Position numbers and translations under genes: made by a program
The notes under the pieces: generated by a model
Seen by the model: only the letters and a program-made list of their open reading frames with translations
What the model was told of the DNA's origin: nothing
Database searches by the model: none
From: Liolophura sinensis
Lineage: Eukaryota; Mollusca; Polyplacophora; Chitonida; Chitonidae
Reading direction: 5' to 3'
DNA: 64,000 nt
Assembly (NCBI RefSeq): GCF_032854445.1
Contig: NC_088307.1
Coordinates: forward strand, 8,570,017-8,634,016
Shown here: positions 1 to 64,000 of the stretch, in pieces
Layout of the letters: each line of letters starts with the position of its first letter
How positions within the stretch are numbered: position 1 is the first letter of the stretch

Positions 1-78
1 GCTGAGGAGAGGGAAGGCTCTCTTGGGTGCTTACACTCAACTTTTCTGAAAAGACAGGTTCATTACTTTTAGTTGTTT

Positions 79-331
79 GGGGGCCTCCATGGCTCAGTTG
101 GTTAGCGCGCTACCACTGCCTAATGACCCAGGAGTCTCTCACCAATGTGGTCGCTGTGAGTTCAAGTCCAGCTCATTCTGGCTCCCTCTCCGGTCGTAAG
201 TGGGAAGGTCTGGCAGCAATCTGCGGATGGTCGTGGGTTTCCCCCGGGGCTCTGCCTGGTTTCCTCCCACTGTCGTATAAGTGAAATATTCTTGAGTACG
301 GCGTAAAACGATGTTCAAATAAATAAATAAA
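79..331 (+). mobile_element. SINE family A, full-length copy (tRNA-derived)
   Basis: Defines family A. The 5' head resembles a tRNA gene: A box TGGCTCAGTTGG at 90-101 and B box GTTCAAGTCC at 160-169. A conserved body follows (GGGAAGGTCTGGCAGCAA, then a GC-rich stretch), and the tail has ATTCTTGAGTACGGCGTAAA and AAATAAATAAATAAA. A perfect 12-bp target-site duplication, TTTTAGTTGTTT, flanks it at 67-78 and 332-343, which fixes both ends and implies LINE-assisted insertion. The layout fits molluscan V-SINEs such as RUDI; the exact family name is inference. Confidence 0.9.
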
Positions 332-494
332 TTTTAGTTGTTTATTTTTGATATGTTTGTTACTTTGTCATTCCTTTTTTCTTTTAACATAACAACCAAC
401 AACTGACCATGGATAGTTTGTAACTATTTTATTATACATCTCTGATCAGGAAAACCTCCCTCACCCATAAGCAGAGAATGCTATGTTATAGTGA

Positions 495-1105
495 TTCTGT
501 TGGTTTTTGTGCTATATCTCCAATTGTTTTCCATGGACAGTTTTCATTTTTGGTGGATACAAAGATGACGGCGTGTCACAAATCACATTTGTTCATTTCC
601 GCAGCTGTCATGCTAACCACATAGTTATTTTCCTTACATACACTGTACAAGTAGACATGATGTAGAGTCCAGGCGTTTTCTGTGCACAGTTCAATTTTTG
701 GTGGATACATACATCGCAACTCACATGTTCATTTCCGTGGTTGTCATCGTTACCCTATTGTCAGTTTTCCCATATATACTATATTAATAAATATGACTTA
801 GTGTCTGGGCTATAACTCCAACTATTCTCTGCGTAGAGGTTTCATTTTTGGTGGATATATATATATGATGATGTGTCCCGGTTCACACTGGTCCATTTCC
901 ACGGTTACCATGGTTACTAGATTGGCATTTTCCCTACATATATCACAGAAACAGATTTTGTGTCTGGATTGTAATTCCAACTGTTTTTTTTGCACAGAAA
1001 TTTAATTTCTGGTGGATACATACATTCATAGATGATGATGTGTAATGACACACATTTGTCCATTTCTCCAGTTGTCATGGTAACTAAATAGCCATTTTCC
1101 CTTTA
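495..1105. repeat. Degenerate tandem repeat, about 150-165 bp unit, 4 copies
   Basis: Each unit contains a diverged form of TTTTTGGTGGATACATACA, then CACATTTGTTCATTTCC, then a GGTTGTCATGGTAAC-like block, then CCATTTTCCCT. The flanks also match each other: an AACATAACAACCAACAAC-like and CATCTCTGATCAGGA-containing segment occurs at about 385-455 and again at about 1238-1318. The array thus lies inside a larger duplication. The copies are old and clearly diverged. Confidence 0.75.
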
Positions 1106-1383
1106 AACATTTCCAACAAATGCGTATTTTGGGGCATATGTTGTATTCACATGAACTTTTGTTTTCATATGCTGTTAATTTTTTATTTAATATTTGTTTA
1201 TTTAATATAACAAACAACAATCTCCTTTCTCTCCTTTAATGTAACAACAACCGAACATTCATCACCATGGTTTATAACTATGTAGATTATACAATGTATA
1301 TCTCTGATCAGGACAATATACTTGTAAAAGAGTATGCATCAACAATAAAATCATGATCAGAAATGAATCTTAAATGATATTAA

Positions 1384-1386
<3 letters not shown>

Positions 1387-1470
<84 letters not shown>
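1387..1470. repeat. Compound microsatellite (CT)n(TA)n
   Basis: A run of CT dinucleotides passes directly into a long run of TA dinucleotides. No coding signal. Confidence 0.97.
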
Positions 1471-1472
<2 letters not shown>

Positions 1473-1667
1473 TTCATATATACTTTCACGTTCACAAAAT
1501 TACCGGTTGCTCAAGTGGAATTGAACTCAATACGAGGTTATAGTCAGTGTTTAAAATATTAATAAACTCAATCTGGACCAGAAAAAAAATCAATTTTAAG
1601 TTTCCGGTTGTAAAAATTTGGACTTCTGTGAGTCCCTGAGGATGCTTACCACCTGGGCCATACTCTG

Positions 1668-1845
1668 AACATAACAAAGAAACCAGCTAACTCCGAACAA
1701 AACAGTCAAGCCAGATAACTCTGAACAAAACAGACAAGCCAGATAACTCTGAACAAAACAGACAAGCCAGATAACTCTGAACAATACAGACAAGCCAGAT
1801 AACTCTGAAAAAAAACAACAAACCAGACAGCTCTAAACAAACCAC
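1668..1845. repeat. Minisatellite, about 28-bp unit
   Basis: The unit resembles AACTCTGAACAAAACAGACA followed by AGCCAGAT, repeated about six times with decay toward the right end. Short minus-strand reading frames across it (LFCSELSGL-type periodic peptides) are products of the repeat. Confidence 0.9.
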
Positions 1846-2636
1846 AACATGACCAAGTGTGGCTTGCGACAGTTTAAAGATACATATATGACCTAACAAT
1901 GCCATCAATTAATAAAATATGGACCAGATCTCATCAAAAACACCCTCTGACTATGGAGGACTTGATTGTAGTCGTACAAGATTTCCTAATTCACTCATGC
2001 GTACTAAGAAAAAAGACCGAATGATTTTCACTTCGGGAATGCAGAAGTTATATATATATATTTTCTGAGGGTGACAAATGATGAAAATTTACTCAATTTA
2101 GTTACAAAAAGTGTTCTTCTCAGAGGCCCTCTGACAGGGTAACAAAACAAACACGACATTTACAAGTAAATATTAACAATTACCAGACAAATAGTTTGCA
2201 CACATAGTAAGTTAAGTTACTTGCTTCATTGAAAAAGCAGGCTAGCTGTGACACAAACTGTATATACAGCCAGTCGATAGCCTTGCACTACAACAGCCAC
2301 AGGGCGGCACTACAGTGCAGTACACACCACGCCTACAAACCACTGTGTGTGTCCGTACCTTGAAGCCCGCAATGGGAACGCAGACAAAGTTTAAATTGGC
2401 ATTTCCGTGTTATCAATCGCTCTTACCATTCAACATAATTCAAGCCTTATTTATTTTTGTCGGTGATACTTTTTTAAACAAAAAAGATTAGCTTGATTGT
2501 TACTTTGTTGAGCAACAGACTGTTCTCGTCACTCCGCTAGCTAGACCGCATGGATCCTCGTGTTGCAGCCAGTATCGCTCGACTTGGCTATAAAAATTTA
2601 TAGTCTGTGGACGTTGCCAAATTAATTCTCCATGGG
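1846..2636. other. Non-repetitive AT-rich stretch, no gene seen
   Basis: No convincing coding frame, splice pair or repeat. The part around 2280-2400 is slightly richer in GC, but its frames are short. Confidence 0.5.
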
Positions 2637-2815
2637 TTCTACCCTGATTGCTCATGAAAGAGTAACTTTCAGTGCACTTTTACGCACCTTTTTCATATAA
2701 TTTTGAAGGCAAATTTACATTAGTGGGATTGGGCAATTTCAGGGCTACACAAAAAGTATAATTGTATTAGTCTACACAGAAAAATTCCTTCAGCACACCT
2801 TGCAAACAAGTCAAT
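2637..2815 (+). mobile_element. MITE family C, old copy
   Basis: Aligns by eye with the better copies at 25828-26048 and 63236-63455. Shared landmarks are GAGTAACTTTCAGTGCA, GGGCTACACAAAAAGTATAAT and CCTTGCAAAC near the right end. The terminal inverted repeats are worn. Confidence 0.6.
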
Positions 2816-3551
2816 TTTAGGTCAAATTTTTAGGTGATGAGTAGCAGAAAATTTACTTGTTTTTTTTCGAATGGTAGGCAGGTTTATCACCTAAGAAAAA
2901 AAATATGAGAAACCATAAATGCATAAATCCATAACCAACCAAGCAAGTGATCAGTTCAATGTAAGAATCTCATTGGTCAAGCTAAGGTAAAAAAAAAAAC
3001 TCCAAGTTGAACACATCCGAAAAGGTAAGCCAAACATCCTGGAACATACTATCTTCCCCCTACAAAGCTGATGTGTATGATTGGCTATACAATTCAGACA
3101 TACATGTAAAGATAAAATCCTCAAATTCGTAACAAAAGGATGTGGCAATGTGAAATATATGTGAAACTCGAATGCCTTCATTTAAATAGCCTCAAAATAT
3201 CCTGTTGAACTTTTTTAGCTGTTCTTTTTTTCTTTCTTTGTATTTCATGTTTTCTAGTATCTTTCAGCTAGCAGGAAGAACATTCTGTACGTGCAATCTT
3301 TCATGCATGACATTGCACATATGTACTTTCGTTTTTGGACTCCTTTCATTCAGAATGTAGGTTTGACCTTTGACATACTATAACAGGATATATGTATATG
3401 ATCTATACTACTGATTCAAGATTTGTCACTGGGAAACCCTATACGCAGCATCCTCCAATGTCACAATGGCTTGAAAGAAATCCCTGCTAAATATAACATT
3501 TTCAAAAAGTTAATTCTAAAAATAGATCCTGCCTTTCACACCATTGTTGGT

Positions 3552-3710
3552 AACCCCATTCGTCAAAACATTAGAACAGAATTCTATTTACTAAACGCAT
3601 GCACAACCCCATTCATCAAAACATTAGAACAGAATTCTATTTACTAAATGCATGCACAACCCCATTCATCAAAACATTACAACAAAATTCTATTTATTAA
3701 ATGCATGCAC
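3552..3710. repeat. Minisatellite, 53-bp unit, 3 copies
   Basis: Three nearly identical 53-bp units carry AACCCCATTCATCAAAACAT, GAATTCTATTTACTAAA and TGCATGCAC. 159 bp equals exactly three units. Confidence 0.95.
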
Positions 3711-4737
3711 ATACATGTACATTAAATAAGTGACATCCTTGTTTCAGTGTTATGACACCTTGAAATATACATGTATCATTTTGTAAGTGGATCTTATTCT
3801 AAAAATATCATTTTCAAACAGTTACGGTAATTCTAAAATTAAGTTCTTTAAGTTCCCTTAACGCATGACATAAAAAAGCCAAAAAAGAAAATGACAATGC
3901 TTTAGTTTCACGACCGGAATATCTCCTTTCTCAGTTTCAGGCTTTAACCTACACCCCAGCTGTGAATTAAAAAACATTCAATGTAAGTTATGAAGCTAAA
4001 CTAGACCACTAAATCTGTAGGTGGAAATATTTTTTCCATTTCATACCAAAGAAATGAATAGATAAATATTTATCAGATAATTTTCAATAGCTCAACAGCT
4101 TTTTCGCTACAGCAAAAAATTAAAGTATGTTGCTACAGGGAACTTTCACCTCCAGTATCTGAGAGTTATCTCTTTTAAGTTCTGGAGAAATTTGGAATCT
4201 CCACAAAATGACCAAAGCCAACCACTGGAGTCCGTAATGCTATCTTATTACTTGTTTCACTATTATATTCCCTAAAGCGCATGCATCACTCTCTTCCTTT
4301 TGCCTGACATCACTGCCACCAATAGACAAGCTTGACTTTTGGAGCACGTGAGATGCACGTAGGCTAGTGTATAATTACATGTAGTGTCATCACTTGTCTT
4401 CTCCCGCGAAACTATTTAATCAGCATTAATCAATGAAATTGTTTTAGGTATAAGTTGGAATCATGCTGCACATTCCCAAGATAAAGAGAATGCATGTGTA
4501 TAAAGTATTATTAGAGATGAAAGTTAAGATGAATTGTTTGTGTTTTCTGACATCACTTTCTGCCTCATCACTGTGACCCAGTGACCTCAACATTCAAGAT
4601 TTCTGCACAAAATTTGCTATTGGTAGCAGCGATGTAAAGCAAAAGGTAGAACGATACATGGGCAGTAGGGAGTATGGTTTCACTACAGGTATTGCCATTG
4701 TGTTCCAAGAACAATACCAAAAATTCTACTTGGTTTA
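3711..4737. other. No gene seen
   Basis: AT-rich sequence with scattered ACATGTA palindromes. No supported coding frame, splice pair or RNA gene. Confidence 0.5.
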
Positions 4738-4873
4738 ACTTATTTGATTGGTGTTTGACGCTGTACTCAAGAATATTTCACTCAAATGCCACCATTATGG
4801 TGGGACGAAGCCGGGCAGAGCTGGGAAAAAACCCACAACCATTCGCAGGTTACAAGCAGGCCTTCGCACGTAC
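4738..4873 (-). mobile_element. SINE family A, 5'-truncated
   Basis: Reverse-strand tail and body: TTTGATTGGTGTTTGACGC, ACTCAAGAATATTTCACTCA, CATTATGGTGGGACGAAGCC and AACCATTCGCAGGTT. The tRNA-like head is missing, as expected for incomplete reverse transcription. Confidence 0.88.
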
Positions 4874-4879
4874 CCAAAA

Positions 4880-6020
4880 ATTCTAAGTTTCAACTTTTAC
4901 ACGTCACCACAATTTCATACACTTATATATATTATTTAATAAGGAAATACTGAGATTCCTGTAAACCTGTTGCAAAAACTTAACCCATTAGGGTGCTAAT
5001 ATTTAGCGTTACAGGTAACCAAAGCATTCTGTTTATGCACCCCCTCCCCTCCTCTCCAAAACACCTTGTCATGCTGTGACTTTCTAATGAGTATAAGGCA
5101 TTTCTCTCGACAGTATGTCTACCATGTAGGCAACGATATGTTGTTTAACAATGGCATTTCCTCATTAGACTTTAATTAATCAGACTTCTTACTGGCGAGA
5201 AATAAATTTTATATATGTTATGATGTCACAATAATAAGAGTGTGGACAGATTTTGGTAAGTTACAGTAAACTGTCCACATTGTCATGGAAACATTCACAG
5301 ACGGCTGTACTAAGATGCTGAAAAATAACACAAAAGCTTATGTCTATTGAATAACTGGCAGCAATCACATTAACTTCCGTTTAATTTTGCACCAAAAAAT
5401 CCGAACAGCAGAGCGAGTCAATTTCATTGAAAAATTTCATGAAATTCTGTGTTTAACAATTTTCCTTGTAAACAATGCCGTTTAGCTTTTTTTACCGGTG
5501 CAGGAAGCCAGAGCACACGAGGTGAACCACTGACCTTTGGCAAGTTAATGACCAACTTTCTCCATATGTGACATACAGATATGAACGCCATTTATTGGTG
5601 GAAGAAAAGCTGTCCTCAACAAACATACCTATAAGTGATAAAAGTAAAACACAAGGACAGAACGATGCAGGTTTGATTTTAAACATTTACTTTTTAACGT
5701 TTTCATTTATAACACATTAACACACACATACAAAAGAACAAGGTAGGCCATTATGGACAGATATTCAACAAGGAGTTAAGTTAATTTTTTGTGGGTTGGA
5801 GTTTAATGTGTATTGTACTCTAAGTCTGAATTTGACTTGCATTCCAAACCTTCTATGCTGAAAAAATATGTGTCTTACAGCATGAACAAGAGTGAAAATA
5901 ATGGCAAAATACAGCATAGACACGGCAGTATAAAAATAACACCTATGATTAGGGAAGGTCTGGTCGGATCTCTATAGTGACAGGTGAGCCTACTACTTCC
6001 TACAGAACAAGTAGTTAATT
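4880..6020. other. No gene seen; downstream flank of the UBAN-NZF gene
   Basis: AT-rich. A run of 19 or so A residues at about 6071-6089 lies inside the probable 3'UTR of the minus-strand gene. No independent coding frame stands out. Confidence 0.45.
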
Positions 6021-6023
6021 GTG

Positions 6024-6029
6024 TTTATT
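6024..6029 (-). promoter_or_regulatory. Candidate polyadenylation signal AATAAA
   Basis: TTTATT on the plus strand reads AATAAA on the minus strand, about 315 bp past the stop codon of the UBAN-NZF gene. It is the first exact hexamer I see downstream of the stop. Other AATAAA words occur further down in this AT-rich DNA, so the site is tentative. Confidence 0.35.
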
Positions 6030-6342
6030 CCTTATGTTCTCTTGATTAGAATTCTTAAGAGTTAAGTGTAAAAAAAAAAAAAAAAAAAATGAAACTGGTA
6101 CATTTCTGAAACACTGACAGACTACAGGGCTACATGTATAGATCCATAATAAAAAGATAGAATCAGAAATATTTTCCAATAGTTTACAAAACCAATATGT
6201 GATTTGCTTTCAAAATATCTTATTTATAAGGCTCACTGCTACTTATTTTTCCACTGAAGCTGACCAGAAGTAGACCTACCCCTTCCTTTATGCATGAAAT
6301 TATGATGGAATAACGTAATGAAGTGATGAGACTTTCTAAGTT

Positions 6343-7992
6343 TTAAAATGAATGGGACTCTGGTGAACCTGTGTTCGTCACAGGAAGACCTGTGTCCCCT
6401 AATGTTAGCTCTGTCAGCCCTTCATCGGTACTAAGTCCTCTAGACACAAGACGACAGTTTCTCTCCAGACTCCTACGACACTCAGGAAAGTCCCTTGATG
6501 GCTTCATGTAGCGATCAGTGTCATTTATCACACCACATATCTCACAAACTGTCCTGTGACTGGAGTTCAGAAAAGTACAGGAAGGGCATGACCAGTCTCT
6601 AGTGACTGGCTGCTGTGTTGGAGTCCAGTGACTAGGTACAGGCAATTGCATGGGAAAGTACACTGGGGGCACCTGTAAATGTTCATTATAAGTATTCCCA
6701 GTATTTAACAAAGCCTGAGCAAGTTTTTGATCTTTAACCCTCAGCTCAGACTGTAACCCTTGTACAGTTTGTTGCAACGTGTTGTTTCTGGTCACAAATT
6801 CTGTCAGCCTGCTGTGTGCTAGCATCAGCTGACGTTTCAACACACGCACTTTCTCATCCAGATTCTGGAAATTCTCCTTGAGTTTGTTTCGTGAGGAGAC
6901 CACCCTGGCTCTGTCATTCCTCTCTTTTTCGAAGTCTTCCACGACTACAACCATCTGTTGTTGCAGAACACTTACCTCGGTTAGCAGATCCTGTACAACA
7001 CGATCGTGGCTATTTAAATCTTCTGAAGGTTTTTCATCACATGAGCTTTGCAAATCATGCAACTGTTGCTGCAATAGTCTTAATCTAGATTTTAACAGCT
7101 CAGCGTTCTGTTTTTCCAGAGCAAGTCGGCGTTCAAAATCCATGCATAACTCTTTTTCTCTTCTAAGTACCTTTTCACAATTTGAACAATGGGTACCCTT
7201 AAAGTCATTTTCAAAATGAGAGTTATCTCTTCCAACTTTATAATCATACGTTGTGATATCAGGATTGAAAAACTGACCTTTCGAACTCTGTCCAATCACA
7301 CTAAGTTTACCTCCATTAACAGTTACTTCCTTTTTCAATCCTTGACACACTTTCACAACAGCATGACTTTGGTCTCTTTTAATTTCCACATCAGGATAAG
7401 TTTGCTGAAATCTGGTCTTCAGTTCACGCCCGAGAAACTGCACTGTATGGGACAAACGTTCTATTTCACGAGACTGCTTTGCGTTCTGCTTTGCAAGCTG
7501 TTCCTTCTCCTGAAGTGCAGTCTTACATTCTCTCTCTACATCTCGAAATTTATCAACAATCTTTATCATTTCCTGCCCAAGACTTGGCGGCGCTGTACTT
7601 GCAGGAGACTTTGCAGGTGAGGCGCATCTTGGTTGCAACTGCATATCATAAGTCTCCTTTGTGAAACAATGGCCCCTGGGTTCAATTCGAAAAGGTGCTG
7701 GCAAGTTCTCTGAGAGAAACACACTGCTGTCTTCACTGAAAGCACTTATGTGGTGATGCTCCTCATCAGGTCTCAAACCTTTCTGTGAGTCCATATCACA
7801 GGCGCTCTTTGTGGGGAGATGTAGTCCAAGAGTGTTACCACAGCTGGATGTTTCTGGAGGGCCATCACATGCACTGTTACATCTCAGGAGTACAGAAGGC
7901 TCCAACACTTCTGTCTGGGATGTCAACCTCTTCTTGCTGGATGGAACACCAGCTGTACTCATGTAGCTCCCCTGACATCGCAAATCATCCAT
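6343..7992 (-). CDS. UBAN and NZF zinc-finger coiled-coil protein, ABIN/TNIP-like (549 aa)
   Basis: A single uninterrupted frame. I start at the ATG at 7992 (strong context: A at -3, G at +4); an in-frame TAA lies at 8017-8019 and the only earlier start-like codon is GTG. Residues 1-135 look disordered and Ser/Pro-rich. Coiled coils cover about 138-195, 273-317 and 330-430; a CxxC pair sits at Cys269 and Cys272. Residues about 335-390 contain a UBAN motif: Asp353-Phe354, then ERNDR at 357-361, closer to ABIN ERSDR than to the NEMO form. By family knowledge, UBANs bind linear ubiquitin and restrain or support NF-kB signalling in the cytoplasm. The acidic residue that follows the second conserved Arg in NEMO is Ala here. 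A C-terminal NZF spans about 466-487 (Trp467, Cys469, Cys472, Cys483, Cys486) with the Thr473-Phe474 pair typical of ubiquitin-binding NZFs. Vertebrate ABINs lack an NZF as far as I know. The exact ortholog is uncertain; a TAB-like or optineurin-like relative is the alternative. Confidence 0.88.
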   Translation of the reverse strand: MDDLRCQGSYMSTAGVPSSKKRLTSQTEVLEPSVLLRCNSACDGPPETSSCGNTLGLHLPTKSACDMDSQKGLRPDEEHHHISAFSEDSSVFLSENLPAPFRIEPRGHCFTKETYDMQLQPRCASPAKSPASTAPPSLGQEMIKIVDKFRDVERECKTALQEKEQLAKQNAKQSREIERLSHTVQFLGRELKTRFQQTYPDVEIKRDQSHAVVKVCQGLKKEVTVNGGKLSVIGQSSKGQFFNPDITTYDYKVGRDNSHFENDFKGTHCSNCEKVLRREKELCMDFERRLALEKQNAELLKSRLRLLQQQLHDLQSSCDEKPSEDLNSHDRVVQDLLTEVSVLQQQMVVVVEDFEKERNDRARVVSSRNKLKENFQNLDEKVRVLKRQLMLAHSRLTEFVTRNNTLQQTVQGLQSELRVKDQKLAQALLNTGNTYNEHLQVPPVYFPMQLPVPSHWTPTQQPVTRDWSCPSCTFLNSSHRTVCEICGVINDTDRYMKPSRDFPECRRSLERNCRLVSRGLSTDEGLTELTLGDTGLPVTNTGSPESHSF

Positions 7993-8042
7993 TTTGCCCA
8001 CTATGTTCGGCCTGTTTTAGCTGTTAAACTCAGTAGAACTAA

Positions 8043-8165
8043 CTACCAGAGAAAAACAAAGATTTACCAAAACTGCTAATATTGATAAACTGTCTGGGCT
8101 TGCTTGAAGGAAAATAATTTTTCACTGATCGATACATACATCTGTACAGTGCACCAGAGACATAC
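8043..8165 (-). other. Predicted 5'UTR intron of the UBAN-NZF gene
   Basis: On the minus strand a good acceptor (pyrimidine-rich TTTGTTTTTCTCTGGTAG) ends at 8043, 50 bp before the ATG. A fair donor CTAG/GTATGT starts at 8165. A longer alternative uses the strong donor GG/GTAAGT near 8747. In either model the whole CDS is in the last exon. Confidence 0.4.
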
Positions 8166-8508
8166 CTAGTCTTCGTTCTTCACTTTACACACTATTCACA
8201 AACAGCTGAAGGAATTGATTACTATATATACTCTGAAGTCACACCTTTGTTTGGCCCACGCCTGTGTAAGTCAACACTTTTAAATACAACGGAGACCAAT
8301 CCCACAGATATAGGAGTGTACCACAACGTCGGCTCATTCGCACGTGGTGTGTGGAAACAGATGGCGCATATGCAATGTCGTAAATGCGGAGACAGACGAA
8401 AAAATTTTACCACTGCGTTCAGACTTGTTCTTGGGGGAAAAAAGAACACTACGAAACACCCCTAGGCATGAGGGAGATGCTGTATACTGAAAACCTGGTA
8501 CGACCGAA

Positions 8509-8516
8509 TTTATATA
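8509..8516 (-). promoter_or_regulatory. TATA-like box of the UBAN-NZF gene
   Basis: TATATAAA on the minus strand, 50 bp downstream of the kappa-B site, which would place the start of transcription near 8480. The plus strand also reads TATATAAG here, so direction rests on context. Confidence 0.4.
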
Positions 8517-8565
8517 AGCAGAAATGTCGAACAATAAGAACAAAATACTTATCGGGAAATCTGTC

Positions 8566-8576
8566 GGGGAATCCCC
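8566..8576 (-). promoter_or_regulatory. Palindromic kappa-B site GGGGAATCCCC
   Basis: A perfect match to the NF-kB/Rel consensus, about 575 bp upstream of the ATG of an NF-kB-pathway gene. A partial second site, GGGAAATCTG, lies at 8554-8563, and an E2F-like CTTCCCGCG at 8582-8590. Vertebrate ABIN and A20 genes are known NF-kB targets, so feedback regulation is a sensible inference. Confidence 0.6.
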
Positions 8577-8591
8577 GCCAACTTCCCGCGG

Positions 8592-9204
8592 TTAGTCAAC
8601 AATTTACACCTTCAACTTTGAAGAGTAACACGGCTGCAACGCCTTCTTGAACATGTTACACAGGAGCTCTGTTCCCTTTTCTTTCACAAATTAAGAATTT
8701 CCAAGAGACACTTAATCAGCAAACTAATTTCAAACCGACGAACTTACCCGTCGATCTGCTTATACGACGTTCCCAGCCCTCTGGAAGCTCTGCCATGATC
8801 CGGACGGTTTTTGTAATTTCATCATCTCTGAAGTGACCGAAAACGGACTCCGGACACGTTGATGCCTGGACTTTCCCTCGGTGGGGCCACTTTACGAGTC
8901 GGTTTTAGTTGTGGTAAATTTTGATTTTGTTTACAGTCGTGCCTCTTGTAGACAATGCCCCTGCAGCAAAAGCTAAATGTGAACGTATATGGGCAAGTAC
9001 ACGTATATAGACCTAACTCTAGGGCAGTGATCACACTTACGAATACTCTCACAGCCCTGTCTTCTTCCATAAGCTTACCTCGAACACCTCTGCATTTCCC
9101 TAGCTGGCTTTAATATACTACTGGTGTGCACCAAATAATTTGTCTGTCCGTAGTCATAGTCATTTCAACTATCAATTCGAGTTGGGTGTTCCCATGTGGC
9201 ATCG
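8592..9204. other. CpG-containing upstream flank, no separate gene
   Basis: Richer in CpG than its surroundings. Holds a strong minus-strand donor near 8747, another near 9074 (GAG/GTAAGC), and a kappa-B-like GGACTTTCCC at about 8868-8877. It may contain a distal leader exon of the UBAN-NZF gene. Confidence 0.35.
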
Positions 9205-9611
9205 CTAATTAATCCACATATGCATGAAACTAGAGGAAACTGGATAAATTATGTCTCCAACCGCCATGTTTGAATTCATACTCCTCACAGTGAAGCGAAT
9301 CATCTATACTATTGTCACTGCCAATATTAGACACATTAGACCTTTTGACACGCATACTGGATAACTGTTTAGGATCAGTCTCACCAGATATGACACGGAG
9401 CGAACCCATACTCAACATTGATGAATAAAAAAAATCTCAAACAACTAAAGACTAGATTGAACAAGGTGTGCAAAACATACTAATTGCTAGTAATGTCAGT
9501 AGTTATCTCCCTTGTATTGGCTGTGAGCAGTATGCATTCCAACATGGCGGTTGGGGTTTGAATTTATCCAGTTTCCTCTAGTTTCATGCTCGTGTGGATT
9601 CATTAGTGGCT
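9205..9611. mobile_element. MITE or foldback element with about 65-70 bp terminal inverted repeats
   Basis: The left arm (9205-9271) reads ATCCACATATGCATGAAACT, then AGAGGAAACTGGATAAATT, then CCAACCGCCATGTT. The right arm (9541-9611) is its reverse complement with few changes. The interior, about 270 bp, has no coding frame. This is the classic form of a non-autonomous DNA transposon. Confidence 0.8.
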
Positions 9612-10257
9612 AGGGGTCCCCAGCCTAATTTATCGTATATACTATAGCACTGATACTGATCTAGCTTATATGAAAAAAAGTAAAAAATATAATAATAATA
9701 ATAATGTAAAAAAGTACTAAAATATTTATTTGTTTGTTTCTGTCATATATTTATTTGTGAGATTTCCGTGTGAGAAAGCCTACAGAAATCCATTAGAAGT
9801 TAAATTTGAACAAGCGACCTGTGTGGTCAAGCGCTAATTCTCGTGCAGAACAACCAATTGGATGGCAAATGTCAAAATGAGTTTGAAATAATGTAAAACA
9901 AGAATAATGCAAAAACAAAAGGATACAAGACTGAGGGGCATGACAACAGACAGATATACTGGATAGGCCTACAAGCAGTATACGTTTGTTTCTGCATGCA
10001 TGTGTTTAGAAAAAAAGGTGGAAAGTGCCAAAAAATAAATAATAATAATAATCATCATAATCATCATCATCATAATAATAATAATAATAATATATTTGTA
10101 CTGGAATATATATGCGTATACTTGGTTGGTGACAGGCCTAAAATTAAGGTTTGCAGCATCTCATGAAGACAATTAAATAACATCACTCCACGGGACAGGG
10201 CAAAGGCCATGGATATAAGGGTATCTGATATATATATTCTACAAAATACATTTATCC
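9612..10257. repeat. AT-rich stretch with AAT/ATC microsatellites
   Basis: Short AAT runs at about 9689-9705 and a mixed AAT/ATC run at about 10038-10094. Nothing else recognised. Confidence 0.7.
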
Positions 10258-10865
10258 AAAGTGTTTTCAACAGTCCCAAAGTGTACCATGGCATATGCTA
10301 TAACCTACCATGCGGAAAATAGTCTTTTCAACAGTCCCAAAGTGCACCACGGTATATGCTATAGGCTACCATGCAGAAAATGAAATGTTTTCAAACAGTC
10401 ACAGAGTGTACCAAGCTATATATGGTATATAGTCGACCATGCAGAATATGAAGTGTTTTCAACAGTCACAAAGTGTACCAAATTATATGCTATAGACCCT
10501 TCCACGCAGAGACTGGAGTGTTTTTAACAGTCAGATATATAATATACACTACCATGCAGAATATGAAGTGTTTTCAACAGTCACAAAGTGTAACAAATTA
10601 TATGCTATAGACCCTTCCACGCAGAGACTGGAGTGTTTTTAACAGTCAGGTATATAATATACACTACCATGCAGAATATGAAGTGTTTTCAACAGTCACA
10701 AAGTGTACCAAATTATATGCTATAGACCCTTCCACGCAGAGACTGGAGTGTTTTTAACAGTCAGATATATACTATACACTACCATGCAGAACATGACGTG
10801 TTTTCAACAGTCCCAAAGTGTACTGCGGAATATGCTATAGCCTACACCGATATATGCTGAGCGTC
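10258..10865. repeat. Higher-order tandem repeat, 115-bp unit made of two related halves
   Basis: CATGCAGAATATGAAGTGTT begins at 10438, 10553 and 10668 and, slightly changed, at 10783: a strict 115-bp period. Each unit has two diverged halves, one with TTTTCAACAGTCACAAAGTG and one with GTTTTTAACAGTCAG. Single diverged half-units extend the array to the left. Confidence 0.9.
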
Positions 10866-11845
10866 ATGCACGTATGTCACATTTTGAACTTCTCGGATCA
10901 GAAATATATAATTATGTTTCATTCCTTATTTGTTTTACTCATGATATTTTTAGGAATTCTAAACAGCATTAAATGAAATGTATTGCTTCTGGATTTGAAA
11001 TTTCAAACGGTGATAGTAAGATACATGTATTGCTGCATACCATGCAGCTCCGTATATACATGTAAAAGGGAATGATTTATACCACGACTGTTTATATGGA
11101 CGTTACATAATTCATTGATCAGTCTGTTCTGATTTTGAAAAAAAGGCAAAAAAAACAAAACTCTGCATGCCCCCGTGCATGCAGTATTCTCGTCCTGTTC
11201 TCCTCTGGTGAAAGCAAGGCGTGAATATCGGTACTGAAAAAAGATTTTAAAGAAAATGTACGGCATTTGTTATTAGGCGTCCAATATTTTGAAAATACAT
11301 GTATGTGATCAAAAAGCCAAAACTACAAGTTTAATTCTTTCACTGTTTCTAAAACCGCGCACTCTAGAATACTTCATGCATTTTTATGTGTGTAGGAAAC
11401 CGAAGTGCACTTATATAGTCGATTCAATTCAACTTGGAGCGATATCTGAATTTAAACATCCAATATGTGTTCTGCATTTTACAGCTTAACATGAATGAGG
11501 ATATTTTATATTTGTCTTAAAATAAGGATATCCATGAAACTCTTTTTTATTTCTTAAAATAGTTTTTAGGTCATGAACTATAATAAATTTAAAATGTACA
11601 AAAGTACAAAATGCTTCCCGGCTTTCTTCTTGGCGTGTAAAAATCGCGTTAAACTATAGAGTTTTCTTCAGGCCGGTAATTAAGCGAAAAGCGGTACATG
11701 CATCAATTAAGTGGCCTATCCCAAGAGCAGGAATATTAAACAGAATGACTTTTTGTTTTTGTGATGTAGCACATCCAAGAAATTGCTGTTCGATGTAAGG
11801 AAAGTCGCGCATAATGAGACACTCGTGAGCGAGATCATTATATCA
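10866..11845. other. No gene seen
   Basis: AT-rich single-copy-looking DNA. Frames are shorter than 90 codons and lack family resemblance. Confidence 0.5.
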
Positions 11846-11849
11846 GTTT

Positions 11850-12250
11850 TAGCCAATCAGACGCAAGTTATGTCTATAACCCAAAGACGCAGCTGTTTCC
11901 GCTTACGTCACCCGAACACAGTATTCCCGCGTGGGGTATGAGTGAGGCGACATCGTGTTTCAGATTGCTCTCATAAGAACTCCCTATTAAAGTTAACAAT
12001 CGCGTGAGAAAAAAAATGCATTTTTGTCTGTGATCGTTGGAATCTTTTTCCACACCTCATCCGAAATAACTCAAGTAATAATAGTGTGTGAAGTTGTCTT
12101 TTCTTCTCAGTATTTAACTTGCTCTGATGACATCATCGAGAGAGCTGAAATTGCTGGGCGCTATACGTATAAAGCGAACATATATCGCTGGTCCCGCGTT
12201 TCCAGCATATATATGTTCATCGATGACGTGACTTCCGAAAATTCCCGAGC
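11850..12250. promoter_or_regulatory. Promoter-like stretch (CCAAT box, CRE-like sites)
   Basis: Raised CpG with CCAAT at 11853-11857, TTACGTCA at 11903-11910 (CRE-like), a near-palindromic TGATGACATCA near 12126, and TGACGTGA at 12224-12231 followed by an ETS-like ACTTCCG. No adjacent coding exon is recognised, so the target is unknown. Confidence 0.3.
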
Positions 12251-12251
12251 A

Positions 12252-13280
12252 CTGACTAAAATATATGCACAGAACAGAGCTAGGATATTCAAAAAATATA
12301 AAATATGCCTTAAAAATTTTATTTTTAAACAATTTCCTTAAGCCATGAATAATCTTTGTTTAATAGGATCCATGTTTCCATGTAACATAACAGATGTTTC
12401 CAATTTTAACTCTGATAAAGGGTACCAACAATAATGTAAAAAAATAAATGAATAAGAACAAAAAAGATACCCCTCTCCCCCCCCCCCCCAAAAAAATAAA
12501 TAAAAAGAAAGGAATTTTTGTTTATTTAAATTAAAACAGGCTTCATATGTGTGGAATCTGTCCGGTCCTGGTCTATAAATGTATAATCCTAAGTTTTAAT
12601 ACTGACGTAAATTGTTTTATGGAATCGTTTGGTTTTTTTACTGCACGTAAAGCGTATGCACCAAGCCATGAGTTTTAAATTGTTGGACATCGCGAGCTTG
12701 ATTGGTTGAAGCGTCATCTCTTATATCCGTGAACATATAGATATATATATAAACGTATCCGAAAGCATTGATCTGTAAGAATTCGATCGTTGGTATGTGA
12801 CTTATAAAAACAAACATGAAAAAAAAAGGTACAGATGTAAACAATAAATAGTAGGCCTATATATTCATGTGGCGTGTATCAGTGCGGCTTAATCGCTGCG
12901 AACACGGAACTGAACGTGGACAGATACAATTCAGGTCATTTCATGCATGAAGAGAACTGGGTTAATGTGTACTTACACACATGCCAGCAAACTTATACAA
13001 TCTCCGTGTCCATGCAGCATCATCACTTTAAACCGGATATACACTGAAAATTTCCGTCGGATAAAAAGCCCAGTTTGTAGGTTGCGATAAACAAAAATTT
13101 CACTTGGATGGGTTCGTGTAAATTGTGGTTTTATCGGAACTGTAAATACTACCTTATTGGAGTTTTTACCACATATATACGAGGTAGAAAATACAACTGA
13201 AGTCCAATTATACTATATGATAACTGGTTATTACGGCTCAAATAGAGATAAAAAGAAAATAGTTTCGAGAACTCGGGTTC
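12252..13280. other. No gene seen; homopolymer C run
   Basis: AT-rich with a C run at about 12478-12489 followed by A. No supported frame. Confidence 0.5.
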
Positions 13281-13392
13281 CTCGCAATGAGTGATTGAGT
13301 GAGTGCTTGGGCTTTAACGTCATACTTAACAATCCTCGCAATGAGTGATTGAGTGAGTGCTTAGGCTTTAACGTTATACTTAACAATCCTCG
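13281..13392 (-). mobile_element. SINE family B, tail fragment in tandem duplicate
   Basis: Two adjacent copies of the reverse-strand family B tail (GAGTGATTGAGTGAGTGCTT, GGCTTTAACGTCATACTTAA). Each is preceded by CCTCGCAATGAG, so the fragment was duplicated locally after insertion. Confidence 0.75.
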
Positions 13393-13569
13393 CAATGAGC
13401 GGGAGGTGATAAATAACATGGAGCTGAATGGGAAAATGCCGAATTTTTTCTGATTCCTAAGGTTTAAAGTACTGTACGTTCTGGGCATTGAAACTACCAT
13501 ATTTCAAGGCTAGGCACGTTTTGATTACTTCACGAAAAAGAATGGAGAACTCGTAAAACGTTTTGTAGA

Positions 13570-13830
13570 CTAAAATCACTTAAAATTTATTTGGGAGACG
13601 GATCGGAAACTAGACATCACGTGATCTCCTTAGTAACAAACGGCGTGGGTATGCCTATTTTTGAATTGCCGTCATGGATCATGTATCCGCGGGATTTGTA
13701 TAATTTTTTCAGCTTTACAGAAAATCTTTTCCTTTTCCGCACTGGGCAGCCATTTTATTTTCAACACGAAAGGGTGGTCACGTGCCTCCAACTTCCGACC
13801 CGTCTTACAGAATATTGAAGTAAGACTATA
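13570..13830. promoter_or_regulatory. E-box and YY1-like cluster
   Basis: Palindromic ATCACGTGAT at 13616-13625, a second CACGTG at 13779-13784, and a YY1-like GCCATTTT at 13749-13756, in a locally CpG-rich stretch. The E-box form suits MITF/TFE factors. No linked exon is recognised. Confidence 0.25.
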
Positions 13831-14000
13831 GGCTTATAAGCTACCGGCACGGAAGGCCAAAGAAGAAAAAAATCGAAACAAAAACATGTTTGCCCAGTTT
13901 CTCGTCTTTCCTTGCCAAAATTACATGTAATATTTAAAACAAACACTTCCAAGCATATATACATATACTTAGAACTTTGATTCGTTCAAAATGTGTTACA

Positions 14001-16228
14001 GTTAATATAGCCTAAGTAATACAGCCTGAGTGGTGTTCACGGTTGAAGCACGCATGGAGGTAGAACAGATTCTATTTACCTCCATGAAGCACGGTTTAGT
14101 GAAGCCATAGTGAGAAATTCAGTGACGCCGACCATTTACAGTTAATATAGCCTAAGTAATATAGCCTGAGTGGTGTTCACGGTTGAAGCACGCATGGAGG
14201 TAGAACAGATTCTATTTACCTCCATGAAGCACGGTTTAGTGAAGCCATAGTGAGAAATTCAGTGACGCCGACCATTTACAGTTAATATAACCTAAGTAAT
14301 ATAGCCTAAGTGGTGTTCACGGTTGAAGCACGCATGGAGGTAGAACAGATTCTATTTACCTCCATGAAGCACGGTTTAGTGAAGCAATTAGTGAGAAATT
14401 CATTGACGCCGACCATTTACAGTTAATATAGCCTAAGTAATATAGCCTAAGTGGTGTTCACGGTGGAAGCACGCATGGAGGTAGAACAGATTCTATTTAC
14501 CTCCATGAAGCACGGTTTAGTGAAGCCATAGTGAGAAATTCAGTGACGCCGACCATTTACAGTTAATATAGCCTAAGTAATATAGCCTAAGTGGTGTTCA
14601 CGGTGGAAGCACGCATGGAGGTAGAACCGATTCTATTTACCTCCATGAAGCACGGTTTAGTGAAGCAATTAGTGAGAAATTCATTGACGCCGACCATTTA
14701 CAGTTAATATAGCCTAAGTAATATAGCCTAAGTGGTGTTCACGGTGGAAGCACGCATGGAGGTAGAACAGATTCTATTTACCTCCATGAAGCACGGTTTA
14801 GTGAAGCCATAGTGAGAAATTCAGTGACGCCGACCATTTACAGTTAATATAGCCTAAGTAATATAGCCTGAGTGGTGTTCACGGTTGAAGCACGCATGGA
14901 GGTAGAACCGATTCTATTTACCTCCATGAAGCACGGTTTAGTGAAGCCATAGTGAGAAATTCCGTGACGCCGACCATTTACAGTTAATATAGCCTAAGTA
15001 ATATAGCCTAAGTGGTGTTCACGGTTGAAGCACGCATGGAGGTAGAACAGATTCCATTTACCTCCATGAAGCACGGTTTAGTGAAGCAATTAGTGAGAAA
15101 TTCATTGACGCCGACCATTTACAGTTAATATAGCCTAAGTAATATAGCCTAAGTGGTGTTCACGGTGGAAGCACGCATGGAGGTAGAACAGATTCTATTT
15201 ACCTCCATGAAGCACGGTTTAGTGAAGCCATAGTGAGAAATTCAGTGACGCCGACCATTTACAGTTAATATAGCCTAAGTAATATAGCCTGAGTGGTGTT
15301 CACGGTTGAAGCACGCATGGAGGTAGAACCGATTCTATTTACCTCCATGAAACACGGTATAGTGAAGCCATAGTGAGAAATTCAGTGACGCCGACCATTT
15401 ACAGTTAATATAGCCTGAGTGGTGTTCACGGTTGAAGCACGCATGGAGGTAGAACAGATTCTATTTACCTCCATGAAGCACGGTTTAGTGAAGCCATAGT
15501 GAGAAATTCAGTGACGCCGACCATTTACAGTTAATATAGCCTAAGTAATATAGCCTGAGTGGTGTTCACGGTTGAAGCACGCATGGAGGTAGAACAGATT
15601 CCATTTACCTCCATGAAGCACGGTTTAGTGAAGCCATAGTGAGAAATTCAGTGACGCCGACCATTTACAGTTAATATAACCTAAGTAATATAGCCTAAGT
15701 GGTGTTCACGGTTGAAGCACGCATGGAGGTAGAACAGATTCCATATACCTCCATGAAACACGGTTTAGTGAAGCCATCGTGAGAAATTCAGTGACGCCGA
15801 CCATTTACAGTTAATATAACCTAAGTAATATAGCCTAAGTGGTGTTCACGGTTGAAGCACGCATGGAGGTAGAACAGATTCTATTTACCTCCATGAAGCA
15901 CGGTTTAGTGAAGCCATAGTGAGAAATTCAGTGACGCCGACCATTTACAGTTAATATAGCCTAAGTAATATAGCCTGAGTGGTGTTCACGGTTGAAGCAC
16001 GCATGGAGGTAGAACCGATTCTATTTACCTCCATGAAGCACGGTTTAGTGAAGCCATAGTGAGAAATTCAGTGACGCCGACCATTTACAGTTAATATAGC
16101 CTAAGTAATATAGCCTAAGTGGTGTTCACGGTTGAAGCACGCATGGAGGTAGAACAGATTCTATATACCTCCATGAAACACGGTTTAGTGAAGCCATCGT
16201 GAGAAATTCAGTGACGCCGACCATTTAC
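14001..16228. repeat. Satellite array, 140-bp monomer, 16 copies
   Basis: Monomers begin (GTTAATATAGCC) at 14001, 14141, 14281, 14422, 14562, 14703, 14843, 14983, 15124, 15264, 15404, 15530, 15670, 15810, 15950 and 16090. Two subtypes alternate: 140 bp (AGCCATAGTGAG...CAGTGACG) and 141 bp (AGCAATTAGTGAG...CATTGACG). The monomer at 15404 lacks 14 bp. Each monomer holds a perfect 10-bp inverted repeat, CATGGAGGTA and TACCTCCATG, around a 14-bp loop. Copies are nearly identical, so the array is young or actively homogenised. Confidence 0.98.
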
Positions 16229-18017
16229 GACGGCCTATATACAGGTATATATTACGGATTTTACATAAAAGCGTATATGGGGGAGTGCGCCTGAGTTAAC
16301 TTTCGCTTTCTAACTAGGTGTATGTATCATGCAGCGAGACGCATTATAAAAGTCTACAAACTTCAGCTATATTAAATTTATCACCAATTTATTATAATAT
16401 ATATAGAGGCCTATAGGCTATCGGGTATAGATGAGATTGGCATTTCCCCAGACAGTTCAGTTTGGACTACACGAGGAAAATAAAAAAATCTGATTTCATA
16501 CAAGCACATAATACCGAAGGTTTCCGCTGTTTTCTCTTTAAACAGCCTAAACTGAATAAATATCTGCCTAATTTCCACGATTGCCCCTGCATGATTCACT
16601 TATTGTGTACCGGTATACAGTTTGGTAGGTGATTTTATACTCAAATTGCCTCAAATGATAATGAAAATACAGTTATCAGTTCACTTTCATCAGGTTTATC
16701 ATCAGGTTTGTCATCAGGTTTATCATCGTCCTTGGGAAGACCCCGTTTTCGTAATTTATATCACAAATGTTTATATGTGAAGTCCGCCTTTTCTGATTTG
16801 ATAGCCATTCTTACAAAGCTAGAAGTACTCAAATATCGTAGTTGCGTATAATATATTACCGCCTTGCAGTTGCATGGAATTGATTCAAAGCAAGGGTGAT
16901 TTAAAATATTTATTTGTAACAAACATTGAATGTGTAATATTTTTTGTCACAAACGCTATTCTGAGTAAGTTATTTCTGGTTGATATTGTATACGATCATG
17001 CGGCTGCTGGTGTCGTCCATATCTGTCATTTTATGTATGAATGAGAACAGGGCGTAAACGTGGAGAAGTTGTCAAATAATTTAATTTTGCGTTCGAGAAG
17101 CCTCATTGTAAGTATATGTTAAGAATTTCTGTGACATCTTTCTTGATACAGAAGTGGAGAAAATGTCAGTTTTTTTTTTGGACGGAAGAAGTCTTATACT
17201 GCTTTGCTAAAGTGGCGAAGGCAGCTTGCTTGAGTTGTGGAGTGATGTGGAACTCGTGGTTTTCATCTTTACTTTACGTCAGTCGGTTGATCGATGTTGA
17301 ATCGCGGAATTTTAAAGTTGAGGCTGCAGTGACGCAGTGGAGTAACACCAATTCATTTTATTTCAATTCAAGAACCAGCTTTTCACAACGAGCATCTGAG
17401 AAGGGAGGGACTCATTGACAAAAGTGTCAGCATGGTCTTTACAATTTCCTTGAATCATGATAATTTTTCCAATACATTCATTTTGCATGCGGATATACGT
17501 TTGTTGCACCTTTTTTGGTGCAGGAATAAATGTCTCTTTAATCATAGTTATTTCATATCCACGCGTTATATTTTAAGCTACTCAAATTCACTGTATAAAA
17601 ATGAAAGGCAGGGTATGGAAACAGAATCATGTGCTCTTGTCACAACCAGGGACTTGCTGTTTTAATTGGACCTACACATTTTACTCGCACAAACATGCTG
17701 GTGAAGATATTGTCTAAAATACAGCAAAGTTAATACAAAACTCTGCTTCACATCTAGTGTAGTATTTTAAAAATTCTAAAATATGTTGTAACACCGAGCT
17801 TAACCCTGTCTCTCGAAAAGCATGGAGGGAATTTGAAATTCTCACCTCTTTCCCCCTCATAGCATTCAAACCCAGCATTTCTATGTGATTTTCCAGCTGA
17901 ATCTTGAGTACTATCTTCATGCATTACCATCACCAGCGAAACTCATTAACTTGCTGTCTAGTGGTCACTATAAATGCTTCGAACTTTGATGGTAGCGTAC
18001 CGAACAACTCACTGTTG
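16229..18017. other. No supported gene
   Basis: Holds a plus-strand frame at 17116-17418 (100 codons, TTG start) that resembles nothing I know, and a short TTATCATCAGG run near 16690-16730. Confidence 0.4.
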
Positions 18018-18030
18018 GTTGCCACTTTGA

Positions 18031-18370
18031 GTGAGCAAGTGAGTGCTTAGAGTTTAACATCATACGTAACATTTTTTCAGTCATATGACGACAAAGGAGT
18101 CCTTAGAGTGTGGGTATGTGTTTTGTGCCTCCTTGTTGCAGGACGGATTTCCACCTCTCTTTTATCTAGTGCTGCTTCAGTGAGAGAACTTACCAAAAAG
18201 CAAGTAATCTGCCCAACCCAAGCCATTGTACCGTTATCGTTGCACCACCGCCATGCGAGGAAGCTATAACTTCCTCTTTTAAGGTTTTAGGTGTGACCCG
18301 ACCCAGGATTTACCCTGGATCTACCGCCCCCGAAGTGGACACTCTACCAACTGAGCCATTGCTGCCGGTA
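18031..18370 (-). mobile_element. SINE family B, full-length copy
   Basis: Read on the minus strand, the head is tRNA-like (GGCTCAGTTGGTAGAGTGTC). The body carries AAGAGGAAGTTATAGCTTCC and TGAAGCAGCACTAGATAAAA. The tail has GTCGTCATATGACTGAAAAA and a degenerate ACTCACTC-type end. A 13-bp duplication with one mismatch (GTTGCCACTTTGA at 18018-18030, GTTGCCATTTTGA at 18371-18383) marks the insertion. Confidence 0.88.
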
Positions 18371-18383
18371 GTTGCCATTTTGA

Positions 18384-19068
18384 ACAGCCACTTGACCTAC
18401 GTGGGTTTTGAAATGTAGTTGAGCTTTCACATTGAAATCCTCAAGAAAACTATTGTATTTCTATAATAAGCACGATTTTGATTTTTATAATCCAACTAAG
18501 AAGGGCATAAAGAAGAATTTTATTTTTTTTTTAGTCCAACTGTGTTTGGGTATAACAAGAATTTTAATATAGCACACTGTGTTCATGTAGATGAACTAGG
18601 CAAGTTCAAAATCACTTTCTGTTGATGTTCACAGTATACCAGACCCCTAGCCAAGATTTATGAAAGGCATGGTGGATGGTAGCCATAATAGCCGGGTGTG
18701 TGGCCCCCGGCCACCAAGAACTTGCCACCGCTGGAGATGGCTATTTTGCGATTTAAGACCAGTTTAGATCTAAAGTCATAGTTTTTAAATATAGATCAAT
18801 ATTAATACCATGTCACCTGTGGAATGAATCAATTAAAGCTCCTCCACTGCTAGTAAAAAATGGATATTTTCACATGTATATGTAAGCCTTGCCTGTAGCT
18901 ACCTTATAAGTATTGCACTGAATGCCTTTCTTAAAGAGAAGGAACTTTTTAAAATGAAGTACTCCTTAGCACACAGTCTGTTAAGTTAAGACCTAAACAA
19001 CAAGAAATTATTTTGTTTATGTTCATTTCATACATGTTTTTAATTCATTTTGTTTTTGTGATTTCCAC
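18384..19068. other. No gene seen
   Basis: AT-rich; no repeat or coding signal recognised. Confidence 0.5.
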
Positions 19069-19162
19069 TTCATCAAATACAGATAGCACCATGGATATCA
19101 CTTCATCAAATACAGATAGCACCATGGATATCACTTCATCAAATACAGATAGCACCATGGAT
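19069..19162. repeat. Minisatellite, 33-bp unit, 3 copies
   Basis: Three near-identical units containing TTCATCAAATACAGATAGCA and CCATGGATATCA. Confidence 0.95.
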
Positions 19163-20165
19163 ATGAGGAATTATTACTGATAGTATTGGGTATGGACTTG
19201 AAACAAAATGGTCCTGTGACAGAGGTCACTTCAGTCAGTCACTTTAGCCATTTGTATAAATATACTATTAGAATCATGTCTTTTCTCAAAAATTACGAAA
19301 AAATAAATTCATTTTCTTGAATAGTTTTGATTTATGGTTGAGCGGTAAGAAGGAATCTAGTCATATAAGATTGTATAAATCTTCAAGACAGAGTTTGTCA
19401 TTGTTGTTTTTTTGACATTTGCGTGCATCTGGTTTGTGAAAAAAAAACGATGGAATAGACATTTTCTGGGTGGCTAGTCTTTTCATGGGTGGACTGAGGC
19501 TTTCTCTCCAGCAGACCTAACTGAGCACATTGTTGGCCATAGTCTAACGTTAAAGGTTAACATGTTTTGCAAACTTGTCGATGCGAGCTTGTCGATGTAC
19601 CGCTGCACATTATTATGTTGCCAACAAAGGTTTCTGATTTTATAGTTACTCTTCGATATTTGGAGGGAAGAAAATGGTCCCTCAATTGGAAGCGTTGTTC
19701 AGTGAATATGATACGACAAGCTGATGGAAGTATTTACAGTATTGTTTTGCAGAAAACAACAGCAAATCGAATAAAGTGTTTGTTAGAGGCAGGGCGCACT
19801 GCACAGAGGCATGGTGGACCTCTCGATAGGCATGGCGCTGCGCCATGATAAACTGCTAACTAGGGGTCTGTATGCATATGTTGCATGTACAGAATGATTA
19901 TTTTGTGGTGTATCATACCAAACTTTCAGATTTGTGTTATCACACATTGTTGTTCAAGTACCTAAACCTTTCCATGTCGTCTTCTACCCGCTCATCTGCT
20001 AATAAGCATTCGAATTTGCATGGTGTGGAACAACAGTTTCAAGAGCTGACAGGAACTCCTTACAGAATGGTATTTGCGACTCATGCTTACACATGCTTCA
20101 ATCATACAAACTTGTTATGGCTTCCTTTAGGGGCTTGTACATGTAATACAGTTGGCTGTCAATAA
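19163..20165. other. Unrecognised short plus-strand frames
   Basis: Two frames follow one another (19567-19848, 93 codons; 19872-20165, 97 codons). I recognise no domain, and neither has convincing splice sites. They may be chance. Confidence 0.2.
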
Positions 20166-21090
20166 TGTGGAAAGATGGATGTCATGGATGGGTGGTTAAG
20201 ATAGTAGTCATGGATGGGTGGTTAAGATACTAGTCATGGATGAGTGGAAAGATACTAGTCATGGACGAGTGGTAAAGATGCTAGTCATGGACGAGTGGTA
20301 AAGATGCTAGTCATGGACGAGTGGTAAAGACACTAGTCATGGACGAGTGGTAAAGATGCTAGTCATGGATGAGTGGTAAAGATGCTAGTCATGGATGAGT
20401 GGTAAAGATGCTAGTCATGAACGAGTGGTAAAGATACTAGTCATGGACGAGTGGTAAAGATGCTAGTCATGGACGAGTGGTAAAGATGCTAGTCATGGAC
20501 GAGTGGTAAAGACACTGGTCATGGACGAGTGGTAAAGACACTAGTCATGGAAGAGTGGTAAAAATGCTAGTCATGGACGAGTGGTAAAAATGCTAGTCAT
20601 GGACGAGTGGTAAAGACACTGGTCATGGACGAGTGGTAAAGACACTGGTCATGGACGAGTGGTAAAGACACTGGTCATGGAAGAGTGGTAAAGACACTAC
20701 TCATGGATGAGCGGTAAAGACACTAGTGATGGACGAGTGGTAAAGATGCTAGTGATGGACGAGTGGTAAAGACACTAGTCATGGACGAGTGGTAAAGACA
20801 CTAGTCATGGACGAGTGGTAAAGACACTAGTCATGGAAGAGTGGTAAAAATGCTAGTGATGGACGATTGGTAAAGATGCTAGTGATGGACGAGTGGTAAA
20901 GACACTGGTCATGGACGAGTGGTAAAGATGCTAGTCATGGATGAGTGGTAAAGATGCTAGTGATGGACGATTGGTAAAGATGCTAGTCATGGACGAGTGG
21001 TAAAGACACTGGTCATGGACGAGTGGTAAAGACACAAGTGATGGACGAGTGGTAAAGATGCTAGTCATGGATGAGTGGTGAAGATGCTGA
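20166..21090. repeat. Minisatellite, 26-bp unit, about 35 copies
   Basis: Unit TAGTCATGGACGAGTGGTAA plus AGATGC or AGACAC. The ATGC/ACAC variants and the TAGTC/TGGTC/TAGTG variants are intermixed. The left end is more diverged (GGGTGGTTAAG). Confidence 0.97.
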
Positions 21091-21600
21091 AATTTCCCAC
21101 CCTACACTGTTCTTTCTGCCTTTGTACAAGCAAGAGCTTGTATGGTCAGTTTGATTGTCTTAAATTGCCAGAAATTGCCATTGCTTTTGTTTTTAGCAGA
21201 ATGTCAGTCTGAAGCTACCTAGGAAACGTAGCCAGCTACCTGATAGAAAATGGAATGCTGTAAAATAGGATCTTTGGGCAAAATAGGCAGCTACCTGCTC
21301 AGTTTTCTACAGAAGTAGCAGGCTATAGATACACAGTACGAAGTAATCACTAAATTGCATCAAGTTTGTTGGATCAAGATGGTTATTGGGTGAAAAACTT
21401 TATTTCTCTTTTGGAATAGTAAAACTTTATTTACTTGCTAAAGACTAGTGGTTTACTCTTGGTACTTTTGGTAAACTCCCTTCTCTCGTTAAACTAACTG
21501 TTGTCATATAAGTGCAATTTTTCTGTTTTAAACCTCACTCAAGTAAATAATAAAATAATAACTTAACTAGTATATAATACCTTTACATGGAAAGTTACCC
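21091..21600. other. No gene seen
   Basis: Contains a short local repeat of GCAGCTACCTGC-like words near 21220-21310. No coding frame. Confidence 0.4.
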
Positions 21601-21603
21601 AGA

Positions 21604-22523
21604 TTACTTACTATTTTCCTGTCTTTCAGGTGGAGCTATCTTGGGCAAAGACAAAACATCCAGTCCTAAGGTTAGTGTAAGTAGGCTTACATTGGTCCAT
21701 ACTTTTATATCCCAATAATCCAGATGAAGGCAAAATTTGTATATCCCGGTATTTTGTGACACTAGTTCTGTAAGTTTGGGAGGTCCCTGAAACTCTTCAC
21801 TGGGGCCAGCACATTCCAGAAATCTGCCCAAGTGCGAGATTTACATGTATCATGTGAGTGAAATGAAAAAGTCGTTCTTAAAAAGAAAGGAAGATCGTTA
21901 TATGGTTTACTAGACTTATAATTCTCTTTCAGTCTGTCATATTGTTTAAATGTGGGATCATTTACTGTAAATGTTGATACATTGTAAATCACAAGGCATT
22001 GATTTGGTCCAGTTTTTGTTGCTCTTGCAACATGATGAAATTTTGATTGGTCGCAGACCAGTGGTTCAGTGTTAATTTTTAGACTTGCAAATGTACCCTG
22101 ATGTTTCCAAAATTTGGGACAGATATTACTAGTGTGGAAAATAGAATATTACATTTCCTTACCAGCCTTTTGGAAAAGTAAAGATATGAAAATGTTGTTC
22201 ATTAGGTGGTCTAAACCTGTGAGGAAAAAGAATCTTGATGTTCCTGCTACAATTACATATACGTTGGCTAGCCCAAAATGAGCAGAACAGTTGTCCCAAA
22301 ACTTAGAAGAAATAGGGTGGCCTACAAGTACATTTACTAGTACATGATCTACAGACTGTTGTAACAAGGATTTGAATGTATCAATCCAAAACACATTGTC
22401 TGAGAATTTTACTAGTGCATACACTGTATCTATATTTTTAGTATCTTGTTTAATGTCACCAAATGTAGCTGGTCCAAACTGAACCTTGCCAGTCCAAAAG
22501 ACTGATGGATTGGCCTCTGGTCA
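21604..22523 (-). pseudogene. Unrecognised protein-like frame with one stop and one frameshift
   Basis: On the minus strand one frame is open from 22520 to 22152 (123 codons), has a single TAA at 22149-22151, and then stays open in the same frame to 21765 (128 codons). Beyond it a second frame carries on to 21607, overlapping from about 21831, as if one indel had occurred. In DNA this rich in A and T, 250 codons with one stop is unlikely by chance. Composition is protein-like, with Trp, Cys and many aromatics (FWTGKVQFGPATFGDIK near the start; YNDLPFFLRTTFSF later). No ATG opens it; a weak acceptor CCAG lies at its upstream edge and a strong donor, ATA/GTAAGT, at its downstream edge, so it could be an exon. 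I recognise no family. Decayed host gene and decayed mobile-element gene are both possible. Confidence 0.45.
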
Positions 22524-23990
22524 CATTTAAATGTATTTAGGCTATGGATGTACATGTACGGTACTTGCATCGAAAGTGAAATCCGAACATTTTATAAAAA
22601 ATTATGTAATATTGGTAATGATGTCACCGGAATTGCACATGTATGTGTACAACACAGAATGTTTTTATCTCTGAGCCATCGTGATTCGATAGCACTGGAA
22701 TGTACATATGTAATGTGAGCTGGGCACAATTCGGAAAGGGCCAATTAACGATAGTGGGAATAGAGGATAATTAATGAATTACGTATACATGTACCTGTGT
22801 CGCTATGATTAAGATAATGGAATTAAGCCAATAATTTTTATGGACGATTACCCAGTAGCTGATGAAGTGAAAGCTATAGGACTTTGATCAATCCCAGAGC
22901 AGTCCTCAGGGATTCCATATCATTGAATACACATACTTTTTCATCCCTACAGGTGTAAAGGTACATGTATGTGTAGTTCACAAGATCTGTTGCAGCACAA
23001 TTATGCATAGGAATGGGCGACCATGGAATGAAATCTCTGTTTGGGAGAGCTACATGTACATATATACAGCTAGTAAGGTAGATGTTTGAAAAAGTAAATA
23101 TAATTGGTGCTATGGGTATTAAACTCCGCTGCAAAATCTTTTTTTTCTTTTGTGCAAAGTACATGTACAGTGGACTCTATCAAAACTGACACCTTAGTTA
23201 ACCGGCATCTTTTCAATACCGACAACATTTCGTGGTCTGTTTTCTGCTCCATTTGACAGTAATGTTAATTGCCTTCAGTAAACAAACTCTTGTCTATTCT
23301 GAAAAGCGACAGTGGTTTGTAGTACAAACATTTCCAGTGACTGTTAATCTGTCTTGTCTAAATGCAACACAGCGTGTCGCATGACATCCGACAGAGTCCG
23401 AGTTTGGTTTCAACTTGCCTGCTGGCCAGGTGTCAGTAGATCAGTAAAGGGTCGCTGTGTGGAAATGAACTTCAGTGATAAAGTTCGATTTTTTGTAAAG
23501 TAATTATGCGTATGTACTAAAGTAAAGTACAGATCAGCTTCTTTATATAGTTTGTTGCTCTGCATCACTGTGCATCAAGTTTAGTTAAACGTATGTGTAT
23601 GTACAATACGCATGTTGTTGTTGTTGTTGTAGGCTATGTGCCCATGTTTAATACACCAACATCTTGTCTAATCCGACACTTTTGTTCCGTCCCGAGTATG
23701 GTCGGTTTACAGAGAGTCTACTGTATTAGTTATCTGAAAATGGAAAGAGGTTTGAAAATTATAAAAAAAAAAGGAAAATGTAGGCCTACATGTACATCAT
23801 ACATAGAACTGTTGTCTAAAATTTTATACTGAAGGCCAAAAACAGCATACATGTACATGTATATGATAATGGCTGAAAAGCTGGAATTCTGTGTTGTGTT
23901 TGTTTAATATGATGCTGGAAATCTGTGAGTTATTATTTATACTGTCATCTCAGTTCTATGATAATGCCATGAATGTAGGAAGATCTATAC
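22524..23990. other. No gene seen
   Basis: AT-rich with many TACATGTA words and a short GTT run near 23615. Frames below 100 codons, none recognised. Confidence 0.45.
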
Positions 23991-23993
23991 AGG

Positions 23994-24335
23994 GTATTAG
24001 GGCTGTGTACTCATATATATTAGGGCTGTACATCCTTAAACATTAAGTTTGTATACCCTGAAACATTAACGTTGTATACCCTTAAACTAGGGCTGTATAA
24101 ACTTAAACCCACGGGCTGTAACAGTATACCCTTAAACCTTAGGGATATACATGTATACCCTTAAATATTCAGACTGTATACCCTTTAACATTAGGGCTGT
24201 ATACCCTTTAACATTAGGGCTGTATACCCTTTAACATTAGGGCTGTATACCCTTAAACATTCAGACTGTTTACCCTTAAACATTCAGACTGTTTACCCTT
24301 AAACAGTAGGGCTGTATACTCCTAAACGTTTTTTT
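23994..24335. repeat. Minisatellite, about 24-bp unit, about 13 copies
   Basis: Unit resembles ATTAGGGCTGTATACCCTTA plus AAC. The outer copies are diverged; a core near 24165-24300 is cleaner. Confidence 0.9.
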
Positions 24336-25827
24336 ATTCATCAAAATTCATGAACTGTGTGTATACATGTATATATTATGTACATGTAATTATACATGTA
24401 AGTCGGCCTGTAGTATGTACTGCATTAAGCAGGGTTTGAAATAACGGTTTATCATTTGGATGCAAGTAACATTTTGTTGAGGAAGTAAAAATTTTACTGT
24501 CTGGCATTTGCAATATAGCGCAGTGTATGAAGGGACTTTAAAAAAAGTGTATGTACAAGTATTCATGTAGCATTATTTTGCATGCTGGTCATTTCAGTGA
24601 ATTTACTAACACATGTTGCTCATTTGGCTATAAGGCTTTGTCTTTTCTGTAGCTCTGTTGATTGACCAATGGACAATGATGTTAAAAGCTCAAATCCAGG
24701 CCTTGCTTACTGGTTAGACTAGCTGCTCCAAAAATAAAGTCAGGAGGTACCATTTGTAAGGTACATATGTACATGGCAACGGCATATCCTACCATATAAA
24801 ATTATGTGAAACTTTCCTTTGTATGTGTAGAAGTAAGATCATTCATTGGTGTGGCAATGAATAGGAAAGGTAAGTAAATACCTGGTACTCAATTAGCAAG
24901 TATTATCTGGAATTGTCATACATTTACATGTATGGGTCAAATAAGGACAGCCTTACACCACAGAGAAAGCACCCGAATGTTGTCATGCATTTATTATGAA
25001 TTTACCTGTAAATGGATATGTGTCGGCTTGTAACGACCTACCTGTAGGTACATGTAGCAACAATGTTTGTACATGTGGCAACAGTGTTTGTTCATGTAGC
25101 AACAGTGTTTATTGATACAATTACGGGTAGGATGTCCAACTTAGTCAGCCTAAAGTCAGGTGTTGAAAATTTTAGGTCATTTACCGTTTTTCAGTTGTGT
25201 TTACAAATTGTCCTACTGCGACAAGAGCAGTGAATGACCTTGGCCTTCTGACAACTAGTTGACCTTTGCCTCTGTGTGTGACCACAGTCTGAAGTACCTG
25301 TTAACGCCCCATACCCTGAGTTATCTGCGTTGTTACACATTACCTGTCAGTTTAAATCATAAATCATTCAATACACCCTGAGCGCTTTGTCTAATGTCAC
25401 TGGAGGGTAGAACAAGTTACATGAAATGTTTCCCGCGATGCAATCAGTGAGTACAGGTACATGCCCCACCCTAGTAATTCCTCGAATGTTTACATGTAAA
25501 TAGTTTTGTATAAAATCATGTGGACAGAATTGGCTGATCATTTTCCTGTGTTGAAGTTGCGCCCATGTACAGACTGTTGGGGTGATGTATAACGCCTGCA
25601 GTCACAACGGTGCTGGTTGCCACAGTAGTTTATACATGCATGCATGCTGAGAGGGCTTCGTGCAAGCTGGCACTGAATAGTTTGATTGTAGAGATAAAAT
25701 AGCATTTGCCAACAGCATGTACATAGGTTTGTCATTTGATCCTCATCATCCTGTAACTTGGGGGGCAGATAAATGTACGATGAATTTTTGTGCTTCCTTT
25801 CACAATCCTATAATTCACGTGTCCATC
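24336..25827. other. AT-rich DNA with a MITE family E end
   Basis: At about 25135-25190 the words AACTTAGTCAGCC and GAAAATTTTAGGTCATTTAC match one end of family E. The rest shows no coding or repeat structure beyond ACATGTA words. Confidence 0.45.
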
Positions 25828-26048
25828 AATCCTAATTCCTCAACCTTTTCGCATATAAAAGAGCAACTTTCAGTACAGTCTTGTGCATATTTATAATTCG
25901 AGTTTGGAGACAAAACTACTTTGGTTGCATTGGCCAACCAGGGCTTCACATAAAGTATAATTTTATCAGTCCACACAGATTAATGCCTTCAGAGTATGTG
26001 TGAATAAAAACCTTGCGAACATGCAAAAAGGTTGAAGAGTTGTAGTAT
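25828..26048 (+). mobile_element. MITE family C, near-complete reference copy
   Basis: Starts TAATTCCTCAACCTTTTCGC and ends AACATGCAAAAAGGTTGAAG: terminal inverted repeats of about 25 bp. The interior, about 170 bp, is noncoding (AGAGCAACTTTCAGTA, GGGCTTCACATAAAGTATAA, AATGCCTTCAGA). Confidence 0.8.
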
Positions 26049-26529
26049 ATCACAATGTATGATTTGTACATGAACTCATCTGCAAATACTTCAAATTTCT
26101 ACCAGTATATTGTGTTTGTATTTTTACTTTGTGTTTAAATATATCATTAATCAGCAGTTACACGTTCTGAATTCATCATCATTCCTGATTTTTCCAGAAT
26201 GGGTCAGCATGTGATTGATCATTTTATTTTAAGATTATAGCTAAATGTCAACTAGTAAGGATGTGCGCATGTATACTCATGATACATATGCAAATGACTC
26301 ACTTACATGTGCGTGTGTATGATCTGTATACTTTTGTTTGTAGCTTGATAGTGTAGGATGTTGAATTTCCTGTGTTACTCTCTCCATGTTAAAATTACCT
26401 GAACCGTGGTATCCTGGCGTGATCCTGTTCCGGCGGCGTGAGGCAGAGGCTCACTATCATGATCACCACAGGGCATCCTTATTTAGGCCATCGGTAATTA
26501 AATCCTTGTTTCTAATCACAGAAGTTACA

Positions 26530-26680
26530 TTTATTTTATTTATTTGATTGGTGTTTTACACCGTATTCAAGAATATTTCAGTTATGAGACAGCAGGCAGT
26601 ATTATGGTGGGAAGAAACGGGGCAAAACCCGAGGGGAAACCCACGACCATCTGCAGGTTGCTGACAGGCCTTCCCACTTA
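26530..26680 (-). mobile_element. SINE family A, 5'-truncated
   Basis: Tail and body only, from TTTATTTGATTGGTGTTTTA through CCATCTGCAGGTTGCTGACA. Missing the tRNA-like head. Confidence 0.9.
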
Positions 26681-26810
26681 AATTACAAGTGAATATGCAG
26701 TGGGTGTTAATTACAGATACTTTTACTTGTACATGTATGTCCTGCCACTCATCACTCTATAGCTTGTATAACAGGGCAATTAGTGAGTCAGAAAGTCACG
26801 ATTTTCATTA

Positions 26811-26912
26811 TTTATTTTTATTTCATTGATCTTTTACGCTCTACTCAAGAATATTTCACTTATACAATGGCGGCCAGCATTGTGGTGGGATGAAACAGGT
26901 CTGATCGCGGGG
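26811..26912 (-). mobile_element. SINE family A, tail fragment
   Basis: CTACTCAAGAATATTTCACT, then ATGGCGGCCAGCATTGTGG. Body cut off after about 100 bp. Confidence 0.82.
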
Positions 26913-27024
26913 CTTTAATTTATAGGCAATTTACTATGTGTATATTGGACTGTGACGCTAGATATACCGCGCAGTTCATGTATATATTAATTTATTTCAT
27001 TGGGGTGTGGTGGGAGTGGGGTGG

Positions 27025-27256
27025 GGGGGGCCTCCATGGAGAGAGGCTACCACGCCATCATGGCGCATGACCCAGGAGCCTCTCGCCAATGTGGTCGCTG
27101 TGAGTTCATGTCCAGCTCATGGCTACCTCTTCGGCAGTAAGTGGGAAGGTCTGTAGCAACTTGTAGATGGTTGTGGGTTTCCTCCCCCCATAATGCTGGC
27201 AGCCGTAGTATAAGTGAAATATTCTTGAGTAAAACACCAGTCAAATAAATAAATAT
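27025..27256 (+). mobile_element. SINE family A, nearly full length
   Basis: The head is altered at the A box (GGCCTCCATGGAGAGAGGCT) but keeps GTGAGTTCATGTCCAGC as a changed B box. The tail reaches AAATAAATAAAT. Unlikely to be Pol III-competent. Confidence 0.88.
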
Positions 27257-27387
27257 TTCATTGGTATTTATCACTGTACTATTAAGGTCGTGTCTCTGTA
27301 GAAAAAAAAAAAGAAAAAAATGAGGATTCTGAACCCAAAATTGTTGTACATACACATATATAAAGTACTCATACGCTCACACACACA

Positions 27388-27388
<1 letters not shown>

Positions 27389-27440
<52 letters not shown>
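27389..27440. repeat. (TA)n microsatellite
   Basis: An uninterrupted TA run preceded by a short CA-rich stretch. Confidence 0.97.
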
Positions 27441-27444
<4 letters not shown>

Positions 27445-28007
27445 AAAAGCAAAATTACACACCTGTAACTAGATTTGCATAAGTGAATCTTTTATAGGAT
27501 GTTTAAAAATAATATTTCTATTTTCATCTTTCCCTAGTGAGATAAACCTTAGTTTGACCCCTACCCCACCACCCCACCCTTGTAGAAATGTTAAGTGGGC
27601 ATGTGATATTTCGGGAAAAACAAATAATCATATGCTAAAGTCCCAATGTTTTATAGTATCCTGCCCATTGTTTAGCCTTACATGTACATGTAAATTTTCT
27701 GGTTACCTGCATATGTATGTATGGAGGTTTCTGCTGACCGTGTGTGAATTGTGTATCAGCTGAACTTGTTTAAGGTACAGTATATAATAGGTCTGTGTGC
27801 ATTTAATCACATCGGGATTTGAACTCTGCAATTTGCTTTGATTACACTTGCTGTCAGTAATAGTTATACAGCGCCCAGTCATTATAATACAGTCTGTATG
27901 CTATTCACAAACTTGTCATGTCCAATAGGTACGGTTTTATTCTAAACAAGTAATATATTTGTATGTGGTGGTGTCAATATTTGCTGTGTTGGACCTACAG
28001 GTATTGA
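27441..28007. other. No gene seen
   Basis: AT-rich; no supported frame. Confidence 0.5.
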
Positions 28008-28240
28008 ATCAGCTAAAATTTTGTCCTAGCAAGTGCGTTTTTAGAGACAAATTTCATAAAATACTGCTTGTGCTATGATGAAACTTGTAATTTTCCAGTA
28101 GATTATCATCTTACCTTCTAAACAAGCCTAAAAACACTTTTCTAAGATCAACAAAAGTCTCAGAATCAGTTAAGAGATGAAGGATGGTACGTACATGTAG
28201 TCATTGGTGAAGTCTGAGATCATTCAGTGTGTTACATTTA
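28008..28240 (+). mobile_element. MITE family E, diverged copy
   Basis: Matches the copies at 42.3-42.8 kb: CTAAAATTTTGTCC at the left, AATTTTCCAGTAGATTATCA in the middle, then CTTCTAAACAAGCCTAAAA. Confidence 0.6.
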
Positions 28241-28639
28241 GCTGCTAATGGATCATTATCATGATTTATTACATACAGGTATGCCCTTGTAGTGAGTGGC
28301 TTAAAACATGGATTATCGAAGATGTATGGCTATTAAAAAACACTTATTCATTGTGTGACGTACTGAGCTATGTCTAGTTTGCATACAATTATCAACCTCT
28401 TTTGACAAATGGCTTGTTTCAAGTTTGCCCAGAACATCATAGCTACTTGTAACTTATGCATGTATTTGCAGTGACTATGTCAGGGATTTTATAGGTTTGA
28501 TAAACTATGTGCATATTTGAGATAAGAAAATTCTGCTGTACAGTTAGTACTCTATCTAGGCGAGTTTTAAAGGTATGTCTTCCGGTGGAGGTCATTCTGG
28601 GAGAATTATGAAACTTAGATATAAATCTGTAGGGTAAAT

Positions 28640-28830
28640 TGTCTAAAATTTTGCCACCAAAAATTCCATTTTACATGCCAGTAATTGTCTTAAAATATTT
28701 ATTTTGATGCTGAATCTTAAATACTGCTATAGTATTTTCCCTATCTTCCAAACAAGCCTTAAAAAAGGTCAACAGGACTTGGCAAAATGTGCAATTTAGT
28801 CAGTCATTGGCAAAATTTTAAAGTCTTTTG
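28640..28830 (+). mobile_element. MITE family E, diverged copy
   Basis: TCTAAAATTTTGCCACCAAA at the left, CTTCCAAACAAGCCTTAAAA in the middle, and TTAGTCAGTCATTGGC with AAAATTTTAAAGTC at the right. Confidence 0.6.
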
Positions 28831-28839
28831 CAGTGTATG

Positions 28840-30367
28840 TAGATGCTCATGTGTGCAGTGCACAGGTGTTTTGAGAATTTATCAGGCAAATCTGACATGT
28901 ACATGCCATTGACAAATCTACATTCGCATGCAGTAGTATGTGTTTTCCATAACTTTTAGTGGTGTATATTGACAGGTGATTGAGAATCATGTACAGTCTA
29001 CATGCATGTCCTTGTGCAGAGGGTTGATATTTAACTCCCCCCCCCCCAAAAAAAAGGCAAGAATTGTTACAGTATTACTAGAGCTATCAAGGCACACATA
29101 TGCCAGTTTTGACAAGCAGGTGCGAAAATCTTACTCTTGAACAGTGTATTGAGGTACATATACGCACTGCATGGTTTTTGTGGTATGCAGTTTTTACAGT
29201 TGCCTACAGTTGTAGTTTCAGAATCAATATGGTGGCCTCTACCCATTAAATATTCCAATCCACAGGTACAAATTAAGGCAGTGACGTAAGTCATACTGTC
29301 ATACAGACTTTCTCATCATATTCCTGGGAAAGGTGTAAAACAGTGATCAAAGAAATACCAAGCAAATGATTTCAAGTGTTGTTTTAATCATAGAGACTCA
29401 GGAAAGGCATACAATCTCAGTACCAGGTATGTTTGAGTCATGTACATGTATGTGGACAGTGCAGGTTGAACAACACTAGTAAAGTAAAGTAATGATAAAA
29501 AAAAAAACCATGAGAAAGATTGCTTTAATACTGATAAAGGTATATATTTATGTGGAAAAAAAAAACGGAGAAAAAAAATTCTATAAAAAAAATTAGGAAG
29601 ATGTGTGTCAGAGATAATCTTGTAATTGATTAAATATAGCTCTGATGTGTTTGTTGTCAGACTTGACTGCAGGTGATATATGGGCACGTTGGCTGTAGTA
29701 TCTGTAGTGTTCTAGAAAAATATAAATGTTCATTATTCTGTATTTTCTGCTAAAAATATTTAGGTTGAAAATACAAATATGTGAATGAAATACAATGTGT
29801 AAATTGTAGATGAATGTAAATTTGTGTTTACTGCCAAGTTACTAAGCTTGGAACATCAAGTTTTTCTGGGACGGATTTCTGATTCGCACTTTCATTTTCA
29901 TAAACTTTAAGAAGACATGCAGCGATTTCTAGTGTAAGTGACTATGGGGACCCCATTATTGACATATGATTCAGACAAAAGTTTGATCTGAGTATCATGT
30001 CTGCTACGGTATGATACTGTACTGTGCATACATGTATGTATGTATATATGTTTGCGTCGTAGCATTAATATTTGGTAGAATGGAAACTATTGTAACACTG
30101 AAAGTGAAACTGAAACTGAAAGTGAGTTTAATAGCTAGCTGATCTGACACAAAACCAATTCTCCTGGCCACTATGCATGAATAATATCACAGCGAGTGGT
30201 AAGTGTGTCGTAATATGATACACATATTTATATAAATTTTATTCCAATTTTTTGTTTCGGAATCCAATGCTGTGCCCCTCTTCTTTCGGTGGATGCACAA
30301 CAACATCGATGACAAGGCATTGTAACGACAGTCCATGTACATCTATGTATGTATGTAGTGTGTAATG
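28840..30367. other. No gene seen; one ISRE-like word
   Basis: AT-rich. At 30098-30127 ACTGAAAGTGAAACTGAAAC is followed by TGAAAGTGAG. It contains GAAACTGAAACT, an exact interferon-response-element core, but may be simply a short repeat of CTGAAA. Confidence 0.35.
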
Positions 30368-30580
30368 TTGGAGTGAGCCAGTGGTGTCTTTCAAGTGCTT
30401 GGGTGCAAGAGGTGCTAGTTCAAACCCGGCCTTTGGTAATGATTTTGTAGAAGCCTCACTCTTCCTCAGGTTGTGGGTTGATGACAATAAGCGGTCGATT
30501 GACAATGCATGTGTGGCCCTGTGCGCAGTGTGCTGTTCTTTGAAGTCCACTTCCACCAGTATGATGTACATATATCACAA
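30368..30580 (+). mobile_element. Possible tRNA-related SINE, third family
   Basis: A B-box-like GCTAGTTCAAACCCGGC at about 30414-30430 lies about 40 bp after an A-box-like GTGAGCCAGTGG. GC content is higher than in the flanks. Only one copy is in the window, so family status is unproven. The overlapping minus-strand 110-codon frame is probably noncoding. Confidence 0.3.
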
Positions 30581-31846
30581 GTGAGAAAGTTCCTCAGAAG
30601 ATGACTGACATTGTGTAAAAGGAAAATAATTGAGTATGATGTTCAGAGTTAAATGAAGGGTAAAGTTTCTTGTTGTTTCCTAACCATTGCTGAATTTGCT
30701 GCATTATGTAAAGCACTTAATTATTTTCCTCTTGAGTTAATTGTGTCATTAACTAACATTAATGTGTCATTAATTAACTCCAGGAGTAAACTCACAACAT
30801 TGCAGATTTACAGCTGGGTGTGGGCTATAAGTCTAGCATAGCACATGTCATGTGTTTTGTGTATATTCTTCATGTATACTACAGTAATAGAGTCACCTAT
30901 ACATGTACTAACTCCCTTTTTCAAAGAAATAAATAACTGACAACACAAACATTGCCATTGATATGAGAAAAGAGCTGATTTTTTCATTAGATTATACAGC
31001 CTCTTGGGTGAGAGTCAGAAAATAAAGTGCTTGGAGTAATTTCCACTGACCTTGGATACTCAAAACATTTGCTCGGAAAAGAAGCTTTGATAATTTTGAA
31101 TGAAAATGTCTTTTGTGACATTTGCTTGGTAAAATATCTTAAATAATTTTTGAGTGAAAATGCTTTTTTTTGTAACTATACATCTGGCACACGATAATTA
31201 CATATACAGCATATTCATGTACAGTATGTGTAGATAGGGAAATGGGTCTTCATCACGGAAAGCCTTTTGAACATGACTTTGTGTATAACCAACAACATAG
31301 GGTGTCCACAAGTATGTGCCTGGTACCACACCTAATAATCTGGTGCTATAGAGCCACCCAACCTCCCTGCCCACCTTTGAGCTGAATACATGTAGCATAC
31401 CTATAATTAAACTACCTACCTGAGTAATATAGAAAGTGTAGGTATTTCCCCCAGGCCTGGAATTTCTCACCTACAACTACAGGTATTGTAGTGTAACTAT
31501 ACATGCTTGCATTACTTTGTAAGGTCTGTATAGCGATGTGAAATGTGGTCGACCCACGATTTTGAGATAGTTTTTATGTAGCTATAGGACACCATTGTTA
31601 CAGGGCTCTATGGAATTGCATGTCTTTTAGCCACGTCTGTATGTACTGAATGAGGGACACAGTGTACCTTGGAACATTTTGATCCATGTAACAGGTAGGG
31701 CACCCAACAGACTTGGAAAAACAGAATAAAACAAAAAAGAGAGGGAGAGATACCACTGCCAACTCCTCCTCCTTCTGAAAGAAATTAAGTAATATTGTTG
31801 TTGCTGTTTTTTTTTTTGAAACTGTCCTTGATAAAACATGCTTTAG
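30581..31846. other. No gene seen
   Basis: AT-rich; a 90-codon minus-strand frame at 31198-31470 resembles nothing known to me. Confidence 0.4.
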
Positions 31847-31985
31847 AGCCTCTCACCATTGCGCTCATTGTGAGTTCAAGCCCTGTGAGTCCCACACCAG
31901 CAACTTGTGGATGGTTATGGGTTTCCCCTTAGTTTTACTTGATTTCCGACAATTATGCTGGCCGCCGTCATATAAATAAATCAAA
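31847..31985 (+). mobile_element. SINE family A, internally deleted copy
   Basis: Begins within the head (GAGCCTCTCACCATTGCGCT), keeps the B-box region (GTGAGTTCAAGCCC), lacks part of the body, and stops at ATAAATAAATC without the TTGAGTACG segment. Confidence 0.8.
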
Positions 31986-32281
31986 GGCTTTAATTCTTTC
32001 TAAAACATGTCTGCTTATTTGATAGGGGTTATTGTGTTGCTTCTTAGTGTGGACCCCTAATGAAAACATGTAGGAAAACAAACAAGCAAATAAATGTAGA
32101 TGTAAATGAATAAATATTTGTTTAAGTTTGAACTGTAGATTTACATACATGTACTTGTATGTAAACTCAAGCAATATAAAAAGTCTAGAAAAACCATAGA
32201 CAACAAGCCAGATTTGCTTGTTCCATCAACTTGCACTGATATTCCCACCAAACACCTATTCAACAGTTTGAATTTAACCAT

Positions 32282-32660
32282 TGAACATCCTGGAATTTTT
32301 TAGTAATGATAGAGCGGAAAATCTTGGAACATCCCGGAGTTTTAGTAATGATAGCCTGGAAAATCCTGGAATGTCATGGAATTCTAGTAATGATGGACTG
32401 GAAAATCATGGAACATCCCTGAAATTTTAGTAATGATGGCCTGGAAAATCTTGGAATGTCATGGAATTTTAGTAATGATGGAGTGGAAAATCATGGAACA
32501 TCCTGGAATTTTAGTAATGATGGCCTGGACAATCTTGGAATGTCATGGAATTTTAGTAATGATGGAGTGGAAAGTCATGGAACATCCTGGAATTTTAGTA
32601 ATGTGGAGTTGAAAATCATGGAACATCCTGGAATTTTAGTAATGATAGCCTAGAAAATCA
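32282..32660. repeat. Minisatellite, 42-bp unit, about 9 copies
   Basis: Two variants alternate: one with CATGGAACATCCTGGAATTT and one with CTTGGAATGTCATGGAATTT, both followed by TAGTAATGATGG. The alternation suggests an 84-bp higher-order unit. 42 is divisible by three, which explains the short periodic reading frame (SWNFSNDG). Confidence 0.95.
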
Positions 32661-33168
32661 AGAACCTGTCTTTTGGATTATACATCTGCTTGTATACAGT
32701 TTATGTACACTGGATATGTTCATTTCTTGAGCTGTCTCTCTTGAAGATTATTGGACTAACCCTTGCGGTGAACTGAAGGCTGCAAGCACGGAGAGAAAAT
32801 AGGTACGAAAGCCAACAGAATATGGAGTACTGACTCCTACATATACCTGGTAAAGGTGTTTCTGCTCAGCGTCTGTCACTCTGTCTGTGTATAAATAACT
32901 GTATACGGGTGGTGGTCCCTAATGTTTACACTCACTGATGACTGCTAAGTAAAGCACACCTGGATTCAGGTAAATGCTGTGTACCCGGAGATTAGCTCTA
33001 GCCATGTCTAAATAAGATAAATATACACCCGTCTGTGAGCTACAGGTGAGAGTATCTTGTTAACCCGACCCCATTTTCTGCTGCTGTTACGCTCGGTTAC
33101 ACAGGTAAAAACAACATGCCGTTGTTCATGCATGGATCAGGTGAAATATCTGAAGGATTGGTTATATG
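32661..33168 (+). promoter_or_regulatory. Possible promoter and first exon (TATAAATA, donor)
   Basis: TATAAATA at 32890-32897, then about 150 bp of mixed composition ending at a strong donor CTACAG/GTGAGAGT (intron start 33046). The EVI5-like gene needs a 5' exon somewhere upstream of 41951, and this is one candidate. No other support. Confidence 0.2.
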
Positions 33169-33169
33169 A

Positions 33170-33960
33170 TTTGAGTTGTAACATGTTTACATGTCTGATG
33201 TAGATGTAAGTACATAATACACATGTGCATTCTTGATAGTATATAATGATAGGCTGTAACTGATGCCAATCTCAGCTTACATCATGGTAACTCTCTATAT
33301 ATATACACTGCATGTATGTGTCAATGCTGTCATCAGGTGTAAATGTTAAATAATTGTGATACAGATGGTTATTCAGTTTTGATGTCTTTGTGAAACTAAA
33401 AAGGCATTCTGCTGATCAATGTATAGGTGTAGGTATAGGTGTACAGTGTAAAGCACTAGGCTTGATCATAATTAATGCTGATCTCGGCTTATATGGTGGT
33501 AGGGGATCAAAGATTACATGAATAATAATAATAATAATAATAACATAAAACTTTAAAAATCTGGATTATGATGGTTGAGTTCTAATATCTTTCTGAAACT
33601 AGAAAACTGCTGATGTATACATGTACGTGTATAATCTTATAGCTCATATTATTGATGCTGATATTAGCTTGTATCATATATATGGTGTTAATGTAGCAAA
33701 TCAATGTATCTGAGGGATAATGTTTGAGTGTTAATATCTTTCTAAAACTGGAAAACTGCTAATGTAGATGTACATTATATATACACTGTACATGTGTATT
33801 AATTGTAGCCCGTAAACTGATGCTGATCTCAGATGTGCAGTATGCAATGATAATTTTGTAACAGAACCATGGATGAGTTAAAATATCTTTCTCAGAGCCA
33901 ATCTGCTGATGTGAGTGTGTATACATAGTGCATGATTAAGACTGATCACATGCACATGTA
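33170..33960. repeat. Degenerate tandem repeat, about 150-180 bp unit, 5 copies
   Basis: Repeated order: TAATATCTTTCTGAAACT, then AAACTGCTGATG, then TACATGTGTAT-like words, then ACTGATGCTGATCTCAGCTT. Copies are substantially diverged. Confidence 0.7.
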
Positions 33961-34879
33961 CATGGTGATAGCGTCAATGAGCAGGATTAGTGACGCAGAT
34001 TCATGTGTGTGAATTTTTATCGCTGTATCACTGTAAGTGGAGGTGTATTCGAGCAATTTGCTTCGAGCAATTTTGAGAGACATGTGTTCGCATGTTGTGC
34101 ATTTTAATACAAATTATGATATCATTTTATTTGTTCTTTATTTCCCATTAATTTCACTCGTCATCCTTTGCGTGCAGGCAAATGAGCTGTCCGTACTATT
34201 TTCTCCCATGAAATGTGATTCTTTTTGCAACCTGTTTATGTGTGTAGGTGTTTAATGTTGCACAAATTTAGCACTTCAAAGAGAGAGGAAATTTTTGCTC
34301 CTTTTAATACATAAGAGATTTGAATTTATTTATATATTATGGGGACATATCGCCAAAAGAAATTCAGAATTTTTGAGTTGTTTCATCGAAGTACAAAAAT
34401 GAGGTGCTTTTGTCTCCCAACTAAACCTCCTATATTTTGGGGAAAATCATAAGAGAATTATAAGGTGAAATCCGTAACTGGTCTAAACTGTCCACCCGAT
34501 GAGATAACATGCAAATAAGCTGTGTAAAGATTCCCACAATGCAACGTTCATTCGCAAATCACACATGTGAACAATACATGTACGATGGCTTGAAAGCAAA
34601 TTATGACTCTAGCTAGGCAAATGTGATCTTCCTTTTTATTGATAATGTTTTATAAAGTAACCGTATTCGCAATTCCCAACGATCTCTAAGGCAGAAATGA
34701 AAGTACATGATAGACCGCATAACATCTCCTGCAGAAAACAATTTATACATGCACTAAGTTTATTATCATCTCATTTTATGTAAAGAATAATTTTAAATGT
34801 AGGGAGAAATATTTAATGAACTAATATCTAAACGGCCACCAGGAATCAGGGACCCTTTTCACATGTCATACTTCTCGTA
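33961..34879. other. No gene seen
   Basis: AT-rich; no supported frame or repeat. Confidence 0.5.
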
Positions 34880-34891
34880 CCTTGTAAAAGA

Positions 34892-35101
34892 TTTTTTTCT
34901 TTTTTTTTTTTTGATTGGTGTTTTACACCGTACTCAAGAATATTTCACTTATACGACGGCGGCAAGCATTATGGTGGATGGAAACCGGGCAGAGCCCGGG
35001 GGATACCCACGACCATCCGCAGGCTGCTGGCAGACCAGCGAGAGACTCCTGGGTCATTACGCTGCGCTAGCGCTTTAACCGACTGAGCCACGGAGGCCCC
35101 C
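34892..35101 (-). mobile_element. SINE family A with head, short internal deletion
   Basis: The minus strand carries the head (CCTCCGTGGCTCAGTCGGTT) and tail, but about 50 bp around the B box are missing. Flanked by a perfect 12-bp duplication, CCTTGTAAAAGA, at 34880-34891 and 35102-35113. Confidence 0.92.
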
Positions 35102-35284
35102 CCTTGTAAAAGACGTCTAGGTTGTAGTGCCAAGTAAAAGCAACATGACCCATGAGAAAAGTTGTGAAAAATTGATTTATCAAACTTTGGGAAATTGGCC
35201 CCAATTTGTTGAGTTTACAAGGTAATTATAAAACTGGTATACATGGGCACTGAGTATGTGCTTAAGATTTTCCACATGCGCAGA

Positions 35285-35401
35285 TATTTATTTATTTATT
35301 TGTTTATTTTTGATCGTACTCAAGAATATTTCACTTACATGACAGAGAGGCCAGCATTATGGTGGGAGGAAACCATGGGGAAACCCACGACCGACATACG
35401 C
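35285..35401 (-). mobile_element. SINE family A, tail fragment
   Basis: TATTTATTTGTTTATTTTTG, CGTACTCAAGAATATTTCAC and CAGCATTATGGTGGGAGGAA, then shortened. Confidence 0.85.
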
Positions 35402-35471
35402 AAATAACTGGGGCACTGGTGCATGTACATTGTACATATTTTCGAACACTTTTGTATAATTAGTTTAGGTC

Positions 35472-35600
35472 TTCAAGCAACCTGTGGATGGTTGTTGGTT
35501 CCCCCCGGTTTCCTCCCACCATAATGCTGGCCGCCAACGAATAAGTCAAATATTCTTGAGTACGGTGTAAAACACCAATGAAATAAATAAATAAATATAA
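35472..35600 (+). mobile_element. SINE family A, 5'-truncated
   Basis: From CAAGCAACCTGTGGATGGTT to AAATAAATAAATAAAT. Opposite in orientation to the copy 70 bp to its left, so the pair could form a hairpin in a transcript. Confidence 0.9.
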
Positions 35601-35647
35601 TAAGTTTAGGAAAATGTTCTGTATACAACAGACCTGTAACTGTACTG

Positions 35648-35866
35648 TAATTCTTCAGTGTAATTCACATATTTGCAAGGTGTTTATTCGAGCATATTAT
35701 GAAGGGTTTTTTTTTCAGTGGTGACTGATAACATTATACTTTCTGTGAAACTCTGAAACTGGCCAACAAATTTAGTTTTGTCACCAAAATCAAACTGAAA
35801 ATATGCATAAAATACACCCAAAGTCGCTTTTTCCTTTGCGAAAAGTTTGAGGAATTAGGTTGGATA
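35648..35866 (-). mobile_element. MITE family C
   Basis: TAATTCTTCAGTGTAATTC at the left is a worn end, and GCGAAAAGTTTGAGGAATTA at the right is well kept. Interior words AAGGTGTTTATTCGAGCATA and GAAACTGGCCAACAAA match other copies. Confidence 0.78.
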
Positions 35867-35945
35867 TAAAAGTATACATATACATGTATTCCTGTTGCAT
35901 AGTTGTTACAATTTGTCTAATGATATGTACAAAATTAATGGTAGT

Positions 35946-36161
35946 CTGTAAATCTTCAACCTTTTCATCCCCCAAAGCACTTTTTTCAGTAAAATTTGTG
36001 TGTATAGTTATGATAAAAATGACACCAAAAATGATTTGTTTGTGTCAGTTACGATGTAAGCTTCATTTAACTGTACTGATTATTTCTCTACACCTCATAG
36101 TTTTCTGGGAATGTTTCAAAATGTTGGTCACATTGGTGGTTGAAAAGGTTGAAGAATTAGG
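35946..36161 (+). mobile_element. MITE family D, reference copy
   Basis: Ends AATCTTCAACCTTTTCA and TTGAAAAGGTTGAAGAATTA are inverted repeats almost identical to those of family C. The interior differs: AATGACACCAAAAATGATTT and ATTATTTCTCTACACCTCAT. Confidence 0.78.
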
Positions 36162-36169
36162 GCACCTGT

Positions 36170-36715
36170 ACAAAAATGCAACCACAGAAGAGCAATTTTG
36201 AAAGCAAATAAAATGTCATGAGAAACATTACGTCTGGTGCTAAAACATACATTTTCCCAGTAAGATATCCTCCTACCTTCCAAACACCTTTCCCCCTTCG
36301 GGACCGGTAGATCCAGGATCAATCCTTGATCGAGTCACACCTAAGACTTTAAAAGAGGAAGTTGTAACTTCCTCGCTTGGCGTTCAGCATGAAGGGGATA
36401 GTGCAATGACTGGTTGACCCGTATCAGTATAATGGCTCGGGCGGGGCGGCTTACTTGCCTTCGGTAAGTCGTCTCAGTGAAGCAGCACTAAATAAAAGAG
36501 CGGTGGAAATCCGTCCTGCAACAAGAAGGCACATTACACGTACATGCACCCTAATGATTCCTTTGTCGTCATATGACTGAAAAATTGTTGAGTACGACGT
36601 TAAACCCCAAGCACTCACTCACTCACTCCAAACACCTTTCTAAAATCAACAGAATTCCCTTAATCTGAATAACTGGGCAACTTAGTCATGGACAGAATGT
36701 TAGGTTATTTACGGT
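36170..36715 (+). mobile_element. MITE family E split by a SINE
   Basis: Left half: ACATTTTCCCAGTAAGATAT and CTACCTTCCAAACACC. Right half: TTTCTAAAATCAACAGAATT and TTAGTCATGGACAGAATGTT, then AGGTTATTTACGGT. The halves join correctly when the SINE at 36293-36627 and one duplication copy are removed. Confidence 0.75.
36293..36627 (+). mobile_element. SINE family B, full body and tail
   Basis: Carries CGGTAGATCCAGGATCAATC, AAGAGGAAGTTGTAACTTCC, CAGTGAAGCAGCACTAAATA, GTCGTCATATGACTGAAAAA and GTTGAGTACGACGTTAAACC, ending in ACTCACTCACT. The tRNA-like head is shortened. Flanked by a perfect 13-bp duplication, CCAAACACCTTTC, at 36280-36292 and 36628-36640. Confidence 0.92.
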
Positions 36716-37340
36716 ACACACAGTATATGTGTGTCACTTACAGTGTACATTAGCTCCTGGTATATACATACATGTACCTGTATTAAATGAGTTAAGGTGT
36801 ACTACAAACACCTGCCCTGTCTAAGAATGAGTCATTTTAGGTACTTTTGTTTTTTTTTCTTGAAGTGTTGCTGCTCGTTTACTATATGTGAATACATGTG
36901 TTTTTACTTATATGGTATAATTTTGATCTTTATAAACCTGTTTTGGACAGAAAGTAGAAAGAGAAATAAAAAGCAGACAAAGGAGCACATGTTAATGTGT
37001 GTTTTTATCCTTGTACTAATATGAGTTTTGGGGTATGTTTCTTTATCAGTGACAGATTACACGTACAGCGTATATATAAGAATAATGAAAAAAATTTTGT
37101 TATTTTTAAACAATAACCAGCATTTGATGTGTTGAAGAAAAAATGTGATTTTTTTTATATATACATGCTGGATAGTATAATATAAAGAAGCTTGTTTTAT
37201 ATCTGTACATGACTGGATTTTTAGTTTGGTTTACCTGTAGCATATTTAAAAATTTCTGTAGTGATTTTGTGCCAGACCACATATTTACAAGTACATTCTC
37301 ATGAATGTTCTTCACCATAGTAAACATTTTTTTGTCAAGT
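36716..37340. other. No gene seen
   Basis: AT-rich; frames below 80 codons. Confidence 0.5.
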
Positions 37341-37344
37341 TCTT

Positions 37345-37490
37345 ATTGGTTATATAGGAACCTTATTCAAATGGGACTAATTCTCATTGGCCAGATAGGT
37401 ACATTATGCAAATGGTACAGGAACCTTATGCAAATTGGGCGAGTTCTCATTGGTCAGGTGGGAACCTTAATTGCAAACTGGACAAGATCT
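37345..37490. repeat. Short degenerate repeat with two octamer and three inverted CCAAT words
   Basis: The segment GGAACCTTATGCAAATTGGG recurs in three variants, with TTCTCATTGGYCAG between them. Exact ATGCAAAT octamers lie at 37406-37413 and 37428-37435, and ATTGG at 37345, 37386 and 37449. It overlaps a 150-codon frame (37305-37757) I do not recognise. Confidence 0.6.
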
Positions 37491-37759
37491 CCTTGCATGC
37501 TTTGTGTTTTCCACAAATATTCATCAACATATCGTGTTATCCTGGAAAGCAATAGAATTATGTGTCATTGCTTGCAAAAGCTGCTTCTTTATACTGACTT
37601 TGCAGTGCCTCTGACACTGTGTCTACAGTTGCATTACGTCCAAGAAAAGCAGCAGATTTCCACAGTGAAGTTTGGGGATGGGGTAGTGGGTTTGCTCGCA
37701 CCTCATTGGGTAAAGAAAGATGTCACAAAAATAAACAAAAATGAATTTGAAATCTAATA

Positions 37760-38499
37760 AAATGACCTTTAGAATAACGCACATTTAAGGTTTTCTTGAC
37801 ATTTCTTGTACATATTACTGAGGCTTTGAGCAGTTCATACCCCACCCTCCCCTCATTCACCATAAAACTGACTGCATGCCCTTGTATAATGATGAGAATT
37901 TGTTTTTTAAATATGGCGCTAGTAAATGAAAAAAAAAGATATTAATGATATGTGTTAAGATTAAGCATCTTTGTGTATAAAATATCACTGAATGAGGTCA
38001 TTCAGTATATGAGTGTAGTGTCATACATGACTATAAATGATACATTACATCAGCAATATTTGCTTTCACCTGTTGTAGCTTATTGCGTCACACTCAGGAG
38101 TAACCCATATATTAGAGGAATTTTGGCATACGTACCTGTAGGTACAATATACGTGTGAATTCAATACCACTGTATCTGGATCATTCAGTGCAGCATGACA
38201 TTGTGGTGTATTAGAGGACATACATTACGTAGTCATGAGGTACATGTATGAACATTGATCGCTTGTTACGTACATACATGTATGTTATCACTTGGGTGTA
38301 ACAGGTGTGTGGGAATTAGTGCGCAGGTAATCTTGATCAGCTGAGAAATGCTTATCCAATCAGAATTAAATGATCAGTTTACACACTTTTGAAGTTTTAT
38401 GACGCATAGAATCAAAAATATTGTTACCTACATGTACGTAATGTAAACTGCATAATAATCTGCTAAAGGATTCGACATAGAAGAGAAGCAAAGCATACC
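37760..38499. other. No gene seen
   Basis: AT-rich with TACATGTA words; no supported frame. Confidence 0.5.
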
Positions 38500-38660
38500 C
38501 TAGTTCTTCAACCACCTCTGCAAGCAAGACTCTGAAACATTCTGGAAGAACTATGGGGTGTTGAGAATTAATTTGCACAGTTTTACGAAGCTTTCATCTT
38601 TAGCGACAAACAAATTTTATTTTCATAATAAAATTGTGTGCATAAATGTCGATGAAAAAT
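38500..38660 (-). mobile_element. MITE family D, partial
   Basis: TAGTTCTTCAACCACCTCTG at the left end and AGAACTATGGGGTGTTGAGA inside match the reverse of the copies at 36.0 and 49.4 kb. The right end is lost. Confidence 0.68.
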
Positions 38661-39345
38661 GATTTACAGTAACTATGCCTGCTGATAACACATTTTGTAG
38701 GTCTTCTTTTATTGTTCAGTACATATATTTGGAATAAAATCCCTCGCAGGTAAACATAAATTGCATACACCTGAAAAAAAAAAATCAAGTTTTCTGCATC
38801 TTGAAACCTGTGTATTATGTAGTTTACTGCTCATGTATTTGACCTAAACTTTAGGCTCTGTCTACGGTTGTACATTTACATGTACTTGTGTATAGTTTTC
38901 TGTTTTTCCTGCTTCTGATATTTCTATTAATCATAAGAAAGGTATTTTGAAGTTCGTTTGGAATTAAGCTAATACTATATTTCATCACTAAAAGTAATAT
39001 TTTCTGATCTTAAACTTATTTGTCTGTAAAAATGCGCTTTTTTAGACATTCAGATTTTTAGGACAAAATAAAACAGCAGTGTATATAAAAGATGCCTTTC
39101 CAGTTTCGCAGTGTACAGTTATTCTTCAGGTTCATTTAAGTTGCCAGAATGTTTGTTTACTAGTGACTCGCTTACCTACCCGGACACCTACACGTACCAA
39201 AGACCTAATTACATTATTTATACGCCTATTGTTTGCTGACCTTTTGTCAAGTTCGTTAAACGGCCAGACAATGGGGTGGATAAAGTGTCAACCGCTTCAT
39301 TACTCGTCTGATTGTTTCTGACCTTCTGGTTAAGTGCAGTAAGAG
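38661..39345. other. No gene seen
   Basis: AT-rich; an 80-codon plus-strand frame at 39079-39321 has no recognisable feature. Confidence 0.45.
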
Positions 39346-39346
39346 T

Positions 39347-39820
39347 TAAACAGGCATGGAAATCCATGTTAAGGTGGCACTTTTCATGGAGGTTTTAAAC
39401 AGGCATGGAAATCCATGTTAAGGTGATATTTCTCATGGAAGTTTTAAACAGGCATGGAAATCCATGTTAAGGTGACGTTTCTCATGGAAGTTTTAAACAG
39501 GCATGGAAATCCATGTTAAGGTGACATTTCTCATGGAAGTTTTAAACAGGCATGGAAATCCATGTTAAGGTGGCATTTCTCATGGAAGTTTTAAACAGGC
39601 ATGGAAATCCATGTTAAGGTGGCATGGAAATCCATGTTAAGGTGACATTTCTCATGGAAGTTTTAAACAGGCATGGAAATCCATGTTAAGGTGACATTTC
39701 TCATGGAAGTTTTAAACAGGCATGGAAATCCATGTTAAGGTGACATTTCTCATGGAAGTTTTAAACAGGCATGGAAATCAAAGTTAAGGTGACATTTCTC
39801 ATGGAAGTTTTAAACTCTCA
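39347..39820. repeat. Minisatellite, 49-bp unit, about 9-10 copies
   Basis: Unit: GTTTTAAACAGGCATGGAAA, TCCATGTTAAGGTGACATTT, CTCATGGAA. Each unit carries the short palindrome CATGGAAATCCATG. One copy near 39600-39640 is internally shortened. Confidence 0.97.
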
Positions 39821-39906
39821 GATGCTCTTCTCATTCCCAGGAACTTTGTAGAAAGTGCTCCTTTGCTGAGTATGAGTAGAACATAACCCAAATTTGCTTT
39901 ATCGTA

Positions 39907-40118
39907 ACTATTCAACCTTTTCATGTTTGCAAGGTGTTTATCCAGGCATATTCTGAAGACATTATTCTGTGTTGACTGATAAAATTGTACTTTTTATGAA
40001 GCCCTGAAACTGACCAATCCAACCAGTGTAGTTTTGTCTTGAAAATCAGGTTAAAAATGTGCATACATTGCGCTGAAAGTTGATCTTTCATATGTGAAAA
40101 GGTTTAGGAATCCGGGTA
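39907..40118 (-). mobile_element. MITE family C
   Basis: Ends CTATTCAACCTTTTCATG and CATATGTGAAAAGGTTTAGG. Interior GCAAGGTGTTTATCCAGGCA and CCCTGAAACTGACCAATCCA match the other copies. Confidence 0.8.
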
Positions 40119-40557
40119 GGCTTTTGTGCAGTTTATAGTTATAATAAAACAGGTTACATGTATATAAGTACATTGGTAATAATGTTAGTAATAGTGAGGA
40201 AGTGAAGGCGTCTCCCAATAAATTTCAAATGTTACGCGAGGCTACAATCCTCGTACTTGTCTTGATATGAAATTTATGTGAAGCTGTCTTGATTTCCTCA
40301 TTACTATCCTTGAAGCCTTAACATGTATGACCATGTTTGAAGCAGCCTATAGGATGCATTTACATGTTCTATGTTAATGTGACAGAATGAACAGGCGTGT
40401 ATGTACATACATGTACATTTTATTTCCATATGTCATATACGATTTAACTTTTCAGAATATTAATAGTGTGTACATATATACTAGGCTTCCTCCAGTGATT
40501 ATGGCTTTGTATTAGATCAAACAAAGACCTGTTGTGTTAAATTTGGGTTGCATGTAC
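40119..40557. other. No gene seen
   Basis: AT-rich; no frame or repeat recognised. Confidence 0.5.
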
Positions 40558-41235
40558 AAATAGCGTAATCAGTGTAAGTACCGTAATCAGTGTAAGTATG
40601 GTAATACCGTAATAAGTGTAGGTACCGTAATCAGTGTAAGTACCGTAATACCGTAATCAGTGTACGTACCATCATCAGTGCAAGTACCATAATACCATAA
40701 TCAGTGTATGTACCGTAACCAGTGTAAGTACCGTAATCAGTGTATGTACCGTAATCAGTGCAAGTACCATAATACCGTAATCTATGTATGTACTGTAACC
40801 AGTGTATATACCGTAATCAGTGTAAGTACCGTAATATCGTAATCAGTGTAAGTACCGTAATCAGTGTAAGTACCATAATATCGTAATCAGTGTAAGTACC
40901 GTAACCAGTGTATGTACCATAATCAGTGTAAGTACCGTAATCAGTGTAAGTACCGTAACCAGTGTATGTACCGTAATCAGTGTAAGTACCGTAACCAGTG
41001 TATGTACCGTAATCAGTGTAAGTACCGTAATACCGTAATCAGTGTATGTACCGTAATCAGTGTATGTACCGTAACCAGTGTATGTACCGTAATCAGTGTA
41101 AGTACCGTAATACCGTAATAAGTGTAAGTACCGTAATCAGTGTAAGTACCGTAATCAGTGCAAGTACCATAATACCGTAACCAGTGTATGTACCGTAACC
41201 AGTGTATGTACCGTAATCAGTGTAAGTACCGTAAT
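40558..41235. repeat. Minisatellite, 18-bp unit, about 38 units
   Basis: Unit GTACCGTAATCAGTGTAA or GTATGTACCGTAACCAGT, with extra ACCGTAAT half-units inserted at intervals. Frames through it encode YRNQCK/YRNQCM hexapeptides, an effect of the unit length. Confidence 0.97.
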
Positions 41236-41421
41236 TCTTCAACTTTTTCAACCACCCTTTTGACCAATATTTTGAAAGAACTATGGGGTATAGAGAATTG
41301 GAGATTGCATCTTTCGCGACAAAAACAAATCATTTTTGACATCATTTTCATCATAATTGTATGCATAAATTGTACTGGAAAAAGTCCTTTAAAGTTTGAA
41401 AAGGTTGAAGATTTCCAGTAG
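41231..41421 (-). mobile_element. MITE family D
   Basis: Ends AATTCTTCAACTTTTTCAAC and TTTGAAAAGGTTGAAGATT. Interior AAAGAACTATGGGGTATAGA and AACAAATCATTTTTGACATC are the reverse of the 36-kb copy. It abuts the 18-bp minisatellite exactly. Confidence 0.8.
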
Positions 41422-41427
41422 ATATCG

Positions 41428-41645
41428 GAGCCTCCGTGGCCAAGGGGGCTAGCACGCCAGTGTGGCGGAATGACCCAGCAGCCTCCCACAAATGCCGTCA
41501 CTCGGAGTTCTAACTTCGAGTCTAACTTATGCTGGGAAGGTCTGGCAGCAACCTGTGTATGGTAGTGGATTTCTTCCGGGCTCTGCCTGGTGTCCTTCCT
41601 GCATGTACATAATGCTGGCCGTCGTCTTACAAGTGAAATGTATAA
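41428..41645 (+). mobile_element. SINE family A, diverged near-full copy
   Basis: The head has a changed A box (GTGGCCAAGGGGGCTAGCAC) and a damaged B box. The body keeps GGGAAGGTCTGGCAGCAACC. The tail stops at ACAAGTGAAATGTATAAA without the TTGAGTACG segment. Confidence 0.85.
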
Positions 41646-41950
41646 ATGCAGTAGATGTTTCATTTCCCTCCTCTGACAGGATTTAATGAAGTGGTTGAAG
41701 ATGATAGTTTGAACTTTTGTTGAGGATGTGTATTCAACCGATACGGTGTGTAGACATCTGTTCACCATGCATGGAAAAGTTCGTCAGTGTACACCGGGCA
41801 GCCATGAGGTTTCCTCTACACATAAACTGGCTGACATTGCGCAGAACATGCATAATAGAAATATTCTTGAGCTTGGCGTTACGCTTGTAAAACCAGTAAG
41901 GATCAAATAATTATTACATCTTTCATGTCTTCTTGTCTTGTATTTTGTAG

Positions 41951-42033
41951 ATATAGCCACTGTCGGTGAAGTGATGTGAGACAGCATAGAATGGCTGATA
42001 GTTGTACAGTTAGACTGGACAAAGCCTTCCCCC
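41951..42033 (+). promoter_or_regulatory. EVI5 5'UTR segment with two uORFs
   Basis: A pyrimidine-rich acceptor (CTTGTCTTGTATTTTGTAG) ends at 41950, so the leader begins in an upstream exon. At 41974-41979 a start codon is followed at once by TGA, a start-stop element in frame with the main ORF. A second ATG at 41991, in good context (A at -3, G at +4), opens an 18-codon uORF that ends at 42047, overlapping the main start in another frame. The main ATG has C at -3, a weaker context. Confidence 0.55.
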
Positions 42034-42143
42034 ATGGCAGCCAGTGAGAGCGCTGATGCAACGCCCCCTCTTCATGAGGAGGCGGGGTCATCCCTCTGTC
42101 CTAACGATGCCCAACTTCTGGCGAAACTTGACGAGGCTAACAG
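42034..42143 (+). CDS. EVI5: EVI5-family RabGAP, coding exon 1 (residues 1-36)
   Basis: Starts at the ATG at 42034; the in-frame TGA at 41977 excludes an earlier start in this exon. The first 24 residues are acidic and Pro-containing, and then comes AQLLAKLDEANR, which corresponds to the N-terminal ELLAKLEEQNR segment of EVI5. The exon ends in phase 2 at AG before the donor GTCAGT (42144). EVI5 proteins are TBC-domain RabGAPs linked to Rab11 traffic, centrosomes and cytokinesis. That catalytic part is not in this window. Intron 1 is 3015 bp. EVI5-like (EVI5L) cannot be told apart from EVI5 on this segment. Confidence 0.82.
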
Positions 42144-42307
42144 GTCAGTGGCACAAGTCTTTGAGATGCTGAAATAGAAAATGTCAAGAACTGTTTTAAA
42201 TATCATTACATTAAAACCCATATAAAATCTCTGACAATTAATATGGTTGAATTTCTCTTGTTTTGTTTTTTATTCTGAGTGTGAACTGTTTGAAATTGAT
42301 TATGTTT

Positions 42308-42755
42308 AAAGTGTACCCTAAGTGATCTAAGATTTTGCCCACAGAAGTGCATTTATAGAGGCAAATAAACATCACAAAATATTATTTTCATTCACTGAAA
42401 CTTAAAATTTTCCAGTAAAATATCAGCCCATGTTCCAAGCAAACCTCAAAACACATTTCTACAATCAATAGAACCCTCAGAATAAAAAAAAAGGTGAATT
42501 TAGTCATGGACGAAATTTATGGTCATTTAGGATATATTGTAAATGACCTAAAATTTTCCTCCCAAAAATGGGAGTTTTTATAGGCAAATAAACACCATAA
42601 AATATTACTTTTGTGCTGACATTTTTTTTCCAGAAGGATATCACCATACACGTCCAGTACACATGCCATACAAACCTCAAAACAGTAAAACTCCCAGGAT
42701 CAGGAAAACTAGCAGCTCTCATGGATGAAATTTTATGTCACATTTGTCAAAGCTT
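42308..42755 (+). mobile_element. MITE family E, two tandem copies
   Basis: Copy 1 is about 42308-42535 and copy 2 about 42540-42755. Ends GTAAATGACCTAAAATTTT and GAAATTTATGGTCATTTAGG are inverted relative to each other. Shared interior: AGGCAAATAAACACCATAAA, ATATTACTTTTGTGC and CAAACCTCAAAACA. Confidence 0.78.
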
Positions 42756-43103
42756 TTTCAATCTTTTGCAGTTTTCATTGGCTCATTTCAGGGCTTCATA
42801 ACATAAACCCTGATTCAATCATAGAATAATGCAGATGAAAAGGTTAAAGTAGATTGAAAAATTAATCGTAGAAACATTAAATAGGTTGGAGAATATTATG
42901 TCAGAGCATGCACCATATAAACAAATGAATAGGTGGTTTAATAATGTCAAGACATTGACCTGAGGAAAGTGTGAATACTTCATCGTAAAAAACAGGTAAA
43001 GTAGAAGCTTGTATGAATAGGTAGGTTGATTACACCAGTTTACGTGCATAAAAAAATAGAAGCATGAACAGGTGCAGGGACAATATAGCAGGAACATGTA
43101 TTA

Positions 43104-43570
43104 CCCCAATTCCTCAACCTTTTCGCTTATGAAAGAGCAACTTTCAGTTTAATTTATGCACATTTATAATTTGATTTTGGACACAAAACTGCATTGGTTA
43201 GACGGGCAAATTTTTGAACAGATTTTATCAGTATACATACAATAATTATTTATTTGATTGGTGTTTTACACCGTACTCAGGAATATTTCACTTATACAAC
43301 AACAGCCAGCATTATTGTGGGTGGAAACTGGGAAGAGCCCTGGGGAAACCCACGACCATCCGCAGATTGCTGACAGACCTTCCCACGTACGGCTGGAGAG
43401 GAAGCCAGCATGAGCTGGACTTGAACTCACAGTGACCGCATTAGTGAGAGACTCCTAGGTCATTACGCTGCGCTAGCGCACTAACCAACTGAGCCACCAA
43501 GGGCCCTTTTACATACAATAATGCCTTCAATCTGCTTGAATATTAAACAATTTGCGAAAAGAATTACAGT
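43104..43570 (+). mobile_element. MITE family C split by a SINE
   Basis: Left half begins CCCCAATTCCTCAACCTTTT and carries AGAGCAACTTTCAGTT. The right half continues AATGCCTTCAATCTGCTTG and ends TTGCGAAAAGAATTACAGTA. Removing the SINE at 43247-43509 and one duplication copy restores the family C order. A further C fragment lies at about 42770-42847. Confidence 0.85.
43247..43509 (-). mobile_element. SINE family A, full-length copy
   Basis: Complete on the minus strand: head TGGCTCAGTTGGTTAGTGCG, B-box region GAGTTCAAGTCCAGCTC, body, and tail to AAATAA. Flanked by a perfect 13-bp duplication, TACATACAATAAT, at 43234-43246 and 43510-43522. Confidence 0.95.
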
Positions 43571-45158
43571 ATTTATTATATAGCTATAAATGTGGTCCAC
43601 TTTAAATCAGCCAGATCGTACCATGTGACTGTCCAGTGTTTGGAGTGATATTGAATCCCAGGGAGCCATATTTTTTTCATTTGGACAATAGCAAAGGGAG
43701 GTAACTTTATGTGCTAAAAGCATTGGGCAGAGGTTGCTGCTCTGATTATCATTTGTTCTCTGTGTTTCTGTAAACATTGACGAGGAAATGTGGACGGGGG
43801 AATAAGTTTCATTATTTGTTGATTTCCAAATTTTGCACAATACTAAAGCAAAGATCTGAAGCGACTTAGAAATATATAAGCATTGGATACAGAGTTCATT
43901 GCCAGCTGAGAATAGGGCGTTCAAAAGAACTTCCTCCAGGCCGACTGAATTTGTAGGCCTGTGTGTGTCTTCAATCTTCATTTATGTGCAAGGAAGTGGT
44001 ATTTTTCTTGTCGAATGTGGATTTCTAACATAACATAACATAATGTGGACTCGTACAACACCATTCCACAGTGTACAAAATACTTCACAATAATATTATA
44101 GTACATGTAGGTAAATAACATTAAAAGGTTCACTGTTAAAACGTATAAATGTATGTACCCTGGTAAATAATATCAGAACATGCACCATATAAAGATATGA
44201 ATATGCAGAAGAAATAAACTAATATGAGAAAGTCTTATTTAGAACATGCGAACATGTGAGAAATTGACAGCTGGCATGGTGAAAGACCATACATATAGCT
44301 CGGAAATATCAGAGTATTTTGAATTCTGGCAGTCGTTGTATGAGTATTCTTGAATACGGTGTAAAACATCAATCAAAGGAATCAATAAATCAGAGAATTT
44401 TGTGGTGTGACAAGGCAGTACAGTTCAATTGTGTGAGGATATTATGACAATTTCAGTATAAAAGAGAAAGATATTTTTGTCTATCCTCACAGATTTAATT
44501 TCTCTGTAGTTTTGTTCTCTGTCTTTTCAGTATGTTTCTGGATAACACTTCATTTATGATCTGACTACATCTACATGTAATAATGGCAACTTTACAAGGG
44601 GAGATAATTCAGTCTTCATTTAAATAGACAGTGACGTGTGATGTAGTAAGCTTGTGGCAGTTTTAAATGGCCAGTCAGTGATAGTTGTCCATGTCTAAAA
44701 TGGGGTAATGGAAGGGACGAAAGTTCTTTATGTGTTAGAAACTAATCATGCTTAGAAATGTGTCATGTGAAGCAGGATACAAACTAAATGATTTTTATGG
44801 AAAGAATTAAAGTCACTTCAGTTTGTTTTCAGAGTTTAGGGCTGTTATTGTACATTGTCTATTCCAAAAAAGTGATTTACATTATTTTAGTCCTTACATT
44901 ACATCTATAAATAAATAAGAAAAATTGACATGAAAAACATAAATCAAAATTTAAAATTAGGAATGGAGTGAAAAAAATACAAGAAAACATTTGTGGTTAT
45001 TGCTGCAGATCATTTTAAATATTTACACTTAACTTATAATTCCTTTAAATTGTACCTGATCCAACAGTTTGATGCCTGCTAAATGTTAAAACCTGATCAG
45101 CTAAAACCTGGAACTGATTTGTGTTTACAAGTAAGCCATGAATTCCTATTGGTTTCAG
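43571..45158 (+). other. Remainder of EVI5 intron 1
   Basis: Holds a SINE family A tail scrap (about 44335-44390, GAGTATTCTTGAATACGGTG) and a minus-strand 124-codon frame (43607-43981) that I cannot assign and consider probably noncoding. Otherwise AT-rich. Confidence 0.45.
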
Positions 45159-45310
45159 GAAACTGGAAGCTGATGAGAAATCATTACGGTCACTGAGTGC
45201 TTCTGGTCAGTCGGGTCAGTCGCACTCTCGCAAAGGCTCCGGCTCTAGCATTCTGTCCAATGCCTCCGCTAACAGCCATGTCAGCAATCTGGCCAATGAT
45301 GAAGACTCCG
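45159..45310 (+). CDS. EVI5: EVI5-family RabGAP, coding exon 2 (residues 37-87)
   Basis: Acceptor CCTATTGGTTTCAG ends at 45158 and donor GTAAGT starts at 45311. The joined codon with exon 1 gives Arg, and the frame reads KLEADEKSLRSLSASG, matching the EVI5 segment LLEADSKSMRSMNGS. A Ser-rich stretch follows (KGSGSSILSNAS), also present in EVI5 and a likely phosphorylation region. Ends in phase 1. Intron 2 is 3338 bp. Confidence 0.88.
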
Positions 45311-45549
45311 GTAAGTTAGAACATAGGGCTTTTGTGAATATCATTTAATTGTTGTACCCATAAACTCTAAAGTGGGACGGAGAATTTTTGGATAACATTG
45401 CTGTCCTGTGTGGTCTTGCATAAAGTTTGCTGCACATCACTTTTGACTTGCCATTACCATGGCCTATACATCATACATGGGCGACTTGGTTTGCTTTGGT
45501 TAGGTACTTGGTTTCCTCTACCCTCCAAAAATAGCTGCCATGTTTAAAG

Positions 45550-45725
45550 GAAACAATTCTTGACTATGGTTTTAAGCAACAGTCAGATCAAAGAAATCTA
45601 CAATGTTGTTTTTCACACTAACTAATAGCAAAAAAAGCGGCCTGCAGAAGGTCGTGGGTTTCCCTGGGACGTCATATAAATGATATATTCTTGAGTACAG
45701 CATAAAACAACAATCAAATAAATGG
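45550..45725 (+). mobile_element. SINE family A, two tail fragments
   Basis: A faint scrap (TTCTTGACTATGGTTTTAAG, about 45556-45597) and a clearer one at 45637-45725 with GTCGTGGGTTTCCCTGGGA and ATTCTTGAGTACAGCATAAA. Confidence 0.7.
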
Positions 45726-45782
45726 ATAATAACAAAAAAATCAATAACCTTTGTGTTTGCTGATTATCATTTGTTGTCTCAG

Positions 45783-45882
45783 CCACGTTTCTTCGAACCC
45801 ACCATATCGTTTCTTCGAACCCACCATATCGTTTCTTCGAACCCACCATATCGTTTCTTCGAACCCACCATATCTTTTCTTA
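45783..45882. repeat. Minisatellite, 22-bp unit, about 4.5 copies
   Basis: Unit TTTCTTCGAACCCACCATAT plus CG; copies are essentially identical. Confidence 0.96.
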
Positions 45883-46080
45883 ATTTCCTCTGGTACTTTG
45901 TCAGTGTATTTTTTTTGTCTAACCTTTGTATATATCCACATTTTCTTTTTCTCCCTCTTCACCTTTGTTTGTTACCGAAAAGTGTTGCAGAAATTCATGT
46001 AAATAATTTACATATAGGCTTGGCTGAAATTTTGACAATGTTGAAAGGAGAATTGGTACGTGTGTTAAAGGCTCAAGGAT

Positions 46081-46217
46081 TTATTTATTTTTTTTGATTG
46101 GAGTTTTACGCCGTACTCAAGAATATTTCATTTATACAACGATAGCCAGCAGTATGGTGGGAGCTTGGAGGAAACCCACAACCATCATCAGGCTGCTGGC
46201 AGACCTTCTCACGTACA
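46081..46217 (-). mobile_element. SINE family A, 5'-truncated
   Basis: GATTGGAGTTTTACGCCGTA, CTCAAGAATATTTCATTTAT, CAGGCTGCTGGCAGACCTTC; a GC-rich part of the body is shortened. Confidence 0.9.
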
Positions 46218-47320
46218 TGTATGAACGGAGATCAAGGATTGTACATGCACTCGAGTGTCTAATATAAGCAGGCAATAATGTACATGTATATTTGCCCAAA
46301 GTAAACAAAGCTAATGCCTGCTTTGTATTGATTGCTCATCTCCTACATCAAATAGTTTCAGCGGGGTTTCCTAACATAGCCGTTGCAATTTCCCTCTAAC
46401 CATATGCATTGAAGTAGTACATGTGAAGCTTCCCTCTGTGTCTGTATCATCCTTTAGAATTCTTTGAGAAAAAATTCTGAAAACTTAGCTGACATTTTCT
46501 TTTTGGTGTGCAAGCATCAAATATGAACTCGTGCTGGCTTGACGGTTTCAAGCCGTGATGTGAATTAATCTGCAAAAAAAAAGAAGCGTAGAAAAAAGCA
46601 ACCAAATTACGTCAAAAAATGTTACATGAAATATTGGCCAATCTTGACGCAGTGTTGCCATGGAAACAGCATGTAGTATACCTCACTATATCTGGAAATG
46701 AGCAACGACATGTCTTCTCAAATATCATTTTTGCTGTTTGAGTTATGAGGTTCAGGCTTGGATTAATATGTCCAAGACAAACATTCTTTTTTTCCTTTCA
46801 TGAACTGAATGTGGGCCAACTTAGGTTAACAAGGAAGTCCATGGTCCATGTTGTTTTTTATGTATATAGGGTTCTGCTTTGTCATTTGCTGGCATTTTTG
46901 AAGTGACTTCCTGGTTCATTGTATATCACTTTGTGATGTTGAAAGGATGTTGCTAGTTTATTGAAATGAATCTATTGAGGTGAAATGAAGGGGATTTTTT
47001 TTTAAGATCAACATGATGCAACATGAAATACATCTAGCATCAAGTTGATTGCATTTCACTGTAAAGTGAAAAAAACACCAGTTGCTAATGACATTAGATT
47101 TTTTTTTAGGAAAACAAGAAACAAAAATAAGCATGGAGCAATTAGTCTGTATTATGTTAGTTATACTTTTGGAAATTACAATGTTGTGTTAAACTGTAAA
47201 TTTTTAATCAGTTCACTCATTTTTAAATCAGTTGCTGATAACATTAGATATGGGTTGGGAAACAACAGGAAAAATTAATCTGTATCAAGTTACAGTCATA
47301 TTTCATTTCAAAATTACAAT
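46218..47320 (+). other. EVI5 intron 2, no feature seen
   Basis: AT-rich; small words such as GTTGCTGATAACATTAGAT recur at about 47083 and 47230, a weak local duplication. Confidence 0.45.
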
Positions 47321-47420
47321 GTGGTGGTGTTTCTGTTCACCATAATGCTGGATGCCAGCGTATAAATGAAATAGTCTTGTATCATGTATATATATAACAC
47401 TAATCGAGTAAATAAATAGA
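47321..47420 (+). mobile_element. SINE family A, diverged tail
   Basis: GTTCACCATAATGCTGGATG, then TATAAATGAAATAGTCTTG, then a worn tail with AAATAAATAGA. Confidence 0.75.
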
Positions 47421-47449
47421 CACTGTGGTGTTTAACACTAACCATTCAT

Positions 47450-47872
47450 TTAGCCACTTTGGTCTCATCACAACCTACATGTATAGCCACTGTGGTCCCA
47501 TCTCAACCCTTAGCCACTTTGGTCCCATCTCAACCCTTAGCCACTTTGGTCCCATCTCAACCCTTAGCCACTTTGGTCTCATCACAACCTAAAGCCACTT
47601 TGGTCCCATCTCAACCCTTAGCCACTTTGGTCCCATCTCAACCCTTAGCCACTTTGGTTCCATCACAACCTAAAGCCACTTCGGTCCCATTTCAACCCGT
47701 AGCCACTTCGGGCCCATCACAATCCGTAGCCACTTCGGTCACAACACAACCCTTAGCCACTTCGGGCCCATCACAGCCCGTAGCCACTTCGGTCACAACA
47801 CAATCCTTAGCCACTTTGGTTCCATCACAATCCTTAGCCACTCCAGTTACATTACACCCTGAGCCACTTTTG
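47450..47872. repeat. Minisatellite, 27-bp unit, about 15 copies
   Basis: Unit TTAGCCACTTTGGTCCCATC plus TCAACCC. Multiples of three keep a frame open (SQPLATLVP nonapeptides), but that frame starts at TTG inside intron 2 and is not a gene. Confidence 0.97.
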
Positions 47873-48057
47873 TGCTGAACTCTGAGTGGTGACATTCGTA
47901 CAGTACAACAAAAAATGACCACCATACCACACGCATTACTACTGCAGTTGGAATGCATTCCACATGAGTATCACACGCATATAAATGTCGTTATAAAAAG
48001 AAAACTTTTTAGAAAAACAGGCAATAATTCAGTGTATTTCACCACTCAGAGTTCATC

Positions 48058-48411
48058 ATATCTTTGTCCCAGGCTAAGATTTGAATCCACACCTTGATGG
48101 TTAAGACTCAGCCCTCTGGCCAACACATTTTAGTAAATTGAGATTGACTATATATAGGGTATAATTATTCTGAGGAAGAAAAATAAAACAGTGCTCAATA
48201 CAATGAAAAATTAAATACATGTACCACACTCATACGACACGCGTGTTCATAGTGGTCACTTTTTTGTTGTATCGTACATGTATTTAATTTTTCATTGTAT
48301 TGAGCACTGTTTTATTTCTCTTCGTCGGAATTATTATACAACTGTGTTGGCCAGTGGGCTGAGTCTTAACCATCATGGTGTGGATTCAGATCTTAGCCTG
48401 GGACAAAGATA
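48058..48411. repeat. Long inverted repeat (arms about 140-165 bp, loop about 50 bp)
   Basis: The left arm (48058-48223) has TTTGTCCCAGGCTAAGATTT, CACACCTTGATGGTTAAGAC and ACAGTGCTCAATACAATGAA. The right arm (48274-48411) is the reverse complement, with a shorter central part. A related segment (GTACAACAAAAAATGACCAC) lies at about 47899-47930 and pairs with part of the loop. It lies within EVI5 intron 2, ending 237 bp before exon 3. A foldback or MITE-like element is the likely origin. Confidence 0.85.
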
Positions 48412-48648
48412 TGGATTCTGTCTCTGTATCAACTAATCATGGGCCTTAGTGGAGTTAAAAGGGCAATAGTGGTCTTCCTGTTAGGTCTTGCACAGATTTG
48501 GGGACTTGCCAAAGGTCATGATATATGCTATGCACTCAGGTTTCATCCACTGGCCGTGATGATAAGATTCTTGATATCAGAAGATATAATTAATTAAAAA
48601 TATATCGTAGTTTATTTCAGAATATTGCTGTTTTCATGCTTTCTACAG

Positions 48649-48734
48649 CTCAGCTGACAGAGTCGTTATGGGAGACATGGGGCAGAGTTGTTAACGAATG
48701 GGACACTGTCAAGAAAAAAACAGGATATGTCAGG
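48649..48734 (+). CDS. EVI5: EVI5-family RabGAP, coding exon 3 (residues 88-116)
   Basis: Acceptor TTTCTACAG ends at 48648; the exon ends AGG before the donor GTAAGT (48735) in phase 0. It encodes ESLWETWGRVVNEWDTVKKK, equivalent to the tryptophan-rich stretch just before the TBC domain in EVI5 (LWGRIANEWEEWRRRK). The family continues with a segment that opens the TBC domain, which I searched for by eye up to 64000 and did not find. Intron 3 is therefore more than 15 kb and the gene leaves the window. Confidence 0.88.
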
Positions 48735-48829
48735 GTAAGTTATTGCTTTGTTGAATGGTGATCAGACATTGTTAGCTCTTCCAAATGTTGTACTGTCTTT
48801 TGTCACCTTGTCTCATACATGTACATGTG

Positions 48830-48885
48830 CCTAAATAAAGACCTTGCAAACATGTGAATAGGTTGAAAAAATGCAGTAACAGAAA
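48830..48885 (+). mobile_element. MITE family C, right-end fragment
   Basis: CTAAATAAAGACCTTGCAAA and CATGTGAATAGGTTGAAAAA match the right terminus only. Confidence 0.6.
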
Positions 48886-49329
48886 ACGGCAACATACACG
48901 AGATCAGTGATCTCTGAAATGTTCGTGTTACCCCATATATTTGAAAAAGCTCATGTACGGAATGCAATAAACCAATCCGAATTCACACACATCATTCATT
49001 TGAATAACGAAGTATTGGTATGAATTTCAAACTTTATAATGGTTCTCCGACTAAACTGTCATCTGGATGTGCGTATTGCATGTGCATGTGCATAATGCAA
49101 GACAGGCAAGGTTCTGTGAAACTGTTTGAAAATGGGTTCTTTTGCCAGCAAAAGGATTGCATGGAGAGTTTTGTAATATCAGCCATGCAGGCTGTTAGTA
49201 TGTTCTCGTTGCCAAACTGCCAGCTCACTTTTAGCCTACTTGTAGCTTGCTTCTACCATACCAATACCACCACCCCACTCCAACAATTCGTGTGTGGGAC
49301 AGGTTTTATGTGGCCTACATGTATACTCT

Positions 49330-49535
49330 AAGTTTTCAACCATTTCTAAGACTAAAACACTTTTTTCAGTGGATTTTTTGCATACGTGTATTATGAAAAT
49401 GACGCCAGAAATGATTTGTTTATGTCACTAAAGATGCAAGCTCCATAAAATTGCTCAGATTATTTCTCTACGCTCCATAGTTCTCTCAGATTGTTTCAAA
49501 ATAATTCGATGCAGAGGTGGCTGAAGAATTAGTGT
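49330..49535 (+). mobile_element. MITE family D
   Basis: AATGACGCCAGAAATGATTT, ATTATTTCTCTACGCTCCAT and GGTGGCTGAAGAATTAG align with the 36-kb copy; the left end is worn (TTTTCAACCATTTCTAAG). Confidence 0.75.
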
Positions 49536-50483
49536 ATTTGAGAAATCTTGTGTTTTGATGGACAGCAGCTCATGAATATCGAAGGTACTTCATGTGTCCT
49601 TGTCTGTGGTGTGTTTATGTAGCCTGTTCAGGATATAGCACACCATCCTGTGTCGGTGATGTTCTTTTCATATTTCTGGCTACTTGGAGGCAGGGGAGTC
49701 GAGGTTCAAATGGTACCTGTTGGAAGAAGGAATCTGGAGACAAGGGCAGATTCACAATAGCTGGACATCTGCACAAATGTCATCATGTTGTACCCAGTCT
49801 CTTGTTAAGTGAATAGGCCGTGTTAAAAGTTATAGGATATCAAATCTGACTAACAAAACGACTGATAGACAGAGCTACTTATAAATCGGTTTGCTGCAAC
49901 TAAAGATTTTAGCTTGTGAGCTGTACTCCTAAAGCATTCAACAGATTTTCTGGGATCTTTACAGGTTTCAAATATATGTGCTTCTTATATGCGTTCAGCA
50001 GTGACTGAATTGCTTTCCAAAATTATTCACTTCTTAAAGATGGAATCTAGACTTCACAAAAATGAGAACTTGTCATCATATATACATGTATGTATGGGTT
50101 TCCAAAAAACTGTATTAAAGTGCTAGGGTGACCAACGCAATGTATACATGTCCTTTTTGGGTTCATGCGGGGATTTTAAAATGTTACATCTCTGGGTGAG
50201 TGTAACGCATGATAAAGTATCATCATTTGATAACCTGCCTGTTGTTTTTGTCAAAGCAGTATTTTTGGTCAACATTTAATTAGAAACTAATTTTGGAATT
50301 GAATTTAAATATTGTAACAATAATTAACATACAATGGTCACAATAACATGAACAATTGGCATTATTAAGAATGGCATCATCAATTGTGGTAGAAAAAATG
50401 TTCTCTATTGTATTTGCTGAATGTCATGTTGATGTAACAAATGTAACTGATATTTAATAGTATGAAGTTATTTGCTATGGTTA
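49536..50483 (+). other. EVI5 intron 3, no feature seen
   Basis: AT-rich; no exon with convincing splice sites found. Confidence 0.45.
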
Positions 50484-51735
50484 CGTGTGAAGTTGAGCCG
50501 AGACAGCTGTGTATGACACAGGATAAACGTGTGAAGTTGAGCCGAGACAGCTGTGTATGACCCAGGATAAACGTGTGAAGTTGAGCTGAGACAGCTGTGT
50601 ATGACCCAGGTTAAACGTGTAAAGTTGAGCTGAGACAGCTGTGTATGACCCAGGATAAACGTGTGAAGTTGCGCTGAGACAGCTGTGTATGACCCAGAAT
50701 AAACATGTGAAGTTGTGTATGACCCAGGATAAACGTGTGAAGTTGAGCTGAGACAGCTGTATGACCCAGGATAAACGTGTGATGTTGAGCTGAGACAGCT
50801 GTGTATGACCCAGAATAAACGTGAAGTTGTGTATGACCCAGAATAAACTTGTGAAGTTGTGTATGACCCAGAATAAATGTGTGAAGTTGTGTATGACCCA
50901 GGATAAACATTTGAAGTTGAGCTGGGACAGCTGTGTATGACCCAGGCTAAACGTGTGAAGTTGAGCTGAGACAGCTGTGTATGACCCAGGATAAACATGT
51001 GAAGTTGAGCTGAGACAGCTGCGTATGACCCAGGATAAACGTGTGAAGTTAAGCTGAGACAGCTGTGTATGACCCAGGAAAAACGTTTGAAGTTGAGCTG
51101 AGACAGCTGTGTATGACCCAGAATAAACTTGTGAAGTTGTGTATGACCCAGGATAAACGTGTAAAGTTGAGCTGAGACAGCTGTGTATGACCCAGGATAA
51201 ACGTGTGAAGTTGAGCTGAGACAGCTGTGTATGACCCAGAATAAATGTGTGAAGTTGTGTATGACCCAGGATAAACGTGTAAAGTTGAGCTGAGACAGCT
51301 GTGTATGACCCAGGATAATCGTGTGAAGTTGAGCTGAGACAGCTGTGTATGACCCAGAATAATCGTGTGAAGTTGAGCTGAGACAGCTGTGTATGACCCA
51401 GGATAAACGTGTGAAGTTGAGCTGAGACAGCTGTGTATGACCCAGAATAAACGTGTGAAGTTGTGTATGACTCAGAATAAACGTGTGAAGTTGTGTATGA
51501 CCCAGGATAAACGTGTAAAGTTGAGCTGAGACAGCTGTGTATGAGCCAGGATAATCATGTGAAGTTGAGCTGAGACAGCTGTGTATGACCCAGGATAAGC
51601 ATGTGAAGTTGAGCTGAGACAGCTGTGTATGACCCAGGTAAAACATTTGAAGTTGAGCTGAGACAGCTGTGTATGACCCAGAATAAACATGTGAAGTTGA
51701 GCTGAGACAGCTGTGTATGACCCAGAATAAACATG
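50484..51735. repeat. Minisatellite, 44-bp unit with 30-bp deletion variants
   Basis: Full unit: CGTGTGAAGTTGAGCTGAGA, CAGCTGTGTATGACCCAGGA, TAAA. Many units lack the 14 bases AGCTGAGACAGCTG, leaving GAAGTTGTGTATGACCC. Short units fall singly or in runs of two to three. A minus-strand 427-codon frame results from the repeat. Confidence 0.97.
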
Positions 51736-52149
51736 CAGGGGAATCCCACAAATATCCCAGTTACAATTAATTTTTTTCTTTTTCTTTTTCCTTTACTCCA
51801 GGCAAGTTGTATTCTAGGTCTATTCTTTATGCAACATAATAGCAGTATTTGTGGGAAGATTTCTTCTCAAATTTACAGAAATGAGTACATAATCTCTGAA
51901 GGGTGCGGTTTTGAGGTTCCTGATATCCGGGCATTGATTGTTTGTATTATTTCTATGGCTTATGAACGTCCTGCGGTGCATCAGATGAGTAAGTCTTCCC
52001 AAACAACACAGTCTTGATGTCATCTTCTTTCTGAATGAAAGTGACGCAGGTGATGATATTTTAAGTAGATTTGATCAGGTCTTCATATTTGCAGTTTGGG
52101 TGAATTTTTGCCTGTCAATGTGGTGTACGTTTTGTGCTCCTTTTGTCAA

Positions 52150-52290
52150 TATTTATTTTATTTATTTGATTGGTGTTTTTATGGCATACACAAGAATACT
52201 TATGCAATGGCAGTCAGCATTATGGTTGGGAGGAAACCGGGCAGAACCTGGGGGAAACCCATGACCATCTGCAGGTTGCTGACAGACCCC
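52150..52290 (-). mobile_element. SINE family A, 5'-truncated
   Basis: TTTATTTGATTGGTGTTTTT, GTCAGCATTATGGTTGGGAG, CATCTGCAGGTTGCTGACAG. It stops within 10 bp of the first unit of the 66-bp minisatellite. Confidence 0.9.
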
Positions 52291-52299
52291 TTTTGCCAA

Positions 52300-54128
52300 T
52301 AAAAAGTTTGTGCATCATTTCTGATTCATCAGTTACAGTGCCTGCCGGTGGTTTAATTGGTGTGGCGAATAGTTTGTGCATCATTTCTGATTCATCAGTT
52401 ACAGTGAGTGCCAGTGGTTTAATTGGTGTGGCGAAAAGTTTGTGCATCATGTCTGATTCATAAGTTACAGTGAGTGCCAGAGGTTTAATTGGTGTGGCGA
52501 AAAGTTTGTGCATCATTTCTGATTTATCAGTTACAGTGAGTGCCAGTGGTTTAATTGGTGTGGCAAAAAGTTTGTGCATCATTTCTGATTCATCAGTTAC
52601 AGTGAGTGCCAGTGGTTTAATTGGTGTGGCTAAAAGTTTGTGCTTCATTTCTGATTCATCAGTTACAGTGAGTGCCAGAGGTTTAATTGGTGTGGCGAAA
52701 AGTTTGTGCATCATTTCTGATTCATCAGTTACAGTGAGTGCCGGTGGTTTAATTGGTGTGCCGAAAAGTTTGTGCATCATGTCTGATTTATCAGTTACAG
52801 TGAGTGCCAGTGGTTTAATTGGTGTGGCTAAAAGTTTGTGCATCATTTCTGATTCATCAGTTACAGTGAGTGCCAGTGGTTTAATTGGTGTGGCTAAAAG
52901 TTTGTGCATCATTTCTGATTCATCAGTTACAGTGCCTGCCGGTGGTTTAATTGGTGTGGTGAAAAGTTTGTGCATCATGTCTGATTCATCAGTTACAGTG
53001 CCTGCCGGTGGTTTAATTGGTGTGGTGAAAAGTTTGTGCATCATGTCTGATTCATCAGTTACAGTGAGTGCCAGAGGTTTAATTGGTGTGGCGAAAAGTT
53101 TGTGCATCATTTCTGATTCATCAGTTACAGTGAGTGCCGGTGGTTTAATTGGTGTGCCTAAAAGTTTGTGCATCATGTCTGATTTATCAGTTACAGTGAG
53201 TGCCAGAGGTTTAATTGGTCTGGCTAAAAGTTTGTGCATCATTTCTGATTCATCAGTTACAGTGAGTGCCAGTGGTTTAATTGGTGTGGCTAAAAGTTTG
53301 TGCGTCATTTCTGATTCATCAGTTACAGTGCCTGCCGGTGGTTTAATTGGTGTGGTGAAAAGTTTGTGCATCATTTCTGATTCATCAGTTACAGTGAGTG
53401 CCAGAGGTTTAATTGGTGTGGCGAAAAGTTTGTGCATCATTTCTGATTCATCAGTTACAGTGAGTGCCGGTGGTTTAATTGGTGTGCCTAAAAGTTTGTG
53501 CATCATGTCTGATTTATCAGTTACAGTGAGTGCCAGAGGTTTAATTGGTCTGGCTAAAAGTTTGTGCATCATTTCTGATTCATCAGTTACAGTGAGTGCC
53601 AGTGGTTTAATTGGTGTGGCTAAAAGTTTGTGCGTCATTTCTGATTCATCAGTTACAGTGCCTGCCGGTGGTTTAATTGGTGTGGTGAAAAGTTTGTGCA
53701 TCATTTCTGATTCATCAGTTACAGTGAGTGCCAGAGGTTTAATTGGTGTGGCGAAAAGTTTGTGCATCATTTCTGATTCATCAGTTACAGTGAGTGCCGG
53801 TGGTTTAATTGGTGTGCCGAAAAGTTTGTGCATCATGTCTGATTTATCAGTTACAGTGAGTGCCAGTGGTTTAATTGGTGTGGCTAAAAGTTTGTGCATC
53901 ATTTCTGATTCATCAGTTACAGTGAGTGCCAGTGGTTTAATTGGTGTGGCTAAAAGTTTGTGCATCATTTCTGATTCATCAGTTACAGTGCCTGCCGGTG
54001 GTTTAATTGGTGTGGTGAAAAGTTTGTGCATCATTTCTGATTCATCAGTTACAGTGAGTGCTTATGGTTTAATTGGTGTGGTGAAAAGTTTGTGCATCAT
54101 GTCTGATTCATCAGTTACAGTGCATGCT
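52300..54128. repeat. Minisatellite, 66-bp unit, about 27-28 copies, with 330-bp higher-order blocks
   Basis: Unit: AAAAGTTTGTGCATCATTTC, TGATTCATCAGTTACAGTGA, GTGCCAGTGGTTTAATTGGT, GTGGCG. Variant units recur in fixed order in blocks of five: the CCAGAGG unit preceding GTGTGGCG is found at 53071, 53401 and 53731, exactly 330 bp apart. 66 is divisible by three, so both strands stay open for more than 550 codons (plus strand GLIGVAKSLCIISDSSVTV; minus strand HKLFATPIKPLALTVTDES). Confidence 0.98.
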
Positions 54129-54130
54129 AG

Positions 54131-54176
54131 TTCCATGTGGGAGGAAAGCAGTGACCATCCTTAGGCTGCTGACAGG
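54131..54176 (-). mobile_element. SINE family A, body fragment
   Basis: CCATGTGGGAGGAAAGCAGT and CATCCTTAGGCTGCTGACAG. Same orientation as the fragment at 52150-52290, on the other side of the 66-bp array. Confidence 0.65.
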
Positions 54177-55113
54177 TATAAGTCCAAAGGTTTTTCAGGT
54201 ATAAATGTTAGACATAGTGTTCAAGTTCTACTGACGCTGGAAATCTTCAAGCTTTTTTTTTTTTCATGAAAAGAAATAAAACGAAGGCAGATGGCACAGA
54301 CCTGAGCGCAAACGAAAGAATTCTTACTGTCAAAAATTAAAATATTCTCTGAAAACCCTCAACTCTATACAACCACCGTACATAAAAAATGCGCCGGGTT
54401 GGGTCAGTGTCGTCAGACATTGCTCATGTGATTACAACACCTGTGTACACAGAAGTATTTGTGCATTAACCAGTACAGTGAGGGTTTTCTGGGAAAGAGC
54501 TGTCTGGTACACATACACTTTAATAAAATGGGCAAGTGTGACCTATTTTATTATTTTTTTGAAAATTCCCCTCCCCCCCCCCCCCCCCCCCCCAAAAAAA
54601 AGGGATTTAAAGGGAAAAAACTATTCAGTAAACAGGAGCAAAGAATAGGGGGTGAAAAGTCAAATGCTGTGTGTCACATGTAGTGTGGGATGGGCTTTAT
54701 CCCCACGTTTGTTAATGAAGGATTTATTTACGCCTATGTGAGCTCTGCACCCACCATTATACTACTGAAAGCTGATGAATCAGAGCCTTGTTGTGGGTTA
54801 CCCCTGTAGTGCAAGATAGTGTCAGTAGAAATGCAGTCGTTAACTGCATGACGCATACTGTATGAACAGTTTTACTCGCCCAACCTCTAGCTTTGTGAAC
54901 AGTGTCTCTGGCAGGTACATGTGCACGTATATGCTTACACTCTGTAGTTTTCCGCCCAGATCGAGACGTCAAACTCTAGACAGTTCAGGGTGTTAACAAG
55001 TGTGGGGTGACTTGGGCGTTGGCATGTGTCACAGAAAAGTGTGTTACCCCAGATACTCCTTGTTATCTCTATCCATAAAGTGACTGCTATTAAGTATACG
55101 AAGTGCATACTGT
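54177..55113 (+). other. EVI5 intron 3, homopolymer run
   Basis: A C run at about 54572-54593 followed by A. Otherwise nothing recognised. Confidence 0.5.
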
Positions 55114-55307
55114 AATTCTTCAACCTTTTCACATGTTTGCAAGGTGTTTATTCAGGCCTGTTCTAAGGCATTATTCTATGTTAACTGATAAAATTATACT
55201 TTTATGAAAAGCCCGAGCACTGGCCAACCCAACCAAAGTAGCTTTGCGTCTAAAATCCAATTAAAAATGTGCATAAATTTTGACTTTAAGTCGTTATTTC
55301 ATATAGG
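55114..55307 (-). mobile_element. MITE family C
   Basis: GTAATTCTTCAACCTTTTCA and CATGTTTGCAAGGTGTTTAT at the left; the right end is worn (TTATTTCATATAGGAAT). A faint SINE tail scrap follows at about 55312-55350. Confidence 0.78.
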
Positions 55308-55350
55308 AATAATGGTAATTCTGGAGTACAGCACTAAACAACAATAATGA

Positions 55351-56269
55351 GAATTATTCTTCATTGTGGTAATAAAACACAAATCAAACCAGAAGTTGAT
55401 TAGTTCTTTTTAATAGTGATTGTTTGCATAAAACTGTTTTAGATTTGGGTCAAAAATTGTAAATTAAAATGTTGGGGTTGAAATGAGGAGACACTAATTT
55501 TCACACTGAAAAAAAAAGTAGAAAGGACCTGGTATGGTAAGACTGGGAATCAGCCCCAGAGCGAGAAATTGTGCACCTCAAGAAGCGAAACTGACTAAGT
55601 TGTGAGTGACACTCTGGTAGGTAAGGCCACTTCTTTCTTTGGCTGTGTTTTAATCTTCTTTTCCTGTTATATGACAGGCATGCGACTTATAAAGCTCCAG
55701 ACACTGAAGCGATGTTTTGGTCGAAAAATGGTATCCTACTCCAGGCACACAGAAATACAATTTTTTACATTAAACACTGCAGATCACTGCACCACGCTGG
55801 TAACTTTCTGAAAAATTCTTGAGCTATGCACCAGTCGATTAGAAAAATATATAAAAATGTAATTTTCAGCCTTATAGTTCCGCTGCGCATGTTAATATTA
55901 ATTATAGCTAGATGACCCCATGTGCTCTCCTCAAGGATTCATGTATGATTTTGCTGTTTGTTGCCACACATTATGTAATACCATACCTTATATCATGCCT
56001 TAAGAATTGTCCATTCTATTTCATGATAACACTTTTAATTTTTTTAAAATTGTTACAACTGATGTAAAAAAAAAACCCATAAAATATACATTGGCATTTG
56101 GTTAGAAAAGTACAGTGCTCCTGAATTCCATAGAGTTTTCGCATTGCCAAAGTGTTTTATAGTGTATCTACCCTGAAATTTGTCCCCAAAAAGCCAAACA
56201 AGGTCATGAAATGTTGGTACTGATCTTACATTTTGTCTGTATATCGTCCTATCCTCAAAATGACTTTTA
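55351..56269 (+). other. EVI5 intron 3, no feature seen
   Basis: AT-rich; frames under 95 codons. Confidence 0.45.
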
Positions 56270-56399
56270 AACCTGTGGGTGGTCATGGATTCCCCCCCGT
56301 GCTCTGCCCAGTTTCCTCCCACCATAATGCTGGCCGCCGTTGTATAAGTGAAATATTCTTGAGTATGGCATTAAACACCAATCAAATAAATAAATAAAA
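56270..56399 (+). mobile_element. SINE family A, 5'-truncated
   Basis: CTGTGGGTGGTCATGGATTC, CACCATAATGCTGGCCGCCG, ATTCTTGAGTATGGCATTAA and AAATAAATAAATAAAA. Confidence 0.92.
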
Positions 56400-57002
56400 A
56401 TGCCTTTTAGAACAGATATCAGATAGTGATGGGTGAACCAATATACTTGTATATCACAGACAATATTTTACATGTAAGTCAGTGTAAAAAAATGAGTTCA
56501 CCTATGGGCCCAATGGAAAGAAGGGGAATTCCCCATAAGATTTTCAGAAATGTGTCAAATCTGTCTGCTCTTGACGTGGTAGTCAACCAGGAAGTGACAA
56601 ATTATGACTCTCAGACAGCAACTATATATTATCCGTGTGATTTATTAACACCATGACCTTAATTGTTAAGGTTTTGACTTCCTGAATTTTGAAATTTTAA
56701 TTCTTTTAAGCTTTTTAGGTTACATGTACATTCATTGCAAGGCATTAGTTTGTTGTTGGGAGTTTTGTAAACACCCGGCAGTATCCTAAAACCTCCAAAA
56801 TTTACCAACCAGTCTCATTTTCTTTTTCTTTGTTTATACAACGCTCTTTTTGTATAAGGTCATGCACAAGATTATTCATACAGTTACTTAAATGCATCAG
56901 AGATCTGGAGAATATAGCCGTGCAGAATATGTTCAATGCTAGTGGGGTTGGGGTGTTAAAAATCTAAAAAAATTATAAAGATACTTGTCTTTCATTTCAT
57001 GG
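56400..57002 (+). other. EVI5 intron 3, no feature seen
   Basis: No exon or repeat supported; see the rejected RRGIPHKIFR match at about 56516. Confidence 0.45.
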
Positions 57003-58140
57003 TATATTTTGTAATCCCATGAGGTGGTGCAGGGCCCAGGTCGTGTGGATTAGTCGTGGGAGGCAAGGTGGCATATTTTTGTAATCCCTTGAGGTGGTTT
57101 AGGGCCGGGGTCGTGTGGATTAGCAGTGGGAGGGCAGGTGGCATATTTTGTAATCCCTTGGGGTGGTTTAGGGCCGGGGTCATGTGGATTAGCAGTGGGA
57201 GGGAAGGTGGCATATTTTGTAATCCTGTGAGGTGGTTTAGGCCCGGGGTCGTGTGGATTAGCTGTGGGAGGGAAGGTGGCATATTTTGTAATCCCCTGAG
57301 GTGGTGTAGGGCCGGGGTCGTGTGGATTAGCAGTGGGAGGGAAGGTGGCATATTTTGTAATCCCTTGAGGTGGTTTAGGGCCGGGGTCGTGTGGATTAGC
57401 AGTTGGAGGGAAGGTGGCATATTTTGTAATCCCCTGAGGTGGTGCAGGGCTGGGGTCGTGTGGATTAGCAGTGGGAGGGAAGGTGGCATATTTTGTAATC
57501 CCTTGAGGTGGTTTAGGGCCGGGGTCGTGTGGATTAGCAGTGGGAGGGAAGGTGGCATATTTTGTAATCCCCTGAGGTGGTTTAGGGCTGGGGTTGTGTG
57601 GATTAGCAGGGGGAGGGAAGGTGGCATATTTTGTAATCCCCTGAGGTGGTTTAGGGCCGGGGTCGTGTGGATTAGCAGTGGGAGGGAAGGTGGCATATTT
57701 TGTAATCCCCTGAGGTGGTTTAGGGCCGGGGTCATGTGGATTAGCAGTGGGAGGGAAGGTGGCATATTTTGTAATCCCCTGAGGTGGTGCAGGGCCGGGG
57801 TTGTGTGGATTAGCAGGGGGAGGGAAGGTGGCATATTTTGTAATCCCCTGAGGTGGTTTAGGGCCGGGGTCGTGTGGATTAGCAGTGGGAGGGAAGGTGG
57901 CATATTTTGTAATCCCCTGAGGTGGTTTAGGGCCGGGGTCGTGTGGATTAGCAGTGGGAGGGAAGGTGGCATATTTTGTAATCCCTTGAGGTGGTTTAGG
58001 GCTGGGGTCGTGTGGATTAGCAGTGGGAGGGAAGGTGGCATAGTTTGTAATCCCCTGAGGTGGTGCAGGGCCGGGGTCATGTGGATTAGCAGTGGGAGGG
58101 AAGCTGGCATATTTTGTAATCCCTTGAGGTGGTGCAGAGC
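57003..58140. repeat. Minisatellite, 69-bp unit, about 16.5 copies
   Basis: Unit: GCATATTTTGTAATCCCCTG, AGGTGGTTTAGGGCCGGGGT, CGTGTGGATTAGCAGTGGGA, GGGAAGGTG. Much richer in G than its surroundings on the plus strand. 69 is divisible by three and both strands remain open for more than 360 codons. Confidence 0.98.
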
Positions 58141-58303
58141 CTTAAGCCATTAATTGTTAGGTCAGAAATGGATTGTAGCACAGCATCTACATTTTTGTAT
58201 CTATTTTTCCTGAATTTGTCATGGTATGTTTCATGCGATGTATGACATCATAATGAGCTGCGAAAGGAATATTTGAAGTCGATAAAAATGACATTAGGGT
58301 CCT
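58141..58303 (+). other. EVI5 intron 3, no feature seen
   Basis: Short AT-rich spacer. Confidence 0.5.
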
Positions 58304-58421
58304 GGGGCACGTTTCACAAAGCGTGCTCAGCATTGCATATGTAACTTCCATGGTAACCAGTACTGTAGGTGTTATGTTGCCATGGTAGTCACATCTACGT
58401 TCGCTTTGTGAAAGGGGCCCC
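58304..58421. mobile_element. Short palindromic MITE, about 118 bp
   Basis: Ends GGGGCACGTTTCACAAAGCG and CGCTTTGTGAAAGGGGCCCC are inverted repeats. The interior has CTTCCATGGTAACC and TTGCCATGGTAGTC, also roughly inverted. Elements with GGGGC...TTTCACAAAGC ends are common in marine invertebrate genomes. Confidence 0.78.
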
Positions 58422-59108
58422 TGCTGTGGAGCATTTGACAGGTCCCCAAAATTGATTGACAGTGAAAGTGCTTAAATTTGTAACGTTTCTGACTAACACT
58501 TACGTCAATAAAACAACCTTCATCTTTACATACATGTATATGTATAGGTGTTTTGTACTTGATCAGCATTCATTGGACAACTCTCTGCAGTTACTTATAA
58601 CAAGTGTTTGTACAGTGTATAAGGGTGAGAACCTAGCAGCCAATGTTAATCCGACCAGTGAGCCCACTAATCAATCTGTGATGTCGTCTTAAGTCGCATA
58701 GCATGGTAATTAGTTGGTGGAAAATGGATCCAAGTAATGTTATTTATGATAGTATGCCTTCATGTAATGATTTATGTGACATGGAAGGCATATCTAGAAA
58801 ACATTTGGAAGGTTCTGATTTTAAATGTGTCTTGAATGCATGAATAAGCATTTTGTAAATGCAACTCAAAATGATGGTTCTCTAGGTGCTTCTAAATCTT
58901 TGAATGAAAGAAATTTGTATGAAAGCAACTTTCTAGTGGTAAACCCTCATATTTTTATCCAATTTACGTGCCAGTTTTAAAACAGCTTGATTAGTTTGGG
59001 CAACCAGAAGTTTAGGAGCCAAAACATTCTCCAAAACTAAAATGGCTATGGTTAAGGACCCATTAATTAAAGCATTAATTAATATGGTATAAATTAATTC
59101 ATGGTGTT
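58422..59108 (+). other. EVI5 intron 3, no feature seen
   Basis: AT-rich; no exon found. Confidence 0.45.
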
Positions 59109-59381
59109 AACGGCCTATGTCGCCAAGGAGATGAGCACACCAGCGTGACGCAATTACCCAGGAGCGCCTCCCAGCAGTGCTGTGGCTGTGAGTTCAAGTC
59201 CAGCTCATTTTAGCTTCTCTTCTTCCATATGTGTGGTCTGCCAAGCCCCCTGCACATGGTCATGGATTGCCCCTATTCTCGGCCCGGTTTCCCCCCACCA
59301 CTAAGCATGTCGTGGTCGTATAAGTGAAATATTTTTAAGTATGACATAAAACATTGATCAATTAAATAAATAAATAAATTG
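59109..59381 (+). mobile_element. SINE family A, diverged full-length copy
   Basis: Head with a changed A box (TGTCGCCAAGGAGATGAGCA) and a good B box (GAGTTCAAGTCCAGCTC); tail to AAATAAATAAATAAAT. A short imperfect duplication (ATGGTGTTA, GTGGTGTTA) flanks it. Confidence 0.9.
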
Positions 59382-60149
59382 TGGTGTTAGCAGGGTAGTA
59401 CATGGACATTCAGACAAGTTGCAAGTATTAAAGCCTTCCTGCTTTTTTCTGAGGTTGTTGCTCCAGGTATAAAAGCCAAGTTGTAATGGTCAGTTGGGCA
59501 GGGTTGTGCCAGACACCCGAGGATGGCCTGGTGGGAGGGCAATTTAGAGGGAAATTAAGATAATAATATAGAATGTGGGAAAGGCTGCAAAAGTGGTGAC
59601 ATTTGATCTGCTGTTTTTAGCCTTTTAGCAGGAATGTTTAGTTTCTTTTTTTTTTTCACATGGTTATTATTCTATCTAATGGACATATTTATGTCTTTAC
59701 TTTTCCAAAAAAACTGGGAGAGAAATGTAGTTCTTTGCTTTCAGCACTACTAATATCTGTCTAAAAATTAGAAGAATTGGGGCATTCTAAATAATTAGTT
59801 AGCTTAATGGGTACTGTATAAATGAACACGAACAAGAGCCTGCATGTTTACAATAATACTTGTCATTGATAGAGTGGTGTTAGTAACCAATATACCCAGA
59901 ATAGCTTTCATACTGTGTTAAAATATAAAGTACTTTAATGACTTCCTACTTTTTTGTGAATTATACAGCTTCATTGAGAACGAAGCCACTAGCCCACCTG
60001 TTTGGTCGTTACCAAACAAGCAGCATCAGCTGTGTAAATTTGAATGAACGGCCTGCGGATGGTCATGACCTAAAATAGATCTCCTGCGCATTCTGATCAT
60101 TCATAATGCAGAAATGGAAGAAAAACAATAGAAAATCTACTTCACTACA
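59382..60149 (+). other. EVI5 intron 3, no feature seen
   Basis: AT-rich; no exon found. Confidence 0.45.
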
Positions 60150-60280
60150 GTATTTGATTATTTGATTGAAGTTATACGCCGTACTCTAGAATATTTCACT
60201 TATACGTCTTTGGCCAGCATTATGATGGAAGGAACCTGGGGGAAACCCACCACCATCCACAGGTTGATGGCTGACCTTCA
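60150..60280 (-). mobile_element. SINE family A, 5'-truncated
   Basis: TTTGATTGAAGTTATACGCC, GTACTCTAGAATATTTCACT, CCATCCACAGGTTGATGGC. Confidence 0.88.
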
Positions 60281-60957
60281 CTACAACGGTGACCTTGTAA
60301 TGTCACTGCAGGCCACTAACATATGATAGATATTGTGTGAAGAGAATATTTATTGTGAAAATCAAGGCATTGAGGGAATGCAGTTCGCCTTTAACGTGAC
60401 ATTAGCAGTGTTTATATGTCCATGTTGAGGTGAACATGGAATAGTGTTATTTGATAAAGGACTACATATATACATCTTCGTTGAAAAACCCTTCAGACTA
60501 CAAATCCTGTTAAAATTACTGTGAACTTTCGATAACCCCTGCCTGCAAAATTATCTTCTTTTTTTTTTAAAATAGATGGTGCACAGTTTCCGTCTTTTAG
60601 TTCTACACTAACCCATCATTTCTGCCCCAAGTCAACTTCCTCATAGTTTTGTGTGAATAATAAAAAAGAAGAAAAAGATGTTGTCATTATCTAATTTTTT
60701 TCAGTGTTCTATTTAAGTGTGGTATCATGTTTTTTCATGACTACCTCTTGATGTTGTTATTTCCTTGTAGTTATGTATTTCAAGAGTACAGTTGTACTAG
60801 ATTCTGTTGGGTGAAAACACATGAAGTGAATGCTCCAATTGTGAACGTTAATTCCCCATTTCCATCATTTCTGTGGTTTTTAAAATAAATGACGAATTGG
60901 TAGATAAAAAAATTGATGATGTGTATCTATTCTGTATACTTTCCTTTTTAATATAAG
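60281..60957 (+). other. EVI5 intron 3, no feature seen
   Basis: AT-rich; no exon found. Confidence 0.45.
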
Positions 60958-61420
60958 TAGGTAAATACCTTTTTACCTCAATTTCTGTGTTGTTAATGAC
61001 TTACCTTGATGAATTGCCAGTGGTAAAAATGTTGATACTAAATATACATGGCAGTTTTGTGAATATACAGGTGAATACCCTTTTGCCTCTACTTCTGTGT
61101 TGTTAATGACTTACCTTGATGAATTGCCAGTGGTAAAAATGTTGATACTAAATATACATGGCAGTTTTGTGAATATACAGGTGAATACCCTTTTGCCTCA
61201 ACTTCTGTGTTGTTAATGACTTACCTTCATGAATTGCCAGTGGTAAAAATGTTGATACTAAATATACATGGCAGTTTTGTGAATATGCAGGTAAATACCC
61301 TTTTGCCTCTACTTCTGTGTTGTTAATGACTTACCTTGAATAATTGTTTGGTAATGATTTTGATACAACATGTAAGTATACTTGGCATTTTTGTGGATAT
61401 ACAGGTAAATATTCTTTCCC
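60958..61420. repeat. Tandem repeat, 110-bp unit, about 4 copies
   Basis: GTGAATACCCTTTTGCCT begins at 61071 and 61181, and GTAAATACCC at 61291: a strict 110-bp period. The first and last copies are diverged, the inner ones nearly identical. Confidence 0.95.
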
Positions 61421-62438
61421 TTGGGCCACTTAGAAGGCCTAATGTTTAGAATGGCCTCAAAGTCGAGAAGCCAGGGATCAGGGGTGATTTTAATATTTGT
61501 GTATATATAAGTATATTTGTGATTTTGTGAAAAGACAGGAAATTAACAGAATTCATGGTCAAATTTGGCTTTGAATTAATTAGAGGAGTCATTCTGTTTG
61601 TTATTCAGCATGACTGTAGGCTCTATATTGTGTGTGTGTGGTCAGGAGATGTTGTTCACAGCAATAACAAATTGTTACAATGCCGTAATCTATGAATAAA
61701 AAAAGCACAGGCTAAGAAAAAAAAAAGAGGTCAGTGAGGAAATAATTTTATGATTTCCTCTTTTGTGGGAAGATTTTTATGCGACAGATTGTCTGATAAA
61801 CTCCTATCATGGTGTGTGAGGAGATAATGACCTCATTGTCTGCATGTTTGGCTGGCACAGTAATGGTGTTGGATGGTCTACAGAGGCTTACATGTACTCT
61901 ATTTCACCTAAAGTTTAATGTGTGTAAATGCATTTTCACAAATGCATAAAGAGTTTAAAATAGTACTTTAATGACAACATTAAGTTTTCCTGATAAGTTA
62001 ATCAGACTCCACAAAAACCTCTTTAATATAGTTGCCCTACAGAGTGGTTGAATTGATCGTCAGAATCAGTTGTAATGTATCACTTTAAAACGGATAAACT
62101 GGATGTGAAATACAGCATTTTGTTGACTTATTTCACTCATGTTTTGATGTTGTAATATATCACATTTACATGTTATATGAGCTTTTTGAGTGAATAAAGA
62201 AAAAAGAAACAAAAAAGTCAGAGCCGAAAAACAAAGTAAAACCAGGTTTTTGTCCCAAGATGGTTATTTTACAGCCATAAAAAAACCAACTTATCCCCAA
62301 AATATCATTGCTAATCCAAACAACTTCCTCAAAGCTGGGTGTATGAATTATTTCTTGCAATGGCTCTGAATGTAACAGTCCCTTTCTGTCCACTGCAGTG
62401 CATGGTGTTTTCTAAATTATGTAAAGACAAATAAAGGT
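61421..62438 (+). other. EVI5 intron 3; possible MITE family E remnant
   Basis: About 61910-62040 faintly resembles family E (AATGCATTTTCACAAATGCA, CCACAAAAACCTCTTTAA). Nothing else recognised. Confidence 0.35.
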
Positions 62439-62690
62439 GGGGCGTCCGTGGCTCAGTCGGTTAGCGCATTAGCGCAGCGTAGTGACCCAGAAGCCTCTCA
62501 CCAATGTGGTCAATGTGAGTTCAAGACCAGCTCATGCTGGCTTCCTCTCCGGCCGTACATGGGAAGGTCTGTCAGCAACCTGCGGATGGTTGTGGATTTC
62601 CCCCGTGCTCTGCCCGGTTTCCACCCACCATAATGCGTATAAGTGAAATATTCTTGAGTACGGCGTAAAACACCAATCAAAAGAAAAAAC
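62439..62690 (+). mobile_element. SINE family A, full-length copy
   Basis: A box TGGCTCAGTCGG and B-box region GAGTTCAAGACCAGCTC; the body is well kept; the tail is ATTCTTGAGTACGGCGTAAA, CACCAATCAAAAG. An imperfect duplication (ACAAATAAAGGT and ACAAAGAAAGGT) flanks it. Confidence 0.92.
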
Positions 62691-62820
62691 AAAAACAAAG
62701 AAAGGTTATAGTTCACCCCAGAGATTGGTATGTGAAAATGCACTTTTAGAAATCACATACATAAAGCCCTTAAAATGACACTTTTGATTCTAACAATTAA
62801 CTTTCAAGTGTCAGTATAAT

Positions 62821-62967
62821 ATTTATTTATTTGTTTGATTGGTGTCTTACGCCACACTCAAGAATATTTCACTTATACGACGACGGCCATCATTATGATG
62901 GGAGAAAACCGGGCAGAGCCCGGGGAAAACCCACGACCATCCGCAGGTTGCTGGCTGACCTTCCCGT
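62821..62967 (-). mobile_element. SINE family A, 5'-truncated, close to consensus
   Basis: TTGATTGGTGTCTTACGCCA, ACTTATACGACGACGGCCAT, GGGCAGAGCCCGGGGAAAAC, CATCCGCAGGTTGCTGGCTG. Opposite in orientation to the copy 130 bp to its left. Confidence 0.93.
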
Positions 62968-62984
62968 ACTTACTATAATGAGGT

Positions 62985-63200
62985 GAATAAATCAATCAAA
63001 ACCAAACAATGCATGATGCTTGAAAAATGCAAAATTTAAGGTGAAATACAGGATTTATACATGTGCATGCATTTTTGGTGCTGAAAGTCACATTTTCCAG
63101 TAGAGTATCAACCCACTTTCTAAACAAACCTCAAAACACGTACTTGTACCTAAGATCTAAGGTATATCGAACAGCCAGAAACAAAGTCAGGAACCAAGTT
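62985..63200 (+). mobile_element. MITE family E, diverged copy
   Basis: CACATTTTCCAGTAGAGTAT, CTTTCTAAACAAACCTCAAA and TACCTAAGATCTAAGG correspond to the interior and right half of the 42-kb copies. Confidence 0.55.
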
Positions 63201-63235
63201 TCACCGAGTTTAAAGTCATGCATATACAGTATACC

Positions 63236-63455
63236 AGACTTCCTCAATTTTTTCACTCACGAAAGGGCAATTACTTTCAGACCAATTTATGAATACTTAT
63301 GATTTGATTTTGGAGACAAGACTACATTGGTTGGATTGGCCATTTTCAGGGCTGTACACAAAGCATAATTTTATCAATCTACACAGAGTAATGCCTTCAG
63401 AATATGCTTGAATAAACACGTTGCAAACATGCGAAATAGTTGAAGAACTACAGTA
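63236..63455 (+). mobile_element. MITE family C, near-complete
   Basis: Begins CTTCCTCAATTTTTTCACTC and ends ACATGCGAAATAGTTGAAGA, ACTACAGTA. Interior GGGCTGTACACAAAGCATAA and AATGCCTTCAGAATATGC match the copy at 25.8 kb. Confidence 0.82.
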
Positions 63456-63884
63456 TTGTACGATCAAGTGCATGATTTGTCTTCCATAATAATGTACCAG
63501 GAAGACACATGATACATTACATGATACTCCACAAGGTTCTGCTTTGTCGTGTATCTTTCATGGAGATACATGTAACTGCTGTAACTTTTATAGTTATAAT
63601 CTTCAGGTGCTCTACTTGACAATGATTGGCAGATTTGTGTATGTACTGTATGTAAAATAGCATGAATCGGTATCCTGTTTGCATTCACTTTTTGTCAGCT
63701 GTTATTTTACTTTGTGTACAATATTTTATACTTGCTGTAAAATCCACACACAGTGCCTTATATGTATCTGTACTTTCAATACACCTGTTGGACCACCAGT
63801 TAAATGCATTTATTTGTTGATTCACAAAAAACTGTTTGTTTCATCTGTACTTTTTTTGGCCCCTTTGTGATCACAATTAGGCAG
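63456..63884 (+). other. EVI5 intron 3, no feature seen
   Basis: AT-rich; no exon found. Confidence 0.45.
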
Positions 63885-64000
63885 GACTAATTGCACAGAC
63901 CAGTGATCCCCCCAAGCTAGATTAAAGTGTAATTAGGCTGGACTAATTAGACACACCAGTGGTCCCCCCTAAGCCAGATTAAAGTGTAATTAGCCTGGAC
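63885..64000. repeat. Tandem repeat at the window edge, about 56-bp unit
   Basis: Two full units and the start of a third: GGACTAATT, CCAGTGATCCCCCCAAGC, AGATTAAAGTGTAATTAG. The array continues past the window. Confidence 0.85.

What the first reader, a model, noticed from the sequence alone, without database searches (positions are those of the whole stretch)
6343..7992. ABIN-like UBAN protein that also ends in a ubiquitin-binding NZF finger
One polypeptide seems to carry a UBAN (linear-ubiquitin reader class) and, about 110 residues later, an NZF with the Thr-Phe pair used for ubiquitin contact (TAB2/Npl4 class, often K63-linked chains). Mammalian ABINs have the UBAN without an NZF; NEMO and optineurin end in a different finger. 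If both bind, the protein could bridge M1- and K63-linked chains, a combination mammals spread over separate proteins. The UBAN also has Ala where NEMO has a conserved acidic residue.
Basis: partly seen in the sequence, partly recalled or inferred. Interest (0 to 1): 0.75.

Follow-up and report, generated by a model that had tools for sequence, protein, structure and literature searches.

The report
Molluscan ABIN-like protein with NZF finger
A mollusc genome carries an intact one-exon gene, and a many-exon relative of it, that join a linear-ubiquitin reader coil to a second, probably ubiquitin-binding, zinc finger of another kind than the one its better-known relatives carry.

Summary
Window 7992-6343 (minus strand) is one 549-residue open frame with a UBAN-like coiled coil (core D353-A362) and a C-terminal NZF finger (W467-C486). 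The fusion is not peculiar to this frame: the same genome has a second gene (contig C1; 14 exons inferred from sequence, no transcript) with the order UBAN, proline-rich linker, NZF. The two are each other's closest relatives among those compared, by finger and by coil. The window gene is the diverged member without introns. The genome also has NEMO and an ABIN-2-like gene with the usual C2HC finger, HOIP and OTULIN, and a molluscan haemocyanin. The Ala at the NEMO E320 position is real and shared with the C1 gene. Likely role: a dimeric two-grip polyubiquitin reader that competes with NEMO. Binding is inferred, not shown. New variant of a known kind.

The parts
6343..7992 (-). single-exon coding sequence, 549 aa (P0001)
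7399..7581 (-). first coiled coil, residues 138-198
   Evidence: helix in the AlphaFold model of P0001, block means of pLDDT 51-74
6679..7185 (-). long coiled coil, residues 270-438 (short break at 321-325), containing the UBAN
   Evidence: homologous to C1 residues about 405-580
6823..6993 (-). UBAN, residues 334-390
   Evidence: TNIP1 UBAN 4.5e-5; Pfam CC2-LZ
6907..6936 (-). UBAN core D353-F-E-K-E-R-N-D-R-A362; Ala at the NEMO E320 position (NEMO number recalled)
6598..6678 (-). proline-rich linker, residues 439-465
   Evidence: sequence; pLDDT under 50
6532..6600 (-). NZF finger, residues 465-487; T473, F474, I485, Cys 469/472/483/486
8043..8044 (-). possible 3' splice site (AG) of a 5'-UTR intron
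   Evidence: pyrimidine tract then TAG in the sequence; inference only
6024..6029 (-). AATAAA, possible poly(A) signal 313 bases past the stop codon
   Evidence: consensus only

Best explanation
This is a functional, single-coding-exon molluscan gene for a UBAN-NZF protein, the diverged paralogue without introns of a 14-exon ABIN (TNIP1-like) gene with the same architecture. Shown from sequence: one open frame, two coils, UBAN core, NZF, common descent with the C1 gene. Inferred: the protein dimerises through its coil; the UBAN clamps a linear (M1) junction, or more weakly a K63 chain; the flexibly tethered NZF grips the Ile44 patch of another ubiquitin, so that the dimer holds a long or mixed chain by avidity. 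It would then compete with NEMO on ubiquitinated receptor complexes and damp IKK/NF-kB signalling without recruiting A20.
For: ORF and domains. The residues that in optineurin contact the M1 junction (D474, E478, R479, R482; PMC4999505, passage) are kept as D353, E357, R358, R361. The NZF keeps the T-F-x(10)-hydrophobic ubiquitin signature (PMC5135002, PMC4386640, passages). Relative: C1 gene, all 13 introns GT-AG and in phase (junctions chosen by hand), UBAN 1.9e-8 to TNIP1 and NZF 5.4e-8. Collinear match 272-491 to 405-662, 27% identity. Coil scores: window-C1 189, window-C6 97, C1-C6 127; the window-C1 score is above all of 500 heptad-preserving shuffles in each of two runs (maxima 81 and 103). 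The fingers are reciprocal best (97 against next best 88 and 87) among 26 of the 52 other NZF/RanBP places. A genome-wide search with the C1 half returns this ORF as best non-self match for both domains. Two UBAN/NZF pairs, this ORF and C1, lie within 50 kb among 7 x 53 places. M1 writer and eraser are present: HOIP UBA, OTULIN, plus NEMO. A 549-codon frame that stays open at 27% identity implies selection (inference).
Against: No transcript, binding or phenotype data. Beside the core the UBAN has V350 and V351 where TNIP1 has Phe and Glu, and A362 where TNIP1 has Glu. Change of TNIP1 E470 lowers affinity (PMC7697625, passage); counted from D472 that residue falls on V351, but the passage equates it with the optineurin phosphosite, which by the motif would be E352, kept here, so the weight of this is unclear. 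Pfam UBAN score below cut-off for both proteins (31.9 and 32.2 of 35.3 bits). For the UBAN exon alone tblastn ranks C6 slightly above C1 (33.9 against 32.7 bits). The whole-protein search of the genome with the window protein found no relative at E 0.001. No match to the ABIN N-x-x-W block, and no AHD1 recognised.
Confidence: 0.6

Rival explanations
1. The UBAN has decayed and the NZF does the ubiquitin work: after losing its introns and the ABIN N-terminal block, the protein became an NZF reader on a coiled-coil scaffold with little M1 selectivity.
For: V350, V351 and A362 replace TNIP1 residues. Hydrophobic third NZF contact (Ile) favours strong, unselective binding as argued for the Npl4 finger (PMC4386640, passage).
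Against: The four residues that touch the M1 junction in optineurin are intact (PMC4999505, passage), and A362 is shared with the C1 protein, whose UBAN matches TNIP1 better.
Confidence: 0.25
2. The NZF is a protein- or RNA-binding RanBP-type finger, for example a NEMO-binding finger like HOIP NZF1, and not a second ubiquitin grip.
For: HOIP NZF1 binds the NEMO coil (PMC9294000, passages). Ran- and RNA-binding fingers rank among the fold matches.
Against: T473-F474-I485 is the ubiquitin signature. The HOIP residues that contact NEMO after the last Cys (E374-R375-P376-R377) are not present; the residues after C486 are G-V-I-N.
Confidence: 0.08
3. The gene is a processed pseudogene or an unexpressed copy.
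For: No introns in a region where the C1 gene has seven; no expression data.
Against: Frame of 549 codons intact at 27% identity to the relative, zinc ligands and UBAN core kept. No second match in the genome at E 0.001, so no family of dead copies was seen.
Confidence: 0.04
4. The UBAN call is a generic coiled-coil match and only the NZF is real.
For: Unrelated coiled-coil models score similarly on the same coil; Pfam score below cut-off.
Against: CC2-LZ gives 7 matches in the 609-Mb genome, from 8 scored candidates, and this one is third and over the cut-off there. Coil homology to C1 exceeds all shuffles. Motif and TNIP1 alignment.
Confidence: 0.03

Closest known systems
ABIN-1 / TNIP1 (and ABIN-3)
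   Same: UBAN closest by sequence among PDB chains; coil followed by a proline/tyrosine-rich tail (mammalian tail recalled)
   Different: Mammalian ABIN-1/3 have no NZF (recalled). The window protein lacks the N-x-x-W block and a recognisable AHD1, the A20-binding domain (PMC8286839, passage)
NEMO, optineurin, ABIN-2: UBAN plus C2HC (NOA) finger (the ABIN-2 finger is recalled)
   Same: Same plan, UBAN then a C-terminal zinc finger. NEMO's UBAN-ZF pair is cited as two ubiquitin-binding domains in one receptor (PMC7226360, passage; Laplantine 2009 seen as a reference title only)
   Different: Their finger is C2HC; here it is a four-Cys NZF. In this genome C2HC-type fingers lie downstream of the UBAN exons of NEMO and of an ABIN-2-like gene (gene not fully assembled). 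PMC4999505 labels optineurin's finger 'Npl4-type', so the wording UBAN+NZF is not unprecedented, although PMC12097756 calls it CCHC (passages)
HOIL-1L NZF / HOIP NZF1 / TAB2 NZF / Npl4 NZF
   Same: NZF sequence and fold, T-F-hydrophobic or T-F-Gln site; R480 at the HOIL-1L R208 position and E484 at the TAB2 E685 position
   Different: These proteins carry no UBAN (recalled). No confident HOIL-1L-type tail helix here (pLDDT 53-58 past the finger); no TAB2 Gln686 or acidic N-terminal cluster

Membership tests
UBAN proteins | D-F-x-x-E-R-x-x-R core in a coiled coil | tested here: met
   D353-R361; coil; TNIP1 UBAN 4.5e-5
UBAN proteins | profile score over the curated cut-off | tested here: inconclusive
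   31.9 of 35.3 bits as whole protein; 37.2 bits, over the cut-off, in the genome scan
UBAN proteins | binds M1-linked ubiquitin as a coiled-coil dimer | not testable with these tools
   needs protein; M1-junction residues kept, three other TNIP1 residues changed
ABIN (TNIP) | AHD1, A20 binding | tested here: inconclusive
   no curated profile on hand; only looked for by eye against a recalled motif
ABIN (TNIP) | N-x-x-W coiled block upstream of the UBAN (block recalled from human ABINs) | tested here: not met
   score 27, 284 of 300 shuffles reach it; the C1 protein scores 53, 2 of 300 reach it. A second C6 block further upstream: window 57, 39 of 300; C1 80, 5 of 300
NZF ubiquitin-binding finger | W-x-C-x2-C ... 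C-x2-C with T-F/Y and a hydrophobic residue 11 after F | tested here: met
   W467, C469, C472, T473, F474, C483, I485, C486
NZF ubiquitin-binding finger | binds ubiquitin | not testable with these tools
   needs protein
TAB2-type K63-selective NZF | Gln at the third distal contact, Glu at the E685 position, acidic N-terminal cluster | tested here: not met
   Ile485 and no acidic cluster; E484 present (PMC6220233, PMC4386640, passages)
HOIL-1L-type M1 NZF | helical tail after the finger | tested here: inconclusive
   pLDDT 53-58 past the finger
NEMO/OPTN/ABIN-2 with C2HC finger | C-terminal C2HC finger | tested here: not met
   finger is C4 NZF

The most novel reading that the evidence does not exclude
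In molluscs, and perhaps more widely, the ABIN-1/3 branch is built as a two-headed reader, UBAN plus NZF, and mammals lost the finger. The window gene is a stripped copy without the ABIN-type N-terminal block that holds mixed M1/K63 chains as a pure competitor. Mixed-chain reading in one molecule would then be an old solution that mammals later split among proteins.
Probability: 0.25. Interest if true: 0.65.

Novelty: new variant of a known kind. Interest (0 to 1): 0.45.

Why it matters
UBAN proteins set how strongly ubiquitin chains drive NF-kB. A natural protein that joins a UBAN to an NZF would test directly whether one receptor can read mixed M1/K63 chains. Because a multi-exon relative has the same plan, the finger change looks like a property of a gene lineage, which makes its origin datable once other molluscs are compared.

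Tried and rejected
Splice-artefact reading: rejected, since the frame is continuous and a relative with separate exons joins in phase into the same order (model without transcripts, junctions chosen by hand). Retrocopy with a poly(A) tail: no support; the run of A near 6072 reads as poly-T on the gene's strand, so origin by retroposition is only inferred from the missing introns. HOIP-type NEMO binding by the NZF: contact residues absent. Whole-protein AlphaFold run without an alignment: coils only, mean pLDDT 50.4, NZF region not confident, so the NZF was modelled apart with 12 other NZF/RanBP stretches of the genome. NCBIfam gave coiled-coil matches and weak noise. Literature: nine searches, of which I saw the listed rows only (for example 20 of 39 papers, 15 of 531); one search returned 15 of 8,682 papers, none listed with a TNIP term, and told nothing; some searches were about NZF specificity, ABIN domains and hybrid chains. 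No listed title or abstract start describes an ABIN with an NZF. Of molluscan papers, passages of PMC8195618 name TNIP1 without its domains, and passages of PMC9334734 name NEMO, HOIP, HOIL1 and 19 genes with RanBP2-type fingers in Aplysia, without TNIP or ABIN; one of those 19 could be such a gene. Spread among other molluscs or annelids was not tested: the genome collections on hand are prokaryotic, viral or plasmid, and the own genome has no relatives here.

Full report
What is there. The minus strand of the window from 7992 to 6343 encodes 549 residues in one frame, ATG to TAA. The frame is 557 codons from stop to stop; 100 simulated 64-kb windows with order-3 base statistics never exceeded 247. 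The protein has an uncharacterised N-terminus, a coil at 138-198, a long coil at 270-438, a proline-rich linker and a zinc finger at 465-487.

UBAN. Pfam CC2-LZ matches residues 290-385 at 1.8e-7 but below its cut-off. PDB UBANs align, TNIP1 first at 4.5e-5. Coils match many things: an archaeal SMC-related model scores 2.8e-7 here. The case therefore rests on the motif D353-F-E-K-E-R-N-D-R361, on rarity (7 CC2-LZ matches in 609 Mb from 8 scored candidates, this one third and over the cut-off in that scan) and on the relative below. By alignment, D353, E357, R358 and R361 correspond to optineurin D474, E478, R479 and R482, which contact the linear junction (PMC4999505, passages). Against full function, V350, V351 and A362 replace Phe, Glu and Glu of TNIP1. 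Change of TNIP1 E470 lowers polyubiquitin affinity (PMC7697625, passage); counted from D472 it falls on V351, but the passage equates it with the optineurin phosphosite, which by the motif is the neighbouring E352, kept here, so this point is uncertain. NEMO numbering (E320) is recalled.

NZF. The finger has all four cysteines, Trp, and T473-F474 with I485 eleven residues after F474. It scores just over the Pfam cut-off. Modelled with 12 NZF/RanBP stretches of the same genome, 24 of 61 residues reach pLDDT 90. It superposes on HOIP NZF1, TAB2 NZF and TRABID NZF1 at 0.4-0.5 A over 25-26 columns; no Foldseek E-value is below 0.001 for so small a domain, and fingers that bind Ran or RNA match as well. 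The third contact being Ile matches HOIP NZF1 (PMC9294000, passage). TAB2 has Gln there, and changing it to Met broadens its linkage range (PMC4386640, PMC6220233, passages). A K63 preference is thus possible (E484) but not indicated.

The relative. A scan of the window's own genome for NZFs found 53 places (17 over cut-off), and for CC2-LZ 7 places (3 over cut-off). Two pairs lie within 50 kb: the window ORF and a pair on contig C1 2.9 kb apart on the same strand; about 0.001 same-strand pairs within 20 kb are expected by chance. From L010 and L011 I built a 14-exon model, C1:13691661-13702011, in which all 13 introns are GT-AG and in phase, giving 707 residues (no transcript; junctions chosen by hand). 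It hits TNIP1 UBAN at 1.9e-8 and the NZF profile at 5.4e-8; its CC2-LZ score, 32.2 bits, is also below the cut-off. Window residues 272-491 align to 405-662 at 27% identity. For the coil alone (window 271-445) the scores are 189 with C1, 97 with four joined stretches of the C6 ABIN-2-like gene, and 127 between C1 and C6; no heptad-preserving shuffle of 500 reached 189 in either run (maxima 81, 103). At the level of single exons the picture is less clear: tblastn gives the C6 UBAN exon 33.9 bits and the C1 UBAN exon 32.7, while direct alignment of the UBAN stretch favours C1, 91 against 73. NEMO was not assembled for this test. The fingers are reciprocal best (97; next best 88 and 87) among the 26 of 52 other NZF places compared; the 26 left out are all below the cut-off with E of 0.127 or more. 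A genome-wide search with the C1 half returns the window ORF as best non-self match for finger (8.1e-4) and coil (0.0024); the reverse search with the whole window protein found nothing but itself at E 0.001. Both genes have Ala at the NEMO E320 position, whereas NEMO and the ABIN-2-like gene of this genome have Glu. Seven C1 introns fall inside the homologous stretch (from the exon lengths), so the window gene has lost introns, perhaps by retroposition (inference).

Setting. The genome has eight haemocyanin domains in a row on C8, a molluscan feature (family meaning recalled). It has a NEMO-like UBAN exon with a C2HC finger downstream, an ABIN-2-like gene whose last frame ends in a C2HC finger, HOIP, OTULIN, A20-type fingers, and fingers that resemble those of TAB2, HOIL-1L and HOIP. 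The gene labels NEMO, ABIN-2, TAB2, HOIL-1L are my reading of motifs. So the M1 system in which such a protein would work is present. The ABIN N-x-x-W block is found in C1 (2 of 300 shuffles reach its score) and not in the window protein (284 of 300).

How it would work. ABINs damp NF-kB by competing for polyubiquitin and by recruiting A20 through AHD1 (PMC8286839, passage). UBANs prefer M1 over K63, and pairing of UBAN with a zinc finger is known from NEMO (PMC7226360, passages). The likeliest reading is a dimer with two UBAN sites and two tethered NZFs that holds long or mixed chains by avidity and blocks NEMO, without A20. Everything after the domain calls is inference. Whether the finger reads K63, M1 or any ubiquitin is open.

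Novelty. UBAN+NZF in an ABIN-like protein does not appear in the rows listed by nine literature searches (named under Tried and rejected) of an open-access library. Most subscription papers are not held, only part of each listing was seen, and animal protein databases could not be searched, so unnamed or automatically annotated examples may well exist. It is a variant of a known plan, with an NZF in place of the C2HC finger.

Checking round. 

Noticed in passing
window 52302-54122 and 57000-58133: Minisatellite arrays (66 bp x 27.6 and 69 bp x 16.4) with periods divisible by three create long open frames on both strands; they look like coding sequence but most likely are not.
   Followed up: partly
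window 13996-16228 and 20167-21088: Further long tandem arrays (140 bp x 16; 26 bp x 35.5).
   Followed up: no
G000 C8:37880506-37891931: Eight haemocyanin beta-sandwich domains in a row, each in a 429-529 residue open frame, consistent with a molluscan eight-unit haemocyanin.
   Followed up: no
L008, C6 gene (minus strand): The ABIN-2-like gene ends in a C2HC finger followed directly by a stop, so finger types are split among the UBAN genes of this genome.
   Followed up: partly
window about 7131-7194 (residues 267-287, minus strand): A small Cys cluster, H-C-S-N-C then a Cys further on, sits at the start of the long coil; no known meaning.
   Followed up: no
L010 40-963 (minus strand): Retrotransposon-like frames lie upstream of the C1 gene.
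   Followed up: no
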